A stretch of 64,000 nucleotides of DNA, from contig NZ_JARGZF010000002.1 in assembly GCF_029222705.1 (NCBI RefSeq), positions 558,001-622,000 of the forward strand, given 5' to 3'. Positions 1 to 64,000 of the stretch are shown here, one piece after another. The notes under the pieces are model-generated. The model was not told the origin of the DNA. It did not search any database and saw only the letters and a list, made by a program, of their open reading frames with translations. A program made the translations under genes and the position numbers. Origin of the DNA: Knoellia sp. p5-6-4. Its GTDB lineage: Bacteria > Actinomycetota > Actinomycetes > Actinomycetales > Dermatophilaceae. Every line of letters starts with the position of its first letter. The stretch's first letter is position 1.

Positions 1-49
1 CGTGGAACTGGGCCCGCCGCCGCGTGGGACGGGTCACGAGAGCAGCCAT
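1..49 (-). CDS. paaE: Phenylacetyl-CoA epoxidase reductase subunit PaaE, first codons only (truncated by window edge)
   Basis: An ATG on the minus strand 16 nt downstream of the paaD stop opens a frame that runs off the window and reads MAALVTRPTRRRAQFH. An AAGG ribosome-binding site precedes it. PaaE is the ferredoxin-NADPH reductase-type subunit that passes electrons to the PaaA di-iron centre, and it normally follows paaD. The assignment rests on operon position and the typical ...FHPL-like N-terminus; only 16 residues are visible. Confidence 0.6.
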   Translation of the reverse strand, partial: MAALVTRPTRRRAQFH

Positions 50-65
50 CAGATCGCCTTGGCCA

Positions 66-590
66 TCAGATTTCCTTGAACTGGTCGAAGGGCTCGCGGC
101 ACGCCAGGCACCGCCGGAGGGCCTTGCATGCGGTGGAGCCGAAGCGGGCCAGCTCCTCGGTGTCGGTGCTGCCGCACTGCGGGCACGCGACCTGCCGGAC
201 CTGCAGCGAGACTGCCACGGGGCCCCCGTCGCGCGTGCCGACGCCCGGCTCCGGCGGTGCGATCCCGAACTCACGCAGCCGGGAGCGGCCGCGCTCGGAC
301 ATCCAGTCCGTGGTCCACGCGGGACTCAGCCGGGTCTCCACGGAGCAGGCGTAGCCGTGCCGCTGCGCCTCGTGCACGATGCGGTGCTCGATCGCCTCCA
401 TGGCCGGGCAACCGGAGTAGGTCGGCGTGATGGCCACCGAAACCCGATGGGCCGCCTCGTCGACCTCCAGGTGGCGCAGGATCCCGAGGTCATCGATCGT
501 GACGACGGGCACCTCAGGGTCAGGGATGTCGGAGATCGCTTGGGCGACAGCGGATCTCAGCAGCGGCTCGGCCTCGGTCACGACGGTCAC
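66..590 (-). CDS. paaD: 1,2-phenylacetyl-CoA epoxidase subunit PaaD (MIP18/DUF59-type)
   Basis: Predicted 174-residue protein of the PaaABCDE multicomponent epoxidase, which converts phenylacetyl-CoA to its ring-1,2-epoxide. PaaD is thought to help mature or assemble the metallocentre. The N-terminal half is a DUF59/MIP18 fold (DIPDPEVPVVTIDDLGI, TYSGCPAMEAIE). The C-terminus holds a four-cysteine zinc-ribbon-like pair (CPQCGS ... CLAC). I chose the GTG at 590 because it overlaps the paaC stop as GTGA, matching the other couplings in this operon. The frame is open further upstream but that stretch lies inside paaC and has no recognisable content. Confidence 0.93.
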   Translation of the reverse strand: MTVVTEAEPLLRSAVAQAISDIPDPEVPVVTIDDLGILRHLEVDEAAHRVSVAITPTYSGCPAMEAIEHRIVHEAQRHGYACSVETRLSPAWTTDWMSERGRSRLREFGIAPPEPGVGTRDGGPVAVSLQVRQVACPQCGSTDTEELARFGSTACKALRRCLACREPFDQFKEI

Positions 591-1363
591 CAGCTGGCCC
601 CGGGGTGCGACCGGGCGATGTGCTGCATCTCCGCGAGGAGGTAGCCCATGGGGCGCGAGTGGATGCCGTCGCGGCCTCCGCGGCTGCGCCACCTCGGCGT
701 CTCGGGCAGCTCCAGCGTCGCCTGCGCCACCACAGCGGCGATCCGGGCGGTGCAGGCCTCGTGGAGGGTCGACGGCAGCACCCCGATACCGGTGTCGGCA
801 GCAGCCCGCGCGGCCTCGTCGTCGTCGAACAGCTCGGTGACGTACGGCGCCACGGACTCCAGGCCCTCCTGCATCCTCCGGTGCGACTCGTCAGTGCCGT
901 CGCCGAGCCGGAGCACCCACTGCGTGGCGTGGTCGCGGTGGTAGGTGACCTCCTTGAGCGCCTTCTCGGCGACGCCGGCGAGCACCGGGTCGCTCGAGCG
1001 GCGCAGGGCGGCGTAGAGCTCGCACTGCCAGGTCGAGAACGTGAGCAGCCGGGCCATCTCGAAGCCGAACCCGTCGCGCTCCTGCTCGACGAGGTGGACG
1101 TTTCGGAACTCCCGCTCGTCGCGGAAGTAGGCCAGGTCGTCCTCGGACCGGCCGGTGCCGTCGAGCTCGCCCACGCGGGTCAGCAGGGCACGGGCCTGCC
1201 CGAGCAGGTCGAGGCCGACGTTGCCGAGCGCCATGTCCTCCTCGATCTGCGGGGCGCGCGAGATCCACTCGCCGAGCCGCTGCGCGTAGACGAGGGCGTC
1301 GTCGGCCAGGCCCTGGATGTACTGCGCCGCAACAGGGTTCGCGGCCACCAGCGACTCACCCAT
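587..1363 (-). CDS. paaC: 1,2-phenylacetyl-CoA epoxidase structural subunit PaaC
   Basis: Predicted 258-residue ferritin-like helical protein. In this family PaaC forms the heterodimeric core with PaaA and is structural, not catalytic. The sequence shows the expected helices (EEDMALGNVGLDLLGQAR, FEMARLLTFSTWQCELYAAL, LKEVTYHRDHATQWVLRLGDGT). Its ATG shares one base with the paaB stop (TGATG), and its own stop overlaps the paaD start, so A-B-C-D are translationally coupled in one operon. Confidence 0.95.
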   Translation of the reverse strand: MGESLVAANPVAAQYIQGLADDALVYAQRLGEWISRAPQIEEDMALGNVGLDLLGQARALLTRVGELDGTGRSEDDLAYFRDEREFRNVHLVEQERDGFGFEMARLLTFSTWQCELYAALRRSSDPVLAGVAEKALKEVTYHRDHATQWVLRLGDGTDESHRRMQEGLESVAPYVTELFDDDEAARAAADTGIGVLPSTLHEACTARIAAVVAQATLELPETPRWRSRGGRDGIHSRPMGYLLAEMQHIARSHPGASW

Positions 1364-1671
1364 CAGAGGTACTCCACGTCCTCGGGCACGTCGTAGAACG
1401 TGGGGTGGCGGTAGACCTTGTCGGCCGCCGGGTCGAAGAAGGAGTCGCGCTCGTCCGGGCTCGACGCGGTGATGTCGGCCGCCTTGACCACCCAGAGCGA
1501 GACTCCCTCCTGGCGTCGGGTGTAGACGTCACGGGCGTTGCGCAGGGCCATCGTCGCGTCGGGCGCGTGCAGCGACCCGACGTGCACGTGCGACAGGCCA
1601 CGCTTGCCGCGGACGAAGACCTCCCACAGCGGCCACGACTTCTCGTCGCCCACACCGTTCTCCGTGCTCAC
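1363..1671 (-). CDS. paaB: 1,2-phenylacetyl-CoA epoxidase subunit PaaB
   Basis: Predicted 102-residue subunit ([28 protein letters not shown], then ..[20 protein letters not shown]), the usual length and sequence of PaaB, a small component that bridges PaaAC units. The start is a GTG at 1671 overlapping the paaA stop as GTGA. The frame remains open upstream inside paaA, but the PaaB homology begins exactly at this GTG. Confidence 0.95.
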
Positions 1672-2690
1672 GCGGCACTCCCCTGACGCTCGCGCCCGGC
1701 CTGCTTGGCGGCATACGCGGTGGCAGCCTCGCGCACCCAGGCACCGTCCTCGTGGGCGGCGCGGCGGTGGGCGATGCGCTCGGCGTTGCACGGCCCGTCG
1801 CCCTTGAGCACGCGCCAGAACTCGTCCCAGTCGATGGGGCCGAAGTCGTAGTGGCCGCGCTCCTCGTTCCACCGCAGGTCGGGGTCGGGCAGCACGATGC
1901 CGAGCTTCTCCGCCTGCGGCACCATCATGTCGACGAACTTCTGGCGCAGGTCGTCGTTGGCGAACCGCTTGATGCCCCAAGCCATCGACTGCTCGGTGTG
2001 CCCGCCGGCCTTGGCCGCCTCACCGGTGTCGGGCGGCCCGAACATCATCAGGGCCGGCCACCACCAGCGGTTCGCCGCGTCCTGGGCCATCGCCTTCTGG
2101 GCGTCCGTGCCGCGCATGAGCGTCCAGAGGATCTCGAAGCCCTGGCGCTGGTGGAACGACTCCTCCTTGCAGACGCGGATCATCGCCCGGGCGTAGGGGC
2201 CGTAGGAGCAGCGGCACAGCGGCACCTGGTTCATGATCGCTGCACCGTCGACGAGCCACCCGATCGCGCCGCAGTCGGCCCACGTGAGGGTCGGGTAGTT
2301 GAAGATCGAGGAGTACTTCTGCTTCCCCGAGTGCAGCCGGTCGAGCAGCTCCTGCCGGTCGACCCCGAGGGTCTCCGCGGCGCTGTAGAGGTACAGCCCG
2401 TGGCCCGCCTCGTCCTGCACCTTGGCCATGAGGATCGCCTTGCGACGCAGGCTGGGCGCGCGGGTGATCCAGTTGCCCTCCGGCTGCATGCCGATGATCT
2501 CGGAGTGCGCGTGCTGGGCGATCTGGCGGATCAGCGTCTGGCGGTAGGCGTCGGGCATCTCGTCGCGCGGCTCGATGCGCTGGTCGGCCTCGATGAGGTC
2601 GTCGAACAGGCCCGACTCGGCGGCGTTGAGCGGCTCGTCGGGGTTCGGCAGGGCGTGGTCCGCCTCGGGGCCGAAGTCGTTGCCGTACAT
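1668..2690 (-). CDS. paaA: 1,2-phenylacetyl-CoA epoxidase catalytic subunit PaaA
   Basis: Predicted 340-residue di-iron monooxygenase subunit that activates O2 and epoxidises the ring of phenylacetyl-CoA. Iron-ligand helices are visible: the [15 protein letters not shown] helix near residue 60, [17 protein letters not shown] near 95, and [15 protein letters not shown] near 175 (ExxH-type ligands). It is the first gene of the operon. The ATG lies about 6 nt downstream of a plausible -10 hexamer (CATACT), so the mRNA may be nearly leaderless. The GGAGG just before the ATG is only 1 nt away, too close to act as a normal ribosome-binding site. Confidence 0.96.
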
Positions 2691-2696
2691 GCCTCC

Positions 2697-2726
2697 AGTA
2701 TGGGGTGGTGTTACACCTCATTGCAA
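2697..2726 (-). promoter_or_regulatory. Probable paaA promoter
   Basis: On the minus strand TTGCAA (2721-2726) is followed after 18 bp by CATACT (2697-2702). The expected start of transcription is at or next to the paaA ATG (2690). One copy of the GGTGTNACACC palindrome lies between the two hexamers, where a bound repressor would block polymerase. Confidence 0.55.
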
Positions 2727-2749
2727 TTGTGCCGCTTTGGTGTCACACC
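2707..2749. promoter_or_regulatory. Paired palindromic operator, GGTGTNACACC twice
   Basis: GGTGTTACACC at 2707-2717 and GGTGTCACACC at 2739-2749 are perfect 5-bp inverted repeats around one base. Their centres are 32 bp apart, about three helical turns. One lies in the paaA promoter spacer, the other upstream of its -35 and close to the divergent acetyltransferase start. TetR-family PaaR or a similar phenylacetate regulator is the obvious candidate, but no regulator gene is in the window. Confidence 0.6.
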
Positions 2750-2774
2750 GCCCGCCGGGTGCGAGGATGGCTGG

Positions 2775-3380
2775 GTGGACGCCCACGAGCACGCGCACCC
2801 GCACCCCACCCACGAGCACGAGGCCGCGACCGGCCCGGTGGCCGACGCCAGCGTGCGCCTCGCCCGGGAGAGCGACGCCCCCGCGGTCGGCCTGGTGCAG
2901 GCCACCGTGTGGAGGCAGGCGTATGCCGACGTGGTGCCGGCCGACGTCCTCGCCACCTTCGAGCCCGCCGCCTTCGCCAAGGCGTGGCGCACCTCGCTGG
3001 CAAACCCGCCGGAGGGCGTCCACCGGTTGCTGGCTGCCTGTGCGGGCGAGCAGGTGGTCGGGTTCGCGGCGATCGGCCCGAGCCAGGACCCCGACGCGTC
3101 GCCGCTCACCGGTGAGCTCACCGCCATCGGGGTCCACCCGCAGGCCCGCCGGGCCGGGCACGGGTCGCGCCTGCTCAACGCCGCCGTCGACACGTTGCGC
3201 GGTGCCGGCGCCGAGTCGCTGCACACCTGGCTGCTCGCCACCGACGAGGACACCAGGGCCTTCTTCGCCCGGGCCGGGCTGTCCCCGGACGGCGCCTTCC
3301 GCGACCGCGTGGTCTCCCCCGACGGCCGGACGGCCCGCGAGGTGAGGCTGGTGGCGGCCATCGGCGCAACGGGACCGTGA
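2775..3380 (+). CDS. GNAT-family N-acetyltransferase with His-rich N-terminus
   Basis: Predicted 201-residue acetyltransferase. The GNAT core starts near residue 23 (VRLARESDAPAVGLV). The acetyl-CoA motif is at LTAIGVHPQARRAGHGSRLL, followed by the FFARAGL segment typical of the fold. The first 16 residues carry six histidines (AHEHAHPHPTHEHE), perhaps metal-binding or just low complexity. The GTG at 2775 is favoured by GAGG 8 nt upstream. The stop overlaps the azlC start as GTGA, so it is probably the first gene of an azlCD operon. The substrate cannot be told from sequence. Confidence 0.85.
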   Translation: MDAHEHAHPHPTHEHEAATGPVADASVRLARESDAPAVGLVQATVWRQAYADVVPADVLATFEPAAFAKAWRTSLANPPEGVHRLLAACAGEQVVGFAAIGPSQDPDASPLTGELTAIGVHPQARRAGHGSRLLNAAVDTLRGAGAESLHTWLLATDEDTRAFFARAGLSPDGAFRDRVVSPDGRTAREVRLVAAIGATGP

Positions 3381-4180
3381 CGACCCTCGACCCTGCTCGG
3401 CGGCGCGCCGTGCAGCGCCAGGCGCTTTCGGTCGGCATCGCCACCGGCGCCTACGGCATCAGCTTCGGCGCCCTGTCGACCGCGGCCGGGCTCGACATCC
3501 TGCAGACCCAGGCGCTGTCCCTCCTGTTGTTCTCCGGCGGCTCCCAGTTCGCCTTCGTCGGCCTGGTCGCCGGAGGGCTCGCCGGCGCACCCGCGGCGAT
3601 CGCCACCTCGACCCTGCTCGGCGCCAGGAACGGCCTGTACGGGCTGCAGGTGGCCAGGATGCTCGACGTCCGCGGCCTGCGGCGCGCTGCCGCCGCGCAC
3701 CTGACGATCGACGAGTCCACCGCGGTCGGGGTGGCCCAGCCCGAGGAGCGGGCGGCTCGGCTGGGCTTCTGGGCCACGGGCATCGCGGTCCTCGTCCTGT
3801 GGAACCTCATGACCCTGGTGGGCGCCCTCGTCGGCGACGCCATCGGCGACCCGAAGACCTACGGGCTCGACGCGGCGGCCGCGGCGGCCTTCTGCGGCCT
3901 GCTGTGGCCGCGGCTGAAGTCGAGGGACGCCTTCGCGATCGCGGCCCTGGCCGCCCTGGTGGCCGTGCTCTTGGCCCCGCACGCCCCCGCCGGCGTGCCC
4001 GTGCTGGTCGCTGCGCTCACGGCACTGGTCGGGGCCGTGTGGCCGACGGCGCACCGCGACCCCGCACCGCCCCACCACTGGTCCGACGAGAGCGCGCCGC
4101 CCTCCGCTGAGCACGTACCCGGGTCCGGCCCCCCTCCCTCCTCGCCCGAGGGGCCACACGCGAGGAGGGAGCAGCCGTGA
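3377..4180 (+). CDS. azlC: AzlC-family amino-acid exporter large subunit
   Basis: Predicted 267-residue integral membrane protein. AzlC with AzlD exports branched-chain amino acids or related compounds. The family signature GAYGISFGALSTAAGLDILQTQALSLLLFSGGSQFAFVG is in the first 60 residues, followed by about six further hydrophobic segments. The last 40 residues are a polar, proline-rich tail (APPHHWSDESAPPSAEHVPGSG), longer than usual. The start GTG overlaps the upstream acetyltransferase stop, and the stop overlaps azlD, so the three are cotranscribed. Confidence 0.9.
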   Translation: MTTLDPARRRAVQRQALSVGIATGAYGISFGALSTAAGLDILQTQALSLLLFSGGSQFAFVGLVAGGLAGAPAAIATSTLLGARNGLYGLQVARMLDVRGLRRAAAAHLTIDESTAVGVAQPEERAARLGFWATGIAVLVLWNLMTLVGALVGDAIGDPKTYGLDAAAAAAFCGLLWPRLKSRDAFAIAALAALVAVLLAPHAPAGVPVLVAALTALVGAVWPTAHRDPAPPHHWSDESAPPSAEHVPGSGPPPSSPEGPHARREQP

Positions 4181-4491
4181 CCATGTGGACGGCGGTCCTC
4201 ACCGCGAGCGCCCTGGCCTTCGCCCTGAAGTTCCTCGGCTACGTGGTGCCGGCCGGTTGGCTCGAGGGACCGCGGACCAGCCGGGTCACCTCGGCGCTGC
4301 CGATCGCGCTGCTGTCGGCCCTGGTGGCGGTGCAGACCCTCACCGGCGAGGGAGGCGGCCTCGTGGTCGACGCCCGTCTCGCCGCCGTCCTGGTGGCGAT
4401 GGCGGCGCTGGCCCTGCGGGCCCCCTTCCTGCTCGTCGTGACCCTCGCCGCGGTGACGGCAGCCCTGCTGCGCGCGGCCGGCTGGGGCTGA
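4177..4491 (+). CDS. azlD: AzlD-family amino-acid exporter small subunit
   Basis: Predicted 104-residue protein with four hydrophobic segments and the AzlD-like LKFLGYVVPAGWLEGPRTSRVTSALPIALLSALVA region. It pairs with AzlC to form the export channel. The GTG start overlaps the azlC stop (GTGA). The next gene begins 4 nt after its stop, so the transcript probably continues. Confidence 0.9.
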   Translation: MTMWTAVLTASALAFALKFLGYVVPAGWLEGPRTSRVTSALPIALLSALVAVQTLTGEGGGLVVDARLAAVLVAMAALALRAPFLLVVTLAAVTAALLRAAGWG

Positions 4492-4495
4492 CCCG

Positions 4496-5743
4496 GTGTC
4501 GACCCCCCGGTCGGAGCAGGGACGCAGTGGACCGGGCCGCCGGGACGCCCGTCTCGCCTCGCGCCTGGTCGGCATCGACGTGGCCCGGTGCGTGGCCCTG
4601 CTCGGGATGATGGCCACCCACATCCTCAACCCGGTCGACGCCTCTGGCCGCCTCGCGTGGCCCCAGGCCGTGGCCGGGGGCCGGTCCTCGGCGCTGTTCG
4701 CCGTCCTGGCCGGGGTCTCGCTGTCCCTGATGACCGGGCGGCAGCGCCCTCACACGGGGACGCGGCGGCTGGGTGATGCCGCGGGGCTGGCGGCCCGGGC
4801 CCTGGTCATCGCCCTGGTGGGGCTGTGGCTGGGCCAGCTCGACACCCGGGTCGCCGTCATCCTCGTCTACTACGCCGTCCTCTTCCTCCTCGGCCTGCCG
4901 TTCCTGGGGCAGTCGGCGGGCACCCTGCTGGCCCTGGCCGGCTGGTGGTGCCTGGCCGCCCCGGTCGCCTCGCACGTGGTCCGTCAGGCGTGGGGGCCAC
5001 AGCCGGCCACGGTGCCGACCACGGCCAGCGTCGATGCGCTCGGTGCGACCCTCGTCGACCTCCTGCTCACCGGCTACTACCCGGCCATCCCATGGTTGAC
5101 CTACCTGCTGGCGGGAATGGCGATCGGCCGCCTCGACCTGCGCAGCAACGCCGTGGCGACCCGCATCCTCGCGGGCGGCTGCGGCACTGCCCTGGCCGCC
5201 TGGGGGCTGTCCTGGGCCCTGACCTCGCTGTCAACAGCGCAGCAGGCCATGGTCACGAGCTCGCCCGGCGCAGCCTCCTGGGACGAGGTGGCCCACCGCA
5301 TCGCTCTCGGCATGGGCGGCACGACCCCCACCGACACGTGGTGGTGGCTGGCAGTGGCGGCACCGCACTCGGCCACCCCGCTCGACCTGGCCCACACGGC
5401 CGGTACCGCAGCCGCGGTGATCGGTGCCGCCCTGCTGCTCTCCCGGGCGGTGCAGGCCACCCGCTGGACGGGCGCCGCCTGGGCCACCCTCTTCGGCGCC
5501 GGCGCGATGACCCTGACGCTCTACAGCCTGCACGTCGTGCTGCTCACGCCGGGCCGCTGGCCCGAGCCGACGCCCGCCAACTACACCCGGCACGCCCTGC
5601 TGGCCCTGGCCGTCGGGGCCGCCTTCACCCTGGCCGGCCGTCGTGGCCCGCTCGAGGCGGTGGCGCGCTGGGCGGCGGCCCAGGCTCGGCGCGCGGTCGT
5701 CCGCGGCCCGGCCGTGCCGACGGGGGACGGCCTGACCCGCTGA
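4496..5743 (+). CDS. Multispanning acyltransferase-like membrane protein (HGSNAT/DUF1624-DUF418 type)
   Basis: Predicted 415-residue membrane protein with about ten hydrophobic segments. The N-terminus has RLVGIDVARCVALLGMMATHIL, the Gly-(I/L)-D-x-x-R-G-like opening seen in the heparan-alpha-glucosaminide acetyltransferase catalytic domain and in DUF418 proteins. Such proteins move acyl groups across or at the membrane; the substrate here is unknown. The start is GTG, 4 nt after azlD. The first 20 residues are polar, so the start could lie slightly later. Confidence 0.75.
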   Translation: MSTPRSEQGRSGPGRRDARLASRLVGIDVARCVALLGMMATHILNPVDASGRLAWPQAVAGGRSSALFAVLAGVSLSLMTGRQRPHTGTRRLGDAAGLAARALVIALVGLWLGQLDTRVAVILVYYAVLFLLGLPFLGQSAGTLLALAGWWCLAAPVASHVVRQAWGPQPATVPTTASVDALGATLVDLLLTGYYPAIPWLTYLLAGMAIGRLDLRSNAVATRILAGGCGTALAAWGLSWALTSLSTAQQAMVTSSPGAASWDEVAHRIALGMGGTTPTDTWWWLAVAAPHSATPLDLAHTAGTAAAVIGAALLLSRAVQATRWTGAAWATLFGAGAMTLTLYSLHVVLLTPGRWPEPTPANYTRHALLALAVGAAFTLAGRRGPLEAVARWAAAQARRAVVRGPAVPTGDGLTR

Positions 5744-5780
5744 GCTCGCCCCGTCACCCCGCCGGGTCACGGCCGCACCG

Positions 5781-6797
5781 TCAGGGGTAGTAGCCGGCTC
5801 CGCCACCCCACAGGAAGGCGCTCCGCGCGGTGTTCCACCGTGTCGCGAGGTAGCTGCCGGTCCTGGGGCTGGTGTTGAAGAAGTCGTTCTTGTTGCAGTC
5901 CAGCCGCTCGTCGAGCAGCGTGGTGGCGCAGCTCGACCAGGTGGACACCCTCGACCCGCCGGCCCCGAAGTAGCACATGACGTCGCGCTCGTCGGTGCAG
6001 TGCAGGGAGGTGTTGCTGTGAGGGGCGCTCTTCTGCACCGCTCCGAGAGTGTGGAAGATCTCGTGCGCGACGGCATTGCCCGACCAGCAGCCCAGGTCGA
6101 CCCGGGCGAACTGCGGACCCCGGTTGTTGCGGTTCTTGCGCCCGGCCTGGTCGTCGTTGTAGGTCTGGCCCAGCCCACAGATGGCCCTGGCGTCGGCGAA
6201 GACGACGTACTTGCGCGCGGTGCTGGTGTAGCCCCTGGCGCTCAGGGCGGAGACGGTGCTCGAGAAGCTTGAGGCGGCGGACGCCGGGAGGTTCACGACC
6301 GCCACGGACGGCTTGCAGTCCGACCCCGTGGCCAGCCGCAGCTGGCGGTAGCCGCCCGTCTGCTTGGCCGAGTAGTACACGATGTTGTTCGCGCGCAGCA
6401 GGGCGTCGACGATGTAGGGCCGCAGGGAGCCGATGCGGTTGGCCGAGGACCCGTAGTGGGCGTAGATCGCCTGCACGCGGTTGCCGCTCGTGCCGGGCGT
6501 CGTGCACGGGACGTTGCGCGGGCCGGTCACCGTCTTCGCGCCGATCGTCGCGGCCGCGGTCTCGGGCTTGAACGCGCCGTGCTCCTCCGCGACGGAGGCG
6601 ACGGCGGGCGTGCCGGGGTCCGCTGCCGGGGTGGAGACGGGGTCGACGCCTGGGGCGACGGCGGTGGCGGCGACGCCCGCAGGGGCGGCGCTCGCGGAGG
6701 CCACCACGGACGCGCCGGGCAGTCCGAGGGGGGCGGCGAGGGCGGCAGCGGCGAGGACGCCGAGCGCCAGCAGGCGGGGGGAACGTAGCTGCGACAC
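5781..6797 (-). CDS. Secreted zinc metalloprotease (metzincin-like, HEIFHTLG motif)
   Basis: Predicted 338-residue exported protein. Residues 1-38 form a signal peptide (basic start, long Leu/Ala core, ASA-AP cleavage). A low-complexity Ala/Pro/Val stretch follows to about residue 75. The catalytic domain has HEIFHTLGAVQ, an HExxHxxG zinc motif, near residue 246. Several cysteines in the C-terminal half (CWSGN, LHCTDERDVMCYFG, SSCATT, RLDCNKN) suggest disulfides. The GTG start has no clear ribosome-binding site; TATAGA at 6847-6852 on this strand could be its -10. The function is probably extracellular proteolysis; the substrate is unknown. Confidence 0.75.
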   Translation of the reverse strand: MSQLRSPRLLALGVLAAAALAAPLGLPGASVVASASAAPAGVAATAVAPGVDPVSTPAADPGTPAVASVAEEHGAFKPETAAATIGAKTVTGPRNVPCTTPGTSGNRVQAIYAHYGSSANRIGSLRPYIVDALLRANNIVYYSAKQTGGYRQLRLATGSDCKPSVAVVNLPASAASSFSSTVSALSARGYTSTARKYVVFADARAICGLGQTYNDDQAGRKNRNNRGPQFARVDLGCWSGNAVAHEIFHTLGAVQKSAPHSNTSLHCTDERDVMCYFGAGGSRVSTWSSCATTLLDERLDCNKNDFFNTSPRTGSYLATRWNTARSAFLWGGGAGYYP

Positions 6798-6895
6798 ACC
6801 CGAAGCGTGAGGGACAAAGCAGGACAGACCCGGATTTTTTACCGACTCTATACGCTTTTCTGACGAGTTGCTGTCCTAGTCTTTACTCCAGCAAT

Positions 6896-6925
6896 TGACG
6901 TAGTGTGCCACGCCTTCTGACGTAG
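6896..6925. repeat. Direct repeat TGACGTAG, two copies 22 bp apart
   Basis: TGACGTAG occurs at 6896-6903 and 6918-6925. Further TGACG copies sit at 6861 and 6938. They lie in the unusually AT-rich 130-bp gap upstream of the metalloprotease gene, a possible binding site for its regulator. The spacing is two helical turns. Confidence 0.4.
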
Positions 6926-6927
6926 GG

Positions 6928-7292
6928 CTAGGTCTGCTGACGGGCCCGCCGCCAGGCCCGGACCGCGGCTCGGTAGTGGCGCTGCTCCTCCTTGCGGTCG
7001 CGACGCACCCGGCAGTCCTCCGCCTGCTCGAGCTCGCGGTGCCAGGCGGCGTCACCCGGCTCGGGCTCACGGCCGCTGTTGAGGTCGGCCATCATCCGCG
7101 AGCCGTCGCGCGCCAGGAGCAGCAGCGGGACCATCGCCGCCACGAGCACCACCGGCAGGAGCACCACGCCGACGCCCAGCAGCACGGCGGCCGGACGGCC
7201 GTCCTGCACCAGCGCGACACCTCGCCACCCGATGGTGCCGGCGTAGAAGCCGAGGACGAGCAGGAGGACGACCGCGGTGACGCGCTCGCGCA

Positions 7293-7293
<1 letters not shown>
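6928..7293 (-). CDS. Small membrane protein of unknown function, coupled to dapB
   Basis: Predicted 121-residue protein. It has two transmembrane segments (residues 5-25 and 38-60) and a charged, Arg/Glu-rich cytoplasmic tail ending RAAVRAWRRARQQT. The GTG start shares a base with the dapB stop (TAGTG), so it is translated after dapB from the same mRNA. I do not recognise a family. Confidence 0.75.
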
Positions 7294-8544
<1,251 letters not shown>

Positions 8545-8573
8545 GCACCGGCTCTGCCACTGGGGACGGCACG

Positions 8574-8605
8574 AGGCGGGCCCAGCCGAACGGCTGGACC
8601 CGCCT
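8574..8605. terminator. Hairpin terminator between convergent genes
   Basis: 14-bp stem with one mismatch (AGGCGGGCCCAGCC / GGCTGGACCCGCCT) and a GAAC loop, between the ICMT-like gene and the convergent nuclease gene. There is no T-tract, as is common in high-GC actinobacteria. It can serve both strands. Confidence 0.75.
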
Positions 8606-8620
8606 CCCCTGCAGGACCGG

Positions 8621-11191
8621 CTACTTCGCGGCGTGGGCCTTGAGCCCCAGGACCACGGGGTCGTGGTCGGAGGAGCGGTACGGGTCGGGACGGTGGAAGT
8701 TCGTCCCGTGGTAGTTGAAGCGGCTGTACTCCAGGGCCACCGACTCGCCGGAGTTGATGTTCCAGTGGTCGGCGCCGGTGACGAGCTCGAGCGCCGCGTC
8801 GTTGACGAGCACGTGGTCGAGCGAGCCGGACAGGCCCGAGAACGAGTAGGAGTACGAGCCCTCGTCGAACTGCACACCGGCGTTGGTGTAGCCGGCTTCG
8901 TAGAGGACGTCCATCGGGTCCTCCATGGCGTACGAGTTGTAGTCGCCCACCATGACGACCGCCTCGGTGCTCGTCTCGTCGAGGACCGTGGGCACCCAGT
9001 CACGCAGTGCCTGTGCCTGGAGGATGCGCGAGGTCACCGACGAGCCCTGGCCGTCACCGGTGTCCTGGTCGCCGGGGAACGGGCCGGCCGAGCCCTTGGA
9101 CTTGAAGTGGTTGACCACGACGAGGAACTTCTCGCCCTTGCCGTTCTTCTGCTTGAAGACCTGGGCGATCGGCTCGCGGGCGTTGCCGAAGGCCTGGCCC
9201 TCGGCGCTCTGGTCCCCGAGGGCCCGCGACTGGTCGACGCGCATGACGGACGCGGGCTTGTAGATCATCGCGTTCGTGATGACGTCCTGCTCCGAGGCCG
9301 GCGGCAGCTCGGTGGACGACGGCACGAACGCCCAGGTGCCCGCGCCCGCCTCGGTGTTGAGCGCCGTCACCAGTGAGGCGAGCGCCTCGTCGGTGGGCTC
9401 GCCGAGCGCGGCGGAGTTCTCGATCTCCATGAGGCCGACGACATCGGCGCCCAGCGCGTTGATCGCCGAGACGATCTTCTCCTGCTGGCGCTCGAAGTCC
9501 TGCGCGTCCCAGGCGCCGCGCTGGTCGCAGCCGGTGCGGACGTTGGTGCCGTCACCCGTGCGGTCGGTGTAGGGGTCGCACGCGGCGTCCTCGGTGCCGA
9601 CCGTCGTGAAGTAGTTGAGGACGTTGAAGGAGGCGACCTTGATGTCGGCCGTGCCGTGCCGGTTGACGTCGTCGCTGCGCGGCGACGTGGTGCGGGTGTT
9701 GGTGAACTCCACCGGCGAGGCCTCGTTGTCAGGGCCCACGACCTGCTCGCGCGGCTGCAGCTTCCACCCGAAGCGGTAGTCGACGACCACGGGGTCGGTG
9801 AAGGCCACCGGCGCACCGACACGCACCGGCTCGTCCTGCGAGACGTAGGCCGGGGTGAGGTCGCCGTTGGTCAGGCACGGGACCGGTCGCGGGTCGCAGA
9901 AACCCGCCGAGAAGCTGGTGGCGAGGAAGTTGGTCGACGCGCCGTCGTCGAGGGTCACCGCGCGGGCGGTGTTGTCGGCCGCGACGGCCGTCGCCTCGGG
10001 CGACCCCGGTGCGGCCACCTCGGTGGGCTGGAGGAGCGGCTTGTCACCGGCAGCGAGACCGACCTCGCCGTACTGGTTGGTGCTGTAGGTGTTGGTCACC
10101 GTGAAGTCCCCGGACGGGTGGTAGAGCATGCCCTCGAGCGACTCGCGCTCGGCGTTGCTGCCCGGCCACGGGTTCGAGACCGGGACCACGTCGTCGAACG
10201 ACTCGTCGGCGTCGACGATGTCGGCAGGAGCGGCCGTGATCTCCGTCAGGCCGTTGTACTCGCTGACCTTGCCGGTGACCTCGACGAAGTTGCCGATGAC
10301 CGCGTCGGCGTCGAGCGACCCGCTCGGCTGGAACACGAAGATGCCGTCGGAGGCTGCGGACAGGTCGCGCTCGCCTCCGGTGCCCTCGGTCTGGAGGAAG
10401 AAGCCGCGGAAGCCGCCGGTCGGGTAGGCCGCGGTGACGACGCCCTTGGTCGTCACCTCCTGGCCGGCCAGCGGCGAGGACGAGCCGGTGCCCTGGATCT
10501 CGGCGATGGCGCGCTCGGCCGGTCCGGGCGGCGGAGGCGGCGGAGGCGGCGGCGACGCGCACGCGGTCCCGCACGCCTCGGGCGTCGGCGCGCCGGCGGC
10601 GAAGTCGAGCGCGTTGTCGGGTGTGTTCTGGGTGCCCTTGCGCGCCACGGAGGTCGTGTTCGTCGTCGCGGGGGCGGCCGCGCCGCCGGCGAAGTCGTTG
10701 GCCGACCCCCAGCCGACGAAGTCCAGCACCTGGGGCAGGTCGGAGCAGGCGTCCGAGCATCCGGTCAACGCTGCCGTCGTGTTGACCAGCGCCACCTTGC
10801 CGCCGGCGCCGCCCATGGCGATGGTGCCTTGGAGGTCCGAGGGCACGTCCTGGGCGCCGGTGTTGGCGCCGGAGGCCTGGCGGACCACCAGGGTCTCGCC
10901 GGCCGGCAGCACACCCGAAAGGGCTGTGACCTGGAAGGCGCCGGTCCCGGTGGTGGAGTTGTACTGCACCGACCAGCCGTCGAGGCTGCGCGGCTCGTCG
11001 CCCACGTTGACGAGCTCGATGAAGTCGTAGCGGTAGGTCGCGCCGCTGTTGCCTCCTCCGCCGTAGACCTCGTTGATGACGACGTCGGCGGCGGCGGACG
11101 GCGCCGCCCCTGCGGGGGCGGCCGCCACCATGCCAGCGGCCAGCGCTCCTGCGCCGGCCACTGCTGCGATCTGCCTGCGATGTACGCGCAC
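8621..11191 (-). CDS. Secreted ExeM/NucH-type nuclease with lamin-tail domain
   Basis: Predicted 856-residue extracellular nuclease. Order: signal peptide (1-35, ending AGAAPSAAA); lamin-tail domain (about 38-190, VVINEVYGGGGNSGATYRYDFIELVN); a nine-proline linker near 215; an OB-like segment (about 225-330); and an endonuclease/exonuclease/phosphatase domain from about 510 to the end. That domain shows ASFNVLNYF, GLMEIEN, VVNHFKSKG, VGDYNS, SLDHVLVN and SSDHDPVV, which carry the catalytic Asn, Glu, His and Asp residues. The GTG at 11191 is chosen because GGAGG lies 7 nt upstream. Likely role: degrading extracellular DNA for phosphate or biofilm turnover. Confidence 0.9.
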   Translation of the reverse strand: MRVHRRQIAAVAGAGALAAGMVAAAPAGAAPSAAADVVINEVYGGGGNSGATYRYDFIELVNVGDEPRSLDGWSVQYNSTTGTGAFQVTALSGVLPAGETLVVRQASGANTGAQDVPSDLQGTIAMGGAGGKVALVNTTAALTGCSDACSDLPQVLDFVGWGSANDFAGGAAAPATTNTTSVARKGTQNTPDNALDFAAGAPTPEACGTACASPPPPPPPPPGPAERAIAEIQGTGSSSPLAGQEVTTKGVVTAAYPTGGFRGFFLQTEGTGGERDLSAASDGIFVFQPSGSLDADAVIGNFVEVTGKVSEYNGLTEITAAPADIVDADESFDDVVPVSNPWPGSNAERESLEGMLYHPSGDFTVTNTYSTNQYGEVGLAAGDKPLLQPTEVAAPGSPEATAVAADNTARAVTLDDGASTNFLATSFSAGFCDPRPVPCLTNGDLTPAYVSQDEPVRVGAPVAFTDPVVVDYRFGWKLQPREQVVGPDNEASPVEFTNTRTTSPRSDDVNRHGTADIKVASFNVLNYFTTVGTEDAACDPYTDRTGDGTNVRTGCDQRGAWDAQDFERQQEKIVSAINALGADVVGLMEIENSAALGEPTDEALASLVTALNTEAGAGTWAFVPSSTELPPASEQDVITNAMIYKPASVMRVDQSRALGDQSAEGQAFGNAREPIAQVFKQKNGKGEKFLVVVNHFKSKGSAGPFPGDQDTGDGQGSSVTSRILQAQALRDWVPTVLDETSTEAVVMVGDYNSYAMEDPMDVLYEAGYTNAGVQFDEGSYSYSFSGLSGSLDHVLVNDAALELVTGADHWNINSGESVALEYSRFNYHGTNFHRPDPYRSSDHDPVVLGLKAHAAK

Positions 11192-11289
11192 AGCAAGTCC
11201 TCCACACACTGAAGATCCCCAGTAGAAGCGCTGCCGGCCGCGGATGGGGGCCTGGCGCGCCCGTGCAGTAGACCACGCACACCTCGGCG

Positions 11290-11304
11290 CGGGAACCGTT
11301 CCCG
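11290..11304. promoter_or_regulatory. Palindrome CGGGAACCGTTCCCG
   Basis: Perfect 7-bp inverted repeat around one base, about 100 bp upstream of the nuclease start and just downstream of the flavoprotein gene. It could be an operator for the nuclease or part of a weak terminator. The intergenic gap (11192-11323) holds nothing else I can support. Confidence 0.3.
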
Positions 11305-11323
11305 GGGACCCGGAAGGTAAAAC

Positions 11324-12547
11324 TCAGGCAAAGTCTCGCAGCGGCACCGCGGGGTCGGCGAGGAGCGCACGGTCGACCCCTCGGCGCGCGCGGATGACGG
11401 CCTTGACGTCGTCGATGACGTCCCAGGTGTTCACCGCCATCCCTGCCACCACGCGGTCGTCACGCACCCAGAAGGCGAGGAACTCGCGGGCCGCGAGGTC
11501 ACCGCGCACCACCACCTCGTCCTCGGGTCGCCCGAGCCCGATGTACTCCATCCCGAGGTCGTACTGGTCGGTGTAGAAGTACGGCAGCTCGTCGTAGGCC
11601 CCCTCCTGGTCGAGCATGGCGGCGGCGACCGCCGCGGGCTGGTTGAGCGCCGTGGCCCAGTGCTCGACCCGCACGTGCTCGTCGAGGAAGGGCAGGAAGT
11701 GGTTGGCGACGTCGCCGACCGCGAAGACGTCGGGGTCGCTCGAGCGCCCCTGCGCGTCGACCACGATGCCGTTGTCGAGACGCAGGCCCGCGAACTCCGC
11801 GAGCTCGATGTTGGGCAGCGCGCCGATGCCGACGACGACTGCGTCGGCCGGCACGGCAGTCCCGTCGGCGAGCCGCACGCCGCGCACCTGGCCGAGCTCA
11901 CCCTCGATGGCGGCCGCCTCGACGGAGGTGCGCAGGTCGACGCCCTTCTCGCGGTGCAGGTCGGCGAAGACCGTGGCGAGCGTCGGCCCGAGCACCCGCA
12001 CCAGGGGGATGTCGAGCGCCTCCAGCACCGTGACGGAGGAGCCGGCCTCGACCGCCGCCGAGGCCGCTTCGAGCCCGATCCAGCCGCCGCCGATGCTCAC
12101 CACCCGTGCGCCGGGCCGGAAGGTGGCGCGCAGCCTTTCGCTGTCCTCGATCGTGCGCAGGTAGAGCACGCCGTCGAGCTCGGCCCCCGGCAGGTGCAGC
12201 TGGCGGGGACTGCTGCCGGTGGCGATGAGGAGCCTGTCGTAGCGCACCCGCTCGCCCGCGTCGGTGCCGATCTCGTGGTCGAGCAGGGCGAGCTCGGTGA
12301 CCCGCGTCCCGAGGTGCAGGCCCACCCGGTGCTCGCGGTACCACTCCCGCGTGTGCACGAAGGCGTCGGCAAGACCCTCACCGGTCTTGAGGTAGCCCTT
12401 GGACAGCGGCGGCCGCTCGTACGGCAGGTGCGGCTCTGCTCCGTAGAGCTCCACCGCGCCCTCGAAGCCCTTCTCGCGCAGCGCCTCCACCGCCTTGGCG
12501 CCCGCGAGACCACCGCCCACGACGACGAACGTCCTGCTGTCGGCCAT
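11324..12547 (-). CDS. Ferredoxin reductase-like FAD/NAD(P) oxidoreductase
   Basis: Predicted 407-residue flavoprotein of the rhodocoxin/putidaredoxin reductase group, which passes electrons from NAD(P)H to a ferredoxin. FAD-binding GGGLAGAKAVEALRE is at the N-terminus, followed by PYERPPLSKGYL and the ATGSSPR motif. The NAD-binding VSIGGGWIGLEAA lies near residue 150. The second FAD motif DVFAVGDVA is near 270, followed by HWATALNQ. A C-terminal reductase domain completes it. No P450 or ferredoxin gene is adjacent, so the partner is unknown. Confidence 0.88.
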   Translation of the reverse strand: MADSRTFVVVGGGLAGAKAVEALREKGFEGAVELYGAEPHLPYERPPLSKGYLKTGEGLADAFVHTREWYREHRVGLHLGTRVTELALLDHEIGTDAGERVRYDRLLIATGSSPRQLHLPGAELDGVLYLRTIEDSERLRATFRPGARVVSIGGGWIGLEAASAAVEAGSSVTVLEALDIPLVRVLGPTLATVFADLHREKGVDLRTSVEAAAIEGELGQVRGVRLADGTAVPADAVVVGIGALPNIELAEFAGLRLDNGIVVDAQGRSSDPDVFAVGDVANHFLPFLDEHVRVEHWATALNQPAAVAAAMLDQEGAYDELPYFYTDQYDLGMEYIGLGRPEDEVVVRGDLAAREFLAFWVRDDRVVAGMAVNTWDVIDDVKAVIRARRGVDRALLADPAVPLRDFA

Positions 12548-12596
12548 GCTCCAGCATCGGGCCAGCCGCCCCGGCTAGGCAACGCCTCGCCGCAAA

Positions 12597-12639
12597 GGCG
12601 ACGGGCCGGCACACCGCAGTGGTGTGCCGGCCCGTCGCC
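12597..12639. terminator. Strong terminator hairpin downstream of pnp
   Basis: Perfect 19-bp stem (GGCGACGGGCCGGCACACC and its complement) with loop GCAGT, flanked by AAA and GTTT. It lies just past the pnp stop on the minus strand and just upstream of the flavoprotein gene. Confidence 0.88.
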
Positions 12640-12654
12640 GTTTCGTGCGTGGCG

Positions 12655-15096
12655 TCAGTTCGCCGCGTCCTCCGAGGAGGCGGGGGCGCCGCCCTCGTGG
12701 GCCTCGACCAGCTGGTCGGCCTCGGGGCTGCCGGAACCCTGCTCGGCGCGGTCACCGCGGTCGCCGCGGCGACGACGGTTGCGGCTGCGGCCGCCCTCGC
12801 GACGCTCGCCGCGCTCCTCGCGGTCACCGTCATCGGCCTGGTCGCCGGAGCCGGCCGCGCCGCCCTCGCCGGCCGCAGCAGCCTCGCCGGCCGCAGCAGC
12901 CTCGCCGCCCTCGCCCTCGGCCAGGACCGCGGCGAGCGAGAGCTTGCCGCGCGGGTCGATCTCCTTGAGCTCGACCTGGACCTTCTGGCCGATCGAGAGG
13001 ACGTCCTCGACCGCGTCGATCCGCTTGCCGCCGACGAGCTTGCGCACCTCGGAGATGTGCAGCAGGCCGTCCTTGCCGGGCAGCAGCGAGATGAACGCAC
13101 CGAAGGTCGTCGTCTTCACGACGGTGCCGAGGAAGCGCTCGCCGACCTCGGGCATCTGCGGGTTGGCGATCGCGTTGATCGCCGCGCGCGCAGCCTCGGC
13201 GGACGGGCCGTCGGTGGCGCCGATGTAGACGGTGCCGTCGTCCTCGATGGAGATGTCGGCGCCGGTGTCCTCCTGGATCTGGTTGATCATCTTGCCCTTC
13301 GGGCCGATGACCTCGCCGATCTTGTCGACCGGGACCTTCACCGAGATGACGCGCGGTGCGAACGGCGACATCTCGTCCGGGGCCTCGATGGCCTCGTTCA
13401 TGACGTCGAGGATGTGCAGGCGGGCGTCACGGGCCTGGGTCAGCGCGCCGGCCAGCACCGAGGCGGGGATGCCGTCGAGCTTGGTGTCGAGCTGGATGGC
13501 CGTGACGAACTCGCGGGTGCCGGCGACCTTGAAGTCCATGTCGCCGAACGCGTCCTCGGCGCCGAGGATGTCGGTCAGCGCGGCGTACTGCGTCTCACCG
13601 TCGACCTCGTCGGACACCAGCCCCATCGCGATGCCGGCGACCGGGGCGCGCAGCGGCACACCGGCGTTGAGCAGCGAGAGGGTGGAGGCGCAGACCGAGC
13701 CCATCGAGGTGGAGCCGTTGGAGCCCAGCGCCTCGGAGACCTGGCGGATCGCGTAGGGGAACTCCTCACGCGTCGGCAGCACCGGCATGAGCGCGCGCTC
13801 GGCCAGGGCGCCGTGGCCGATCTCGCGGCGCTTCGGCGAGCCCACGCGACCGGTCTCACCGGTGGAGAACGGCGGGAAGTTGTAGTTGTGCATGTAGCGC
13901 TTGCGCGTCACCGGGGAGAGGGTGTCGAGCTGCTGCTCCATGCGCAGCATGTTCAGCGTGGTGACACCCATGATCTGGGTCTCGCCGCGCTCGAAGATCG
14001 CCGAGCCGTGCACACGCGGCAGGACCTCGACCTCGGCGCTCAGCGCGCGGATGTCGGCGAGGCCACGGCCGTCGATGCGCACCTTGTCGCGCAGGATGCG
14101 CTGGCGGATGAGCTTCTTCTGCACGGAGCGGTAGGCAGCGGAGATCTCCTTCTCGCGGCCCTCGAACTGCTCGGCGAGGGAGGCCTTGACGGCGTCCTTG
14201 ATCTCGTCGATGCGGTCCTCGCGCTCCTGCTTGCCGGCGATGGTGAGCGCCTGCGTGAGGTCACCGGACACGGCGGCCTCGACGGCGGCATACACGTCGT
14301 CCTCGTAGTCGAGGAAGATCGGGAACTCCTGGACGGGCTTGGCCGACTTGCTGGCCAGCTCGGCCTGGGCGTCGCAGAGCGCCTTGATGAACTTCTTGGA
14401 GGCCTCGAGGCCCTCGGCCACGACCTCCTCGGTCGGCGCCTGCTTGCCCTCGTTCTTCACGAGGTTCCAGGTGGCGTCGGTGGACTCGGCCTCGACCATC
14501 ATGATCGCGACGTCGTCACCGACCACGCGGCCGGCGACGACCATGTCGAAGGTCGAGCGCTCGGCGTCGGAGAAGTTCGGGAACCCGACCCACTGGCCGT
14601 CGATCAGCGCGACGCGGACGCCGCCGATCGGGCCGGAGAAGGGCAGGCCCGAGATCTGGGTCGAGGCGCTCGCGGCGTTGATGGCGAGCACGTCGTACTG
14701 GTGGTCGGGGTTGAGCGCGAGCACCGTGATGACGACCTGGACCTCGTTGCGCAGGCCCTTGGTGAAGGTCGGACGCAGCGGGCGGTCGATGAGGCGGCAG
14801 GTGAGGATCGCGTCCGTGGACGGGCGGCCCTCGCGACGGAAGAACGAGCCGGGGATCTTGCCCGCGGCGTACATGCGCTCCTCGACGTCGACCGTCAGGG
14901 GGAAGAAGTCGAAACCCTCGCGCGGGCACTTGCCTGCGGTGGTGGTGGAGAGGAGCATCGTGTCCTCGTCCAGGTAGGCGCTGACTGCGCCACCGGCCTG
15001 CTTGGCCAGGCGCCCGGTCTCGAACCGGACGGTGCGGGTGCCGAAGGAGCCGTTGTCGATCGTGGCTTCGGCGAACTGGATGTCTGGACCCTCCAT
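12655..15096 (-). CDS. pnp: Polyribonucleotide nucleotidyltransferase (PNPase)
   Basis: Predicted 813-residue 3'-5' phosphorolytic exoribonuclease of the RNA-degradation machinery. Two RNase PH domains are visible: the first has [25 protein letters not shown], the second [20 protein letters not shown] and [15 protein letters not shown] domain ([27 protein letters not shown]) and an S1 domain follow. The tail is acidic/Ala-rich, then Arg-rich ([14 protein letters not shown]), typical of actinobacterial PNPase. The ATG at 15096 has AAGGAGG just upstream; the frame is open further 5' but has no signal there. It lies downstream of rpsO, the classic rpsO-pnp pair. Confidence 0.97.
12868..12903. 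repeat. In-frame tandem 18-bp repeat in pnp tail
   Basis: The unit GCCGGCCGCAGCAGCCTC occurs twice in perfect tandem and encodes EAAAAG twice in the flexible C-terminal tail of PNPase. It is a likely slippage site giving length variation among strains. Confidence 0.7.
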
Positions 15097-15229
15097 TGGG
15101 CCCTCCTTTGTGTCTCTCAACGAGCCTCGTGCATCGTCGTTGTGCACGGGTTTTCTTCTCTGGTCATTCCTGTATGCAGTTGTCGCGGGCTGGGCCCGCC
15201 GGACCTGTGGTCCTGGTCCTCATACGAGA

Positions 15230-15263
15230 AGGAGCGGCCCGCGCGTGGTGCGGGACCGCTCCT
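15230..15263. terminator. Hairpin between rpsO and pnp
   Basis: 13-bp stem with one bulged base (AGGAGCGGCCCGC / GCGGGACCGCTCCT), 11 nt past the rpsO stop. It may be an attenuating terminator, or the processing hairpin known to link rpsO and pnp expression in other bacteria. The remaining 130 nt up to pnp holds only the pnp ribosome-binding site. Confidence 0.7.
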
Positions 15264-15274
15264 CATCGGATGTC

Positions 15275-15544
15275 TTAGCGACGCAGACCGAGGCGCTTGA
15301 TCAGCGAGCGGTAGCGCTCGATGTCGACGCTCTCGAGGTAGCGCAGCAGGCGACGACGCTGGCCGACGAGCAGCAGGAGGCCGCGGCGGCTGTGGTGGTC
15401 GTGCTTGTGCTCACGGGAGTGCTCGGTGAGGTCCTTGATCCGCTGGGTGAGCAGCGCGATCTGCACCTCGGGAGAGCCAGTGTCGCCCTCGGCGGTGGCG
15501 TACTCGGCCATGATCTTCTTCTTGACGTCAGCGCTCAGCGGCAT
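15275..15544 (-). CDS. rpsO: 30S ribosomal protein S15
   Basis: Predicted 89 residues, the full family length, with the signature [49 protein letters not shown]. It binds 16S rRNA early in assembly of the small-subunit platform. The ribosome-binding site AAGGAGAAG precedes the ATG. The 200-nt gap upstream to the divergent peptidase gene must carry the promoter; I see no convincing -35/-10 pair in it. Confidence 0.98.
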
Positions 15545-15748
15545 GGGACGGCACTTCTCCTTCTGGTGATCGTTGCGCGGTGCGCCAGGGCTGGTTCACC
15601 TGGGCTCTCTGAATCCGCGGCCGGTCTACGGCAGGGATCAGGCTATCAGCGGCGGCCGAGCGGCCCTAATCGCGCGGCCAGCCGGCCACCTCGCGCTCAC
15701 GCATGGGGTCCCCCTCGGCTGCCCCAGCGTGCCCTACTGTTCCGCTTC

Positions 15749-17209
15749 GTGCAGAGAACCGAGATCGACGGCGTCCCCACCTTTTGGGAGCAGGGCCCGG
15801 AGCCCTTCACCGGATCGCTCGTCTTCGGCGTTGGCGCCCGTCACGAGACCTTCCGCACCGCGCAGGTCACGCACCTGGTCGAGCACCTCGTCATGTCGAC
15901 GATGCCCAGGTCCCACCTCGACCACAACGCGCGGGTCGAGATCGACACGACGACGTTCTACGCCACCGGCCCGCGCGAGGCCGTGGTCGACTTCCTGGAA
16001 CGGGTGTGCCGTGCGCTCGCCGACCTGCCCCTGCACCACCTGGAGCGGGAGGCCGGCGTCCTCGAGGCCGAGGAGGGCTCGTCGGAGCACCCCGCACTGT
16101 GCTGGGCGCTGGACCGACGCTTCGGTCGGTCGGGTCCGGGACTGCTCAGCTGCACCGGGCCGGGGCCGAAACGCATCACGCAGGAGCAGGTCAGCGACTT
16201 CGCGGCCCGCCACTTCGTCTGCGCCAACGCGGTGCTGGTGATGACCGGGCCGCCACCGCAAGGCTTGCGCCTGCCGCTGCCCGGCGGACCGCGCCCGCTC
16301 GAGGACGCGGGGAAAGCCTCCGCCCTTCCCCTTCCGGCGCTGGTGCGCGACGAGATCCCGCATCCCACCCTGTCGTTCACCCTCCCGCGCGAGGAGTGGA
16401 CCGGGTCGCTCGTCCGCATCCTCGCCGAGCGGGTGCTCGACGAGATCCGCCACCAGCGCGGCATCGCCAACGACGTCGACCTCGCCACGGCCCGGCTCGA
16501 TGCCGACCGGACGATCCACGCCCTCTTCACGGACGGCCACGAGGACCAGGCGGCCACCATCGCGACCACCATCTGGTCCGCCCTGAGGGACCTCGCCGAG
16601 CGCGGTCCTTCGCAGGAGGAGCTCGACCACGACCGCGACGGCTACGCGACCTACATCCACGACCCCCGGGCCTGCGTGGCCTGGCTCGAGGGCCTGGCCT
16701 ACCGGCACCTGCACGGGGAGCCGCTGCGGCTGCGTGAGGAGTCCCGCGAGCGCTTCGCCGCGGTCACCGTGGCCGACGTGCAGCGCTGGGCGCGCATGGC
16801 GCTCGACACTGCGCTGCTCGGTGTGCCGGAGGGCGTGCCGGACGATCTTGCGGACCAGCTCCCCGGGCTGTCGGACCTCACGGAGTGGGAGCGACCCTCG
16901 GATCCCCCCGTGGAGGGCGTTCGCTTCGGTCGCAAGCTGCTGGCCCTGTGCCCGCGTGACCTGTCGGTCACCGTGGGTGAGAGCGGCATCTCCCAGACGG
17001 CGCTCGGGCTCACGGTGTCGGCGCCGTGGCGCGAGGTCGTGGGCGTGGCTGCCGCGCCAGGTCTGCGTCTGGTGCTCCTGGAGGGCGGTGAGCAGTTCCT
17101 GCTGTGGCAGCGACACCTCAAGGACGCCGACCGGCTCTTCGCCCTGGTGGACGAGCGCACCCGCGACGTCTGGTTCGAGGCCAGCGAGAAGGAGATCCTC
17201 GACGACTGA
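15749..17209 (+). CDS. M16-family (pitrilysin/insulinase-like) zinc peptidase
   Basis: Predicted 486-residue protein with the inverted zinc motif HxxEH (THLVEHLVMST) near residue 45. The second zinc-ligand Glu about 75 residues later is plausible in LEREAGVLEAEE. The C-terminal half is divergent and the last 100 residues look like an added domain. M16 peptidases degrade small peptides in a clamshell dimer. A GTG start is preceded at 8 nt by TACTGT and no Shine-Dalgarno, so it may be leaderless. In many relatives an M16 gene sits downstream of pnp; here it is divergent from rpsO. Confidence 0.75.
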   Translation: MQRTEIDGVPTFWEQGPEPFTGSLVFGVGARHETFRTAQVTHLVEHLVMSTMPRSHLDHNARVEIDTTTFYATGPREAVVDFLERVCRALADLPLHHLEREAGVLEAEEGSSEHPALCWALDRRFGRSGPGLLSCTGPGPKRITQEQVSDFAARHFVCANAVLVMTGPPPQGLRLPLPGGPRPLEDAGKASALPLPALVRDEIPHPTLSFTLPREEWTGSLVRILAERVLDEIRHQRGIANDVDLATARLDADRTIHALFTDGHEDQAATIATTIWSALRDLAERGPSQEELDHDRDGYATYIHDPRACVAWLEGLAYRHLHGEPLRLREESRERFAAVTVADVQRWARMALDTALLGVPEGVPDDLADQLPGLSDLTEWERPSDPPVEGVRFGRKLLALCPRDLSVTVGESGISQTALGLTVSAPWREVVGVAAAPGLRLVLLEGGEQFLLWQRHLKDADRLFALVDERTRDVWFEASEKEILDD

Positions 17210-17245
17210 CACCCGGGTGCACGGCGTCCGCCTGTGCCTGACCAC

Positions 17246-17803
17246 CTAGCCGTTTGGTGGGTCGGGCGGCTCGTCGGCGGGCTCGAGTCCCAGCCGTTCG
17301 CGGATCTCCGCCTCCGGATGGGACCACCACGGCGCGCGGCCGTGGCGGCGGTGGAGCCGACGGTACTCGAGCTCTCGAATGGCCGGATGACCGTCCTGCG
17401 CCTCACCGGCTCCCCTGGCGAGGTCTCTGCGCTCCCGCAGGTGGTACCAGCCCTTGGCCTCGGGGCGGTCGTGGCGGGGCGAGGTGACCCGCTCGGCCGG
17501 GACGGCGTCCGGGGGAAGGACGTCGAGGTGGGCGGGAAACCGCCGACCCGCGTTGTCGCGCACGCTGTCCTCCGCAAACCCGTGCAGCTCCTCGCCCCCG
17601 GGTGCGAGCACTGCGAGCCTCAGGCCCGCGGCAGCCAGGAGGCTGCCGAACACCGCCACCCGCACATCCCGATCCCCCGACTCGATGGCCGCGATGGTCG
17701 ACTGCGCGACCCCGGACAACCGAGCCAGGTCGCGCTGGCTCAGGTCGGCAACCCTGCGGGCACGGACCAGTAGCGGTCCCGCCTCGAACGTCGGCTCCCC
17801 CAT
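17246..17803 (-). CDS. XRE-family helix-turn-helix protein
   Basis: Predicted 185-residue regulator. Residues 12-65 form an XRE HTH (LLVRARRVADLSQRDLARLSGVAQSTIAAIESGDRDVRVAVFGSLLAAAGL). The C-terminal 90 residues are Arg/His-rich (REREL-type helices, HRRHGRAPWWSHPEAEIRERLGLEP), with no known domain. The ATG at 17803 has GGGAGG upstream. No toxin or phage gene is adjacent, so its target is unknown. Confidence 0.8.
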   Translation of the reverse strand: MGEPTFEAGPLLVRARRVADLSQRDLARLSGVAQSTIAAIESGDRDVRVAVFGSLLAAAGLRLAVLAPGGEELHGFAEDSVRDNAGRRFPAHLDVLPPDAVPAERVTSPRHDRPEAKGWYHLRERRDLARGAGEAQDGHPAIRELEYRRLHRRHGRAPWWSHPEAEIRERLGLEPADEPPDPPNG

Positions 17804-17901
17804 CTCCACCTCCCTTTGTGTTCGACCCACCGTGACACCGGGCTCTGACAGCAAGGGCTGGGCCGGCCGCTCGTGCTGCCACCGAAGGGCAGCGCGCCCG
17901 T

Positions 17902-17942
17902 GCCTACGACACTGATCCGGATGTGCGATCAGCGTCGTAGGC
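17902..17942. terminator. Hairpin terminator after the lpd-acetyltransferase operon
   Basis: 16-bp stem with one mismatch (GCCTACGACACTGATC / GATCAGCGTCGTAGGC) and a 9-nt loop. It lies 40 nt past the acetyltransferase stop and 100 nt upstream of the XRE start. It could instead be an XRE operator, but length and position favour a terminator. Confidence 0.65.
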
Positions 17943-17982
17943 AGCCGAACACCTCTTGACGGCCGGCACTGCCGCCAGGCGA

Positions 17983-18567
17983 TCAGGAAGCCGACGCGGT
18001 GGCCGAGGAGGCTGCCCGCCACTGGTCGGCGCGGATGCCGTAGAACGCCAGGTCGGTCCACTCCCCCTTGAACCACGACGCCTGCTCGAACAGGCCCTCG
18101 CGCCGCATGCCGAGCCGCTCGCACAGGCGCACGGACGCGTCGTTGCGCGGTTCCACCTTGGCCCAGACGCGGTGCACGCCGAGGTCCTCGAAGGCAGCGC
18201 GCATGAGGGCGCGGGCAGCCTCCGTGGCGAAGCCGTTGCCGGCGACGTCAGGGGCGAACACCCAGCCGAGCTCGACCTGGCGGCCGTCGGCCCCGCCGAG
18301 ACCGTCGAGGTGGATGAGCACGTCGCCGACCACCCGCCCGTCGAGCTCAACCGCCAGGGTCAGAGCGGGCCGGTCGGCGTCGATGCGCCCGGCACTGGCC
18401 CGCTCGGCGACGAGGTCGGCGACCTCCTCGCGCGTCCGGGGCTCGCCCGGGATGAAGCGCACCACCTCGGCCACCGAGCGGTAGGCGAACACGTCCGCCT
18501 CGTCCCCGGGGCGGAAGCTCCGGAGGGCGAGGCGGTCGGTCGTGATGGGAAGCCGCACGCGCGGCAT
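17983..18567 (-). CDS. RimJ/RimL-type GNAT acetyltransferase
   Basis: Predicted 194-residue acetyltransferase of the RimJ/RimL group (N-terminal or small-molecule acetylation). It shows LPITTDRLALRSFRPGDEADVF at the start, the acetyl-CoA site VELGWVFAPDVAGNGFATEAARALM near residue 110, and NDASVRLCERLGMRREG near 150. The ATG at 18567 has AGGAG upstream. It starts 17 nt after the lpd stop, so the two are probably cotranscribed. Confidence 0.88.
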   Translation of the reverse strand: MPRVRLPITTDRLALRSFRPGDEADVFAYRSVAEVVRFIPGEPRTREEVADLVAERASAGRIDADRPALTLAVELDGRVVGDVLIHLDGLGGADGRQVELGWVFAPDVAGNGFATEAARALMRAAFEDLGVHRVWAKVEPRNDASVRLCERLGMRREGLFEQASWFKGEWTDLAFYGIRADQWRAASSATASAS

Positions 18568-18584
18568 ACCGGCGTCTCCTGGGT

Positions 18585-19982
18585 CTAGAGGTTGATCATG
18601 TGGCCGGCGATGCCCTCGACGGCCTCCTTCATGGCCTCCGAGAGCGTCGGGTGGGCGAAGATGTTGCGTGCCACCTCGTCGGCGGTGAGGTCCCACATCT
18701 GCGCCAGCGTCAGCGCCGGCAGCAGCTCGGTGACCTCGGGGCCGATCAGGTGGGCACCGATGATCTCGTTGTGCTCGGCGTCGGCCACGATCTTGACGAA
18801 GCCCACGCCCTCGGCCATACCGCGCGCCTTGCCGTTGGCGGAGAACGGGAACGACGACGTCTTGACGTCGTAGCCCTTCTCCTTCGCCTGCTCCTCGGAG
18901 TAGCCGAACGACGCGATCTGCGGCTGGCAGAAGGTCGCCCGCGGGATCATGTCGAAGTTGATCTCCTGCGTCTCCGCGCCGGCGATGGTCTCGGCCGCGA
19001 CGACACCCATGGCCTCGGCGGTGTGCGCGAGCATGAGCTTGCCGGTGACGTCGCCGATCGCGTAGACGCCGTCGACGTTGGTGCGACCGCGCGCGTCGAT
19101 GGCGATGGCCCCGCGGTCGGTGGTCTCGACGCCGGTGTTCTCGAGGCCGTAGCCCTCGAGGCGCGGGGCGAACCCGATGGCCTGGAGCACCTTGTCGGCC
19201 TCGAGCACCTGCTGCTCGCCGCCCTGTGCCGGGGAGACGGTGACGCGCACGCTCGAGCCGGTGTCCTCGATGGCCTCGACCTTGGTCGACAGCATCACCT
19301 TGACGCCGAGCTTCTTGTAGTGCTTGAGCAGCTCCTTGGAGACGTCGGCGTCCTCGGTCGGCACCATCCGGTCGAGGAACTCGACGATGGTCACGTCGAC
19401 ACCGAAGTTCTTCATGACGTAGGCGAACTCGACGCCGATGGCGCCCGAGCCGGCGATGATGATCGAGCCCGGCAGCTGGTCGGTGAGGATCTGCTCCTCG
19501 TAGGTGACGACGCGCTCGGAGAGCGAGGTGCCCGGGATGAGCCGGGTCGTGGCGCCGGTGGCGATGATGAGGTTGTCGCAGGTGACCGTCTGCGTCTGGC
19601 CGTCCGCGCCCTTCACCTCGACGGTCCTGGGGTCCTTGATGGTGCCCCAGCCGTCGAGCTCGGTGATCTTGTTCTTCTTCATCAGGTAGTGCACGCCCTT
19701 GGCGCTGGCCTCGGCGACCTTGCGGCTGCGGGCATGGGTGGCACCGAAGTCCATGGTGGCGTCACCGGAGATGCCGAAGGTGGCCTTCTCGTGCGTGATG
19801 ATGTGGGCGATCTCGGCGTTGCGCAGGAGCGCCTTCGAGGGGATGCACCCGACGTTGAGGCAGACACCACCCCAGTACTTCTCCTCGATGACCGCGGCCT
19901 TCAGCCCCAGCTGCGAGGCGCGGATCGCCGCGACGTAACCACCCGGACCAGCACCCAGCACCACAACGTCGAAGTCAGCCAT
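18585..19982 (-). CDS. lpdA: Dihydrolipoyl dehydrogenase (E3)
   Basis: Predicted 465-residue flavoprotein that reoxidises dihydrolipoamide in 2-oxoacid dehydrogenase and glycine cleavage complexes. It shows FAD motif [20 protein letters not shown], the redox disulfide [16 protein letters not shown] motif [10 protein letters not shown], the ATGATTR and [14 protein letters not shown] segments, and the active-site base AHPTLSEAM near the C-terminus. No E1/E2 genes are adjacent. TAGGCT lies 6 nt before the ATG with no ribosome-binding site, so it is probably leaderless. Confidence 0.97.
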
Positions 19983-20024
19983 GGGGGCAGCCTACTGACT
20001 GCTCCCAGCCGTGCCCGCGGGACC

Positions 20025-22013
20025 TCACGGCAGCGTCCGGAGCACCTCGTGGATCGCTCTCGCGGCCGGCGCGGCCGTCTCACCTCCGGTGCCTCCCTGC
20101 GACACGACGACGGCCACGGCATACCTCGGTTCGTCGGCGGGCGCGTAGGAGACGAACCACGAGGTGTCCTGTGACCCGTAGACCTCCGCCGTGCCGGTCT
20201 TCCCGGCCACCGGCCAGACCCGGAGCGGGAAGCCGGCGAAGGCTCCCTTGGCGGTGCCCTCGGTGACGACCCCTTCGAGGGAGTCCTGCAGGAAGGACAC
20301 CATCGCTGCGCTCAGCCCCACCGACCCGTCACGGTGGGGCCGGATCCGCTCCTCCGCTCCCCCACCGGGTGCGACGAACGCCCGGGCCACCTGCGGTCTC
20401 CACAGCGTCCCGCCGTTGGCGATGGCGGCGTACGCCCGCGCCATCTGCAGCGGCGTGACGGCGATGTCGCCTTGGCCGATCGAGAAGTTGGCGGCGTCGC
20501 CGGCCCGGAACTGGAAGCCGCTCTGGCAGTTCTCCTTCGCCAGCGAGGTCAGGTAGGCCGCCCGCGCACCGTCCGTGGCCTCCGGGTAGCCGGTGCGGGC
20601 CCTCCTGCAGGTGTCGACGCGGGTGTCCTCCCACGTCCGCCGCTTCCACTCCCGGCTCGGGATGCGCCCCGACTGCTCCCCCGGCAGGTCGACCCCGGTG
20701 GGCGCGCCGAGACCGAACTGTCGAGCGGTGCGCACGAACGGGTCTCGTGCGTCACTGCGCGCCTCGAGACCACCCTGGGCCTGCCACGAGCGGTAGGCGA
20801 AGTCGTAGAAGACGGTGTCGCACGAGACGACCAGCGCCTTCCGCAGCGAGATCGGCCCGTAGCCACGCGACTCGAAGTTGCGGAACTCCCGGCTGCCGAT
20901 CCGGTAGCTCGACGCGCAGTCGTAGGTGCCGCCGAGCGGGTTGCCCGCCGCGACTGCAGCCGGCAGCGAGATCGCCTTGAACGTCGAGGCCGGCGCGAAG
21001 CCCGCCGCCGTCACCCGCGAGACCAGTGGCGTCCCGGCGTCGGGGTCGGTGAGCGCCGCGAGCTCGCGCTCCGTGATGCCCCCCGTCCAGACGGTGGGGT
21101 CGTATGCCGGGTGGCTGGCTGCCGCGACCACGCCGCCGTTGGTCACGTCGAGGACGACCGCCGCCCCGGCGTCGGCCTTCCAGCCTCGAGCGCGGGCCCT
21201 CGTCACCGCCTCTGCGAGAGCGCGCTCCGCGGAGCCCTGCACGCGCAGGTCGAGGTGCGTCAGCACGTCGCGGCCCGGCACGGCGGGCTCGGCGGACAGG
21301 GTGCTCGTCACCACCCCGCGCGGGTCGATGGCGACGGTGGTGCGGCCGGGCGTGCCGCGCAGCACGCCGTCGTACTGCTGTTCCAGCCCCGACCGGCCGA
21401 CCATGTCGGTGTCACCGACGCGGCCTCGGCTCCCCTTGACGTCGTCGGCGCTCGCGCGGGCGAGGTAGCCCAGCACGTGCGCGGCCCCGGCGCGCCCGCG
21501 GGCCGGGTGGTCGCGCACCGGCCGGGCCTGGACGGCTACGCCCGGGAACTCGTCCTTCCGCTCGAGCAGGCTCAGGGCGCGGACCGGGTCGACGCCGGCG
21601 GCGAGGGCAACGGGTTGGAAGGGCGACCCGCCCCAGCACACGGGCGGGGGCGGGGCTCCCTGGGTGCCGCAGTCGCGCGTTCGCCCCCACAGCTGGTCGA
21701 AGGGCCGCCCGATGGCCTCGGCGACCTTGCGCAACAGCGCTTCACCGCCGTCATCGGCCTCGAGCAGCGCCTCGCGCTCGACGGTGACGAGAGCCTCGGA
21801 GGTGTTGTCGACCAGCGGTGTGCCGTTGCGGTCCAGGATGCGTCCGCGCACTGCGGGCTCGGTGACGACCCGGGTGTTCACGGTCGCGGCCGCGACCGTG
21901 TAGTGCTCGTGGTCGGCCAGCTGCACCTGGCCGAGCCGGCCGACCAGGGTGCCCATCAGCGAGAGCACCACCAGGCCGAACACCCAGGTGCGCCGCGTGA
22001 CGTCGCGCCTCAT
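20025..22013 (-). CDS. mrdA: Penicillin-binding protein 2 (elongation transpeptidase)
   Basis: Predicted 662-residue class B PBP that cross-links peptidoglycan during elongation. One N-terminal membrane anchor (residues 10-30), a dimerisation domain (AVRGRILDRNGTPLVDN), then the transpeptidase domain with the nucleophile motif STFK near residue 360, SCD (SxN position) near 410, and KTGT near 615. The ATG at 22013 overlaps the mreD stop (ATGA). rodA, the usual next gene and glycosyltransferase partner, is absent here; lpd follows instead. Confidence 0.95.
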   Translation of the reverse strand: MRRDVTRRTWVFGLVVLSLMGTLVGRLGQVQLADHEHYTVAAATVNTRVVTEPAVRGRILDRNGTPLVDNTSEALVTVEREALLEADDGGEALLRKVAEAIGRPFDQLWGRTRDCGTQGAPPPPVCWGGSPFQPVALAAGVDPVRALSLLERKDEFPGVAVQARPVRDHPARGRAGAAHVLGYLARASADDVKGSRGRVGDTDMVGRSGLEQQYDGVLRGTPGRTTVAIDPRGVVTSTLSAEPAVPGRDVLTHLDLRVQGSAERALAEAVTRARARGWKADAGAAVVLDVTNGGVVAAASHPAYDPTVWTGGITERELAALTDPDAGTPLVSRVTAAGFAPASTFKAISLPAAVAAGNPLGGTYDCASSYRIGSREFRNFESRGYGPISLRKALVVSCDTVFYDFAYRSWQAQGGLEARSDARDPFVRTARQFGLGAPTGVDLPGEQSGRIPSREWKRRTWEDTRVDTCRRARTGYPEATDGARAAYLTSLAKENCQSGFQFRAGDAANFSIGQGDIAVTPLQMARAYAAIANGGTLWRPQVARAFVAPGGGAEERIRPHRDGSVGLSAAMVSFLQDSLEGVVTEGTAKGAFAGFPLRVWPVAGKTGTAEVYGSQDTSWFVSYAPADEPRYAVAVVVSQGGTGGETAAPAARAIHEVLRTLP

Positions 22014-22507
22014 GCCAGGTGCCGCCGCACGAGGACGCGCTCCGCGTGCACCAGGAGCGGGACCGCGACGAGGGCCACGGCCAGGGTGAATGCCAGGCGC
22101 AGCCCGAGCTCGGCCAGCGACACCGGCGCCGAGGACAGCACCGCCAGCACGGCCCGACCCAGGGCGAGCGCACCCGCCGCGCCGAGGACCACGACGGCGA
22201 CCCACGCCATCGGCGTCTCCCCCTCGCGCCGGCCGGCGCCGGCGACGAGCCCGCCCACGGCATACAGGAGGGCGGCCGAGCCGAGCACCGGTGAGCCGGG
22301 GGGCATCAGGTCGACCACCCAGCCCGCCCCGAGCCCGAGCAGGGCTCCGCGCGACGGCCCGGCGAGCAGCGCGCCGGCCACCACGACCGGCAGCACCAGG
22401 TCGGGCGCCGTGGTGACGCCGCGCGCCCCGAGGGTGACCATGGCGAGGGCGGCCAGCACCAGGGCCACGACCCGGAGCAGGCCCAGCGCCGACAGTCCGC
22501 GGATCAC
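22010..22507 (-). CDS. mreD: Rod-shape-determining membrane protein MreD
   Basis: Predicted 165-residue protein with five or six hydrophobic segments, at the conserved position between mreC and mrdA. MreD links cytoskeletal MreB and MreC to the elongation synthases. The GTG start overlaps the mreC stop (GTGA). Recognition rests mainly on position and hydrophobicity, since MreD is poorly conserved. Confidence 0.88.
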   Translation of the reverse strand: MIRGLSALGLLRVVALVLAALAMVTLGARGVTTAPDLVLPVVVAGALLAGPSRGALLGLGAGWVVDLMPPGSPVLGSAALLYAVGGLVAGAGRREGETPMAWVAVVVLGAAGALALGRAVLAVLSSAPVSLAELGLRLAFTLAVALVAVPLLVHAERVLVRRHLA

Positions 22508-23346
22508 CCCGAGCCTCCCTGCACCGGGGCCCGCGGGCTCGTGCGTGGCTCGGACAGCAGCACGCCGACGATGTCGAGGGAGGTGACGTCGACCGACGGC
22601 GTCACCGCGCCGGTGGCGGCGAACCTGCCCCCGGCGGAGTCGACCTCGGTGACCCGTCCCACCGGGATGCCGGCCACGAACGGGCGCCCTCCCACGCTGC
22701 CCATCGTCCTCACAGCGTCACCGACCTGCAGGGTGCCGCGCTCGACGAGCTCGAGGCCGAGCCGACTCGCCGGGCGCGGCTGGGCGCCGGCTGGCCCGGT
22801 GGCACCGGTCAGGGAGCCCAGTGTGCCTGCGCTCCCCACGCGGACCCCCACGGCGAGGTCGGCGCTGCCCACGAGGAGCACGTCAGCGGTCCACGGGCCG
22901 GCGGAGACCACCCGCCCGACAAGGCCCTGGGCGTTGACGACGGTGAGTTCGGGGCTGACGCCGTCATGCGACCCGATGTCGATGGTGACGCGCTCCGGCC
23001 CCGCGGCACCATGGGCGCCCACCGCCACGACCCGCGCGGGCACGAACCGCGCCCCACTCGCACCCGGCGAGTCGAGCAGCTCGCGGAGCTGGCGCGCCTC
23101 TTCGAGCCCGCGCCGCAGCTCGGCGGCCTCGAACCCCATCCGCTCCCGGCCGGCAGCCGCGTCGTCGACGTCGAGCCCGCCGGGCCCCCCGCGGCCCGCC
23201 AGCCGCTCGAGCGGGCCGAGTACCGCGGCCCCGGCCCCGCGCACGTGGGTGGCAGCCGGCCACTCGGCCACGTCGGCGACGACGACCGCAAGGGTCGCGG
23301 CGACGAGGACCAGCAGGAGCCGGCGGCGGGAGGGGCGTCGGCTCAT
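22504..23346 (-). CDS. mreC: Rod-shape-determining protein MreC
   Basis: Predicted 280 residues. An Arg-rich N-terminus is followed by one transmembrane segment (10-28), a helical stretch with GFEAAELRRGLEEARQLRELL, and the beta-rich extracytoplasmic MreC domain (ERVTIDIGSHDGVSPELTVVNAQGLVGRVV, LVGSADLAVGVRV). It binds PBP2 and activates wall synthesis. The start lies 4 nt after the mreB stop. Confidence 0.94.
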   Translation of the reverse strand: MSRRPSRRRLLLVLVAATLAVVVADVAEWPAATHVRGAGAAVLGPLERLAGRGGPGGLDVDDAAAGRERMGFEAAELRRGLEEARQLRELLDSPGASGARFVPARVVAVGAHGAAGPERVTIDIGSHDGVSPELTVVNAQGLVGRVVSAGPWTADVLLVGSADLAVGVRVGSAGTLGSLTGATGPAGAQPRPASRLGLELVERGTLQVGDAVRTMGSVGGRPFVAGIPVGRVTEVDSAGGRFAATGAVTPSVDVTSLDIVGVLLSEPRTSPRAPVQGGSG

Positions 23347-23350
23347 CGTC

Positions 23351-24385
23351 TCAGTAGCGTCGGCTGTCGATGAGCACGCGCTCGAGCGTGGCGAACTCCT
23401 CGACGCAGCGACCCGAGCCGAGCACGACCGAGCGCAGCGGGTCGTCAGCCACCCTCACCGGCACACCGAGCTCGTGGCGCAGACGTTCGTCGAGACCGCG
23501 CAGCAGGGCACCCCCGCCGGTCAGCGTGATCCCGCCCACGAGGACGTCGCCCGCCAGCTCCGGCGGGCACACGTCGAGCGTGGCACGCACCAGCTCGACG
23601 ATCTGCAGCACCGGGGCCTCGATGGCGCGGCGCACCTCCTGGCTCGAGACCGTCACGGTCTTGGGCAGGCCGGTCACCAGGTCGCGGCCGCGGACCCGGG
23701 TGCTGGTCTCCTGACGCAACGGGAACGCCGAGCCGGCCTGGACCTTGATGTCCTCGGCGCTGCGCTCGCCGAGCAGCAGCGAGTACTCACCCTTGACGTG
23801 CGCGATGACCGCCTCGTCGATCTCGTCACCGCCGACCCGCAGCGAGCGCGAGGTGACGATGCCACCGAGGCTGATGACAGCCACGTCGGTCGTGCCCCCG
23901 CCGATGTCGACCACCATCGACGCCGCCGTCTCGTTGACGGGCAGCCCGGCACCGATGGCGGCGGCCATGGGCTCCTCGATGACGTAGACACGTCGCGCGC
24001 CGGAGCGGACCGCCGCGTCCTCCAGCGCCCGACGCTCGACCCCTGTCACCTCGCTGGGCACGCACACGACCATGCGTGGTCGCACGAGCCGGGACGGGCG
24101 CACCTGGTCGACGAAGTAGCGCAGCATGCGCTCGGTGATGTCGGCGTCCGAGATCACCCCGTCGCTCAGCGGCCGCACCGCCCGGACGTGCCCCGGGGTG
24201 CGCCCGAGCATCTCCTTGGCGCGCGTGCCGGCGGCCAGCAGCCGCGACGTGCCGGCCTCCACGGCGACCACAGACGGCTCGTCCAGGACGACGCCCCGGC
24301 CCCTCTCGTAGACGAGGGTGTTGGCGGTGCCGAGGTCGATCGCGAGGTCTCTGCCCAGCGTCGTCCACCCCCGCACCCCACTCAC
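23351..24385 (-). CDS. mreB: Actin-like cell-shape protein MreB
   Basis: Predicted 344-residue actin homologue that positions wall elongation. Nucleotide-binding motifs are present: DLAIDLGTANTLVYERG (phosphate 1), VVDIGGGTTDVAVISLGG (phosphate 2), and ITLTGGGALLRGLDERL (adenosine). The GTG at 24385 matches the usual N-terminus. TAGCAT lies 7 nt upstream and there is no Shine-Dalgarno, so it is probably leaderless. It heads mreBCD-mrdA, which implies a rod phase in this organism. Confidence 0.95.
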   Translation of the reverse strand: MSGVRGWTTLGRDLAIDLGTANTLVYERGRGVVLDEPSVVAVEAGTSRLLAAGTRAKEMLGRTPGHVRAVRPLSDGVISDADITERMLRYFVDQVRPSRLVRPRMVVCVPSEVTGVERRALEDAAVRSGARRVYVIEEPMAAAIGAGLPVNETAASMVVDIGGGTTDVAVISLGGIVTSRSLRVGGDEIDEAVIAHVKGEYSLLLGERSAEDIKVQAGSAFPLRQETSTRVRGRDLVTGLPKTVTVSSQEVRRAIEAPVLQIVELVRATLDVCPPELAGDVLVGGITLTGGGALLRGLDERLRHELGVPVRVADDPLRSVVLGSGRCVEEFATLERVLIDSRRY

Positions 24386-24417
24386 GGGGGCGATGCTACG
24401 TGTGCTCCGCACGACGC

Positions 24418-24452
24418 GACGGGAGCCGCGACGTCGTGTCGCGGCTCCCGTC
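24418..24452. terminator. Terminator hairpin
   Basis: Perfect 15-bp stem GACGGGAGCCGCGAC / GTCGCGGCTCCCGTC with loop GTCGT. It follows the SRPBCC gene (minus strand) and separates it from mreB. Confidence 0.85.
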
Positions 24453-24499
24453 CTCGAGCGTCGTGACCGGAGCCGTGTCGGCACCGGCCGGGAACGAGG

Positions 24500-24958
24500 T
24501 CAGCCCTCGCGCGGCACCTCGCCCCGCCAGGCGCCCGTGGGGTGCGGCTGGGACTCGACGAGCTCCTTGAAGCGCTCGAGGTCCTTCTTCACCCGGCGCT
24601 CGACCACGCCGAGCTTGTCGCCCACGGTCTCGACGAGCCCCTCCGGCTCCATGTCGAGCTGCAGGTCGACCCGGGTGGTCTCCATGTCGAGCTTGTGGAA
24701 GTCGACCACTCCGGCGTGCTTCGTCTCGCCGTCTGCCTTCCAGGCGATGCGGGTGTCCGGCACCTGCTCGGTGATGGTCGCGTCGAACTCGCGCTCGACA
24801 CCGGCGATCTTCACGCGCCAGTGCAGGTGCCGGTCGCCCACCTGGGTGACCTCCTCGACGCCGTCCATGAACTTCGGGAAGTCCTCGAACTGGGTCCACT
24901 GGTTGTAGGCGGCGGTGACATAGGTCTTGACGTCCACAGAGCCCTTGGCCGTGGTCAT
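24500..24958 (-). CDS. SRPBCC-family (polyketide cyclase/dehydrase-like) protein
   Basis: Predicted 152-residue START-like fold protein. It opens MTTAKGSVDVKTYVTAAYNQWTQFEDFPKFMDGVEEV, typical of coenzyme-Q10-like/cyclase SRPBCC proteins that bind hydrophobic ligands. A helical, charged C-terminus follows (GVVERRVKKDLERFKELVESQPHPTGAWRGEVP), as in many actinobacterial stress-type members. AGGAGG precedes the ATG at good spacing. The ligand is unknown. Confidence 0.85.
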   Translation of the reverse strand: MTTAKGSVDVKTYVTAAYNQWTQFEDFPKFMDGVEEVTQVGDRHLHWRVKIAGVEREFDATITEQVPDTRIAWKADGETKHAGVVDFHKLDMETTRVDLQLDMEPEGLVETVGDKLGVVERRVKKDLERFKELVESQPHPTGAWRGEVPREG

Positions 24959-25138
24959 GGGTGTCCTCCTGACTTCGGGGTCGGTACCCAGCACGCTAGC
25001 CCTGGTGTGGGCAATGCACGCGGCGAGCGCGACCCCGGGCACCCGGGGGTGGGCCGTTGGCCTCTGGGACCAGGGTCCCGGCGCTGCGACGGTGCTGGTG
25101 GGACCACCGCGGGGGTGGCCGCCACCGAAGGAGGGACA

Positions 25139-25900
25139 GTGGGCGAGAGACTCGACGGACGCGTCGCCATCGTCACCGGCGCGGCCTCCGGCATCGGCAG
25201 GGCGATCGCCCTGCGCATGGCGGCCGAGGGCGCGGTCGTCATCGCCGCGGACCGCAATGCCGAGCGGCTCGATGAGCTCAAGGGTGAGGAGACCATGCCC
25301 GGCCAGGTGGTCCGGGTGACCTGCGACCTGGCGACCCCGGAAGGGGTCGAGGCCGTGGTCACGGCCGCCGGGGCCCACGGTGGTGCGGACGTCCTCGTCA
25401 ACAACGCGGGGATCATGGACTGGTTCCTGCCCGCTGCCGACCTCGACGACGAGACCTGGGAGCGGGTGCTCTCGGTCAACGTCACGGCGCCCATGCGGCT
25501 GATGCGCGCGGTGCTCCCCGGGATGCTCGGGCAGGGCCGCGGCTCGATCATCAACGTCGCCTCGATCGCCGGGGTCACCGGTGGGGCGGCCGGCCTGGCC
25601 TACACCGCCTCCAAGCACGCGCTGGTCGGCATGACCCGCAACACGGCCTTCTTCTACGGCCCGCAGGGCGTGCGCACCAACGCCGTCTGCCCGGGCGGGG
25701 TCGAGACGCACATCGCCGAGGGTGGCGCCGTGCCGCGCGTCCCGTGGTCGTTCGAACGCCTCCAGGTCGGCTTCGGCCGAGCCCAGCGGCAGGCCCAGCC
25801 CGACGAGATCGCCTCGCTGGTCCTCTGGCTCGCCGGCGACGAGGCGGTCAATGTCAACGGAGCCATCATCCCCAGCGACGGGGGCTGGACCGCGGCCTAG
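25139..25900 (+). CDS. Short-chain dehydrogenase/reductase (SDR)
   Basis: Predicted 253-residue NAD(P)-dependent oxidoreductase of the classical SDR family. Cofactor motif VTGAASGIGRAIAL (TGxxxGxG), NNAG at about residue 90, catalytic Ser (NVASIAG) and YTASK (YxxxK), then the PGGVETHI loop. A GAAGGAGGGACA ribosome-binding region supports the GTG at 25139. The substrate is not predictable. The 180-nt gap upstream holds the divergent promoters. Confidence 0.92.
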   Translation: MGERLDGRVAIVTGAASGIGRAIALRMAAEGAVVIAADRNAERLDELKGEETMPGQVVRVTCDLATPEGVEAVVTAAGAHGGADVLVNNAGIMDWFLPAADLDDETWERVLSVNVTAPMRLMRAVLPGMLGQGRGSIINVASIAGVTGGAAGLAYTASKHALVGMTRNTAFFYGPQGVRTNAVCPGGVETHIAEGGAVPRVPWSFERLQVGFGRAQRQAQPDEIASLVLWLAGDEAVNVNGAIIPSDGGWTAA

Positions 25901-25943
25901 CCTGGAAGGACTCGACCGCGGCCCCGGCTCGCCGGCGGGACGG

Positions 25944-27209
25944 TCAGGCCGCGAGCGCGGCATCCACGGTCGTGCTCGCGGTCGCCCGCTCGGGCCTGGC
26001 CCGGAGGCTGCACCGCAGACGCCACGCCGCGAAGACGGCCAATGCGCTGATCGCCACGTGCAGACCGATGAACAGCGACCCCAGCCCGGCTCCGAGCACG
26101 ACCCCGGCCACCAGCGGCCCGACCGCGGACACGCCGGTCTGCAGCGCGGTGAAGATGCCGAGGGTCGTGCCGACCATGCCCTGCGGCGCGAGGCTGGCCG
26201 TGAGCGGGTTGAGCACGGGCGCGTACATCGTCTCGCCGACCGCGAACACGCCGAACGTCGTGACGAACAGCGCCGCGGCCAGGGCCGGGGTCTGCGACGC
26301 GGCCGCGAGCAGGAGCCACGACAGCGTCCAGATCGCGGCCACGCCCATGAGCAGGGTGGCAGCACCGCGCTGGGCCGTCAGGCGGACGACGACCATCTGC
26401 AGCGCGATGATGACGACGCAGTTGACCGCGGCGGCGATCCCGATGACCGTCTCCTCGACGTGGAGCACGGTGAGGGCGTAGGCCGGTAGTCCGCTCTCGA
26501 ACTGGGCGTAGAAGCCGAGTGCGAGCGTGACGGTGACCAGCGCGGTCCACCTCAGCGCAGGGTTCGCCCAGATCAGGCGCAGCGCGGTGCGGGCAGCGAC
26601 CCGCCCGGAGGACTCTGCCGCAGCCTCGACGCCGAGCTGCTCGTCGGCCACCGCAGGGGCACCGCGACCGGCGAGCAGGATCAGGAGCGCGGAGACCACG
26701 AACCCGGCCGCCGCCGTGGTGAACGCAGGCCACATGCCGTCGGCGCGGTCGAGGTCGACCATGTAACCGGCGGCGAACGCGCCGACCGCCATGCCCAGGG
26801 CCTGGCCGGTGAACTGCCAGGCGAAGACGCGGCGGCGGTCGGCTCCCCCGCCGACCCAGCGCAGGACCAGCACGGTCTGTGCCGGAGCCGCTGCCGTGAT
26901 GCCCACGCCGAAGACGAACATGCCGAGCAGGAAGGTGGCCGGCGAACCGGCGACCACCAGGCCCAGGGCACCCAGGGCGGCCACCCCCTTGGCACCCACG
27001 GCGACGGCGACCGGGTTGACCCGGTCGGCCAGCCGGCCACCGACCGGTGCCGACAGCAGTGCGCCGATGGAGAACAGGCTGGATGCGGCAGCAGCCGCAA
27101 GGCTCCCCCAGCCACGGGTGTTCGCGGCGTAGGCGTACTGGTAGGGAAGAACGGTGCCCCAGCCGAGCATGGCGACGGCGGAGGCGAGGATGAGCAGACG
27201 GGCGCGCAC
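25944..27209 (-). CDS. MFS efflux transporter divergent from a MarR regulator
   Basis: Predicted 421-residue major-facilitator protein with about twelve hydrophobic segments and an MFS loop (GRLADRVNPVAVAVG) between TM2 and TM3. It resembles drug-efflux pumps. I place the start at GTG 27209 (VRARLLILASAVAMLGWG). The frame is open to an ATG at 27281, but those extra codons read through the AT-rich operator region and give an implausible N-terminus. Probable regulation by the divergent MarR protein. Confidence 0.85.
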   Translation of the reverse strand: MRARLLILASAVAMLGWGTVLPYQYAYAANTRGWGSLAAAAASSLFSIGALLSAPVGGRLADRVNPVAVAVGAKGVAALGALGLVVAGSPATFLLGMFVFGVGITAAAPAQTVLVLRWVGGGADRRRVFAWQFTGQALGMAVGAFAAGYMVDLDRADGMWPAFTTAAAGFVVSALLILLAGRGAPAVADEQLGVEAAAESSGRVAARTALRLIWANPALRWTALVTVTLALGFYAQFESGLPAYALTVLHVEETVIGIAAAVNCVVIIALQMVVVRLTAQRGAATLLMGVAAIWTLSWLLLAAASQTPALAAALFVTTFGVFAVGETMYAPVLNPLTASLAPQGMVGTTLGIFTALQTGVSAVGPLVAGVVLGAGLGSLFIGLHVAISALAVFAAWRLRCSLRARPERATASTTVDAALAA

Positions 27210-27228
27210 GGGTATCGGTCGTTTCAGA

Positions 27229-27273
27229 GTTCGAAGTGGAATAATTCGAGATGCAAGATTTCGATTTCGAAAT
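27229..27273. promoter_or_regulatory. AT-rich divergent operator/promoter with TTCGAA palindromes
   Basis: ATTTCGAAAT (27264-27273) is a perfect 10-bp palindrome. TTCGAA recurs at 27230-27235 and TTCGA at 27244-27248 and 27259. This is the only low-GC stretch for several kb and lies exactly between the MFS and MarR genes, as expected for a MarR-controlled divergent promoter. Confidence 0.6.
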
Positions 27274-27295
27274 ACTAGCATGACAGGATGGGCGC

Positions 27296-27817
27296 ATGCC
27301 TGCCAAGAAGACCGCGTCGCAGTCGGCCCAGCGGCAGTACCAGGCGGCCGTGCGCGCCTACGTGGCGGCCGGTGGTGACGAGTCGGTGCAGCGGGTCATC
27401 ACCGCCGTCTACGGCCTGACCCGCAAGCTCGACAAGTGGTACGGCCGCCAGCTGGCCGACCTCGGCCTGAGCCACGGCGAGTGGGCCGTCCTCGCCCACC
27501 TCGCCAAGGCCGGCGACTCCCCGGTGACCCCCAGCCAGCTCGCCGACGTCACCAGCTGCGCGGCATCGTCGATGACCCACCGGCTCGACCGGATGGCCGA
27601 GCGGGGCTGGGTGCGGCGTGAGCCCGACCCCGCGAACCGCACCCGGGTGCTCGTCACCCTCGACACCGCGGGGTGGGAGCTGTTCACGGCCGCCGTCCGT
27701 GAGGCGAACGTCGTCGAGTCCGACACCCTGGCCGGGCTCACCAAGGCCCAGCGCGAGACGCTGGCCTCCCTGCTCGAGGTGGTCATCGGCGGCCTCGACG
27801 ACCTCGAGACCGCCTGA
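27296..27817 (+). CDS. MarR-family transcriptional regulator
   Basis: Predicted 173-residue winged-helix regulator. The helical dimerisation arm is followed by the HTH (LSHGEWAVLAHLAKAGDSPVTPSQLADVTSCAASSMTHRLDRMAERGWVRREPDPANRTRVLVTLDTAGWEL), including the typical D-x-R wing. The first 15 residues are Lys/Ser/Gln-rich (PAKKTASQSAQRQ), resembling the basic tails that help DNA contact. It probably represses the divergent efflux gene and itself, released by a small ligand. Confidence 0.9.
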   Translation: MPAKKTASQSAQRQYQAAVRAYVAAGGDESVQRVITAVYGLTRKLDKWYGRQLADLGLSHGEWAVLAHLAKAGDSPVTPSQLADVTSCAASSMTHRLDRMAERGWVRREPDPANRTRVLVTLDTAGWELFTAAVREANVVESDTLAGLTKAQRETLASLLEVVIGGLDDLETA

Positions 27818-27861
27818 CGTCTCTCAGCTGCCGCGTCCGCTCCGGGGCGAGCCGAGCGGGA

Positions 27862-27957
27862 GCGGCGGGGATGCCCCGAGAGCCCGTGGTTGGGCCTGGC
27901 AGGAGCACGGAGCGAAGCGGAGTGCGACCGGATAGGGCCGAGGGGCATCCCCGCCGC
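27862..27957. repeat. Long inverted repeat between convergent MarR and ndk genes
   Basis: 16-bp perfect arms GCGGCGGGGATGCCCC (27862-27877) and GGGGCATCCCCGCCGC (27942-27957) enclose a 64-nt interior that itself folds (for example around GGAGCGAAGCGGAG). It may be a bidirectional terminator, but the large structured loop looks more like a dispersed intergenic palindrome unit. Confidence 0.6.
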
Positions 27958-27984
27958 GGACGCGCCTGCTCAGGCGCAGTCCCG

Positions 27985-28413
27985 TCAGAGCTTGGGGAAC
28001 CAGATCGCGATCTCGCGAGACGCGGACTCCGGCGAGTCGGAGCCGTGGACGATGTTCTCCTGGACCTTCCTGCCCCAGTCGCGGCCGAGGTCGCCCCGGA
28101 TCGTGCCGGGCAGTGCCACGGTCGGGTCGGTGGCACCGGCGAGCGCGCGGAAGCCCTCGATGCAGCGGTTGCCCTCGATGACGACGGCGGCGACGTTGCC
28201 GCTCGACATGAACTCGACCAGCGGCTCGTAGAACGGCTTGCCCTCGTGCTCGGCGTAGTGGGCGGCCAGCATCTCGCGCGTCGGCGTCAACACGTCGAGG
28301 GCGACCAGGGCGTAGCCCTTGGCCTCGATGCGGCGGAGCACCTCGCCGGTGAGGCCGCGGGAGAAACCGTCGGGCTTGACCAGGACAAGGGAGCGTTCAG
28401 TCTGAGCAGTCAC
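27985..28413 (-). CDS. ndk: Nucleoside diphosphate kinase
   Basis: Predicted 142-residue enzyme that equilibrates nucleoside di- and triphosphates through a phosphohistidine. It shows ERSLVLVKPDGFSRGL, the GATDP loop and the active-site histidine in NIVHGSDSPESASREIAIWF. The GTG at 28413 gives the standard length. It follows the DUF4233 gene by 5 nt, a conserved actinobacterial arrangement. Confidence 0.96.
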   Translation of the reverse strand: MTAQTERSLVLVKPDGFSRGLTGEVLRRIEAKGYALVALDVLTPTREMLAAHYAEHEGKPFYEPLVEFMSSGNVAAVVIEGNRCIEGFRALAGATDPTVALPGTIRGDLGRDWGRKVQENIVHGSDSPESASREIAIWFPKL

Positions 28414-28418
28414 GGCGG

Positions 28419-28835
28419 TCAGCCTACCGACGGCGGTCGCGCGGACTCGTCGTGGGCCTGTGCCCTCCGCTGGGCCTGCAACGCGTCGATCCTGCTGCCC
28501 TGCACCATGCACAGCACCCACAGGGCCAGGAAGATCAGCCCCACGATGAGCATGGCCGGCACGACGAGCGCACTGAGCAGCGTGAGGGCCTGCACGACCC
28601 ACCCCAGCGTCACCCCCCAGGGCCGGCGCACCAGGCCCGCGGCCACGACGCACAGCACCGCCAGTGCCGAACCCGTCGCCAGCCAGGCGCCGCCACTGTC
28701 GTCCCCACCGGCAGACGACATGGCCCGGGCCGCGAGGGCGCCGAAGAACACGATGATCGACTCGCCGGCGAGCACGGTGGCGAGCATCCGCCAGCTGAAC
28801 GTGCCGAGCGTGCCGTAGAAGGTCAGGTGTCTCAC
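28419..28835 (-). CDS. DUF4233 membrane protein
   Basis: Predicted 138 residues with four transmembrane segments. DUF4233 proteins usually sit between folC and ndk in actinobacteria; their role is unknown. Here the GTG start overlaps the stop of the L7/L12-like gene (GTGA), and folC is displaced 2.2 kb upstream by unrelated genes. Confidence 0.8.
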   Translation of the reverse strand: MRHLTFYGTLGTFSWRMLATVLAGESIIVFFGALAARAMSSAGGDDSGGAWLATGSALAVLCVVAAGLVRRPWGVTLGWVVQALTLLSALVVPAMLIVGLIFLALWVLCMVQGSRIDALQAQRRAQAHDESARPPSVG

Positions 28836-29104
28836 GGCTTGCGCTGCCAGCTGCGGACGTCGATCGCCTGCTTCGCCTGCGCGAGCGAGGCGTTGGTGGC
28901 GTCGCGGTAGATCTTGATGGCGTTGATGGTCTTGCCCTCACTGAGCGCGTGGTCGATCGACTCCTGCACCCGTGGCGCCAGGTCGCTGACCGGCACGGGC
29001 GGCATGGGGTCCTCGGGCACCTGGCGGTCACGGAACTTGGTGACCAGCCAGAAGACCAGCACGACCAGCGCCAGGATCAGCAGCAGCTTGGTGAACGGGT
29101 GCAT
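28832..29104 (-). CDS. Membrane-anchored protein with L7/L12 C-terminal-like domain
   Basis: Predicted 90 residues. One N-terminal transmembrane helix (5-22), a Pro-rich linker, then about 35 residues resembling the ribosomal L7/L12 C-terminal fold (LSEGKTINAIKIYRDATNASLAQAKQAID). Such short proteins are widespread in actinobacteria and have no established function. It is the first gene of the run into DUF4233 and ndk. Confidence 0.7.
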   Translation of the reverse strand: MHPFTKLLLILALVVLVFWLVTKFRDRQVPEDPMPPVPVSDLAPRVQESIDHALSEGKTINAIKIYRDATNASLAQAKQAIDVRSWQRKP

Positions 29105-29175
29105 GCCCCAACCGTATGCCGTGCGCGCGGGGCCGCGCGCACCCCGCCCGGGCAGGTGCCTGATTGGATGAGCTC

Positions 29176-29799
29176 GTGGACGGACCCGCCATCACCACAC
29201 GCCAGCTGCGCCGCACCGTGCTGCTGGTTGCGGCCCTCAACCTCGCCTACTTCTTCGTCGAGGTCGGCGTTGCGCTGGCGATCGGCTCGGTCTCGCTCTT
29301 CGCCGACAGCGTCGACTTCCTCGAGGACACCGCGGTCAACCTGCTCATCGCGCTGGCCCTCGGGCTGAGCGCGCACCGCCGGGCTCTGATGGGCAAGGCG
29401 ATGGCGCTCATCATCCTGGTCCCGGCGCTGGCGGCTCTGTGGCAGGCGGTGGCGAAGTTCTCCGACCCCAGCCCCCCGGACCCGCTCTCCCTCGCGGTCA
29501 CGGCAGGCGGCGCGATCATGGTGAACACCGTCTGCGCACTGCTCCTGGCCCGGATGCGCGCGCACGGCAGCAGCATGTCCCACGCTGCCTACCTCGCCGC
29601 CCGCAACGACGTCATCGCGAACGCCCTGATCATCGTGGTCGCCGGCCTCACGGTGTGGACGCTCTCGGGCTGGCCCGACATCGTCCTGGGCCTCGTGATC
29701 GTGGCGCTCAACGGCACCGCGGCCAAGGAGGTCTGGCAGCTCGCAGAGGAGGAGCGGCTGGCGGCCAAGGCGCTGGCCGGGGAGGAGCTCGACCCGTGA
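29176..29799 (+). CDS. Cation diffusion facilitator-like transporter
   Basis: Predicted 207-residue membrane protein of the CDF superfamily. The metal-site helix reads GSVSLFADSVDFLEDTAVNLLIA, with the paired Asp residues expected in TM2. A second site helix (ARNDVIANALIIVVAGL) is in TM5. No cytoplasmic C-terminal domain is present, so it is a short CDF form. GTG at 29176 is favoured by GGATGAG upstream; a TTG at 29164 is possible. Its stop overlaps the next gene (GTGA). Confidence 0.8.
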   Translation: MDGPAITTRQLRRTVLLVAALNLAYFFVEVGVALAIGSVSLFADSVDFLEDTAVNLLIALALGLSAHRRALMGKAMALIILVPALAALWQAVAKFSDPSPPDPLSLAVTAGGAIMVNTVCALLLARMRAHGSSMSHAAYLAARNDVIANALIIVVAGLTVWTLSGWPDIVLGLVIVALNGTAAKEVWQLAEEERLAAKALAGEELDP

Positions 29800-30839
29800 G
29801 GGCCGTCGCCTACACCGACTACGGCTCCCTGCCGAGGGTCGTCGAGGCGGCCGAGCCGGCATGCCCCGAGGACGGCGTCGTCATCGCGGTGCGCGCCACC
29901 GGCGTGTGCCGCTCGGACTGGCACGCGTGGAAGGGCCACGACCCGGTCACCCTCCCCCACACGCCCGGCCACGAGCTCGCCGGCGTGGTCGCGGAGGTCG
30001 GACCTGCGGTGCGCCGGTGGTCGGTCGGCGACCGGGTCACGGTGCCCTTCGTGTGCGGCTGCGGCACCTGCGACTGGTGCGCCGCCGGTGAGGCGCAGGT
30101 CTGCCCGAACCAGACCCAGCCCGGCTTCACCGGTCCCGGGTCCTTCGCCGAGCGGGTCGCGGTGCACGCTGCCGACCTCAACCTCGTGCTGCTGCCGGAC
30201 TCCGTCGACTTCGTCACGGCAGCCTCGCTCGGCTGCCGGTTCGCCACGGCCTTCCGCGCGCTCACCGTCCACGGGCGAGTGGGCCACGGGGACTGGCTGG
30301 TGGTGCACGGCTGCGGTGGCGTCGGTCTCTCCGCGGTCATGATCGGCGCCGCCCTCGGTGCCAGGGTCGTCGCCGTCGACGTCTCCCCCGCCGCCCTCGA
30401 GCGCGCCCGGGCCGTCGGCGCCGAGGTGGTTGTCGACGCCCGTGAGCGCGCCGACGTGGCGGAGCGGGTGCGGGAGGCCACCAGCGGCGGAGCGCACGTC
30501 TCGCTCGACGCCCTGGGTGCCCCGGAGACCTCCGTGGCCTCGGTGCTCAGCCTCCGGCGGCGGGGACGCCACGTGCAGGTCGGTCTGCTGCTGGGCGACG
30601 CGGCGACGCCGCCGCTGCCGATGGACCGGGTGGTCGCGCACGAGCTGGAGGTCTACGGCTCCCACGGCATGGCGGCGCACGAGTACCCAGCCATGCTGGC
30701 GATGGTCGAGGACGGCCGGTTCCAGCCCGACCTGCTCGTCGGTGACGTCATCGACCTCGACCGGGCCGGCGAGGCACTGGCTGCGATGGACCGACCGCGC
30801 GCCGGGGCCGGCATGACGGTCGTCTCTCTCCCTGCATGA
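29796..30839 (+). CDS. Zinc-dependent alcohol dehydrogenase
   Basis: Predicted 347-residue MDR-family enzyme. Catalytic zinc ligands are visible at GVCRSDWH, GHE (PGHELAGVV) and C near 150 (SLGCRFATAF). Structural zinc cysteines CGCGTCDWCAAGEAQVC are complete. The NAD-binding motif VHGCGGVGLSAVMIG follows near residue 170. The GTG start is coupled to the cation transporter stop; the pairing may mean that this operon supplies metal to the enzyme, but that is inference. Confidence 0.93.
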   Translation: MRAVAYTDYGSLPRVVEAAEPACPEDGVVIAVRATGVCRSDWHAWKGHDPVTLPHTPGHELAGVVAEVGPAVRRWSVGDRVTVPFVCGCGTCDWCAAGEAQVCPNQTQPGFTGPGSFAERVAVHAADLNLVLLPDSVDFVTAASLGCRFATAFRALTVHGRVGHGDWLVVHGCGGVGLSAVMIGAALGARVVAVDVSPAALERARAVGAEVVVDARERADVAERVREATSGGAHVSLDALGAPETSVASVLSLRRRGRHVQVGLLLGDAATPPLPMDRVVAHELEVYGSHGMAAHEYPAMLAMVEDGRFQPDLLVGDVIDLDRAGEALAAMDRPRAGAGMTVVSLPA

Positions 30840-30951
30840 CCGCCTCGTCGCGCCCGGGTCCTTCGGACCATGTCCGGCCGCGGCCACCGGGCGTACGGTC
30901 GACCTGAGGAGCCCCCGATTCGCAGGGCCTCCACACGGGAAGGCAGGAGTC

Positions 30952-31089
30952 ATGGGCCAGAAGTCCAAGCCCACGCACGCGGCCAAGAAGCCGGGCAAGT
31001 CGATCAAGGAGCGACGGGCGGAGAAGCGGGCCAAGGCCGACTTCACGTCCACCCACCTCGACATCCACGAGCTCGCCAAGCACCGCTGA
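30952..31089 (+). CDS. 45-residue basic protein, copy 1 of a tandem pair
   Basis: The translation is Lys/Arg-rich (AAKKPGKSIKERRAEKRAK) and ends HLDIHELAKHR. AGGAG precedes the ATG and TACGGT at 30894-30899 could be its -10. It is highly similar to the gene 59 nt downstream. Short proteins of this kind are conserved in actinobacteria but their function is unknown; binding to nucleic acid is a guess from charge. Confidence 0.75.
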   Translation: MGQKSKPTHAAKKPGKSIKERRAEKRAKADFTSTHLDIHELAKHR

Positions 31090-31147
31090 CGGCGGGGGCG
31101 TACCGTCAGGGGGTGAGGCCACCCAGGCCTCCAGCCAGGGAGCAGCC

Positions 31148-31288
31148 ATGAGTGACAAGTCGCCCCGTTCGCACATGTCCAAGAAGGCCGGCAAGTCCAT
31201 CAAGGAGAAACGCGCCGAGAAGCACGCCAAGACCGACGCCAAGGCGTCGCACCACCTCGACATCCACGACCTGGGCAGGAAGCGGTGA
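31148..31288 (+). CDS. 46-residue basic protein, copy 2 of a tandem pair
   Basis: The translation shares SKKAGKSIKEKRAEKHAK and HLDIHDLGRKR with the previous gene. It has its own GGGAG ribosome-binding site and its own TACCGT (31101-31106), in the same GCGTACSGTC context as the first copy. This suggests duplication of gene plus promoter. The middle (TDAKASH versus ADFTST) has diverged. Confidence 0.75.
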   Translation: MSDKSPRSHMSKKAGKSIKEKRAEKHAKTDAKASHHLDIHDLGRKR

Positions 31289-31333
31289 CATCAGGGCGGC
31301 CACGAACGGTGGCCTTGGCCGTCCTGACCTGAC

Positions 31334-32737
31334 TCACACCTCGGTGGTGCCGAGCAGCATGCGGACCTCTGCGGCGGTGGTCACCGAGCCGGTGGCCACC
31401 ACTCCCCCGCCGACTCCGCCCTCGTCGGCGAGGCCGGCGGCGGTGTCGAGCGCGTCCGGGAGCTGATGGACCACGGTCACGCGGTCCTCGCCGAAGATGT
31501 CCGCGGCGAGCTCGCCGAGCTCCTCGGGCCGCATGGCACGCGGCGACGTCGTCGAGGTGATGACGACGTGGTCGAACACGGGCTCGAGCACCTCGAGCAT
31601 CTCGGTGGCCGGCTTGTCCTTGAGGATCGCGACGACCCCCACGAGTCGGGCGAAGTTGAACGAGTCCTCGAGCGCGTGGCGCAGAGCGAGCGCCCCGGCG
31701 GTGTTGTGGGCGGCGTCCACGATGACCGTGGGTGAGCGCCGGACGATCTCGAGGCGGCCCGGCGAGGCGACCGCGGCCAGCCCGGCTCGGACGACCTCCG
31801 GGTCGAGCCGCTGCTCTCCGCCGCCGAGGAAGGCCTCGACCGCGGCCAGCGCCAGCACCGTGTTGTGGGCCTGGTGCGCGCCGTGCAGCGGCAGGAACAG
31901 GTCGGTGTAGTCACCGGCCATGCCGCGCACCGAGATCTGCTGCCCGCCCACCCCGACCTCGCGGGTGAGGAGACCGAAGTCGTTGCCCTCGAAAGCGATC
32001 CGCGCGCGCACCTCGGTGGCGCGGTCGAGCAGCACCTGGGCGACCTCGGGCTCCTGCACCGCGACGACGGCCACCGCGTCGGGCTTGATGATCCCGGACT
32101 TCTCCCCCGCGATCTCCTCGAGCGTGGTGCCGAGGAAGTGCTGGTGGTCGAGCGCCACCGGGGTCACCACGGCGACCGAGCCGTCGGCGACGTTGGTGGC
32201 GTCCCAGCCGCCGCCCATACCCACCTCGACGATGGCGACGTCGACGGGGGCGTCGGCGAACGCGGCATACGCCACCGCCACGAGCACCTCGAAGAAGGTC
32301 ATGCGCGGGCCGCCCTCGGCGACCGACCGGGCGTCGACCGTCTCGATGAACGGCAGCACGTCGTCGTAGGCGGCGAGGAACTTCTCCTCGGAGATCGGCT
32401 CACCCGACAGCGCGATCCGCTCCCGCACGGTGTGCAGGTGCGGCGAGGTGAACCGGCCCGTGCGCAGGCCCAGCTCGCGCAGCAGCGACTCGATGATGCG
32501 CGTCGTCGACGTCTTGCCGTTGGTGCCGGTCAGGTGGATGACCGGGTAGCTGCGCTGGGGGTCGCCGAGCAGCTCCATCACCGCGGCGATGCGGTCGAGG
32601 CTGGGCTCGAGGTCGTGCTCCGGCGCGCGGGCGAGGATCGCCTCCTCGGCCAGGCGCATCCGCTTCCGGACCTCGAGGTTGTGCGCGGCGGCCTGCTGAG
32701 CGGCGTCGGGGCGACCCGAGCGGTTCGTGCCCGCCAT
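31334..32737 (-). CDS. folC: Bifunctional folylpolyglutamate/dihydrofolate synthase
   Basis: Predicted 467-residue Mur-ligase-fold enzyme that adds glutamate to folates. P-loop HLTGTNGKTSTTRIIESLL near residue 70, FTSPHLHTVRERI after it, DVAIVEVGMGGGWDATNV near 165, and a C-terminal ligase domain (IVDAAHNTAGALALRHAL). The ATG shares one base with the ileS stop (TGATG), so it is translated from the T-box-controlled ileS mRNA. Confidence 0.95.
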   Translation of the reverse strand: MAGTNRSGRPDAAQQAAAHNLEVRKRMRLAEEAILARAPEHDLEPSLDRIAAVMELLGDPQRSYPVIHLTGTNGKTSTTRIIESLLRELGLRTGRFTSPHLHTVRERIALSGEPISEEKFLAAYDDVLPFIETVDARSVAEGGPRMTFFEVLVAVAYAAFADAPVDVAIVEVGMGGGWDATNVADGSVAVVTPVALDHQHFLGTTLEEIAGEKSGIIKPDAVAVVAVQEPEVAQVLLDRATEVRARIAFEGNDFGLLTREVGVGGQQISVRGMAGDYTDLFLPLHGAHQAHNTVLALAAVEAFLGGGEQRLDPEVVRAGLAAVASPGRLEIVRRSPTVIVDAAHNTAGALALRHALEDSFNFARLVGVVAILKDKPATEMLEVLEPVFDHVVITSTTSPRAMRPEELGELAADIFGEDRVTVVHQLPDALDTAAGLADEGGVGGGVVATGSVTTAAEVRMLLGTTEV

Positions 32738-35700
32738 CAGAGCTTCATCACCTTGATGCGCACGGCCTGGCCGTCACCGACCGTGGCCTCGACCACGTCG
32801 GCCCGCTGCGGCAGGGCCTCGAGCTGCGGGGCGGACCCGAACTGCGAGGCGAGCGTCTCCTCGACGATGAGCGACTGGTGGGCCACCGTCGCCTCCCACA
32901 CGTCCTGGTCGCCCGTGACGGTGAGGCTGATCCGGTCGCTGACCTCGAGGCCGGCGTCCCGGCGGGCCTGCTGCACGGCGCGGACGATGTCACGCGCCAG
33001 GCCTTCTTGGGCCAGCTCCGGCGTCACCTCGGTGTCGAGGACGACGAAGCCACCGCTGGGCAGCATCGCCGTGGCGCGCGAGCCGCCCGCCGCGGACTGG
33101 TCGACGACCGTCTCGAGGGCGTACTCGCCCTCCTGCAGCGCCAGGCCACCGGCCACCACCGTGCCGTCCTCGGCCACCGACCAGTCACCGCTCTTGCTGC
33201 CCTTGATGGCCTGCTGCACGTCGCGGCCCAGGCGCGGCCCGGCGGCACGGGCGTTGACGGTCAGCCTCTGCGAGACGCCGAAGTCGGCCTGGCTGGCCTC
33301 CGTCACGTCGCGCAGGGTGACGGTGCGGACGTTGACCTCGTCGGCGACGATCGCGCCGAAGTCCTTCAACGACGCGGCGTCCTGCACCACTACGGTGAGG
33401 TCGCGCAGCGGCAGGCGCACCCGCAGGCTGTTGGCCTTGCGCAGCGACGACGCCGTCGAGCAGACCTCGCGCGCGGTGTCCATGGCCGCCACCAGGGCGT
33501 GGTCGCTCGGCAGGTCCGAGGGGTCGGGCCAGTCGGTGAGGTGCACCGACCGCCCGCCCGTCAGGCCGCGCCAGATCTCCTCGGTGGTCAGCGGCAGCAG
33601 CGGAGCCGCCACCCGGCAGACGACCTCGAGGGCCGTGTAGAGGGTGTCGAACGCCGCCCCCGACACCGACGAGTCGGCGCCGGCGGTGTCCCAGAACCGG
33701 TCCCGGCTGCGCCGGATGTACCAGTTGGTGAGGACGTCGAGGAACGTGCGGGTCGAGTCGCAGGCGCCGGCGATGTCGTAGGCCTCGAGCTGGGTCTGCG
33801 CCTGCTCGACGAACTCGCGCAGCTTGGCCAGCAGGTAGCGGTCGAGCACGTCGGTCGACCCGGTGGACCACTTCGCCTCGTAGCCCTTCCCGCCGTTCGC
33901 GGCGTTGGCGTAGAGGCTGAAGAAGTACCAGGAGTTCCACAGCGGGATCAGCACCTGGCGCACGCCGTCGCGGATGCCCTGCTCGGTGACGACGAGGTTG
34001 CCGCCGCGCAGGATCGGCGAGCTCATGAGGAACCAGCGCATCGCGTCCGCGCCGTCACGGTCGAACACCTCGCGCACATCGGGGTAGTTCTTCAGCGACT
34101 TCGACATCTTCTGCCCGTCGGAGCCGAGCACGATGCCGTGGCTCACGCAGGAGGAGAAGGCGGGCCGGTCGAACAGCGCCGTGGCCAGGATGTGCAGCGT
34201 GTAGAACCAGCCGCGCGTCTGGCCGATGTACTCGACGATGAAGTCGCCCGGGAAGTGGTGCTCGAACCACTCGGCGTTCTCGAACGGGTAGTGCACCTGG
34301 GCGAACGACATCGACCCGGAGTCGAACCACACGTCGAGCACGTCCTCGACCCGGCGCATGGTGGAGTTGCCGGTCGGGTCGTCCGGGTTGGGGCGGGTGA
34401 GCCGGTCGATGAACGGCCGGTGCAGGTCCTTGACCTCGACGCCGAAGTCGCGCTCGAGCTCCTCGAAGCTCCCGTAGACATCGATACGCGGGTACTCCGG
34501 GTTGTCCGACTTCCACACGGGAATCGGGCTGCCCCAGAAGCGGTTTCGCGAGATCGACCAGTCGCGGGCATTCTCGAGCCACTTGCCGAACTGGCCGTGC
34601 TTGACGTGCTCGGGCACCCACGTGATCTGGTCGTTGAGCTCGAGCATGCGGTCCTTGAACTTCGTCACCTCGACGAACCAGGACGAGACGGCCATGTAGA
34701 TCAGCGGCTGCCGGCAGCGCCAGCAGTGCGGGTAGGAGTGCGCGTAGGACTCGCGGCGCAGCAGCACGGTGCCCGGGGTCACCGCGCCGTGGTCGCCCGT
34801 GCCGCGGGTGGCCGCCTTGAGGTCGTCGATGATGAGCGCGTTGGCGTCGAAGACCTGCACGCCCTCGTAGTCGATGACCGGGTAGGCGAACTTGCCGTCG
34901 GCGCCGACGGGCACGACGGGCTTGATGCCCTCGCGGTCGGTCGTGACCTTGTCCTCCTCACCGAAGGCGCCGGCGTTGTGGACCAGGCCGGTGCCGTCGG
35001 TGGTGGTCACGTAGTCGTCGGCCACGATGCGGTGGGCGCCCCGGTGCCCCTTGAAGTAGGAGAACGGCGGCGTGTAGGACCGGCCCACGAGGTCGGATCC
35101 CTTGAGCCGCTCGACGATGCGCGACTCCAACGCCTCCGGGCTGTCGCCGCCGAGCTCGCGGGCGTAGGCCGGGAGCCGGGCCTCCGCGAGGACGTAGCGC
35201 TCCGTCGTGCCGGTGAAGTCCGACTCCACGACGACGTAGTCGATGTCCGGGCCCACCACGACGAGCAGGTTCGACGGCAGGGTCCAGGGCGTGGTCGTCC
35301 AGATGAGGGCCAGCTCGCCGGTCTCGAGGCGCAGGCCGACCGTGACCGAGGGGTCCTGGCGCACCTGGTAGACCTCGTCGTCCATGCGCAGCTCGTGGTT
35401 GCTCAGCGGCGTCTGGTCGTTCCAGCAGTAGGGCAGCACCCGGAAGCCCTCGTACACCAGGCCCTGGTCGTAGAGCTGCTTGAACGCCCAGATGACGCTC
35501 TCCATGTACTGCGGGTTCAGCGTCTTGTAGTCGTTGTCGAAGTCGACCCAGCGCGCCTGCCGGGTGACGTACTCGCGCCACTCGTCGGTGTACTTCAGCA
35601 CCGAGCTGCGGCACTTGGCGTTGAAGTCCTCGATGCCGAGCTCGAGGATCTCGTCCTTGGTCTTGATGCCGAGCTGGCTCATCGCCTCGAGCTCGGCGGG

Positions 35701-36012
35701 CAGGCCGTGGGTGTCCCAGCCGAAACGCCGCTCGACGCGCCTGCCACGCATGGTCTGGTAGCGCGGAACGACGTCCTTGACGTAGCCGGTCAGCAGGTGG
35801 CCGTAGTGCGGCAGGCCGTTGGCGAAGGGCGGTCCGTCGTAGAAGACGAACTCGTTGGCGCCGTTCTCACCCATCTCGCGGTTCGCCACGGACGCCTGGA
35901 AGGTGCCGTCCTCGTCCCAGTACCTGAGGATGCGCTCCTCGATCTCCGGGAACCTCGGGCTCGCGGGGACGCTGGTGCTGGTCGGGTCGCTGGAGACCTT
36001 CGGGTAGGTCAT
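32737..36012 (-). CDS. ileS: Isoleucyl-tRNA synthetase
   Basis: Predicted 1091-residue class Ia synthetase. HIGH-type motif [15 protein letters not shown] near residue 60, CP1 editing domain ([13 protein letters not shown]), KMSKS loop [14 protein letters not shown] near 620, anticodon-binding domain, and a long C-terminal extension typical of the eukaryote-like (mupirocin-tolerant) IleRS class, which lacks the zinc-binding CxxC end. The ATG at 36012 has AAGGA upstream. Translation is probably controlled by the T-box leader. Confidence 0.96.
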
Positions 36013-36258
36013 TCGGCAGGTCCTTCGTCGCTCGTGTCGCTTCGACTTCCCACGAGGACGACGTCGCCGGGTCCTTCCCCGGCGGCACCGCGGTACCACC
36101 TCGCTTGCCGTACGCGCCGGAGGTGCCGACGGCATACGACCGCTCTGGTCCAGGCTGTGACGGGCCCTCCCGTCCGGTTCTACTGAGCACCCGCCCACCG
36201 GGCAGGTGGGTGCCGTTCTTCCGGAGGCTCGCCGGTGATGGCCGGGTCGACGCCGTTG
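36013..36258 (-). promoter_or_regulatory. ileS T-box riboswitch (translational, short stem I)
   Basis: On the ileS strand the leader contains the T-box sequence GAGGTGGTACCGCGGTG (36102-36086). Near its 5' end is a small hairpin CCGG-CCATCA-CCGG whose loop carries the Ile specifier ATC (36239-36237). This is followed by GAGCCTCCGGAAGAACGGC, as in known actinobacterial ileS leaders. The ribosome-binding site (GAAGGACC) can pair with GTCCTCGT about 40 nt upstream, giving a sequestrator. Uncharged tRNA-Ile binding would free translation. TAGACT (36270-36265) is a likely -10. Confidence 0.93.
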
Positions 36259-36290
36259 GGACGCAGTCTAGCGGCGCCTAGGGTGGGACC

Positions 36291-37649
36291 GTGACCACGA
36301 TTCCCGCCGCCGTCGCCGCCCGTCTCGTGACCGACCCCGACGTCAAGGCCACGTATGCCGTGGACGAGTCCGTGGGCGCGGTGCCGCCGGGCGACTTCGA
36401 GGTGGTGCGGGCCCGTGACCTCGCCGACGTGGTCGAGGTGATGCGGCACGCGCACGAGACGCGGACCCCGGTGGTGCCCCAGGGTGCACGCAGCTCGCTC
36501 ACCGGTGGTTCAGTCGCCATCGAGGGCGGCATCGTGCTCAACGTCGAGGCGCTCGACACGGTCAGCGAGGTCGACCCGCTCGAGGGGCTGGCCGTGGCCG
36601 GGCCCGGCGTCGTCAACGCCGACCTCAAGGCCACGGTCGCCGAGCATGGCCTGTTCTACCCGCCGGACCCGGCCTCGTCGGCCTTCTGCACGATCGGCGG
36701 CAACGTCGCCACCAACGCCGGCGGGCTGTGCTGCGTGAAGTACGGCGTGACGGCCGACTACGTCCGTGGGCTGCAGGTGGTGCTGCCCGGCGGCGAGGTC
36801 ATCCGCACCGGGCACCGCACCGCCAAGGGCGTGGCCGGGCTGAACCTCACCGGGCTCTTCGTCGGCTCCGAGGGCACCCTGGGCGTCGTGACCGAGGTGG
36901 TGGCCAGGGTCGTGCCGGCCCCCGACCCGGCGCTGACCGTGCTGGGCACGTTCGAGTCCCTGGAGGACGCGAGCACCGCGATCGCCGCCCTGCGACGTGA
37001 GCGCCACGTGCCGAGCCTCGTCGAGCTTATGGACCGCGCCTCGATCACCGCCGTCCAGGCCCTCGCCGACTACGGCTACCCGGGCGACTGCGAGGCGGCG
37101 CTCATCGTGCAGTCCGACCGGCCCGGCCACACCGCCGAGGACGTCGCGCTCTACGCCGAGATCCTCGAGAAGGCCGGGGCCAGCGAGGTCGCCGTCGCTG
37201 ACGACGTGCAGGAGGCCGACCTCCTGCTCGCGGGTCGCCGTGCGCTCAGCCCCGCGCTGGAGGCCAAGGGCCCCCGCTTCCTCGAGGACGTCTGCGTGCC
37301 CGTGGGCCGGCTCACCGACCTCATCCGGGCCGGCCAGCGGATCGCCGCCCGCCGGGGGCTCGAGATCACCATGTCGGGGCACGCAGGCGACGGCAACCTG
37401 CACCCCAGCATCTTCTTCGACGACAAGGACGAGGCCAGCCGCGAGAACGCCGAGGGCGCCTTCGGCGAGCTGGTCGCGACGGCGCTGGAGTTCGGCGGCA
37501 CCATCACCGGCGAGCACGGCGTCGGGTCGCTCAAGGCCAAGTGGCTCGCCCAGGAGCTCGGCGAGCGCGAGCTCGAGCGCCAGCGCGCGGTCAAGGCGCT
37601 GTTCGACCCCCGCGGGATCATGAACCCCGGCCGCGTCTACTGGTCCTGA
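36291..37649 (+). CDS. FAD-linked oxidase (GlcD / D-lactate dehydrogenase type)
   Basis: Predicted 452-residue flavoprotein of the VAO family. FAD-binding PCMH domain with PVVPQGARSSLTGGSVAIEGGIVLN and FCTIGGNVATNAGGLCCVKYG, then the C-terminal substrate domain with MSGHAGDGNLHPSIFFD and GGTITGEHGVGSLKAKWL. It probably oxidises D-lactate, glycolate or another 2-hydroxy acid. GTG start; TAGGGT lies 6 nt upstream (36279-36284), consistent with a leaderless mRNA. Its 3' end overlaps the convergent ATPase gene by 13 bp. Confidence 0.92.
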   Translation: MTTIPAAVAARLVTDPDVKATYAVDESVGAVPPGDFEVVRARDLADVVEVMRHAHETRTPVVPQGARSSLTGGSVAIEGGIVLNVEALDTVSEVDPLEGLAVAGPGVVNADLKATVAEHGLFYPPDPASSAFCTIGGNVATNAGGLCCVKYGVTADYVRGLQVVLPGGEVIRTGHRTAKGVAGLNLTGLFVGSEGTLGVVTEVVARVVPAPDPALTVLGTFESLEDASTAIAALRRERHVPSLVELMDRASITAVQALADYGYPGDCEAALIVQSDRPGHTAEDVALYAEILEKAGASEVAVADDVQEADLLLAGRRALSPALEAKGPRFLEDVCVPVGRLTDLIRAGQRIAARRGLEITMSGHAGDGNLHPSIFFDDKDEASRENAEGAFGELVATALEFGGTITGEHGVGSLKAKWLAQELGERELERQRAVKALFDPRGIMNPGRVYWS

Positions 37650-40216
37650 CCACGCCGAGCGCGTGCGCGGCGGGCCTTGTCGGCAGCGTCGACAGCCAGC
37701 ACGAGCGGGGGCGCGGCCAGGGCCACCGCCCAACCGGCGGCAGGCGGGCCCGCCTGACCCAGCACCCCGGCCACGGCAGGAACCAGGAGCACGGCGAAGG
37801 AGAAGGCGAGCTCCGCGACCCCGGCTGGAAGCAGCAGGCGGTTGGTCGTCCAACCGAGCGCGCCCGGCCACCGGGTCGAGCTCCGGCAGGCGAACACGTT
37901 GGCCTTCTGGCCGAAGACGACAGTCATGAACGCCGCGCCCGAGGCCGCGAGCAACGCGTCGCCGGTCGGGAACCTCTCTCCGGGACTCCACCCCGCGGCC
38001 GCCATCGACACCAGGAACGCGACCATCGACAGCGCCGCGATGAGTGGCCCCAGAAGGCCGAACGCCCGCCGCAGCACCGTCCCGTTCATGAGCCGACCGG
38101 ACACGGGCGGCCTGTCCAGGAGGTGACGAGCCGGCGGCTCGGCCCCCAGCGCGACTGCCGAGAGGGTGTCGGTCCCGATGTCGATCGCCAGGATCTGGAG
38201 GACGCCCAGTGCCAGCGGGAACGACCCGCCGGAGAGCGCCCACACCACGAACGGCGTCAGCTCGGCCACGTTGTCGGTCAGGTGGTAGGTGAGGAAGCGT
38301 CGGACGTTGACGTAGGTCGCCCGGCCCTGCTCGATGCCCGCGACGATGCTCGAGAACGCGTCGTCGAGCAGCACGAGGTCGGCCGCCTCGCGGGCCACGT
38401 CGGTGCCGGAGCGGCCCATCGCCACACCGATGTCGGCCTCGTGCAGGGCGGGCGCGTCGTTCACGCCGTCTCCGGTCATCGCCACGACGTGGCCCCCAGA
38501 ACGCAGGGCCCGGGCGATGCGCAGCTTGTCCTCGGGCGAGACGCGGGCCACCACGATCCCGTCGTGGTCGAGCACCGCGGCCAGGACGCGATCGTTCGCG
38601 GGCAGCTCGGCGCCGACGAGCACCGGGTCGCCGGGGCGGCGCAGGCCCACCTGGTCGGCGATCGCGGCCGCGGTCGCCGGGTGGTCGCCCGTCACCATGG
38701 CCACGGCGACACCGGCGCTCCGGCAGGTCGCCAGCGCCTCGGGCACGTCGTCCCGGGGCGGGTCCTCCAGGGCCACGAGGCCCAGGAGGTGCAGCTGGCC
38801 CTCCACCTCGTCGGGTGTGCGGGCGACCTCGGCCGCGGCGGTCCCGGCCGCCAGCGCCAGCACTCGCAGCCCGCGCGCCGTCATCGCCTCCACCTCCGCC
38901 CGCCCGGCGTCGCCGTCGGCGCACAGCGGCAGGACGGTGTCGGGCGCCCCCTTGACGAACACGTCGCCGTCGAACACCACCGCCATGCGGCGCCGGCGCG
39001 GGTCGAAGGGGAACCGCATCACCGAGTGGTGGCGGTGACGGTCGTCGTCGGTGTCGATGCCCAGGCGCCGGGCGAAGACGTCGAGGGCCGCCTCCATGGG
39101 GTCGCCGTGGGCCCGCCAGCCCGCCGCCGTGTGGACGGCGTACCCGGTCGAGCACCGCATCCCGGCCAGGGCGAGGGCGACGCAGGCGTCGTGCGCGGCC
39201 GGGGCAGACCACGCCAGCTCGGCGGCGGGCTCGTACCCGGCACCGTCCACGGCGACCCCACCTGACGGGGTCCAGGCCTCGACGACGGCCATCCGGTTCT
39301 GGGTCAGGGTGCCGGTCTTGTCGGTGCAGATGAAGTCGGTCGACCCGAGCGTCTCGACCGCGTCGAGGTTGCGCACGAGGATCTGGCGCCGCGCCATCTG
39401 CTCCGAGCCCCACGCCAGCGACAGGGTCACCGTCGGCAGCAGCGCCTCGGGCACCAGGGCGACGGTGACCCCGATGGCGAAGATGAAGCCGTCGCGCAGC
39501 GGGTTGCCGACCAGGAGCGAGACCGCGAAGAAGAGCCCGCCCACGCCGAGGGCGATGACGGCGATCAGCCGCACGACGGCCTGCAGTTCCCGGGTCAGCG
39601 GGGTGACGGGCTTCGGGGAGGCGGTCGTGAGCCGGGCGATCCGGGCCAGGCGGGTCTGCCCCCCGGTGGCCACCACGACGGCGCGGGCCTCGCCCTCCAC
39701 GGCGAAGGTCCCGGCATACAACGCCTCGTCCCTGCCCACCGAGGCCGCCTCGCTCTCGCCGGTGAGCATGGAGGTGTCGACGAGCAGGCGGTTGGCCATG
39801 GTGACGGTGGCGTCAGCCGGCACCCGGTCGCCGCTCTCGAGCAGCAGCAGGTCCCCCACGACGACGTCCTCGGCCTCGATGATCCGGCGGCGACCGTCGC
39901 GCCGGACGGTCACGCGGGTCGGCAGCATCGCTCGCAGCCGCTCGGCCGCCCGGTCCGCCCGGGCCCGCTGGGCGAAGGCGAAGAGGGCGTTGAGCACGAT
40001 GACGGCGGCGATGGCCACCCCGAGCTCGGGCAGCCCGGCGAGCAGGGCGAGCCCGGCAGCCACCCACAGCATGAGCGCGAAGAAGTGGGTCAGCTCCTGG
40101 GCGAGGCGCCGCGCGACCGACGGTCGCCGTGGCTGGGGTAGCAGGTTCGGGCCGTGGGCGGCGCGCCGAGCAGCCGCCTCCGCCGAGCTGAGGCCGGTCG
40201 CGGTGGCTGCGGCCAT
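37637..40216 (-). CDS. P-type cation-transporting ATPase (P2/P3-like)
   Basis: Predicted 859-residue pump. The N-terminal cation-ATPase motif (GLSSAEAAARRAAHGPNLLP), actuator TGES, the phosphorylation site CTDKTGTLTQN near residue 300, KGA (FVKGAPDTVLP) in the nucleotide domain, and the hinge TGDGVNDAPAL near 605 are all present. The M4 site reads ALVPEALLP, close to the PEGLP of Ca2+-type pumps; the ion cannot be fixed from this. The ATG at 40216 has GGAAGGGG upstream; an earlier in-frame start at 40246 does not. Confidence 0.92.
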   Translation of the reverse strand: MAAATATGLSSAEAAARRAAHGPNLLPQPRRPSVARRLAQELTHFFALMLWVAAGLALLAGLPELGVAIAAVIVLNALFAFAQRARADRAAERLRAMLPTRVTVRRDGRRRIIEAEDVVVGDLLLLESGDRVPADATVTMANRLLVDTSMLTGESEAASVGRDEALYAGTFAVEGEARAVVVATGGQTRLARIARLTTASPKPVTPLTRELQAVVRLIAVIALGVGGLFFAVSLLVGNPLRDGFIFAIGVTVALVPEALLPTVTLSLAWGSEQMARRQILVRNLDAVETLGSTDFICTDKTGTLTQNRMAVVEAWTPSGGVAVDGAGYEPAAELAWSAPAAHDACVALALAGMRCSTGYAVHTAAGWRAHGDPMEAALDVFARRLGIDTDDDRHRHHSVMRFPFDPRRRRMAVVFDGDVFVKGAPDTVLPLCADGDAGRAEVEAMTARGLRVLALAAGTAAAEVARTPDEVEGQLHLLGLVALEDPPRDDVPEALATCRSAGVAVAMVTGDHPATAAAIADQVGLRRPGDPVLVGAELPANDRVLAAVLDHDGIVVARVSPEDKLRIARALRSGGHVVAMTGDGVNDAPALHEADIGVAMGRSGTDVAREAADLVLLDDAFSSIVAGIEQGRATYVNVRRFLTYHLTDNVAELTPFVVWALSGGSFPLALGVLQILAIDIGTDTLSAVALGAEPPARHLLDRPPVSGRLMNGTVLRRAFGLLGPLIAALSMVAFLVSMAAAGWSPGERFPTGDALLAASGAAFMTVVFGQKANVFACRSSTRWPGALGWTTNRLLLPAGVAELAFSFAVLLVPAVAGVLGQAGPPAAGWAVALAAPPLVLAVDAADKARRARARRGQDQ

Positions 40217-40318
40217 GGGCGCCCCTTCCGCTCTCGGGGCCAGCATGTCGGCGGCGCGCGGCTCCCGGGGAGGGGCCTAGGTCCCGCGGGCCGGGCCCGT
40301 GGCTGGTAGAAACGCTGC

Positions 40319-40858
40319 ATGAGCCCCCTGGAGCTGGAGCGCAACGAGTCGTGGCTGTCCCGTGAGGAGCTCGAGTCGGTGCGCGGCCGCATGCCGATCC
40401 TCTACGTCGACGCCGTGCCCGTGCGGGTCGACGCCACCGGGGCGGCGGTCCGCGTGGGGCTGCTGCTGCGGGCCTCGAGCGGAGGCAGCATCAACCGCGA
40501 GCTCGTCTCCGGTCGGGTGCTCTACCACGAGCGGGTGCGCGACGCCCTGACCCGGCACCTCGAGAAGGACCTCGGGCCGATGTGCCTGCCGCACATCCCG
40601 ACCAGCCCGCAGCCGTTCACCGTGGCGGAGTACTTCCCCACACCGGGGGTGACGCCCTACCACGACCCGCGCCAGCACGCGGTGTCGCTGGCCTTCGTCG
40701 TGCCGGTCGCCGGCGACTGCGAGCCGCAGCAGGACGCGCTCGACCTCGCCTGGCTGAGCCTCGACGAGGCGGCCGATCCGGGGCTGCTCCAGGAGATGGA
40801 CGGCGGCCACGGGGTACTGCTCCGACAGGCCCTGGCCCATCTCGGACACCGCGTCTGA
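40319..40858 (+). CDS. NUDIX-like hydrolase (DUF4916-type)
   Basis: Predicted 179-residue protein with a NUDIX-like beta core (MPILYVDAVPVRVDATGAAVRVGLLLRAS) but a degenerate NUDIX box (ELVSGRVLYHERVRDALTRHLEKDLG). It ends with EYFPTPG and DLAWLSLDEA, segments seen in DUF4916 proteins. Activity on a nucleotide is therefore uncertain. TAGAAA lies 6 nt before the ATG and there is no ribosome-binding site. Confidence 0.7.
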   Translation: MSPLELERNESWLSREELESVRGRMPILYVDAVPVRVDATGAAVRVGLLLRASSGGSINRELVSGRVLYHERVRDALTRHLEKDLGPMCLPHIPTSPQPFTVAEYFPTPGVTPYHDPRQHAVSLAFVVPVAGDCEPQQDALDLAWLSLDEAADPGLLQEMDGGHGVLLRQALAHLGHRV

Positions 40859-40883
40859 CGCCGGCTCGGCCGGCCCTCGAACG

Positions 40884-41639
40884 TCAGGCGGGCGCGGCGC
40901 CCCGGCGCCGGCGCACCTCCTCCTCGTCCATCGCGTTGGCCTCCTCGAGCGTGGGCGCCGTGCCCCCGAGCCGCACCGGCAGGAGGTGCCGCTCGGTCGG
41001 CGGCAGCGGCGGGTAGGCGTCCTGGTCGGCGTGCAGCTGGGCGGTCATCCGCTCGCGCAGGAGGGTGTTGGCCTCCTCCGCAGCCGCGGCCCCCTTCCCG
41101 ACGGTGATCGGCTCGCCGACGGTCATGAAGATGGGGATGTTGGTGCGGCCCAGCCGCTTGGGGTGGCCCTTGGTCCAGACCCGCTGCGAGCCCCAGATCG
41201 TCACGGGGATGACCGGCACCCCGGCGGCCTGCGCCATGCGGATGGTGCCCGACTTGAAGTCCTTGAGCTCGAAGGAGCGCGAGATGGTCGCCTCGGGGAA
41301 GACGCCGACGATCTCGCCTGACTTGAGGGCGTCGACCGCGGCCCGGAAGGAGGTCGCGCCGGCCTCCCGGTCGACCGGGATGTGCTTCATCCCCCGCATG
41401 AGGGGCCCGGCCACCTTGTTGCGCCAGATGGACTCCTTGGCCATGAACCGCACCAGGCGTCCGGCGGGGCGGGCGGCCAGCCCGGCATACGTGAAGTCCA
41501 TGTAACCGGTGTGGTTGATCGCGAAGACCGCACCCCCGGTGCGCGGCACGTTCTCGGCGCCCCGGATCCGGAACTTCAGGCCCTGCGCGGCGAAGACGAG
41601 GCGCGCGGCCCCGATGACGGTGGTGTAGACCGGCTCCAT
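40884..41639 (-). CDS. 1-acylglycerol-3-phosphate acyltransferase-like (PlsC family)
   Basis: Predicted 251-residue membrane-associated acyltransferase of phospholipid synthesis. It has the catalytic NHxxxxD block (INHTGYMDFTY), the FPEAT substrate motif, and VPVIPVTIWGSQRV. The ATG at 41639 is preceded at 6 nt by TAGGGT, suggesting a leaderless mRNA. A GTG two codons earlier is less likely. The C-terminal 40 residues are charged and variable. Confidence 0.9.
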   Translation of the reverse strand: MEPVYTTVIGAARLVFAAQGLKFRIRGAENVPRTGGAVFAINHTGYMDFTYAGLAARPAGRLVRFMAKESIWRNKVAGPLMRGMKHIPVDREAGATSFRAAVDALKSGEIVGVFPEATISRSFELKDFKSGTIRMAQAAGVPVIPVTIWGSQRVWTKGHPKRLGRTNIPIFMTVGEPITVGKGAAAAEEANTLLRERMTAQLHADQDAYPPLPPTERHLLPVRLGGTAPTLEEANAMDEEEVRRRRGAAPA

Positions 41640-41703
41640 GGGCACACCCTAGAGGCCGGAACCGGTTGGTAGGGACGAGGGCGGTGATGGGAGGATTCCG
41701 CCC

Positions 41704-44361
41704 ATGACCACCTCTGCTCAGACCACCCGCGCTGCCGCCATCCCGGAGAAGCCGTCGATCGACGGGCTCGAGGACAAGTGGGCGCCGGTATGGGAGGAGC
41801 AGGGCACCTACCGCTTCGACCGTGAGCGCGCCCTCGGCGGCCCCCGTGAGGCGGTCTACGCCATCGACACCCCGCCGCCCACCGCATCCGGCTCGCTGCA
41901 CGTCGGCCACGTGTTCTCCTACACCCACACCGACTGCATCGCCCGCTACAAGCGGATGACCGGCCTCGAGGTCTTCTACCCGATGGGCTGGGACGACAAC
42001 GGCCTGCCCACCGAGCGCCGCGTGCAGAACTACTACGGCGTCCGCGGCGACGCCACGCTCCCCTACGAGCCCGGCTTCGTGCCCCCGCAGGAGGGCGGCC
42101 AGGGCAAGAGCACCAAGGCGGCCGACCAGAAGCCGATCTCCCGGCAGAACTTCATCGAGCTGTGCGACATCCTCACCGTCAAGGACGAGGAGACCTTCGA
42201 GGCGCTGTGGCGCAGGCTGGGGCTGTCGGTCGACTGGAAGGTCAACTACCGCACCATCGACGCCAACTCCCGCGCCACCGCGCAGCAGGCGTTCCTGCGC
42301 AACCTCGCCCGCGGCGAGGCGTATGCCGCCGAGGCGCCCGGGCTGTGGGACGTCACCTTCCAGAGCGCCGTGGCCCAGGCCGAGCTCGAGGCCCGCGACT
42401 ACCCCGGCCACTACCACCGGGTGGCCTTCCACCGGACGGACGGCTCCGGCCCGGTCTTCATCGAGACGACCCGCCCCGAACTGATCCCCTCCTGCGTGGC
42501 GCTCATCGCCCACCCCGACGACGAGCGGTATGCCGAGCTCTTCGGCACCACGGTCACCTCACCGCTGTTCGGGGTCGAGGTGCCGGTGCTCGCCCACCCG
42601 CTCGCCGAGATGGAGAAGGGCGCGGGCATCGCGATGTGCTGCACCTTCGGCGACCTCACCGACGTGCAGTGGTGGCGTGAGCTCGACCTGCCGACCCGCT
42701 CGGTCATCACCCGCACCGGGCGCATCCAGGCCGAGACGCCCGAGTGGATCGAGTCCGGTGAGGGCAAGGAGCTCTTCAGCGAGATCGCCACCAAGACGAC
42801 GCACACGGCGCGCACGCTCATCGTCGACGCCCTGCGCGAGTCCGGCGACCTCGACGGCGAGCCCAAGCCGACCCAGCGCAAGGCGAACTTCTACGAGAAG
42901 GGCGACAAGCCGCTCGAGATCGTCACCTCGCGCCAGTGGTACATCAGGAACGGTGGCCGCGACGCCGAGCTCAACGCCGCGCTGGTCGAGCGGGGCCGCG
43001 AGCTCGACTTCCACCCCTCGTTCATGCGCACCCGCTACGAGAACTGGGTCGGTGGCCTCAACGGCGACTGGCTCATCAGCCGCCAGCGCTTCTTCGGCGT
43101 CCCGATCCCGGTCTGGTACCCCTTGGACGAGCAGGGCGATCCCGACTACGCCAACCCGATCGTCCCCGACGAGTCCGAGCTGCCGGTCGACCCGGTGGCG
43201 CAGGCGCCCCGCGGCTACGAGGAGTCGCAGCGCGGCCAGGCCGGTGGCTTCGTCGGCGACCCCGACATCATGGACACCTGGGCGACGTCGTCGCTCTCGC
43301 CGCAGATCGCGCTGGGCTGGCGGGAGGACCCGGAGCTCTTCGAGACGCTCTTCCCCATGGACCTGCGCCCGCAGGGGCAGGACATCATCCGCACCTGGCT
43401 CTTCGCCACGGTCGTGCGCGCGCACCTCGAGCACGGCTCGCTGCCGTGGACCAACGCGGCCATCAGCGGCTGGATCCTCGACCCCGACCGCAAGAAGATG
43501 AGCAAGTCCAAGGGCAACGCCGAGACGCCGGAGGACGTCGTGCGCCAGCACGGCGCCGACGCGGTGCGCTACTGGGCGGCCTCGGCGAAGCTCGGGACCG
43601 ACGCCGCCTACGACACGGGTCAGATGAAGGTCGGCCGCCGCCTGGCCATCAAGGTGCTGAACGCCACGAAGTTCGCGTTGTCCTTTGGCGCAGCCGAAGC
43701 AGGGAACCACCCCAGCGCGGAGGTGCAAGGCGACCTGCACGACGCTGTCACCCACCCGCTCGACCGGGCCATGCTCGCCGGCCTCTCCGACGTCGTGGCC
43801 AAGGCGACCGCCGGGTTCGAGGCCTACGACCACGCCCGGGCGCTGGAGGTCACCGAGAGCTTCTTCTGGACCTTCTGCGACGACTACCTCGAGCTGGTCA
43901 AGGACCGGGCCTACGGCGGTCAGGGTGAGGAGGCCGCCGCATCCGCTCGGGCGGGTCTGCGCCTGGCGCTCGACGTGCTGCTGCGCCTGCTGGCGCCGTT
44001 CCTGCCCTACTCCACCGAGGAGGTGTGGTCGTGGTTCCACGAGGGGTCGGTGCACCGGGCCGCGTGGCCGACGGCGGCCGACCTCGGTGACCTCGGTGCC
44101 GCCGACGCGGCGCTGCTGGGTGCGGTCGGCGAGGCCCTGGCGGGCGTCCGCAAGGCCAAGTCGGAGGCCAAGGTCGGTATGCGCGCCGAGGTGTCGTCGA
44201 TCGTGCTGGCCGGACCGCAGGACTGGTGCGACCGCGTGCGCACCGCCGAGGCGGACCTGCGCGCCGCCGGCCGGGTGACCGGAAGCCTCGACTACGCCGA
44301 GGCGGAGACCCCGGAGGTCCGCGACGCGGTGCTCATCCCCGTGGAGAAGCCGAAGGCCTGA
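41704..44361 (+). CDS. valS: Valyl-tRNA synthetase (short form)
   Basis: Predicted 885-residue class Ia synthetase. HIGH motif TPPPTASGSLHVGHVFSYTHTD, WDDNGLPTERRVQNYYGVRGD, the editing domain (IETTRPELIPSCVAL), and KKMSKSKGNAETPEDVV near residue 600. It ends without the C-terminal coiled-coil arm of ordinary bacterial ValRS, resembling the archaeal/alternative bacterial type. No T-box is visible in the 60-nt gap upstream. Its last 70 bp overlap the convergent gene on the other strand. Confidence 0.95.
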   Translation: MTTSAQTTRAAAIPEKPSIDGLEDKWAPVWEEQGTYRFDRERALGGPREAVYAIDTPPPTASGSLHVGHVFSYTHTDCIARYKRMTGLEVFYPMGWDDNGLPTERRVQNYYGVRGDATLPYEPGFVPPQEGGQGKSTKAADQKPISRQNFIELCDILTVKDEETFEALWRRLGLSVDWKVNYRTIDANSRATAQQAFLRNLARGEAYAAEAPGLWDVTFQSAVAQAELEARDYPGHYHRVAFHRTDGSGPVFIETTRPELIPSCVALIAHPDDERYAELFGTTVTSPLFGVEVPVLAHPLAEMEKGAGIAMCCTFGDLTDVQWWRELDLPTRSVITRTGRIQAETPEWIESGEGKELFSEIATKTTHTARTLIVDALRESGDLDGEPKPTQRKANFYEKGDKPLEIVTSRQWYIRNGGRDAELNAALVERGRELDFHPSFMRTRYENWVGGLNGDWLISRQRFFGVPIPVWYPLDEQGDPDYANPIVPDESELPVDPVAQAPRGYEESQRGQAGGFVGDPDIMDTWATSSLSPQIALGWREDPELFETLFPMDLRPQGQDIIRTWLFATVVRAHLEHGSLPWTNAAISGWILDPDRKKMSKSKGNAETPEDVVRQHGADAVRYWAASAKLGTDAAYDTGQMKVGRRLAIKVLNATKFALSFGAAEAGNHPSAEVQGDLHDAVTHPLDRAMLAGLSDVVAKATAGFEAYDHARALEVTESFFWTFCDDYLELVKDRAYGGQGEEAAASARAGLRLALDVLLRLLAPFLPYSTEEVWSWFHEGSVHRAAWPTAADLGDLGAADAALLGAVGEALAGVRKAKSEAKVGMRAEVSSIVLAGPQDWCDRVRTAEADLRAAGRVTGSLDYAEAETPEVRDAVLIPVEKPKA

Positions 44362-44999
44362 ACCCGGCGCGTGCCATCGGGCTGGACGGCGAACCACGGG
44401 ACGTCCCAGCCCGACAGCCGCAGCCGGCGCTCGGCGAAGCTGTCCGCGTCGAGCAGGCTGACCAGGCCGGTGGCCGGGTCGTAGACGTCGAGGACCTGGT
44501 CGCCGTCGCCGGGCAGCACGAGCACCACGTGCCGGGGCAGCACGGCGCTGCCGGCGTACAGCAGTGCCGGCTCGCCCTCGTCGACCACGTCGACCAGGCG
44601 GGCGTGGGCCGCGCGCAGCCGGCTCCTCAGGTCGCCGCGCAGCACCTCCACCGTGTAGCGGGTGCCGCGGCGGGAGGCGCCGAACTCGAGCTCCTTCCTC
44701 GCGCCCCAGGGCGGGGTGCCCAGTGCCCTGGGCCAGGGCACGTTGAGGCGCCGACCCCCGGCATACAGGCGGTTGGTGCGGTTCATGACCACCCGCTCGT
44801 AGGCCGCGAACCGCTCCGCCTCGGTGTCTCCCGGAGGCGCGTCGACGCGCGGGCCCTCGCCGGTGGTGATCCAACGGGCGAACTGCGGGTTGACCAGCAT
44901 GCGCGCCACGGTGAGGCAGGCTGCCCCACAGCTGACCGGGCTCTGCTGCACCGGGCCCTGGTCACCTGCGCGCAGGCGGTAGCCGTAGCCGGTGGTCAT
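44292..44999 (-). CDS. Papain-like (C39-type) cysteine peptidase-like protein
   Basis: Predicted 235-residue protein. An N-terminal QSPVSCGAACLTVARML looks like a C39-type active site (Gln then Cys), and later PRHVVLVLPGDGDQVLDVYDPATG supplies His and Asp in the right order. There is no signal peptide or membrane segment. The start ATG is at 44999; the frame is open further upstream but without signal. The stop lies inside valS, a 70-bp tail-to-tail overlap. Activity is inferred, not certain. Confidence 0.65.
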   Translation of the reverse strand: MTTGYGYRLRAGDQGPVQQSPVSCGAACLTVARMLVNPQFARWITTGEGPRVDAPPGDTEAERFAAYERVVMNRTNRLYAGGRRLNVPWPRALGTPPWGARKELEFGASRRGTRYTVEVLRGDLRSRLRAAHARLVDVVDEGEPALLYAGSAVLPRHVVLVLPGDGDQVLDVYDPATGLVSLLDADSFAERRLRLSGWDVPWFAVQPDGTRRVQAFGFSTGMSTASRTSGVSASA

Positions 45000-45135
45000 G
45001 GGCCCATCTTTGCCCGCTCGCCCACCGCCGTCCACCGTGCCGTGTGACAGACGGTGCGCCGAGCTGCGGCAAACAGGTAACAAACTCGTATCCGTGGGCC
45101 CGCGGTGTCGGCCCGGTCGCCTAGGGTCGGGCGTC

Positions 45136-45834
45136 GTGAGGCGGGGACGGTTGCTGATGCTGGTGGGGGCGGTCACCACGCTGTTCGTCGGCGCGTGGGT
45201 GGCCTCGGCCGGCCCGGTGGCCCTCTTCCGACGCCAGAACCTGAGCGGCTTCAGCGAGCGCAGCGCGCGTGGCTCGGACTTCGAGGAGTGGAGCAACGTG
45301 CCTCCACCGCCGAAGAAGATCTACAGCTCGGCCGACGCCAACGAGACCGTCGTCGCCGTCATCGTCTGGGGCCTGCGGCTCCTCATCGTCGCCATCGTGG
45401 TGACGGTGCTCTTCCTGGTGGTCCGCGAGCTCTGGCAGCGCCGGCCGGTGCCGGTCGAGGAGCCCGAGCCCGGTGCGGCGATCGAGACCCTGCCCGACGT
45501 GCTGCTCGAGGGCGCCGCGTCGCGCATGGAGCACCTCGAGACCGGCACCCCCACCGACGCGATCGTGGCGTGCTGGGTCCGGCTCGAGGAGGAGGTCGCC
45601 GCGGCGGGCCTGAAGGAGGACCGCTCCCGCACCTCCTCGGAGGTGGTCGCCGAGGTGCTCGCCGAGCACGACGTCGACGCCGTGGCCCTCGCCGAGCTCG
45701 CGTCGCTCTACCGCGAGGCCCGGTTCTCCGAGCACGCGCTGACCGAGGCGCACCGGGCGCGCGCCCGCGACGCGCTCACCACCGTGCACGTCGACCTGCG
45801 GCGGGCGGCGACGAAGGAGGCCCTGCGCGCATGA
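45136..45834 (+). CDS. DUF4129 membrane protein
   Basis: Predicted 232 residues. An N-terminal signal anchor (5-25), an extracytoplasmic loop with PPPPKKIYSSADANE, a second transmembrane segment (residues 75-100), and a cytoplasmic DUF4129 domain (TPTDAIVACWVRLEEEVAAAGLKEDRSRTSSEVV ... ALAELASLYREARFSEHALTEAHRARARDAL). It opens a five-gene overlapping cluster with MoxR. TAGGGT lies 8 nt before the GTG. Confidence 0.85.
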   Translation: MRRGRLLMLVGAVTTLFVGAWVASAGPVALFRRQNLSGFSERSARGSDFEEWSNVPPPPKKIYSSADANETVVAVIVWGLRLLIVAIVVTVLFLVVRELWQRRPVPVEEPEPGAAIETLPDVLLEGAASRMEHLETGTPTDAIVACWVRLEEEVAAAGLKEDRSRTSSEVVAEVLAEHDVDAVALAELASLYREARFSEHALTEAHRARARDALTTVHVDLRRAATKEALRA

Positions 45835-46333
45835 GCCCACGCTCCCGCAGCCGAGCGGACCTTCCGCCGGTCAACCCGCTGCTCATCGCGGCCGCCGGCG
45901 CGGTCGTGCTCGGCGTGGCCACCGTCGGCGTCTCCTGGCTGACCAGCCCCGGGCTGCTCCTCGCGACGCTCGCCGTCGTGGGCAGCGTCGCGGTGCTCAC
46001 CCAGCGCCTCGCCCAGTCGCAGAAGCCGCTGCACTGGCAGACCCAGCTGCTCGACCCCGACGCCGAGCGCGGAGCCGACGCCCGCGTGTCCGGCCTGCGC
46101 CAGCAGGTCGAGCTGGCCGCGAGGGGCAGCACGGAGAGCCACGAGCGCCTGCACGCCCTGCTCGCCGGACTGGCCACCGAGCGCCTGCGTGACCACCGGG
46201 GCCTCGAGCCCTCCGACCCCGAGGCGGCGGCCCTGCTCGGCCCCGACCTCACGGCATACCTCGCCCGGCGCCCCACCGGACGCCTGACCACCGACCAGCT
46301 GCACCGCCACGTCCAGAAACTCGAGGAGCTCTC

Positions 46334-46337
<4 letters not shown>
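45831..46337 (+). CDS. Membrane protein of the MoxR-DUF58 cluster
   Basis: Predicted 168 residues with two transmembrane helices near the N-terminus (20-60) and a helical cytoplasmic tail (ARVSGLRQQVELAARGSTESHERLHALLAGLATERLRDHRGL). It is coupled on both sides by 4-bp overlaps (ATGA, GTGA). I know no function. The position between DUF4129 and MoxR is conserved in actinobacteria. Confidence 0.75.
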
Positions 46338-47358
<1,021 letters not shown>

Positions 47359-47362
<4 letters not shown>

Positions 47363-48747
47363 CCGCTCCCGCCGAGCTCGCCGAGGAGCTCGCCCCGGTC
47401 CGGGCGACGTGGCGGCCCACCCCCGCCCTCACCAGGGCCACGGTGGTGGGGCTCGCCCTCGTCGTCTTCGGCGTGCTCGTGCGACGGCCCGAGCTGCTCG
47501 TCCTCGGCACCCCCCTGTTCCTCGTCTCGCTGTGGTCGTTCACCACCCGGCCCGAGCAGGCCCCCGTCGTCGCCGCCGGTCCGCGCCACCTCACCCTCCG
47601 CGAGGGACAGGCCACCCGCTGGGTCGCCGAGGTGCAGCCGGGCCCGGGCGTCGAGGACGTCGGGCTGGCGCTGATGGGCACGCCGCACACCGAGTTCGAG
47701 CCGGCCGGCCGAGCCGTGGCGACGGCGAGCGACGCCCAGGGGCCGGTCACCGCGGCAGTCGCCTGCCGCACCACCCGGTGGGGCCGCCGTCAGCTCGGCC
47801 CGGCCGTGCTCAGCATCTCGAGCGCCTTCGGCTCCCACCGGTGGGCACCCGACGTCGTCGAGTCCCGGCCGGTGACCACGGTGCCGCTGCCCGACACCTT
47901 CGCCGCCCGGGTACCCGTGCCACGCCCCGACGGCCTCGTGGGGCAGAACCGCTCCCACCACCCCGGCGACGGCGGGGAGTTCGCCGACATCCGGCAGTTC
48001 CGCTTCGGCGACCGGCTGCGCCGGGTGCACTGGCCGGTGAGCATCCGCACCGGCCAGCTGCACGTCACGTCGACCTACGCCGACCAGGACTCCGAGGTCG
48101 TCCTGCTCGTCGACGCGATGCACGACATCGGCACCAGCCAGGGCGTGGGCGGGCGCAGCAGCAGCCTCGACAACGCCGTCCGCGCGGCCGGCGCCATCGC
48201 CGAGCACTACCTGCGCACCGGCGACCGGGTCGGCCTGCGCGTGCTCGGCGCCCGCGGGGTGCCCGCGCTCGACTCGGCCGCCGGCAGGAACCACCTGCGC
48301 CGGGTGCTCGACACGCTGGCGCGGACCACGGCTGCGCAGGGCACCGTCGCCGACGAGAAGCGGCTGCGCGGCCAGCTGCGCGCCCGGGTGCCCGCGGGCG
48401 CCCTGGTCGTCGTGCTGACCCCGGCCATCTCACCCGACGTGCTCGGCCACGCACTGGCCCTCTCGCGCCGCGGCATCTCCGTGATCGCCATCGACACCCT
48501 GCCCCCCGAGCTGGCCTCCGCCGACCTCGACCCGCACCTGCTCGAGACCCTCATGCCCGAGGCCGACAAGACGCCGGACGCCTCACGGCTCGCCTGGCGG
48601 ATCCGGCTGCTCGAGCGCGAGCACGAGATGCGCCGGGCCCGCGAGGCCGGCGTGCCGATCGTGCCCTGGGCCGGGCCGGGCACCCTCGACATCGTGCTGC
48701 GCGACCTCGGCCGACGCTCGCGCGCCCCGCGGGTGGTGAGCCGGTGA
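47359..48747 (+). CDS. DUF58 protein with VWA-like domain
   Basis: Predicted 462 residues. Two transmembrane segments (28-60), then a beta-rich region, then the DUF58 signature GEFADIRQFRFGDRLRRVHWPVSIRTGQLHV near residue 220 leading into a VWA-like fold whose metal-site start reads VVLLVDAMHD. It is the usual partner of MoxR. The GTG start overlaps the moxR stop (GTGA). Confidence 0.9.
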
Positions 48748-49268
48748 TGTCGACCTCCCACCGCGTGCTGCGCGTCGTCATGGCCCTGTCGTCGCTGGGG
48801 CTGGTCGCCCTCGTCTACGCCGCGGGCGGCGGCATCCACCTGCTCGCCCTGGCGCTCGCCGTGGCCACGCCGTATGCCGTGAGCCGACCCGAGTCGGTCG
48901 CGGTCATCCTGCTGCTCGCCGCCCACGCGGTGCACTGGGTGGGCTCGGCGCCGGTCCCGCGGGGCTGGGGATCCTGGCTGTGGCTCCTGCTCGGCGCGTG
49001 GCTCGCGCTGCTGGTGCACGTGAGCGCCGCGGCGGCGGTCACCTGGCCGTCGGGGGCACCGGTCCCCCGGGCCGCGCTGCGTCGCTGGGGGCTGCGTACG
49101 GCCGCGGTCGCCCTGGCCACCGTGCCGGTGTGGGCGGCGTCGGCGGCCACGCGCGACCAGAGCCTGCGCGGCGAGGCGTCGATGACCTACGTTGCCCTGG
49201 CCGGGCTGACGCTGCTCGGCGCAGCGCTCTACCTCATCGCGCGCCAGTCGCCCCTCGCCCGCCGCTGA
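48747..49268 (+). CDS. Small polytopic membrane protein of the MoxR cluster
   Basis: Predicted 173 residues with five or so hydrophobic segments. The ATG overlaps the DUF58 stop by one base; a GTG one codon earlier (48744) would give the 4-bp overlap used elsewhere in this cluster and is equally likely. No family recognised. It ends the operon, before a bidirectional terminator. Confidence 0.75.
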   Translation: MSTSHRVLRVVMALSSLGLVALVYAAGGGIHLLALALAVATPYAVSRPESVAVILLLAAHAVHWVGSAPVPRGWGSWLWLLLGAWLALLVHVSAAAAVTWPSGAPVPRAALRRWGLRTAAVALATVPVWAASAATRDQSLRGEASMTYVALAGLTLLGAALYLIARQSPLARR

Positions 49269-49301
49269 CCCCCGCGCGGCGAAGGTGCACGACGCATCGG
49301 T

Positions 49302-49330
49302 GCCGCGCGGCTGGGAGCCAGCTGCGCGGC
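49302..49330. terminator. Bidirectional terminator hairpin
   Basis: 13-bp stem with one mismatch (GCCGCGCGGCTGG / CCAGCTGCGCGGC) and a 3-nt loop, between the converging MoxR-cluster and clpX transcripts. Confidence 0.7.
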
Positions 49331-49345
49331 ATACCGGTGGGTGGG

Positions 49346-50629
49346 TCAGGCGGAGCGCTTGCGCGGCCGCTTGGCCGGCGCCTCGACCTCGTCGCGTCGC
49401 ACGATGGTCGGCAGGACGTTCTCGAGCACGACCTCACGGGTGACGACCACCTTGGCGATGCCGTCGTCGCTGGGCACGTCGAACATCACGGGGAGCAGGA
49501 CCTCCTCCATGATGGCGCGCAGGCCGCGGGCGCCGGTGCCCCGCTTGAGCGCCTGCTCGGCGACGGCCTCGATGGCCTCGTCGGTGAACTCGAGCTCGAC
49601 GCCGTCGATCTCGAACATCTTCTTGTACTGCTTCACCAGCGCGTTGCGCGGCTCGGTGAGGATCTTGACCAGGGCGTCGCTGTCGAGCGGCGAGACCGTG
49701 GTGATGACCGGGAGGCGGCCGATGAACTCGGGGATCAGCCCGAACTTCATGAGGTCCTCGGGCATGACGTCGCCGTAGGACTCGGCGAGGTCCTTGGGCG
49801 TGTGCAGCTCGGAGCCGAAGCCGAGGCCCTTCTTGCCGTTGCGCGACTCGATGAGCTTCTCGAGCCCGGCGAACGCGCCGCCGACGATGAAGAGCACGTT
49901 CGTGGTGTCGATCTGGATGAACTCCTGGTGCGGGTGCTTGCGCCCGCCCTGAGGGGGCACCGACGCGGTGGTGCCCTCGAGGATCTTCAGCAGCGCCTGC
50001 TGCACGCCCTCGCCGGAGACGTCACGGGTGATCGACGGGTTCTCGCTCTTGCGGGCGATCTTGTCGACCTCGTCGATGTAGATGATGCCCGTCTCGGCCT
50101 TCTTGACGTCGTAGTCGGCGGCCTGGATCAGCTTGAGCAGGATGTTCTCGACGTCCTCGCCGACGTAACCGGCCTCGGTCAGCGCGGTCGCGTCGGCGAT
50201 CGCGAAGGGCACGTTGAGCATGCGGGCCAGCGTCTGGGCGAGGTAGGTCTTGCCACAGCCGGTGGGGCCGATGAGCAGGATGTTGGACTTGGCGATGTCG
50301 ACCGACTCGGCGTCCTTCTTGCTGGTGGCCTCGCCTGCCTGGATGCGCTTGTAGTGGTTGTAGACGGCCACCGCGAGCGCCTTCTTGGCGACGTCCTGGC
50401 CGATCACGTAGCTCTGGAGGAACTCGAAGATCTCGCGCGGCTTGGGCAGCTCGTCGAGGCCGAGCTCGGAGGACTCGGCGAGCTCCTCCTCGATGATCTC
50501 GTTGCAGAGGTCGATGCACTCGTCACAGATGTAGACGCCCGGGCCGGCGATCAGCTTCTTGACCTGCTTCTGGCTCTTGCCGCAGAACGAGCACTTCAGC
50601 AGGTCGCCACCGTCTCCCATGCGTGCCAC
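49346..50629 (-). CDS. clpX: ClpX unfoldase ATPase
   Basis: Predicted 427-residue AAA+ subunit that feeds substrates to ClpP. N-terminal zinc finger (CSFCGKSQ ... YICDEC), Walker A GPTGCGKT, pore loop GYVG, Walker [11 protein letters not shown], the ClpP-binding loop KKGLGFG, and the C-terminal lid. GTG at 50629 has GAGGAGG about 8 nt upstream. A probable ClgR box lies 112 bp upstream. In most relatives clpX follows clpP2 directly; here two genes intervene. Confidence 0.97.
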
Positions 50630-50740
50630 GTGACGGTCCTCCTCTAGTGGGTGTGCAACTGCAACGACGTCGGGCAGACGCTACCCGTCCACCCGGCCTG
50701 CAGGCTCCATTGAACGCCCCGAGTCGGCCCTGAGTCGCGT

Positions 50741-50761
50741 TTGTCCGCTGACAGCGGACAA
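50741..50761. promoter_or_regulatory. Perfect palindrome, probable ClgR box for clpX
   Basis: Arms TTGTCCGCTG and CAGCGGACAA flank a central A. The core CGCTGACAGCG is almost identical to the core of the site before clpP1 (CGCTGACGGCG). Both fit the ClgR consensus known from Corynebacterium (WNNWCGCYNANRGCGWWS; here 16 of 18). It sits between divergent clpX and terC. Confidence 0.65.
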
Positions 50762-50770
50762 GACCTGCAG

Positions 50771-50798
50771 TTGCCTTCCGGGCGGATATTCGTATCCT
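50771..50798 (+). promoter_or_regulatory. Probable promoter of the TerC-family gene
   Basis: TTGCCT (50771-50776), 16-bp spacer, TATCCT (50793-50798). The start of transcription would fall just before the riboswitch. Confidence 0.5.
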
Positions 50799-50803
50799 TT
50801 TCA

Positions 50804-50915
50804 ACGAGGGGAGTACTTCCCACGAGCCGCACCGGTCAGTACGAGCGTCCCAACGTCGCTCCCGGTGCGGCGCCGCGTTCGGCATCCCGGCCGACAGCGG
50901 TGAAGGAGACCTCAG
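50804..50915 (+). promoter_or_regulatory. yybP-ykoY manganese riboswitch
   Basis: The leader has the two conserved joints of this class: CGAGGGGAGTACTTCC near its 5' end (50804-50820) and GTGAAGGAGACCTCAG near its 3' end (50900-50915), with paired arms between. yybP-ykoY RNAs sense Mn2+ and often precede TerC/Alx-family genes, as here. It fills most of the 312-bp clpX-terC gap together with the promoter and ClgR box. Confidence 0.85.
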
Positions 50916-50941
50916 CTCGTCACGACGACCTGAGGACCACC

Positions 50942-52012
50942 ATGTCACCATCCCTCCTTGCCGCTGCCGCCGACCCCGGTGCCGCCGGCAGCTCCATCGG
51001 CACCCCCGCTCTCTGGGGCGTCAGCATCGCCGCCGTCCTGGCCCTCGTGGTCCTCGACTTCCTGCTCACCCGCAAGCCGCACGAGGTCTCCATGCGCGAG
51101 GCGATCGGCTGGTCGGCCTTCTACATCGCCCTCCCCGTGGCCTTCGGCGCCTGGATCTGGAGCCGGCACGGCAGCCAGATCGGGCTCGAGTACTACACCG
51201 GCTACCTGGTCGAGAAGTCGCTCTCGGTCGACAACCTGTTCGTCTTCATGCTGCTGCTGGCCGCGTTCGCGGTGCCGAAGGAGCTGCAGCAGCGGGTGCT
51301 GCTCATCGGCGTCGTCGGAGCGCTCGCCCTGCGCGGCGTGTTCATCGCCCTCGGCGCGCAGATGCTGGCCCACTTCGACTGGACCTTCCTGCTCTTCGGC
51401 CTGGTCCTCCTCGTCACCGGCGTGAAGCTGCTGCGTGACGCGGTGCAGGGCGCCGACCACGAGATCGACATCTCGCGGATGCGCAGCGTGCGACTGCTCC
51501 GGCGGGTCATGCCGGTCAGGGACGACTACCACGGCACGCGGATGACCGTCCGTGACAATGGCCGCCGGGCCCTCACCCCGCTGGCCCTGGTCACCGTCGC
51601 CATCCTCGCCACCGACATCGTCTTCGCCGTCGACTCCGTGCCCGCGGTCTACGGCATCACGGGCGACCCGTACCTCGTCTTCGCGACCAACGCGTTCGCC
51701 CTCCTCGGCCTGCGCGCGCTCTACTTCGTGCTCGAGGGCGCCCTGTCCAAGCTGGTCCACCTCGGCTACGGCCTGGCTGCGATCCTGGGCTTCATCGGCG
51801 TCAAGCTCGTGCTCCACTGGGCGCACGGCATCTGGCCGGCCACCCCGGAGGTGCCGACGCTTCTCTCGCTGGGCGTCATCGTGGGCATCCTCGCCATCGT
51901 CACCATGACCAGCCTGCGAGCCAGCCGGCGCGCCGAGCTCGAGGCCGCGGCGGCGCGCACGCAGGGCGCCGCCGAGCCGGAGCCCGAGGCGGAGCCCGCC
52001 GGCCGCCACTGA
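50942..52012 (+). CDS. TerC/Alx-family membrane transporter
   Basis: Predicted 356-residue protein with about nine transmembrane segments. TerC signature SLSVDNLFVFMLLLAAFAVP and a second acidic helix (ATDIVFAVDSVPAVYGIT), with Asp residues placed to bind metal. Alx-type members export Mn2+, in keeping with the upstream riboswitch. The C-terminal tail is Ala/Glu/Pro-rich. ATG 50942 follows AGGAC weakly. Confidence 0.92.
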   Translation: MSPSLLAAAADPGAAGSSIGTPALWGVSIAAVLALVVLDFLLTRKPHEVSMREAIGWSAFYIALPVAFGAWIWSRHGSQIGLEYYTGYLVEKSLSVDNLFVFMLLLAAFAVPKELQQRVLLIGVVGALALRGVFIALGAQMLAHFDWTFLLFGLVLLVTGVKLLRDAVQGADHEIDISRMRSVRLLRRVMPVRDDYHGTRMTVRDNGRRALTPLALVTVAILATDIVFAVDSVPAVYGITGDPYLVFATNAFALLGLRALYFVLEGALSKLVHLGYGLAAILGFIGVKLVLHWAHGIWPATPEVPTLLSLGVIVGILAIVTMTSLRASRRAELEAAAARTQGAAEPEPEAEPAGRH

Positions 52013-52037
52013 CCGACCACCCCGGGCCCAGATGCGT

Positions 52038-52073
52038 GAGGGGCCGCCCGCTCCGTTGAGCGGGCGGCCCCTC
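52038..52073. terminator. Terminator hairpin after terC
   Basis: Perfect 16-bp stem GAGGGGCCGCCCGCTC / GAGCGGGCGGCCCCTC with a CGTT tetraloop, 25 nt past the stop. The following 160 nt up to the next gene holds no other recognisable signal. Confidence 0.88.
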
Positions 52074-52239
52074 GGTGGGCGGTTGACGGACCCCAGACGC
52101 CACCGTGCGCCTGGATGGTGACCAGTGCCCTGCCCCACCCGGGTGCGTGGAAATGACACCGGGGGTGCCTAGACCCGCATGGCTCGGCGCGCGACCGTGG
52201 AAGGGCAGGGATTGCCACCGAACCGCTGAGGAGAGAGCC

Positions 52240-52665
52240 ATGAACACGGTGTTCCGTGTCCTCGCCGCGACGGGTGCAGCCAGCGTTGTCCCCCTCGCCC
52301 TGGCCGGGCCCGCCCAGGCCACCACGCAGAACCACGACTCCGGCTTCGGCTGGGTCAGGGTCTGCCAGAAGATCCACAACTTCGACCACGACCGCGACTA
52401 CTGGGGCGACTACGGCATCCGCGACTCGTCCAACCGCCACAAGACCGTGACCCTCGGGGGCAGGGCCTACGACTGCGAGACCACGCGGGTCAGGACGGGC
52501 TGGACCAAGGTCTATGTCATCGACTTCCCGCGCCACGTCTCCTTCGACAGGCACCAGGACGACAGCTACTGGTTCAAGGTCAGGAAGGGCGACACCTACA
52601 CCGTGACATTCAGCTACCACGCCCGGGGCAACAGCAAGAACTGGCACGCGGACCGCGCGGCCTGA
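52240..52665 (+). CDS. Small secreted protein of unknown function
   Basis: Predicted 141 residues. A signal peptide (residues 1-27, cleavage after AQA) precedes a mature domain rich in Asp, His, Tyr and Trp (NFDHDRDYWGDYGIRDSSNRH) with two cysteines (VCQK, DCET) that could form a disulfide. A strong ribosome-binding site (GAGGAGAG) supports the ATG. No family recognised. It interrupts the clp region. Confidence 0.75.
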   Translation: MNTVFRVLAATGAASVVPLALAGPAQATTQNHDSGFGWVRVCQKIHNFDHDRDYWGDYGIRDSSNRHKTVTLGGRAYDCETTRVRTGWTKVYVIDFPRHVSFDRHQDDSYWFKVRKGDTYTVTFSYHARGNSKNWHADRAA

Positions 52666-52682
52666 CCCTGCCCGGGGAAAAG

Positions 52683-52717
52683 GTACGCCGCCCGCTCGAG
52701 GTGAGCGGGCGGCATAC
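52683..52717. terminator. Bidirectional terminator hairpin
   Basis: 15-bp stem with one mismatch (GTACGCCGCCCGCTC / GAGCGGGCGGCATAC), loop GAGGT, between the secreted-protein gene and convergent clpP2. Confidence 0.8.
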
Positions 52718-52734
52718 GTCTGCCTGTGGCGAAG

Positions 52735-53415
52735 TCAGACCTCGAGGGAGGCCTTGCGGGAGGCGAGCACCTCGTCGATGAGGCCGTAGTCCTTGGCCTC
52801 GCTCGCGCCGAGGATCTTGTCGCGTTCGATGTCCTCGTTGACCTGCTCGGGCGTGCGGCCGGTGTGGTGCGCGAGGGTCTCCTCGAGCCACGTGCGCATG
52901 CGCAGCACCTCGTTGGCCTGGATCTCGATGTCGGAGGCCTGGCCGTAGTCACCGCCGGCGAGGGCCGGCTGGTGGATGAGGATGCGGGCGTTGGGCAGGG
53001 CGAACCGCTTGCCCGGGGCGCCGGCGCCGAGCAGCACCGCCGCCGCCGAGGCGGCCTGGCCGACCACGAAGGTCTGCACGTCCGGGCGGATGTACTGCAT
53101 CGTGTCGTAGATGGCCGTCATCGCGGTGAACGAGCCGCCGGGGCTGTTGATGTACATGAGGATGTCGCGGTCGGGGTCCTGCGACTCGAGCACGATCAGC
53201 TGGGCGATCACGTCGTCGGCCGAGGCGTCGTCGACCTGCACGCCGAGGAAGATGATGCGGTCCTCGAACAGCTTGGTGTAGGGGTCGAGGCGCTTCATCC
53301 CGTAGGAGGTGCGCTCCTCGAACTGCGGCAGGATGTAACGGCTGCTCGGGCCCGGGACGTGCACGCCGCCGCCCATCTGCGGGAGGTGGAGGCCGCCGTT
53401 CTGGTTGTGCGTCAT
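52735..53415 (-). CDS. clpP2: ATP-dependent Clp protease proteolytic subunit (ClpP2)
   Basis: Predicted 226-residue serine protease subunit. Catalytic Ser in [14 protein letters not shown] and His in HQPALAG, with Asp ([18 protein letters not shown]) in place. It has an extended N-terminus ([20 protein letters not shown]). Actinobacterial ClpP1 and ClpP2 form a mixed tetradecamer. It starts 29 nt after the clpP1 stop, in the same operon. Confidence 0.95.
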
Positions 53416-53444
53416 GGGATCTGCGTTCCTTCTCTGGCGGTCGG

Positions 53445-54059
53445 TCACTTGGTCCCGCCGGCACCCGGCGTCAGGGTGGCGTCGCTGAAGACGTGGTCGA
53501 CGAAGCCGTACTCCTTGGCCTCCTCGGCGGTGAACCAGCGGTCGCGGTCGGAGTCCTTGGTGATCTGCTCGAGGCTCTGGCCGGTGTGCTCGGCGATGAG
53601 CTCGGCCATCTGCTTCTTGATGTGCAGCATCTGCTCGGCCTGGATCTTGATGTCCGACGCGGTGCCGCCGATGCCGCCCGAGGGCTGGTGCATCATCACG
53701 CGGGCGTGGGGCGTGGCATAGCGCTTGCCCTTGGTGCCGGCGCTGAGCAGGAACTGCCCCATCGAGGCGGCCAGGCCCATCGCCACGGTGGCGACGTCGT
53801 TGGGCACCCACTTCATGGTGTCGTAGATCGCCATGCCCGCGGTGACCGAGCCACCCGGAGAGTTGATGTAGAGCCAGATGTCCTTGTCGGGGTCCTCGGC
53901 GGCGAGCAGCAGGAGCTGCGCGCAGATGGCGTTCGCGTTCTCGTCGCGCACGTCCGAGCCCAGGAAGATGATCCGCTCCTTGAGCAGGCGGTTGTAGATG
54001 TGGTCGTCCAGACCACCCTGCGGCCCGTTCTGGGCCACGATCTCAGTGCTGCTCACCAT
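53445..54059 (-). CDS. clpP1: ATP-dependent Clp protease proteolytic subunit (ClpP1)
   Basis: Predicted 204-residue subunit. Catalytic Ser in [14 protein letters not shown], His in [10 protein letters not shown], and the [22 protein letters not shown] start of the fold. Start choice is between ATG 54059 and the adjacent GTG 54056; GGAG just upstream suits the GTG slightly better. An earlier GTG at 54101 sits too close to the putative -10 (TAGGGT). A ClgR box lies about 95 bp upstream. It heads the clpP1-clpP2 operon. Confidence 0.95.
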
Positions 54060-54150
54060 GTCTCCGTTCAGGCTGGTTGCGCTTGCTGGCTGGTTGCTCA
54101 CGCTGACCCTAACGCCCGCGTCCGCGGCGGAAGTCCCCGGATGTGTCGAT

Positions 54151-54168
54151 GTTCGCCGTCAGCGCACA
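54151..54168 (-). promoter_or_regulatory. Probable ClgR box upstream of clpP1P2
   Basis: Read on the clpP strand, TGTGCGCTGACGGCGAAC matches the ClgR consensus WNNWCGCYNANRGCGWWS at 17 of 18 positions. It is 40 bp upstream of the TAGGGT -10 candidate (54112-54107), the right place for an activator. Confidence 0.75.
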
Positions 54169-54236
54169 AGCCGGTATGCCGCGTCGGCACCGTCGCGTGC
54201 CCGCTCAGGCCCGCGCCCAGCGCGCCGGGAGGTGGG

Positions 54237-55508
54237 CTACTCGGCTGCGGCAGCCGCCGCCTCGTGCTGCGCGCGGACGCGCTCGGGCTCGCGGACGGCC
54301 GGCAGCACCAGCAGCGCCACGACGAGCAGGGCGCCCACGGCGAGCAGGGCCCTGAGGATGCCGAAGTGGTCACCGAGGTAGCCCAGGAGCGGGGGCCCGG
54401 CGATGAAGGCGGTGTAGCCGATCGTGGCGACCACCGAGATCCGGGCGGCGGCCCGCTCGGGGTCGTCGGCCGCGGCGCTCATGCCGACCGGGAAGCCCAG
54501 CGAGACACCCACACCCCAGATGGCGGCGCCGAGGTAGGCGAGCGGAACCGTGCCGAAGACGACGAGCAGGCTCCCGATGCCGGCGACGACGAGCATCACC
54601 CGCAGCACGGCCACCCGTCCGAAGCGGTCGAGCAGGCCGGTGCCGGCGATGCGGCCCAGGGTCATGAAGGACAGGAAGGTCGCGAAGGCCAGCACGCCGG
54701 CCCAGGTGGGAAGGCCGTAACCCTCGACGAACGCGACGGAGACCCAGTCGTTGGCGGTGCCCTCGGTGAAGGCGGCGACCAGCGTGAGCACGCCGATCAT
54801 CAGGGTGCGGCGCTCGGTCCAGGCCGACAGCACGCCCAGGCGGGCACGGCCGCCGGAAGCGGCCGGGTCCTGCGCGCCGGACGCGGCGTCCGCGTCGCCC
54901 TCGGACTCCAGGGCGCGCGGCAGGAACGAACGGGTGGCCCACAGGCAGACGGCGACGATGACGACCACGGCGGCCAGCAGGTGAACCGTCAGGGGCACCT
55001 GCCGCCAGGCCATCAGGGCGCCGATGAGCGCGCTGACGACGGTGCCGCCGGAGAAGGCGGCGTGGAAGCGGGGCATGATGTTGCGCCCGAGCAGGCGCTC
55101 GACGCTGGCGCCCTCGAGGTTCATGCCGACGTCCCAGACCCCGACGCCGAGGCCGAGCAGGAACAGGCCGAGCGCGACCAGCCACCGCTCCCCCACGACG
55201 TCGACGCCGACGCCGACCACGGTGGCGCCGACCGCCGTCGAGCCGAGGCCGAGGGCCACCGAGCCGGCGGCGCCGATGCGGTGCGAGATCCACCCGGAGG
55301 CGGGAAGGCCCACGATCGACCCGGCCGAGAGGGCGAGCAGCGTGGTGCCGAGCTGGCCGGCGCTGAGGCCGAGGGTCTGCTTGACGTCGGGGATGCGCGA
55401 CGCCCAGGTGGCGAAGGCCATGCCGTTCATCGCGAAGATGATGAAGACGGCGTTGCGGGCCGCCAGGAGGCGCTCGGTGCTGAGGGTGGGCTGCTGGGTC
55501 ACGGGCAC
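54237..55508 (-). CDS. MFS transporter divergent from LacI regulator
   Basis: Predicted 423-residue major facilitator with about twelve hydrophobic segments (NAVFIIFAMNGMAFATWASRIPDVK start, GWISHRIGAAG loop). It resembles FucP/YbjJ-type transporters rather than a classic drug pump. GTG 55508 or the GTG two codons later may be the start. Two LacI-type operators lie 35-60 bp upstream. Confidence 0.85.
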   Translation of the reverse strand: MPVTQQPTLSTERLLAARNAVFIIFAMNGMAFATWASRIPDVKQTLGLSAGQLGTTLLALSAGSIVGLPASGWISHRIGAAGSVALGLGSTAVGATVVGVGVDVVGERWLVALGLFLLGLGVGVWDVGMNLEGASVERLLGRNIMPRFHAAFSGGTVVSALIGALMAWRQVPLTVHLLAAVVVIVAVCLWATRSFLPRALESEGDADAASGAQDPAASGGRARLGVLSAWTERRTLMIGVLTLVAAFTEGTANDWVSVAFVEGYGLPTWAGVLAFATFLSFMTLGRIAGTGLLDRFGRVAVLRVMLVVAGIGSLLVVFGTVPLAYLGAAIWGVGVSLGFPVGMSAAADDPERAAARISVVATIGYTAFIAGPPLLGYLGDHFGILRALLAVGALLVVALLVLPAVREPERVRAQHEAAAAAAE

Positions 55509-55542
55509 GGCTCGCTCGGAAGATCTGGTGGGTGGAAGTCGT

Positions 55543-55571
55543 GGTCGAATCGATTCGACCGAATCGATTCG
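55543..55571. promoter_or_regulatory. Tandem LacI-family operators
   Basis: GGTCGAATCGATTCGACC (55543-55560) is a perfect 18-bp palindrome. CGAATCGATTCG repeats at 55560-55571, sharing one base, with centres 14 bp apart. Both have the central CpG typical of LacI-family sites. They overlap the divergent promoters of the MFS and LacI genes, so both repression and autoregulation are likely. Confidence 0.85.
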
Positions 55572-55585
55572 ATAGTGTGTCGCCC

Positions 55586-56674
55586 ATGGCCGCCACCCGT
55601 CAAGCCCGCGCCACCCTGCGCGAGGTCGCCGACCGGGCCGGCGTCTCCACCTCCACGGCCTCGCTCGTGTTCAGCGGCAAGGGCCCGGTGGCGGACGAGA
55701 CCGCCGCACGGGTGCGCAGGGCCGCGACGGACCTCGGGTACACCGGGCCCAACCCGCTGGCCTCCTCGCTGCGCCACGGCCGGGCCGGCGTGGTCGGCGT
55801 CATCGTCGAGGGACGCCTGCTGCACGCCTTCCGCGATCCGTTCGCCGTCAGCGTGCTCGACGGCCTCGCCCAGCAGCTCGACGCCATCCCCGCCGGGATG
55901 CTGCTCATCGCCCAGTCCCAGGACGACCCCGGGCGCATCGTCCCCCAGCTCGCCGGCTACGCCCTCGACGCGGTCGTGTTCTCGCTGTGCGGGCCCATGC
56001 ACAACCCTGTGGTCGACCACCTCGCGGCGCGCGGCATCCCGATGGTCGGCAACGGCTCACCGGACGACCCGCGCGTGGCCCAGATCCGGCTCGACGAGCG
56101 CGGCGCGAGCGCCTCTGCCGCGCGCCACCTGCACGACCTCGGCCACCGCCGGGTCGGCCACGTCGCCATGCAGCTTCGAGCCGACAGCGCCACCGCGCCC
56201 TTCGTCTCGTCCGACCTCGCCTCGGCGGAGTACGCCGACGCCCGCGACCGCGCGCTCGGTTTCCTCGACGTCTTCGGCGACGGGGCGCCCATGGTCGAGA
56301 CCGCGATCCCCGACGTCGACGAGGGCCGCCGCGCCGGCCGGCTGCTGCTCGACGTGCCACAGGAGCAGCGCCCCACCGCCGTCGTCGCACAGTCGGACCT
56401 GCTGGCGCTCGGCGCCATCCGGGCCGCCCAGGACCTCGGGCTCCGCGTGCCCGAGGACGTCAGCGTCACGGGCTTCGACGGCATCGACCTGCCCTGGTAC
56501 GCCGGCACGCTGACGACGGTGCTGCAGCACGGCGAGGAGAAGGGCCAGCAGCTCGGCGCCATGGTCCAGGCACTGCTGACCGGGGACACCGTGGCCGACC
56601 TCGTCATGCCCACCGAGCTCCGGGTGGGCACCACGACGGCTCCCCCGGCGCCGACCCCCGGCGCCACCGCCTGA
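55586..56674 (+). CDS. LacI-family transcriptional repressor
   Basis: Predicted 362 residues. N-terminal HTH and hinge (TLREVADRAGVSTSTASLVFSGKGPVADETAARVRRAATDLGYTGPNPLASSLRHG), then a periplasmic-binding-like ligand domain (VVGVIVEGRLLHAFRDPF, SVTGFDGIDLPWYAGTLTTVLQ). It probably controls the divergent MFS transporter in response to the compound it carries, perhaps a sugar. GATAGT lies 9 nt before the ATG and there is no ribosome-binding site. Confidence 0.93.
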   Translation: MAATRQARATLREVADRAGVSTSTASLVFSGKGPVADETAARVRRAATDLGYTGPNPLASSLRHGRAGVVGVIVEGRLLHAFRDPFAVSVLDGLAQQLDAIPAGMLLIAQSQDDPGRIVPQLAGYALDAVVFSLCGPMHNPVVDHLAARGIPMVGNGSPDDPRVAQIRLDERGASASAARHLHDLGHRRVGHVAMQLRADSATAPFVSSDLASAEYADARDRALGFLDVFGDGAPMVETAIPDVDEGRRAGRLLLDVPQEQRPTAVVAQSDLLALGAIRAAQDLGLRVPEDVSVTGFDGIDLPWYAGTLTTVLQHGEEKGQQLGAMVQALLTGDTVADLVMPTELRVGTTTAPPAPTPGATA

Positions 56675-56681
56675 ACGGCGG

Positions 56682-57104
56682 TCAGTTCCCCAGCGCCTGC
56701 GCGCCGCCCTCGGCACCCGCGCCCTCGGCGTGCCGGAGCGCCACGACGTGGACCGTCAGGAAGTGCCGGCCGTCGGGAGAGGTCATCGCCCCCTCGAAGT
56801 CGGCGAGCTCCTCGGTCACGATGCCCGCGTGGGCTTCCCACGCCGAGCCGGCGCGCAGCACGTCCCAGACGTGCTCGAGGCGGTACGAGGCCTCCCAGGC
56901 GGGGACCTCGGGTGCACAGCGGCACAGCGCGATGACCAGCTGGTCGGGGTCCGCGGTCGAACCGACCTCGACCTGGTCGAAGTAACCGCTCTCCTCGAGC
57001 TCGCCTCGCAGCCCGGTCTCGAGCTCGAGCACCTCGAGGGAGCCCGCGGGCACGGCGTTCTCCTGCACCGCGGTGCGGAGTTTGTGGAACGAGGTGACGT
57101 CCAT
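56682..57104 (-). CDS. Conserved protein of unknown function
   Basis: Predicted 140 residues, soluble, acidic, with no signal peptide. It contains two cysteines (LCRCAPEVP) and a TSPDGRHFLTVHVVALRH strand-like end. No family recognised. The ATG at 57104 fits the start of the compositional signal. It ends 7 nt from the LacI gene stop, tail to tail. Confidence 0.65.
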   Translation of the reverse strand: MDVTSFHKLRTAVQENAVPAGSLEVLELETGLRGELEESGYFDQVEVGSTADPDQLVIALCRCAPEVPAWEASYRLEHVWDVLRAGSAWEAHAGIVTEELADFEGAMTSPDGRHFLTVHVVALRHAEGAGAEGGAQALGN

Positions 57105-57211
57105 GGCGCGATGGTCTGGCGGCCCGCGGTCGGCGTCCAGAGCCCAGACCAGATCCGTCCGTTCAGCGGACCGCAAGTCGGACAGGTCCGACTTGACGTC
57201 ACGCACAACGG

Positions 57212-57250
57212 CGTAGGCCGCGGCTGGACAGTGTCCAGCCGCGGCCTACG
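57212..57250. terminator. Strong terminator hairpin after tig
   Basis: Perfect 18-bp stem CGTAGGCCGCGGCTGGAC / GTCCAGCCGCGGCCTACG with a 3-nt loop, 16 nt past the trigger-factor stop. Confidence 0.9.
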
Positions 57251-57266
57251 TCGAAAGCGGGAGAGC

Positions 57267-58634
57267 TCAGGCCTTGTCGGCCGCACCCTCGGAGGCCTCG
57301 TCGGCACCCTCGGGCTGCTCGCCCTCGGCCGGCTCGGCGAGGTCCTCGGCCACGTGCTCGAGGCCCGGACGCTCGTTGAGCTCGTTCAGGTCGACGGTGT
57401 TGCCGTCGCTGTCGACGATCGTGACCTTCTCCAGGACCGCGGCAAGGGCCTTGCGACGGGCCACCTCGGCGACCATCGCGGGCACCTGGCCCTGCTGGTC
57501 GATCGCCTGGGCGAACTGGTTCGGGTCCATGCCGTACTGCTGCGCCGACATCACGAGGTACTCGATGAGCTCGGGCTGCTCGACGGAGACCTCCTCGGCC
57601 TCGGCGATGGCGTCGAGCAGGAACTGGGTCTTGAGGGCCTTGCGGGTGTTCTCCTCGACCTCAGCGCGGTGCTCGTCGTCCTCGAGGCGGTCCTCGTTCT
57701 CGAGGTGGGCGCGCACCTCGGCCTCGACGATGGAGTCGGGCACGGGGATCTCGACGGTCTCGAGGAGGTGCTCGAGCACCTTGTCGCGGGCCTGGACGCC
57801 CTGCTCGAACTTCTTCGCACGCTCGGCCTGCTTGATGACGTCGGCCTTGAGCTCGTCGAGGGTGTCGAACTCCGAGGCCAGCTGCGCGAAGTCGTCGTCG
57901 AGCTCGGGCAGCTCGCGGACCTTGACCGACTGCACGGTCACGGTGACGTCGGCGTCCTCGCCCTCGCGGTCGCCGCCGGCGAGCGGGGCGCTGAAGGACT
58001 TGGTCTCGCCGGCGGACATGCCGACGAGGGCCTCGTCCATGCCGTCGAGCATGTTGCCGGAGCCGACCTCGTAGGAGATGCCGGTGACGGCGTCGATCTC
58101 CTCGTCGCCGATCTTGGCGTCGAGGTCGATGGAGACGAAGTCGCCGGTCTCGACGGCGCGGTCGACACCCTTGAGGGTGCCGAAGCGCTCACGCAGCGAC
58201 GTGAGGCGCTCCTCGATGTCCTCGTCGGCGACCTCGACCTTGTCGACCTCGTGCTTCATGCTCGCGTAGTCGGGCAGGGTGATCTCGGGGCGGACGTCCA
58301 CCTCGACGGTGAACTTCAGCTCCTGGCCGTCCTCGGCCGGCACCTCGGTGACGTCGACCTCGGGCTGCCCGATCGGCCGCACGCTGTTCTCCTCGACGGC
58401 CTGGCCGTAGAACTGCGGAAGCGCCTCGTTGACGGCCTCCTGCAGCACGGCGCCGCGGCCGACGCGCTGGTCGATGATGCGGGCGGGGACCTTGCCCTTG
58501 CGGAAGCCGGGGACCTGGATCTGGGAGCCGATGGTCTTGTACGCCGCGTCGAGGCTCGGCTTGAGCTCCTCGAACGGGACCTCCACGGTCAGCTTGACCC
58601 GGGTCGGGTTGAGGGTCTCGACGGCACTCTTCAC
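57267..58634 (-). CDS. tig: Trigger factor (ribosome-associated chaperone/PPIase)
   Basis: Predicted 455 residues. N-terminal ribosome-binding domain with the GFRKGKVPARII signature near residue 40, an FKBP-type PPIase domain (ETGDFVSIDLDAKIGDEEI ... VGMSAGETKSFSAPL), a helical C-terminal arm, and an acidic tail. The GTG at 58634 begins the family N-terminus (VKSAVETLNPTRVKLTVEVP). In many relatives tig directly precedes clpP1P2; here three genes separate them. Confidence 0.96.
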   Translation of the reverse strand: MKSAVETLNPTRVKLTVEVPFEELKPSLDAAYKTIGSQIQVPGFRKGKVPARIIDQRVGRGAVLQEAVNEALPQFYGQAVEENSVRPIGQPEVDVTEVPAEDGQELKFTVEVDVRPEITLPDYASMKHEVDKVEVADEDIEERLTSLRERFGTLKGVDRAVETGDFVSIDLDAKIGDEEIDAVTGISYEVGSGNMLDGMDEALVGMSAGETKSFSAPLAGGDREGEDADVTVTVQSVKVRELPELDDDFAQLASEFDTLDELKADVIKQAERAKKFEQGVQARDKVLEHLLETVEIPVPDSIVEAEVRAHLENEDRLEDDEHRAEVEENTRKALKTQFLLDAIAEAEEVSVEQPELIEYLVMSAQQYGMDPNQFAQAIDQQGQVPAMVAEVARRKALAAVLEKVTIVDSDGNTVDLNELNERPGLEHVAEDLAEPAEGEQPEGADEASEGAADKA

Positions 58635-58764
58635 TGCGGGGTACTCCAGGATCGTGGGTGACAGGGGATGCCGGGGCCGACGCCGGGTGCGGCGTGCTGA
58701 CCGGGCCAAAAGCACATCGTAGCCGTCCCGAGCCACAGCACCGAATGCGCCCTAGGGTGCTGAC

Positions 58765-59292
58765 ATGGACAGCAACGGCACACCGGCCCCACCAGCACCG
58801 ATCGCCGCGCTGCGCACCCTGGCCGGCGCCCTCATCAGCGCCGTCGTCATGATCGGGGTGGTCGCGTTCATGGTCCTCGGAGCGGCGGGGTACCCGCCGG
58901 TCTGGGTGGCCGCTGCCCTGGGGGTCCTGGCCGTGGCCGCGCACGCGGTGGTCGAGGTCGTCGGCTACCGGTGGCCCGCGCTGCGACCCGGCACCGCGGC
59001 CGAGGAGGCGGCGGCGGCCGGCGTCGCGGCATACCGGTCCCTCATGATGGTGCGCTTCGCCCTGTGCGAGGCGGTCGCGATCATCTCCCTCGCCGCGGCC
59101 TTCGTCGTGGAGCCGCAGACCGCCAAGACCTACCTGGTGGGGGGCACGCTCTCGCTGCTGCTCCTGCTGTGGCACGTCTGGCCGAGTGAGCGCATCACCC
59201 GGCGGCTCGAGCAGGCGCTCGACCGAGAGGGGGGCCGCTCGGGACTGGCCGACGCGCTGCAGGGCCGGCAGCCGGGCAGCGCCCTGCTCTGA
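58765..59292 (+). CDS. Membrane protein of unknown function
   Basis: Predicted 175 residues with four transmembrane segments and a polar C-terminal tail (RITRRLEQALDREGGRSG). TAGGGT (58753-58758) lies exactly 6 nt before the ATG and no ribosome-binding site is present, so it is a clear leaderless candidate. No family recognised. Confidence 0.8.
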   Translation: MDSNGTPAPPAPIAALRTLAGALISAVVMIGVVAFMVLGAAGYPPVWVAAALGVLAVAAHAVVEVVGYRWPALRPGTAAEEAAAAGVAAYRSLMMVRFALCEAVAIISLAAAFVVEPQTAKTYLVGGTLSLLLLLWHVWPSERITRRLEQALDREGGRSGLADALQGRQPGSALL

Positions 59293-59345
59293 GTGGCCCT
59301 TCCGGGGGGGTTACCGCACCGCCCCTGCGGGTCTACCGTCGGCAG

Positions 59346-59867
59346 ATGAGGCTGTTCAAGCGGGCGGCCACGACGTCTGTCGCGCCCGACCAGGAGGACC
59401 TCGTCGTGCGGCAGTACCGGTACCTGTTGCGTTCGGCGCCCACCGACGCCCTCGAGCACGTGCACCTCGAGGCGCTGGCCGAGGTGTCGTCCGACGACCG
59501 GGCCACGGTGCTCCGCACGGTGCAGGAGCAGCTGGTCGCCGGGCTGCGCCTGGAGCCCGACGACATCCCGCACCTCTCCCGCCTCGTGGTGCTCGGCGAA
59601 CGGCGCTCCCCCGGCGCGCTGCTGCGGCACTGCCCCGCCGAACCGCTGCGGCGGCTGGCCGACGCGGCCCTGCTGTCCGAGGCGGCCTTCGGCCTCCTCA
59701 CCGGGTATGCCGCGTGGGACGGGCTCGACCCGGAGCCGGCACAGGAGGAGGAGTGGCAGGCGCGCCAGCATCGAAACTGGAGCGACCCGGCGGACCACCC
59801 CTATGCCTTCGGCAACAACAACGGCTACCTGGGCACAGGCGGAGGCGGTGACGGCGGAGGCGGCTGA
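59346..59867 (+). CDS. Soluble protein of unknown function with Gly-rich tail
   Basis: Predicted 173 residues. Mostly helical (ALEHVHLEALAEVSSDDRATVLRTVQEQLVAGLRL), then NGYLGTGGGGDGGGG at the end. TACCGT (59334-59339) is 6 nt before the ATG and there is no ribosome-binding site. No family recognised. Confidence 0.75.
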   Translation: MRLFKRAATTSVAPDQEDLVVRQYRYLLRSAPTDALEHVHLEALAEVSSDDRATVLRTVQEQLVAGLRLEPDDIPHLSRLVVLGERRSPGALLRHCPAEPLRRLADAALLSEAAFGLLTGYAAWDGLDPEPAQEEEWQARQHRNWSDPADHPYAFGNNNGYLGTGGGGDGGGG

Positions 59868-59912
59868 GCCGCTCGGCGGGCCGAGCCGTGCACGCCCCTT
59901 TATGTTCGGGGC

Positions 59913-61334
59913 ATGGCTGACAACACGGTCCACCACACCTGGGACGTCATCGTCATCGGCGCCGGACCCGTCGGAGAGAACGCGGCCGACCGGGTCCGCA
60001 AGGCAGGGCTGACGGTCGCCATCGTCGAGAAGCACCTCGTCGGCGGCGAGTGCAGCTTCTACGCCTGCTCCCCCAGCAAGGCGCTGCTGCGGCCGGTGCT
60101 GGTGACGCAGGCCTCCCAGCGCGTGCAGGGCTCGAAGGGCGCCGAGGTCGACCGCGAGGGGGTGCTCGACCGCCGCGACACCTGGATCGACGGCCTGAGT
60201 GACCGGGGTGCCGTGGGCTGGCTGGAGAAGGTGGGCGTCGACCTGGTGCGCGGCTCGGGACGCCTGGTGGGTGAGCGTCGCGTGGAGGTCGACGGCCGGG
60301 TCCACGAGGCGCGGCACGCCGTCATCGTCGCCACCGGCACCGCACCGCTGGTGCCCGACCTCCCCGGCCTGCGCGACGCGAACCCCTGGACGAACCGGGA
60401 GGCCACCACCTCCCGTCGCGTCCCCGAGCGCCTGGTGGTGCTCGGCGGCGGCCCGGTGGCGTGCGAGCTCGCGGTGGTCTACGCCGCCCTCGGGTCGGCG
60501 GTCACGATCGTCGAGCAGCAGGACCGCCTGCTCGGCCGCATGGAGCCGTTCGCGTCCGAGGCCGTGTCCCAGGGCCTTCGCGACCGTGGGGTCGACGTGC
60601 GCACGGGCACGGCCGCGAGCAAGGTCTCGCGCCTCGGGCCCACCGGCGAGGTCACGGTCGAGCTCCAGCAGGGCGGCAGCCTCTCGGCCGACGAGGTCCT
60701 CGTGGCGGTCGGGCGCGTGCCCAACACCGGCGACCTCGGGCTCGACACCGTCGGTGCGCTCACCGACGACCAGGGCCACCTGCGGGTCAACGCGCGCATG
60801 GAGGTCGAGGGCGTCGCCGGCCCACGGCCGTGGCTGTATGCCGTGGGCGACGTCAACGGGATCGCCCTCCTGACCCACATGGGCAAGTACCAGGGACGCG
60901 CCTGCGGAGACCTCGTCGCGGCGCGCGCGACGGCCCGGCCCGTGGACGAGGCGTCGATGACCCCCTGGGCCGAGGACCTCGGGACCGTGCAGGTCGTCTG
61001 GACCGACCCGGAGGTGGCCGCCAGCGGCCTGACCGAGCAACAGGCCCGCGAGCGCGGCCTCCGGGTGCGGGTCGTCGACGTCCCGATGGACCAGGCCGCC
61101 GGCTCAGGGCTGCAGGCCGAGGGCTACCAGGGGCAGGCGCGCATGGTGGTCGACGAGGACGCCAGCACCATCGTCGGCGTGACGCTGGTCGGACAGGACG
61201 TCGCCGAGCTCATCCACCCGGCCACCATCGCCATCGTGGGCAGGGTGCCGCTGACGACGCTGTGGCACGCCGTGCCGGCCTTCCCGTCGATGAGCGAGAT
61301 CTGGCTGCGCCTGCTCGAGAAGTACGGGATCTGA
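59913..61334 (+). CDS. Lipoamide-dehydrogenase-like pyridine nucleotide-disulfide oxidoreductase
   Basis: Predicted 473-residue flavoprotein, a paralogue of the lpd enzyme. FAD motif VIVIGAGPVGENAADRV, redox disulfide ECSFYACSPSKALL, NAD motif VVLGGGPVACELAVVYAALG, LYAVGDVNG, and a C-terminal HAVPAFPSMSEIW in place of the usual HPTxSE. The altered ends suggest a non-E3 role such as a mycothione- or quinone-type reductase. TATGTT lies 6 nt before the ATG. Confidence 0.88.
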   Translation: MADNTVHHTWDVIVIGAGPVGENAADRVRKAGLTVAIVEKHLVGGECSFYACSPSKALLRPVLVTQASQRVQGSKGAEVDREGVLDRRDTWIDGLSDRGAVGWLEKVGVDLVRGSGRLVGERRVEVDGRVHEARHAVIVATGTAPLVPDLPGLRDANPWTNREATTSRRVPERLVVLGGGPVACELAVVYAALGSAVTIVEQQDRLLGRMEPFASEAVSQGLRDRGVDVRTGTAASKVSRLGPTGEVTVELQQGGSLSADEVLVAVGRVPNTGDLGLDTVGALTDDQGHLRVNARMEVEGVAGPRPWLYAVGDVNGIALLTHMGKYQGRACGDLVAARATARPVDEASMTPWAEDLGTVQVVWTDPEVAASGLTEQQARERGLRVRVVDVPMDQAAGSGLQAEGYQGQARMVVDEDASTIVGVTLVGQDVAELIHPATIAIVGRVPLTTLWHAVPAFPSMSEIWLRLLEKYGI

Positions 61335-61436
61335 CCTGCGCAACCGCGCGTCCGCTAAGCACCTGAAAGTCCCTTTCGCCCGGTAGCGTCCGGCGGAGGC
61401 TCCCACCGGGGCTCCGTACAGCGGAAGGTATTGACG

Positions 61437-62408
61437 ATGCGAAGAACCTCTTCCCTGCGCCTGGCCATCGTGGGGGCCGCTGCAGCGGCCGTCCTGGCCA
61501 CCGGCGCCGCTTCCGGCGCGGTGAGCGCCGCCCCGACCGGCGCAGCCTCTGCGGGCGCAGCAGCCTGCGAACCCGGCAGCACGCTGAGCACTGCTGCCCG
61601 CGTCGCCGACGGCGCCACCGCGCAGGAGCCGAAGCTCTACCCGGACAACGAGGCCAATGCCTACGGGGTCCTGCCCGACTCGGCCTACCTCGGCGACGGG
61701 AACGTCGAGGTCGAGACGGTCTTCCACTCCATCTCGGACCACCCCCTGACCGCGGCCGAGAAGCAGCGGATGACGACCATGATCAACGACCAGATGGACG
61801 TCCTCAACGCCGCGTTCTCTGGTCAGACCGCACCGGCCGCCGCGGACACCCCGTTCAGGTTCTCGCTGGCCAAGATCAACTGGGTCGTGGACCCCAGCTG
61901 GTACACCGTGGTGCCCGGCAAGAACGAGCGTGACATGAAGGCGGCCCTCCACGAAGGCGACTCCCGAACGCTCAACGTCTACTCCGCCGACATCGGCGGC
62001 GGGCTGCTCGGCTGGGCCTACTTCCCCAAGGGCTACAACAACGGCCGCGACTACATCGACGGCGTGGTGCTGCTCGACGAGTCGATGCCCGGTGGCACGG
62101 CGGGCAAGTACGCCCTCGGCGACACCCTGACGCACGAGGTCGGCCACTGGCTGATGCTGGAGCACACCTTCGCCCACGGCTGCTCGGCCTCGGGCGACTA
62201 CGTCGCCGACACCCCGAAGGAGGCCCAGCCGCAGTTCAACTGCCCGGTGGGAGCCGACACCTGCGCCGCGCCGGGCAACGACCCGATCCACAACTTCATG
62301 GACTACACGCAGGACTCGTGCATGGACATGTTCACGCGCGGCCAGGCCGAGCGGATGAGCGACGCGTGGGTGGCGTTCCGCGCCAGTGGGGCCGGAAGCA
62401 AGGGCTGA
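61437..62408 (+). CDS. Secreted M43 (pappalysin-like) zinc metalloprotease
   Basis: Predicted 323-residue exported protease. Signal peptide (1-35), then a pro-like segment, then the catalytic domain with the extended zinc motif HEVGHWLMLEHTFAHGC and the Met-turn region NFMDYTQDSCMDMFTRGQAERM. Cysteines near the end (CSASGDY, FNCPVGADTC) suggest disulfides. The ATG at 61437 has GGAAGG upstream. Followed by a perfect terminator. Confidence 0.88.
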   Translation: MRRTSSLRLAIVGAAAAAVLATGAASGAVSAAPTGAASAGAAACEPGSTLSTAARVADGATAQEPKLYPDNEANAYGVLPDSAYLGDGNVEVETVFHSISDHPLTAAEKQRMTTMINDQMDVLNAAFSGQTAPAAADTPFRFSLAKINWVVDPSWYTVVPGKNERDMKAALHEGDSRTLNVYSADIGGGLLGWAYFPKGYNNGRDYIDGVVLLDESMPGGTAGKYALGDTLTHEVGHWLMLEHTFAHGCSASGDYVADTPKEAQPQFNCPVGADTCAAPGNDPIHNFMDYTQDSCMDMFTRGQAERMSDAWVAFRASGAGSKG

Positions 62409-62422
62409 GAGCCTTCCACGTT

Positions 62423-62462
62423 CGAGGTGGAAACGCCGAGGGAACCCGGCGTTTCCACCTCG
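62423..62462. terminator. Terminator hairpin
   Basis: Perfect 16-bp stem CGAGGTGGAAACGCCG / CGGCGTTTCCACCTCG, 8-nt loop, just after the M43 protease gene and before the convergent tRNA-Pro. Confidence 0.85.
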
Positions 62463-62475
62463 AGGCACGATGTGG

Positions 62476-62552
62476 TGGTCGGGGTAGCCGGATTTGAACC
62501 GGCGGCCTTCCGCTCCCAAAGCGGACGCGCTACCAACCTGCGCCATACCCCG
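62476..62552 (-). tRNA. tRNA-Pro (anticodon TGG)
   Basis: 77-nt cloverleaf on the minus strand: acceptor CGGGGTA/TACCCCG, anticodon arm TCCGC-TTTGGGA-GCGGA giving anticodon UGG, T arm GCCGG-TTCAAAT-CCGGC, and encoded CCA. Confidence 0.97.
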
Positions 62553-62634
62553 TTCCCGGCGAGCCGATTTCAGCACTCGCGAGAGCGGGCATTAGGCTAG
62601 CGCCTCGGATCCTCGGCCCCCGGCCGGGGTCCAC

Positions 62635-62708
62635 GCGGGTGTAGCTCAATGGTAGAGCCCCAGTCTTCCAAACTGGCTACGCGAGTTCGATTCTCGTCAC
62701 CCGCTCCA
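62635..62708 (+). tRNA. tRNA-Gly (anticodon TCC)
   Basis: 74-nt cloverleaf: acceptor GCGGGTG with CACCCGC, D arm TAGCTCAATGGTAGAGC, anticodon arm CCAGT-CTTCCAA-ACTGG giving UCC, T arm GCGAG-TTCGATT-CTCGT, and encoded CCA. It borders the integrated element. Confidence 0.97.
62680..62708 (+). other. Probable attachment site (attL) in the 3' end of tRNA-Gly
   Basis: An integrase-like gene begins 115 nt to the right and is transcribed toward this tRNA, the usual arrangement when a tyrosine recombinase has used the tRNA 3' end. The exact core cannot be fixed without the other end of the element. Confidence 0.5.
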
Positions 62709-62711
62709 CCC

Positions 62712-62754
62712 ACGAAGCCGCAGGTCAGGGCCCTCCCCCGACCTGCGGCTTCGT
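62712..62754. terminator. Terminator hairpin after tRNA-Gly
   Basis: Perfect 15-bp stem ACGAAGCCGCAGGTC / GACCTGCGGCTTCGT with a 13-nt loop, followed by CGTTCTCC. It starts 4 nt after the tRNA. Confidence 0.8.
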
Positions 62755-62780
62755 CGTTCTCCGTTGCCTGACCACGGCGG

Positions 62781-62799
62781 CGTGCCCACTACGTGCCCA
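62781..62799. repeat. Direct repeat CGTGCCCA, candidate integrase arm sites
   Basis: CGTGCCCA at 62781-62788 and 62792-62799, an 11-bp period, between the attachment site and the integrase gene. That is where arm-type sites of tyrosine integrases usually lie. Confidence 0.5.
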
Positions 62800-62822
62800 A
62801 TCCGCAACGGTTCCTCGGGCGA

Positions 62823-64000
62823 TCACGAGGCCCTGTCGGACTCATCGACGAGGTCCTCAACTCGCTCCACGAGCAGGTTCAGGGCGTCTGCGATGACCCG
62901 GTCCCGATCTGCGGTGCGGTGCTGGTAGATCAGCGCGGCCCGCATGCTCGAGTGGCCCATCCGCCCCATGAGCTCGCGTGTCGAGGCGCCCGTGGCAGCG
63001 GCCAGGTGGTTCCCGGTGTGGCGGAAGTCGTGGAAGTGGACCGCTTCCGAGATGTCAGCCTCGACGCGGGCCCGCTTCCAGCCCTGGGAGAAGTGGCTGC
63101 GGCGCGGGGACGAGCCCTTCGGCCCCACGAACAACCGGCCGTCATCTCCCGGTTCGGCGTAACGCTGGAGGTGGTCGACCAGCTCGTCAGCGACCCACCG
63201 AGGCAGTGCGACGGTTCGCGTTCCGGCGGCTGTCTTGGGTGCCTTCACGACCAGCGACCCATTGACCTCGGCCACCGCACGTCGGACGTGCAGCCGCGCC
63301 CCAGCCAGGTCGAGATCCGCCCGGGTCAGTCCCAGGAGCTCGCCGTAACGAAGGGATCCGAAGACGGCCAGGAGCACCATGGCCCGGTAGCGATGCTCGA
63401 TGACGCCAGCGAGGCGAAAGACCTCGTCAAGCGCGAGCACAGGCCGTTCGGGTGTCCGGTCAACGCTCGCTCCCTTGATCCGGCACGGATTCCGCACGAT
63501 GACCTCGTCGTCGACGGCCGTGGCGAAGATGGATCGCACCAACCGATAGGCCTTCGACGTCGTGCTCTGACCCAGTCCGCCATCGATGAGCCCCTGTCTC
63601 CAACCGCGGATCGGCGGACAGGTGCGCTTGGCGCCGCCCGGAACCAGTTCCAGCACAAGGGCATGCAGCTGGTTGACCTTGTACGTGTGCTCCTGCCCGA
63701 TGGCACGGTGCCGGTCGACCAGGATCCGCAGCACCTCCCGCTGCGCGTCGGGGACCACCGGCCGCAGCCCGGTCATCCGGGTGCCGACCAAGGCGACCGA
63801 GTGGGCGTCCGTGGCGTCGGCCTTGCGGCCCTGCCCGGTGGCGAACACCCGGGCGCGGGCCGACAGGGCCGGCGGCACATCGACGACTTGCTCACCTGCA
63901 GCGATGAGCCGGTTCGCGACATGCCGGCCGATCCCGTTGCAGCCCTCGACCGCCCACGTCCGCTCCGGCCACGCCTGGACGTGGGCGAGCATTGCCGCGA
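62823..64000 (-). CDS. Chimeric IS110-type transposase / tyrosine recombinase (5' end beyond window)
   Basis: One uninterrupted frame. The visible N-terminal 120 residues are an IS110-family DEDD domain (RTWAVEGCNGIGRHVANRL; KADATDAHSVAL with the DxxDA pair; RHRAIGQEHTYKVNQLHALVLELVPGG). From about residue 127 it is a tyrosine recombinase (RGWRQGL, SKAYRLVRSIFATAVDDEVI) with catalytic Arg in SLRYGELL, Lys in VVKAPKT, H-x-x-R in HDFRH, His in MGH and Tyr in LIYQH. The integrase N-terminal arm domain and the IS110 C-terminal domain are missing. The junction is near 63611-63640. Residues are counted from an internal ATG at 63992; the frame continues past the window edge with no stop. Confidence 0.8.
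   Translation of the reverse strand, partial: AAMLAHVQAWPERTWAVEGCNGIGRHVANRLIAAGEQVVDVPPALSARARVFATGQGRKADATDAHSVALVGTRMTGLRPVVPDAQREVLRILVDRHRAIGQEHTYKVNQLHALVLELVPGGAKRTCPPIRGWRQGLIDGGLGQSTTSKAYRLVRSIFATAVDDEVIVRNPCRIKGASVDRTPERPVLALDEVFRLAGVIEHRYRAMVLLAVFGSLRYGELLGLTRADLDLAGARLHVRRAVAEVNGSLVVKAPKTAAGTRTVALPRWVADELVDHLQRYAEPGDDGRLFVGPKGSSPRRSHFSQGWKRARVEADISEAVHFHDFRHTGNHLAAATGASTRELMGRMGHSSMRAALIYQHRTADRDRVIADALNLLVERVEDLVDESDRAS

What the first reader, a model, noticed from the sequence alone, without database searches (positions are those of the whole stretch)
62823..64000. In-frame fusion of an IS110 DEDD transposase domain to a tyrosine recombinase
The two halves belong to unrelated recombinase classes: a RuvC-like IS110 domain that acts with a bridge RNA, and a tyrosine integrase with the full R-K-H-R-H-Y set. 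The join is in frame, both parts read cleanly, and each half lacks the piece the other would replace. It may be scar from an IS110 insertion or deletion that happened to stay open, or a working hybrid. Both would be unusual. An intact catalytic tyrosine domain with a foreign N-terminus could have new DNA specificity.
Basis: partly seen in the sequence, partly recalled or inferred. Interest (0 to 1): 0.72.

Follow-up and report, generated by a model that had tools for sequence, protein, structure and literature searches.

The report
Chimeric scar gene in decayed element
A jumping-gene enzyme and a phage-type integrase appear joined in one reading frame, but related genomes suggest that this is the scar of a deletion inside a decaying mobile element: real, but most likely without a function.

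Summary
The chimeric frame is real: 435 codons, window 62823 to 64130, past the window edge. It joins about 169 residues of an IS110 transposase (whole RuvC/DEDD domain; Tnp domain with its catalytic serine lost) to the last 262 residues of a tyrosine integrase (whole catalytic domain; N-terminal part and half of the central DNA-binding domain lost).

It lies in a 4.5-kb element between 95-bp repeats of a tRNA-Gly 3' end. Eight related integrase loci in other genomes, also beside tRNA-Gly, have an excisionase-like gene upstream of int; five also have a pSAM2-type RepSA gene. One of these elements carries a relative of this IS110 upstream of rep-xis-int, same orientation. Here rep, xis, the integrase N-terminus and the IS110 3' half are missing and the IS110 left end is kept. 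One deletion from inside the IS110 gene into int would explain this (inferred). IS110 relatives have one base more just before the join, so the frame is open only through a 1-nt shortfall.

No second copy was found in 186 family genomes, a class sample, plasmids, phages, viral contigs or a scan of species genomes. A working hybrid is very unlikely, though untested.

The parts
62635..62708 (+). tRNA-Gly (anticodon TCC), the attachment gene
   Evidence: ARAGORN on L008 2636-2709; Rfam tRNA 70.7 bits
62665..62759 (+). left attachment repeat: 95 bp of tRNA-Gly 3' end and downstream; the second copy (99%) is at L008 7158-7252, outside the window
62782..62799 (+). GTGCCCACTACGTGCCCA, proposed arm-type site of the integrase; second exact copy at L008 7055-7072 near the other end
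   Evidence: two exact copies; with up to 2 mismatches 0.33 expected, 8 of 200 shuffles had 2 or more. Pattern present in 7 of 9 integrase loci then held from the family. Role inferred
62823..63611 (-). integrase-derived part of the chimeric frame: second half of the central domain and the catalytic domain
   Evidence: PF00589; about 53-63% protein identity to intact integrases from aa 174 on
63611..63624 (-). join zone: IS110 homology ends about 63612; the 1-nt shortfall against IS110 relatives lies about 63624
63612..64000 (-). IS110-derived part of the chimeric frame (continues past the window to the GTG at 64130; intact IS110 left end at about 64354-64360)
   Evidence: PF01548; DNA homology to many IS110 copies from L008 about 4355 to about 3613

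Best explanation
A chimeric pseudogene left by a deletion in a decayed pSAM2-like integrative element at tRNA-Gly. An IS110 had inserted upstream of, and in the same orientation as, the element's rep-xis-int genes. One illegitimate deletion then ran from inside the IS110 transposase gene to inside int and took out the transposase's Tnp domain and the right end of the IS, rep, xis and the N-terminal DNA-binding part of the integrase. A 1-nt shortfall beside the join leaves the frame open by chance. If the protein is made from the kept IS110 start it should neither transpose nor bind the arm sites, so the element with its chromate transporter gene is stranded. Shown: which parts are present and missing, the frame, the arrangement in relatives, absence of a second copy in the sets searched. 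Inferred: that one deletion did it, the order of events, the arm sites, and the lack of function.
For: Att repeats of tRNA-Gly round the element. IS110 left end intact, 17 relatives' homology starting at the same base with unrelated flanks; homology stops at the join. Intact relatives of the integrase have central-domain models across and upstream of the join point; intact IS110 relatives have Transposase_20, lost here. 8 of 8 related integrase loci have an xis-like gene upstream of int and 5 of 8 a RepSA gene; L008 has neither. In G177 a relative of this IS110 lies inside the same kind of element, upstream of rep-xis-int, same orientation. The 1-nt shortfall. No remnant of the lost pieces in the element. 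Mutation of the Tnp serine or of the DEDD residues abolishes IS621 recombination (PMC11208158, passages).
Against: No sister element with the same cargo and an undeleted IS110-rep-xis-int was found in 186 family genomes, so the deletion is not seen directly, and the IS110 flank in G177 is not homologous to the one here. The integrase half is not visibly decayed: 1 change at 51 otherwise invariant positions, relatives 0 to 3 of 50-53. The ribosome-binding site and start are kept. The breakpoint cannot be fixed to the base.
Confidence: 0.92

Rival explanations
1. A working hybrid recombinase: the IS110 RuvC half, perhaps with the bridge RNA expected in the kept left end, gives the integrase catalytic domain a new DNA- or RNA-binding partner.
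For: Both sets of catalytic residues are present; start and ribosome-binding site kept; integrase half without excess changes at conserved columns; left end about 80-88% alike to intact IS110 copies.
Against: Tnp domain with the serine lost; about half of the integrase central domain and all of the N-terminal part lost; frame open only through an indel; no second copy; IS110 half has 3 changes at 68 otherwise invariant positions against 0 to 6 in relatives.
Confidence: 0.03
2. An assembly or base-calling error at the join: either the join itself or the missing base is not in the organism.
For: No reads were available; the shortfall lies within 15 nt of the join.
Against: The join is inside a 1.23-Mb contig of a genome with 99.88% completeness; the further matches of the chimera in this genome are five integrase-half matches and no IS110 that could have been mis-joined; the shortfall is not in a homopolymer.
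Confidence: 0.04
3. IS110 inserted directly into int and the element later lost its right part.
For: IS110 sequence abuts int sequence.
Against: No integrase N-terminal remnant beyond the IS110 left end: best tblastn E 0.049, outside the element; the rest 0.29 or worse. Needs a further deletion to remove that piece.
Confidence: 0.05

Closest known systems
Actinomycete integrative and conjugative elements of the pSAM2 type (AICEs; PMC3218068, passages only)
   Same: Tyrosine integrase gene beside a tRNA 3' end used as attachment site; related loci carry RepSA and an excisionase-like gene upstream of int.
   Different: Here rep and xis are absent and int is truncated and joined to an IS110 fragment; 4.5 kb against about 11-21 kb in five relatives. 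Transfer genes were not searched for.
IS110 family elements with bridge RNA (PMC11208160 and PMC11208158, passages only)
   Same: Complete RuvC/DEDD domain and a conserved non-coding left end of about 225 nt.
   Different: No Tnp domain, no catalytic serine, no right end: a fragment.
Tyrosine site-specific recombinases of integrative elements
   Same: Complete catalytic domain with the residue set by motif.
   Different: No N-terminal part, about half of the central (core-binding) domain, foreign N-terminus.

Membership tests
IS110 element (functional) | RuvC-like domain with DEDD | tested here: met
   PF01548 over 155 of 155 positions; residues by motif
IS110 element (functional) | Tnp domain (Transposase_20) with catalytic serine | tested here: not met
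   No PF02371 in the chimera; present in relatives L019 and L026; no remnant in L008, best E 0.15
IS110 element (functional) | Both non-coding ends | tested here: not met
   Left end present; homology stops inside the gene, no right end
IS110 element (functional) | Bridge RNA with target and donor loops | not tested
   Left end is conserved in sequence, but no RNA model was built
Functional tyrosine integrase | Catalytic domain with R-K-H-R-H-Y | tested here: met
   PF00589; residues by motif
Functional tyrosine integrase | Complete core-binding domain and N-terminal part | tested here: not met
   Models PF14659 and PF22022 upstream of and across the join in L017, L018, L024 have no match in the chimera
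pSAM2-like AICE | tRNA attachment site with direct repeats | tested here: met
pSAM2-like AICE | RepSA-type replication gene and excisionase gene | tested here: not met
   No match in L008 (best E 0.34 and 0.26); present in relatives. Hence filed as a remnant, by relationship of its integrase
pSAM2-like AICE | Transfer (tra) gene | not tested
   Not searched for

The most novel reading that the evidence does not exclude
The chimeric protein is made and keeps some function: for example the catalytic domain, led by an IS110 RuvC domain that still binds a bridge RNA from the kept left end, cuts or joins the tRNA-Gly core site, or interferes with incoming elements of the same kind.
Probability: 0.03. 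Interest if true: 0.6.

Novelty: new member of a known kind. Interest (0 to 1): 0.13.

Why it matters
It shows how two unrelated recombinase genes can look fused in an annotation although the most likely history is decay, and it is a readable case of an IS110 taking part in the loss of an integrative element's mobility. If a hybrid activity were found, it would be a natural combination of a RuvC-type and a tyrosine recombinase, but the evidence does not point there.

Tried and rejected
A second fusion. L018 (G177) looked like one in the table (query 102-430) but is an ordinary integrase whose upstream part aligned by chance. L045 (G069) aligned over query 9-322, but only its IS110 N-terminal part is a convincing match; Pfam finds no Transposase_20 and no integrase in it. 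A 34-base match in G160 that crosses the join (E 7.9e-4) lies just upstream of a 241-aa frame; none of the eight frames of 150 aa or more listed there reads as IS110 or integrase (by eye), so I took it as chance.

Remnants of the lost pieces in L008: integrase N-terminus best E 0.049 (outside the element), IS110 C-terminus best 0.15, rep 0.34, xis 0.26: none convincing. Rfam: only the two tRNAs are credible, one of them cut by the stretch and just below its gathering score; two further matches were far below theirs. Tandem repeats in L008 4360-7160: none. A sister element with the same cargo: not found; in 186 family genomes the listed long matches are seven chromate transporter genes at 69-73% identity, the listed others short (list truncated).

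Decay tests gave no clear answer (see full report). No bridge-RNA model was built.

Limits of the absence claim: the family search scored at most 9 candidates per genome and its match list was truncated; the class sample scored 4 per genome. Rows with query starts between about 121 and 168 were read as integrases matching through the central domain and, L018 apart, were not opened. The order sample was searched with the integrase half alone and does not test for the fusion. Fusions built from distant parts would be missed. Literature: 'IS110, tyrosine recombinase, fusion protein, chimeric' listed 2 papers, neither about such a fusion by title; 'IS110, integrase, truncated, fused in frame' listed 0. 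I make no wider claim about what is in print.

Full report
What is there. The window is G000:C2:558001-622000 of a 3.81-Mb genome in nine contigs. The frame runs past the window's right edge. In L008 (G000:C2:618000-632000; window position = L008 position + 59999) it spans 2824-4131 on the minus strand, 435 aa from a GTG with AAGGAG just upstream. Pfam places DEDD_Tnp_IS110 at aa 11-164 and Phage_integrase at aa 234-407. The catalytic residues of both are present by motif (assignment mine).

The element. A 95-bp direct repeat, 99% identical, of the 3' end of tRNA-Gly(TCC) and what follows it lies at L008 2666-2760 and 7158-7252. Near each copy, on the inner side, is GTGCCCACTACGTGCCCA (L008 2783-2800 and 7055-7072; two exact copies, where 0.33 are expected with up to two mismatches and 8 of 200 shuffles had two or more). 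The pattern occurs in 7 of the 9 integrase loci then held from the family (L017, L018, L020-L024, twice in L024; not in L042 or L043) and in none of L051-L055. I read it as an arm-type site; that is inference. Between the repeats lie the chimeric frame and a chromate transporter gene (L008 4742-6157; PF02417 E 2e-67, TIGR00937 214 bits against a cut-off of 172).

The IS110 half. DNA homology starts at the same base (L008 4355) in 17 loci of other genomes, and within 13 nt of it in three more. The flanks beyond differ while ACTTGTTTCATTGACG is shared by the five sequences printed. Two copies in G153, 99.93% alike over 1436 bp, put the end at about L008 4361. The homology stops at L008 about 3613. 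The best relative, L019 in G169, is 88% identical in protein over aa 1-169 and goes on into Transposase_20. So the left end and about 169 codons are kept; the Tnp domain and right end are lost. In IS621 the domains are RuvC 1-122, coiled coil 123-188 and Tnp 189-326, and mutation of a DEDD residue or of S241 in Tnp abolishes recombination (PMC11208158, passages). The other matches of the chimera in this genome are five integrase-half matches; no second IS110 was found.

The integrase half. Homology to intact integrases begins at about aa 170-174, with about 53-63% identity (L017, L018, L020-L024, L042, L043). In L017, L018 and L024 the models PF14659 and PF22022 lie upstream of and across that point. 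The chimera keeps roughly the second half of the central domain and all of the catalytic domain.

The join. IS110 relatives have 6 nt between the GGAK codons and CTGTC, the chimera 5 (25 of the 25 loci kept by the script's filter, 18 distinct places; six more rows by eye; L015 misaligned, not counted). In one search the relatives' stretches are one base longer than the query's, for example 67 bases against query 1-66 in G156, G169 and G158. After CTGTCCGCCG the sequence turns to integrase. Continued in the IS110 frame the DNA as it stands reads 53 codons from that CTG to a stop. The integrases of G155 and G158-G160 have a similar ACCT(G/C)TC near the matching place, so the breakpoint may lie a few bases to either side and the indel may belong to the integrase side. 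Either way the open frame depends on a small indel. A join is in frame by chance one time in three, so this says nothing for selection.

Relatives show the parts apart. Eight integrase loci in eight other genomes (L060-L067) all have an excisionase-like gene upstream of or overlapping the start of int, and five (L061-L065) a RepSA-like gene before that; L008 has neither. In G177 these are RepSA (E 7e-153) and HTH_17 (E 7e-10). All eight have a tRNA-Gly beside int. A second att repeat was found for five of six genomes searched (G155, G158, G159, G160, G177), giving lengths of about 11-21 kb; not for G007, where one search shows two att copies 1.7 kb apart. In G177 the element (C9 96523-117525) holds an open int and, upstream of rep and in the same orientation, a relative of this IS110 (76% DNA identity over 749 bp, its N-terminal part now in two frames). 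A deletion from such an IS110 into int would give what is seen here. The G177 flank is not homologous to ours, so it is a parallel, not the ancestor. Frankia AICEs mostly have the structure att-tra-rep-int-att (PMC3218068, passages).

A sister element was looked for and not found: with L008 4362-7150 as query, no other genome of 186 in the family gave a listed match over more than the chromate transporter region or short pieces (list truncated). The deletion is therefore inferred.

Decay. At columns invariant in all the other sequences the integrase half has 1 change of 51 (18 relatives: 0 to 3 of 50-53) and the IS110 half 3 of 68 (19 relatives: 0 to 6 of 64-71; the 6 is L045, itself truncated) (relatives with less coverage or identity than the script's limits, and identical sequences, were dropped). 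Polarised changes on the IS110 half are 9 amino-acid-changing and 9 silent; the nearest relative has 3 and 19, three others 7:9, 5:8 and 5:11. Against the nearest relative p is 0.018, against the four pooled 0.16. This neither shows nor excludes loss of constraint; a recent event would look like this, and so would a conserved catalytic domain.

Absence elsewhere. In 186 genomes of the family only the window's own genome has a listed match over both halves (list truncated); in the class sample likewise, 1 of 394, 106 of which had any match at E 1e-40. The 121-bp junction query matched 14 other family genomes of 186; 13 of them match only up to query position 71 at most, the IS110 side, and one, G160, has a short match across the join that I take as chance. 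Plasmids: 189 records matched, 0 with 80% coverage. Phages: 828 and 0. Viral contigs: 0 by protein and 0 by junction pattern. Species genomes: 2 loci, both IS110 side only.

Conclusion. It is most likely a chimeric pseudogene at the edge of a stranded pSAM2-like element. Interest is low; the untested possibility of activity is kept at 3%.

Noticed in passing
L008 4742-6157 (window coordinate about 64741-66156, outside the window): A chromate transporter gene is the only recognised cargo of the element.
   Followed up: partly
L008 4663-4712 and 6163-6212: A 50-nt direct repeat (76%) flanks the chromate transporter gene; its exact core GTCATGCCGAGTTGAG occurs only at these two places in the genome, also with one mismatch allowed.
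   Followed up: partly
L008 6853-7048: A stretch near the right att site recurs in other genomes of the family (87% in the congener G149, C7 214717-214912; also G145, G138, G158, G146, G168, G180, G182); its nature was not worked out.
   Followed up: partly
L045 (G069) 1012-2193 - strand and L034 (G113) 1324-2058 - strand: Two further open frames with an IS110 RuvC domain but no Transposase_20: truncated IS110 genes that stay open are not unique to this window.
   Followed up: partly
L088 (G177) about 4714-5204: The IS110 relative inside the G177 element reads in two frames in its N-terminal part, so it is probably broken too.
   Followed up: no
L060 (G007) 3614-5367: A minimal element: two att copies 1.7 kb apart with only int and an excisionase-like gene recognised between them.
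   Followed up: no
window 61437-62408, + strand: A 325-aa frame with HEVGHWLMLEHTF, by eye a zinc metalloprotease motif with a signal-like N-terminus; no family search was run on it.
   Followed up: no
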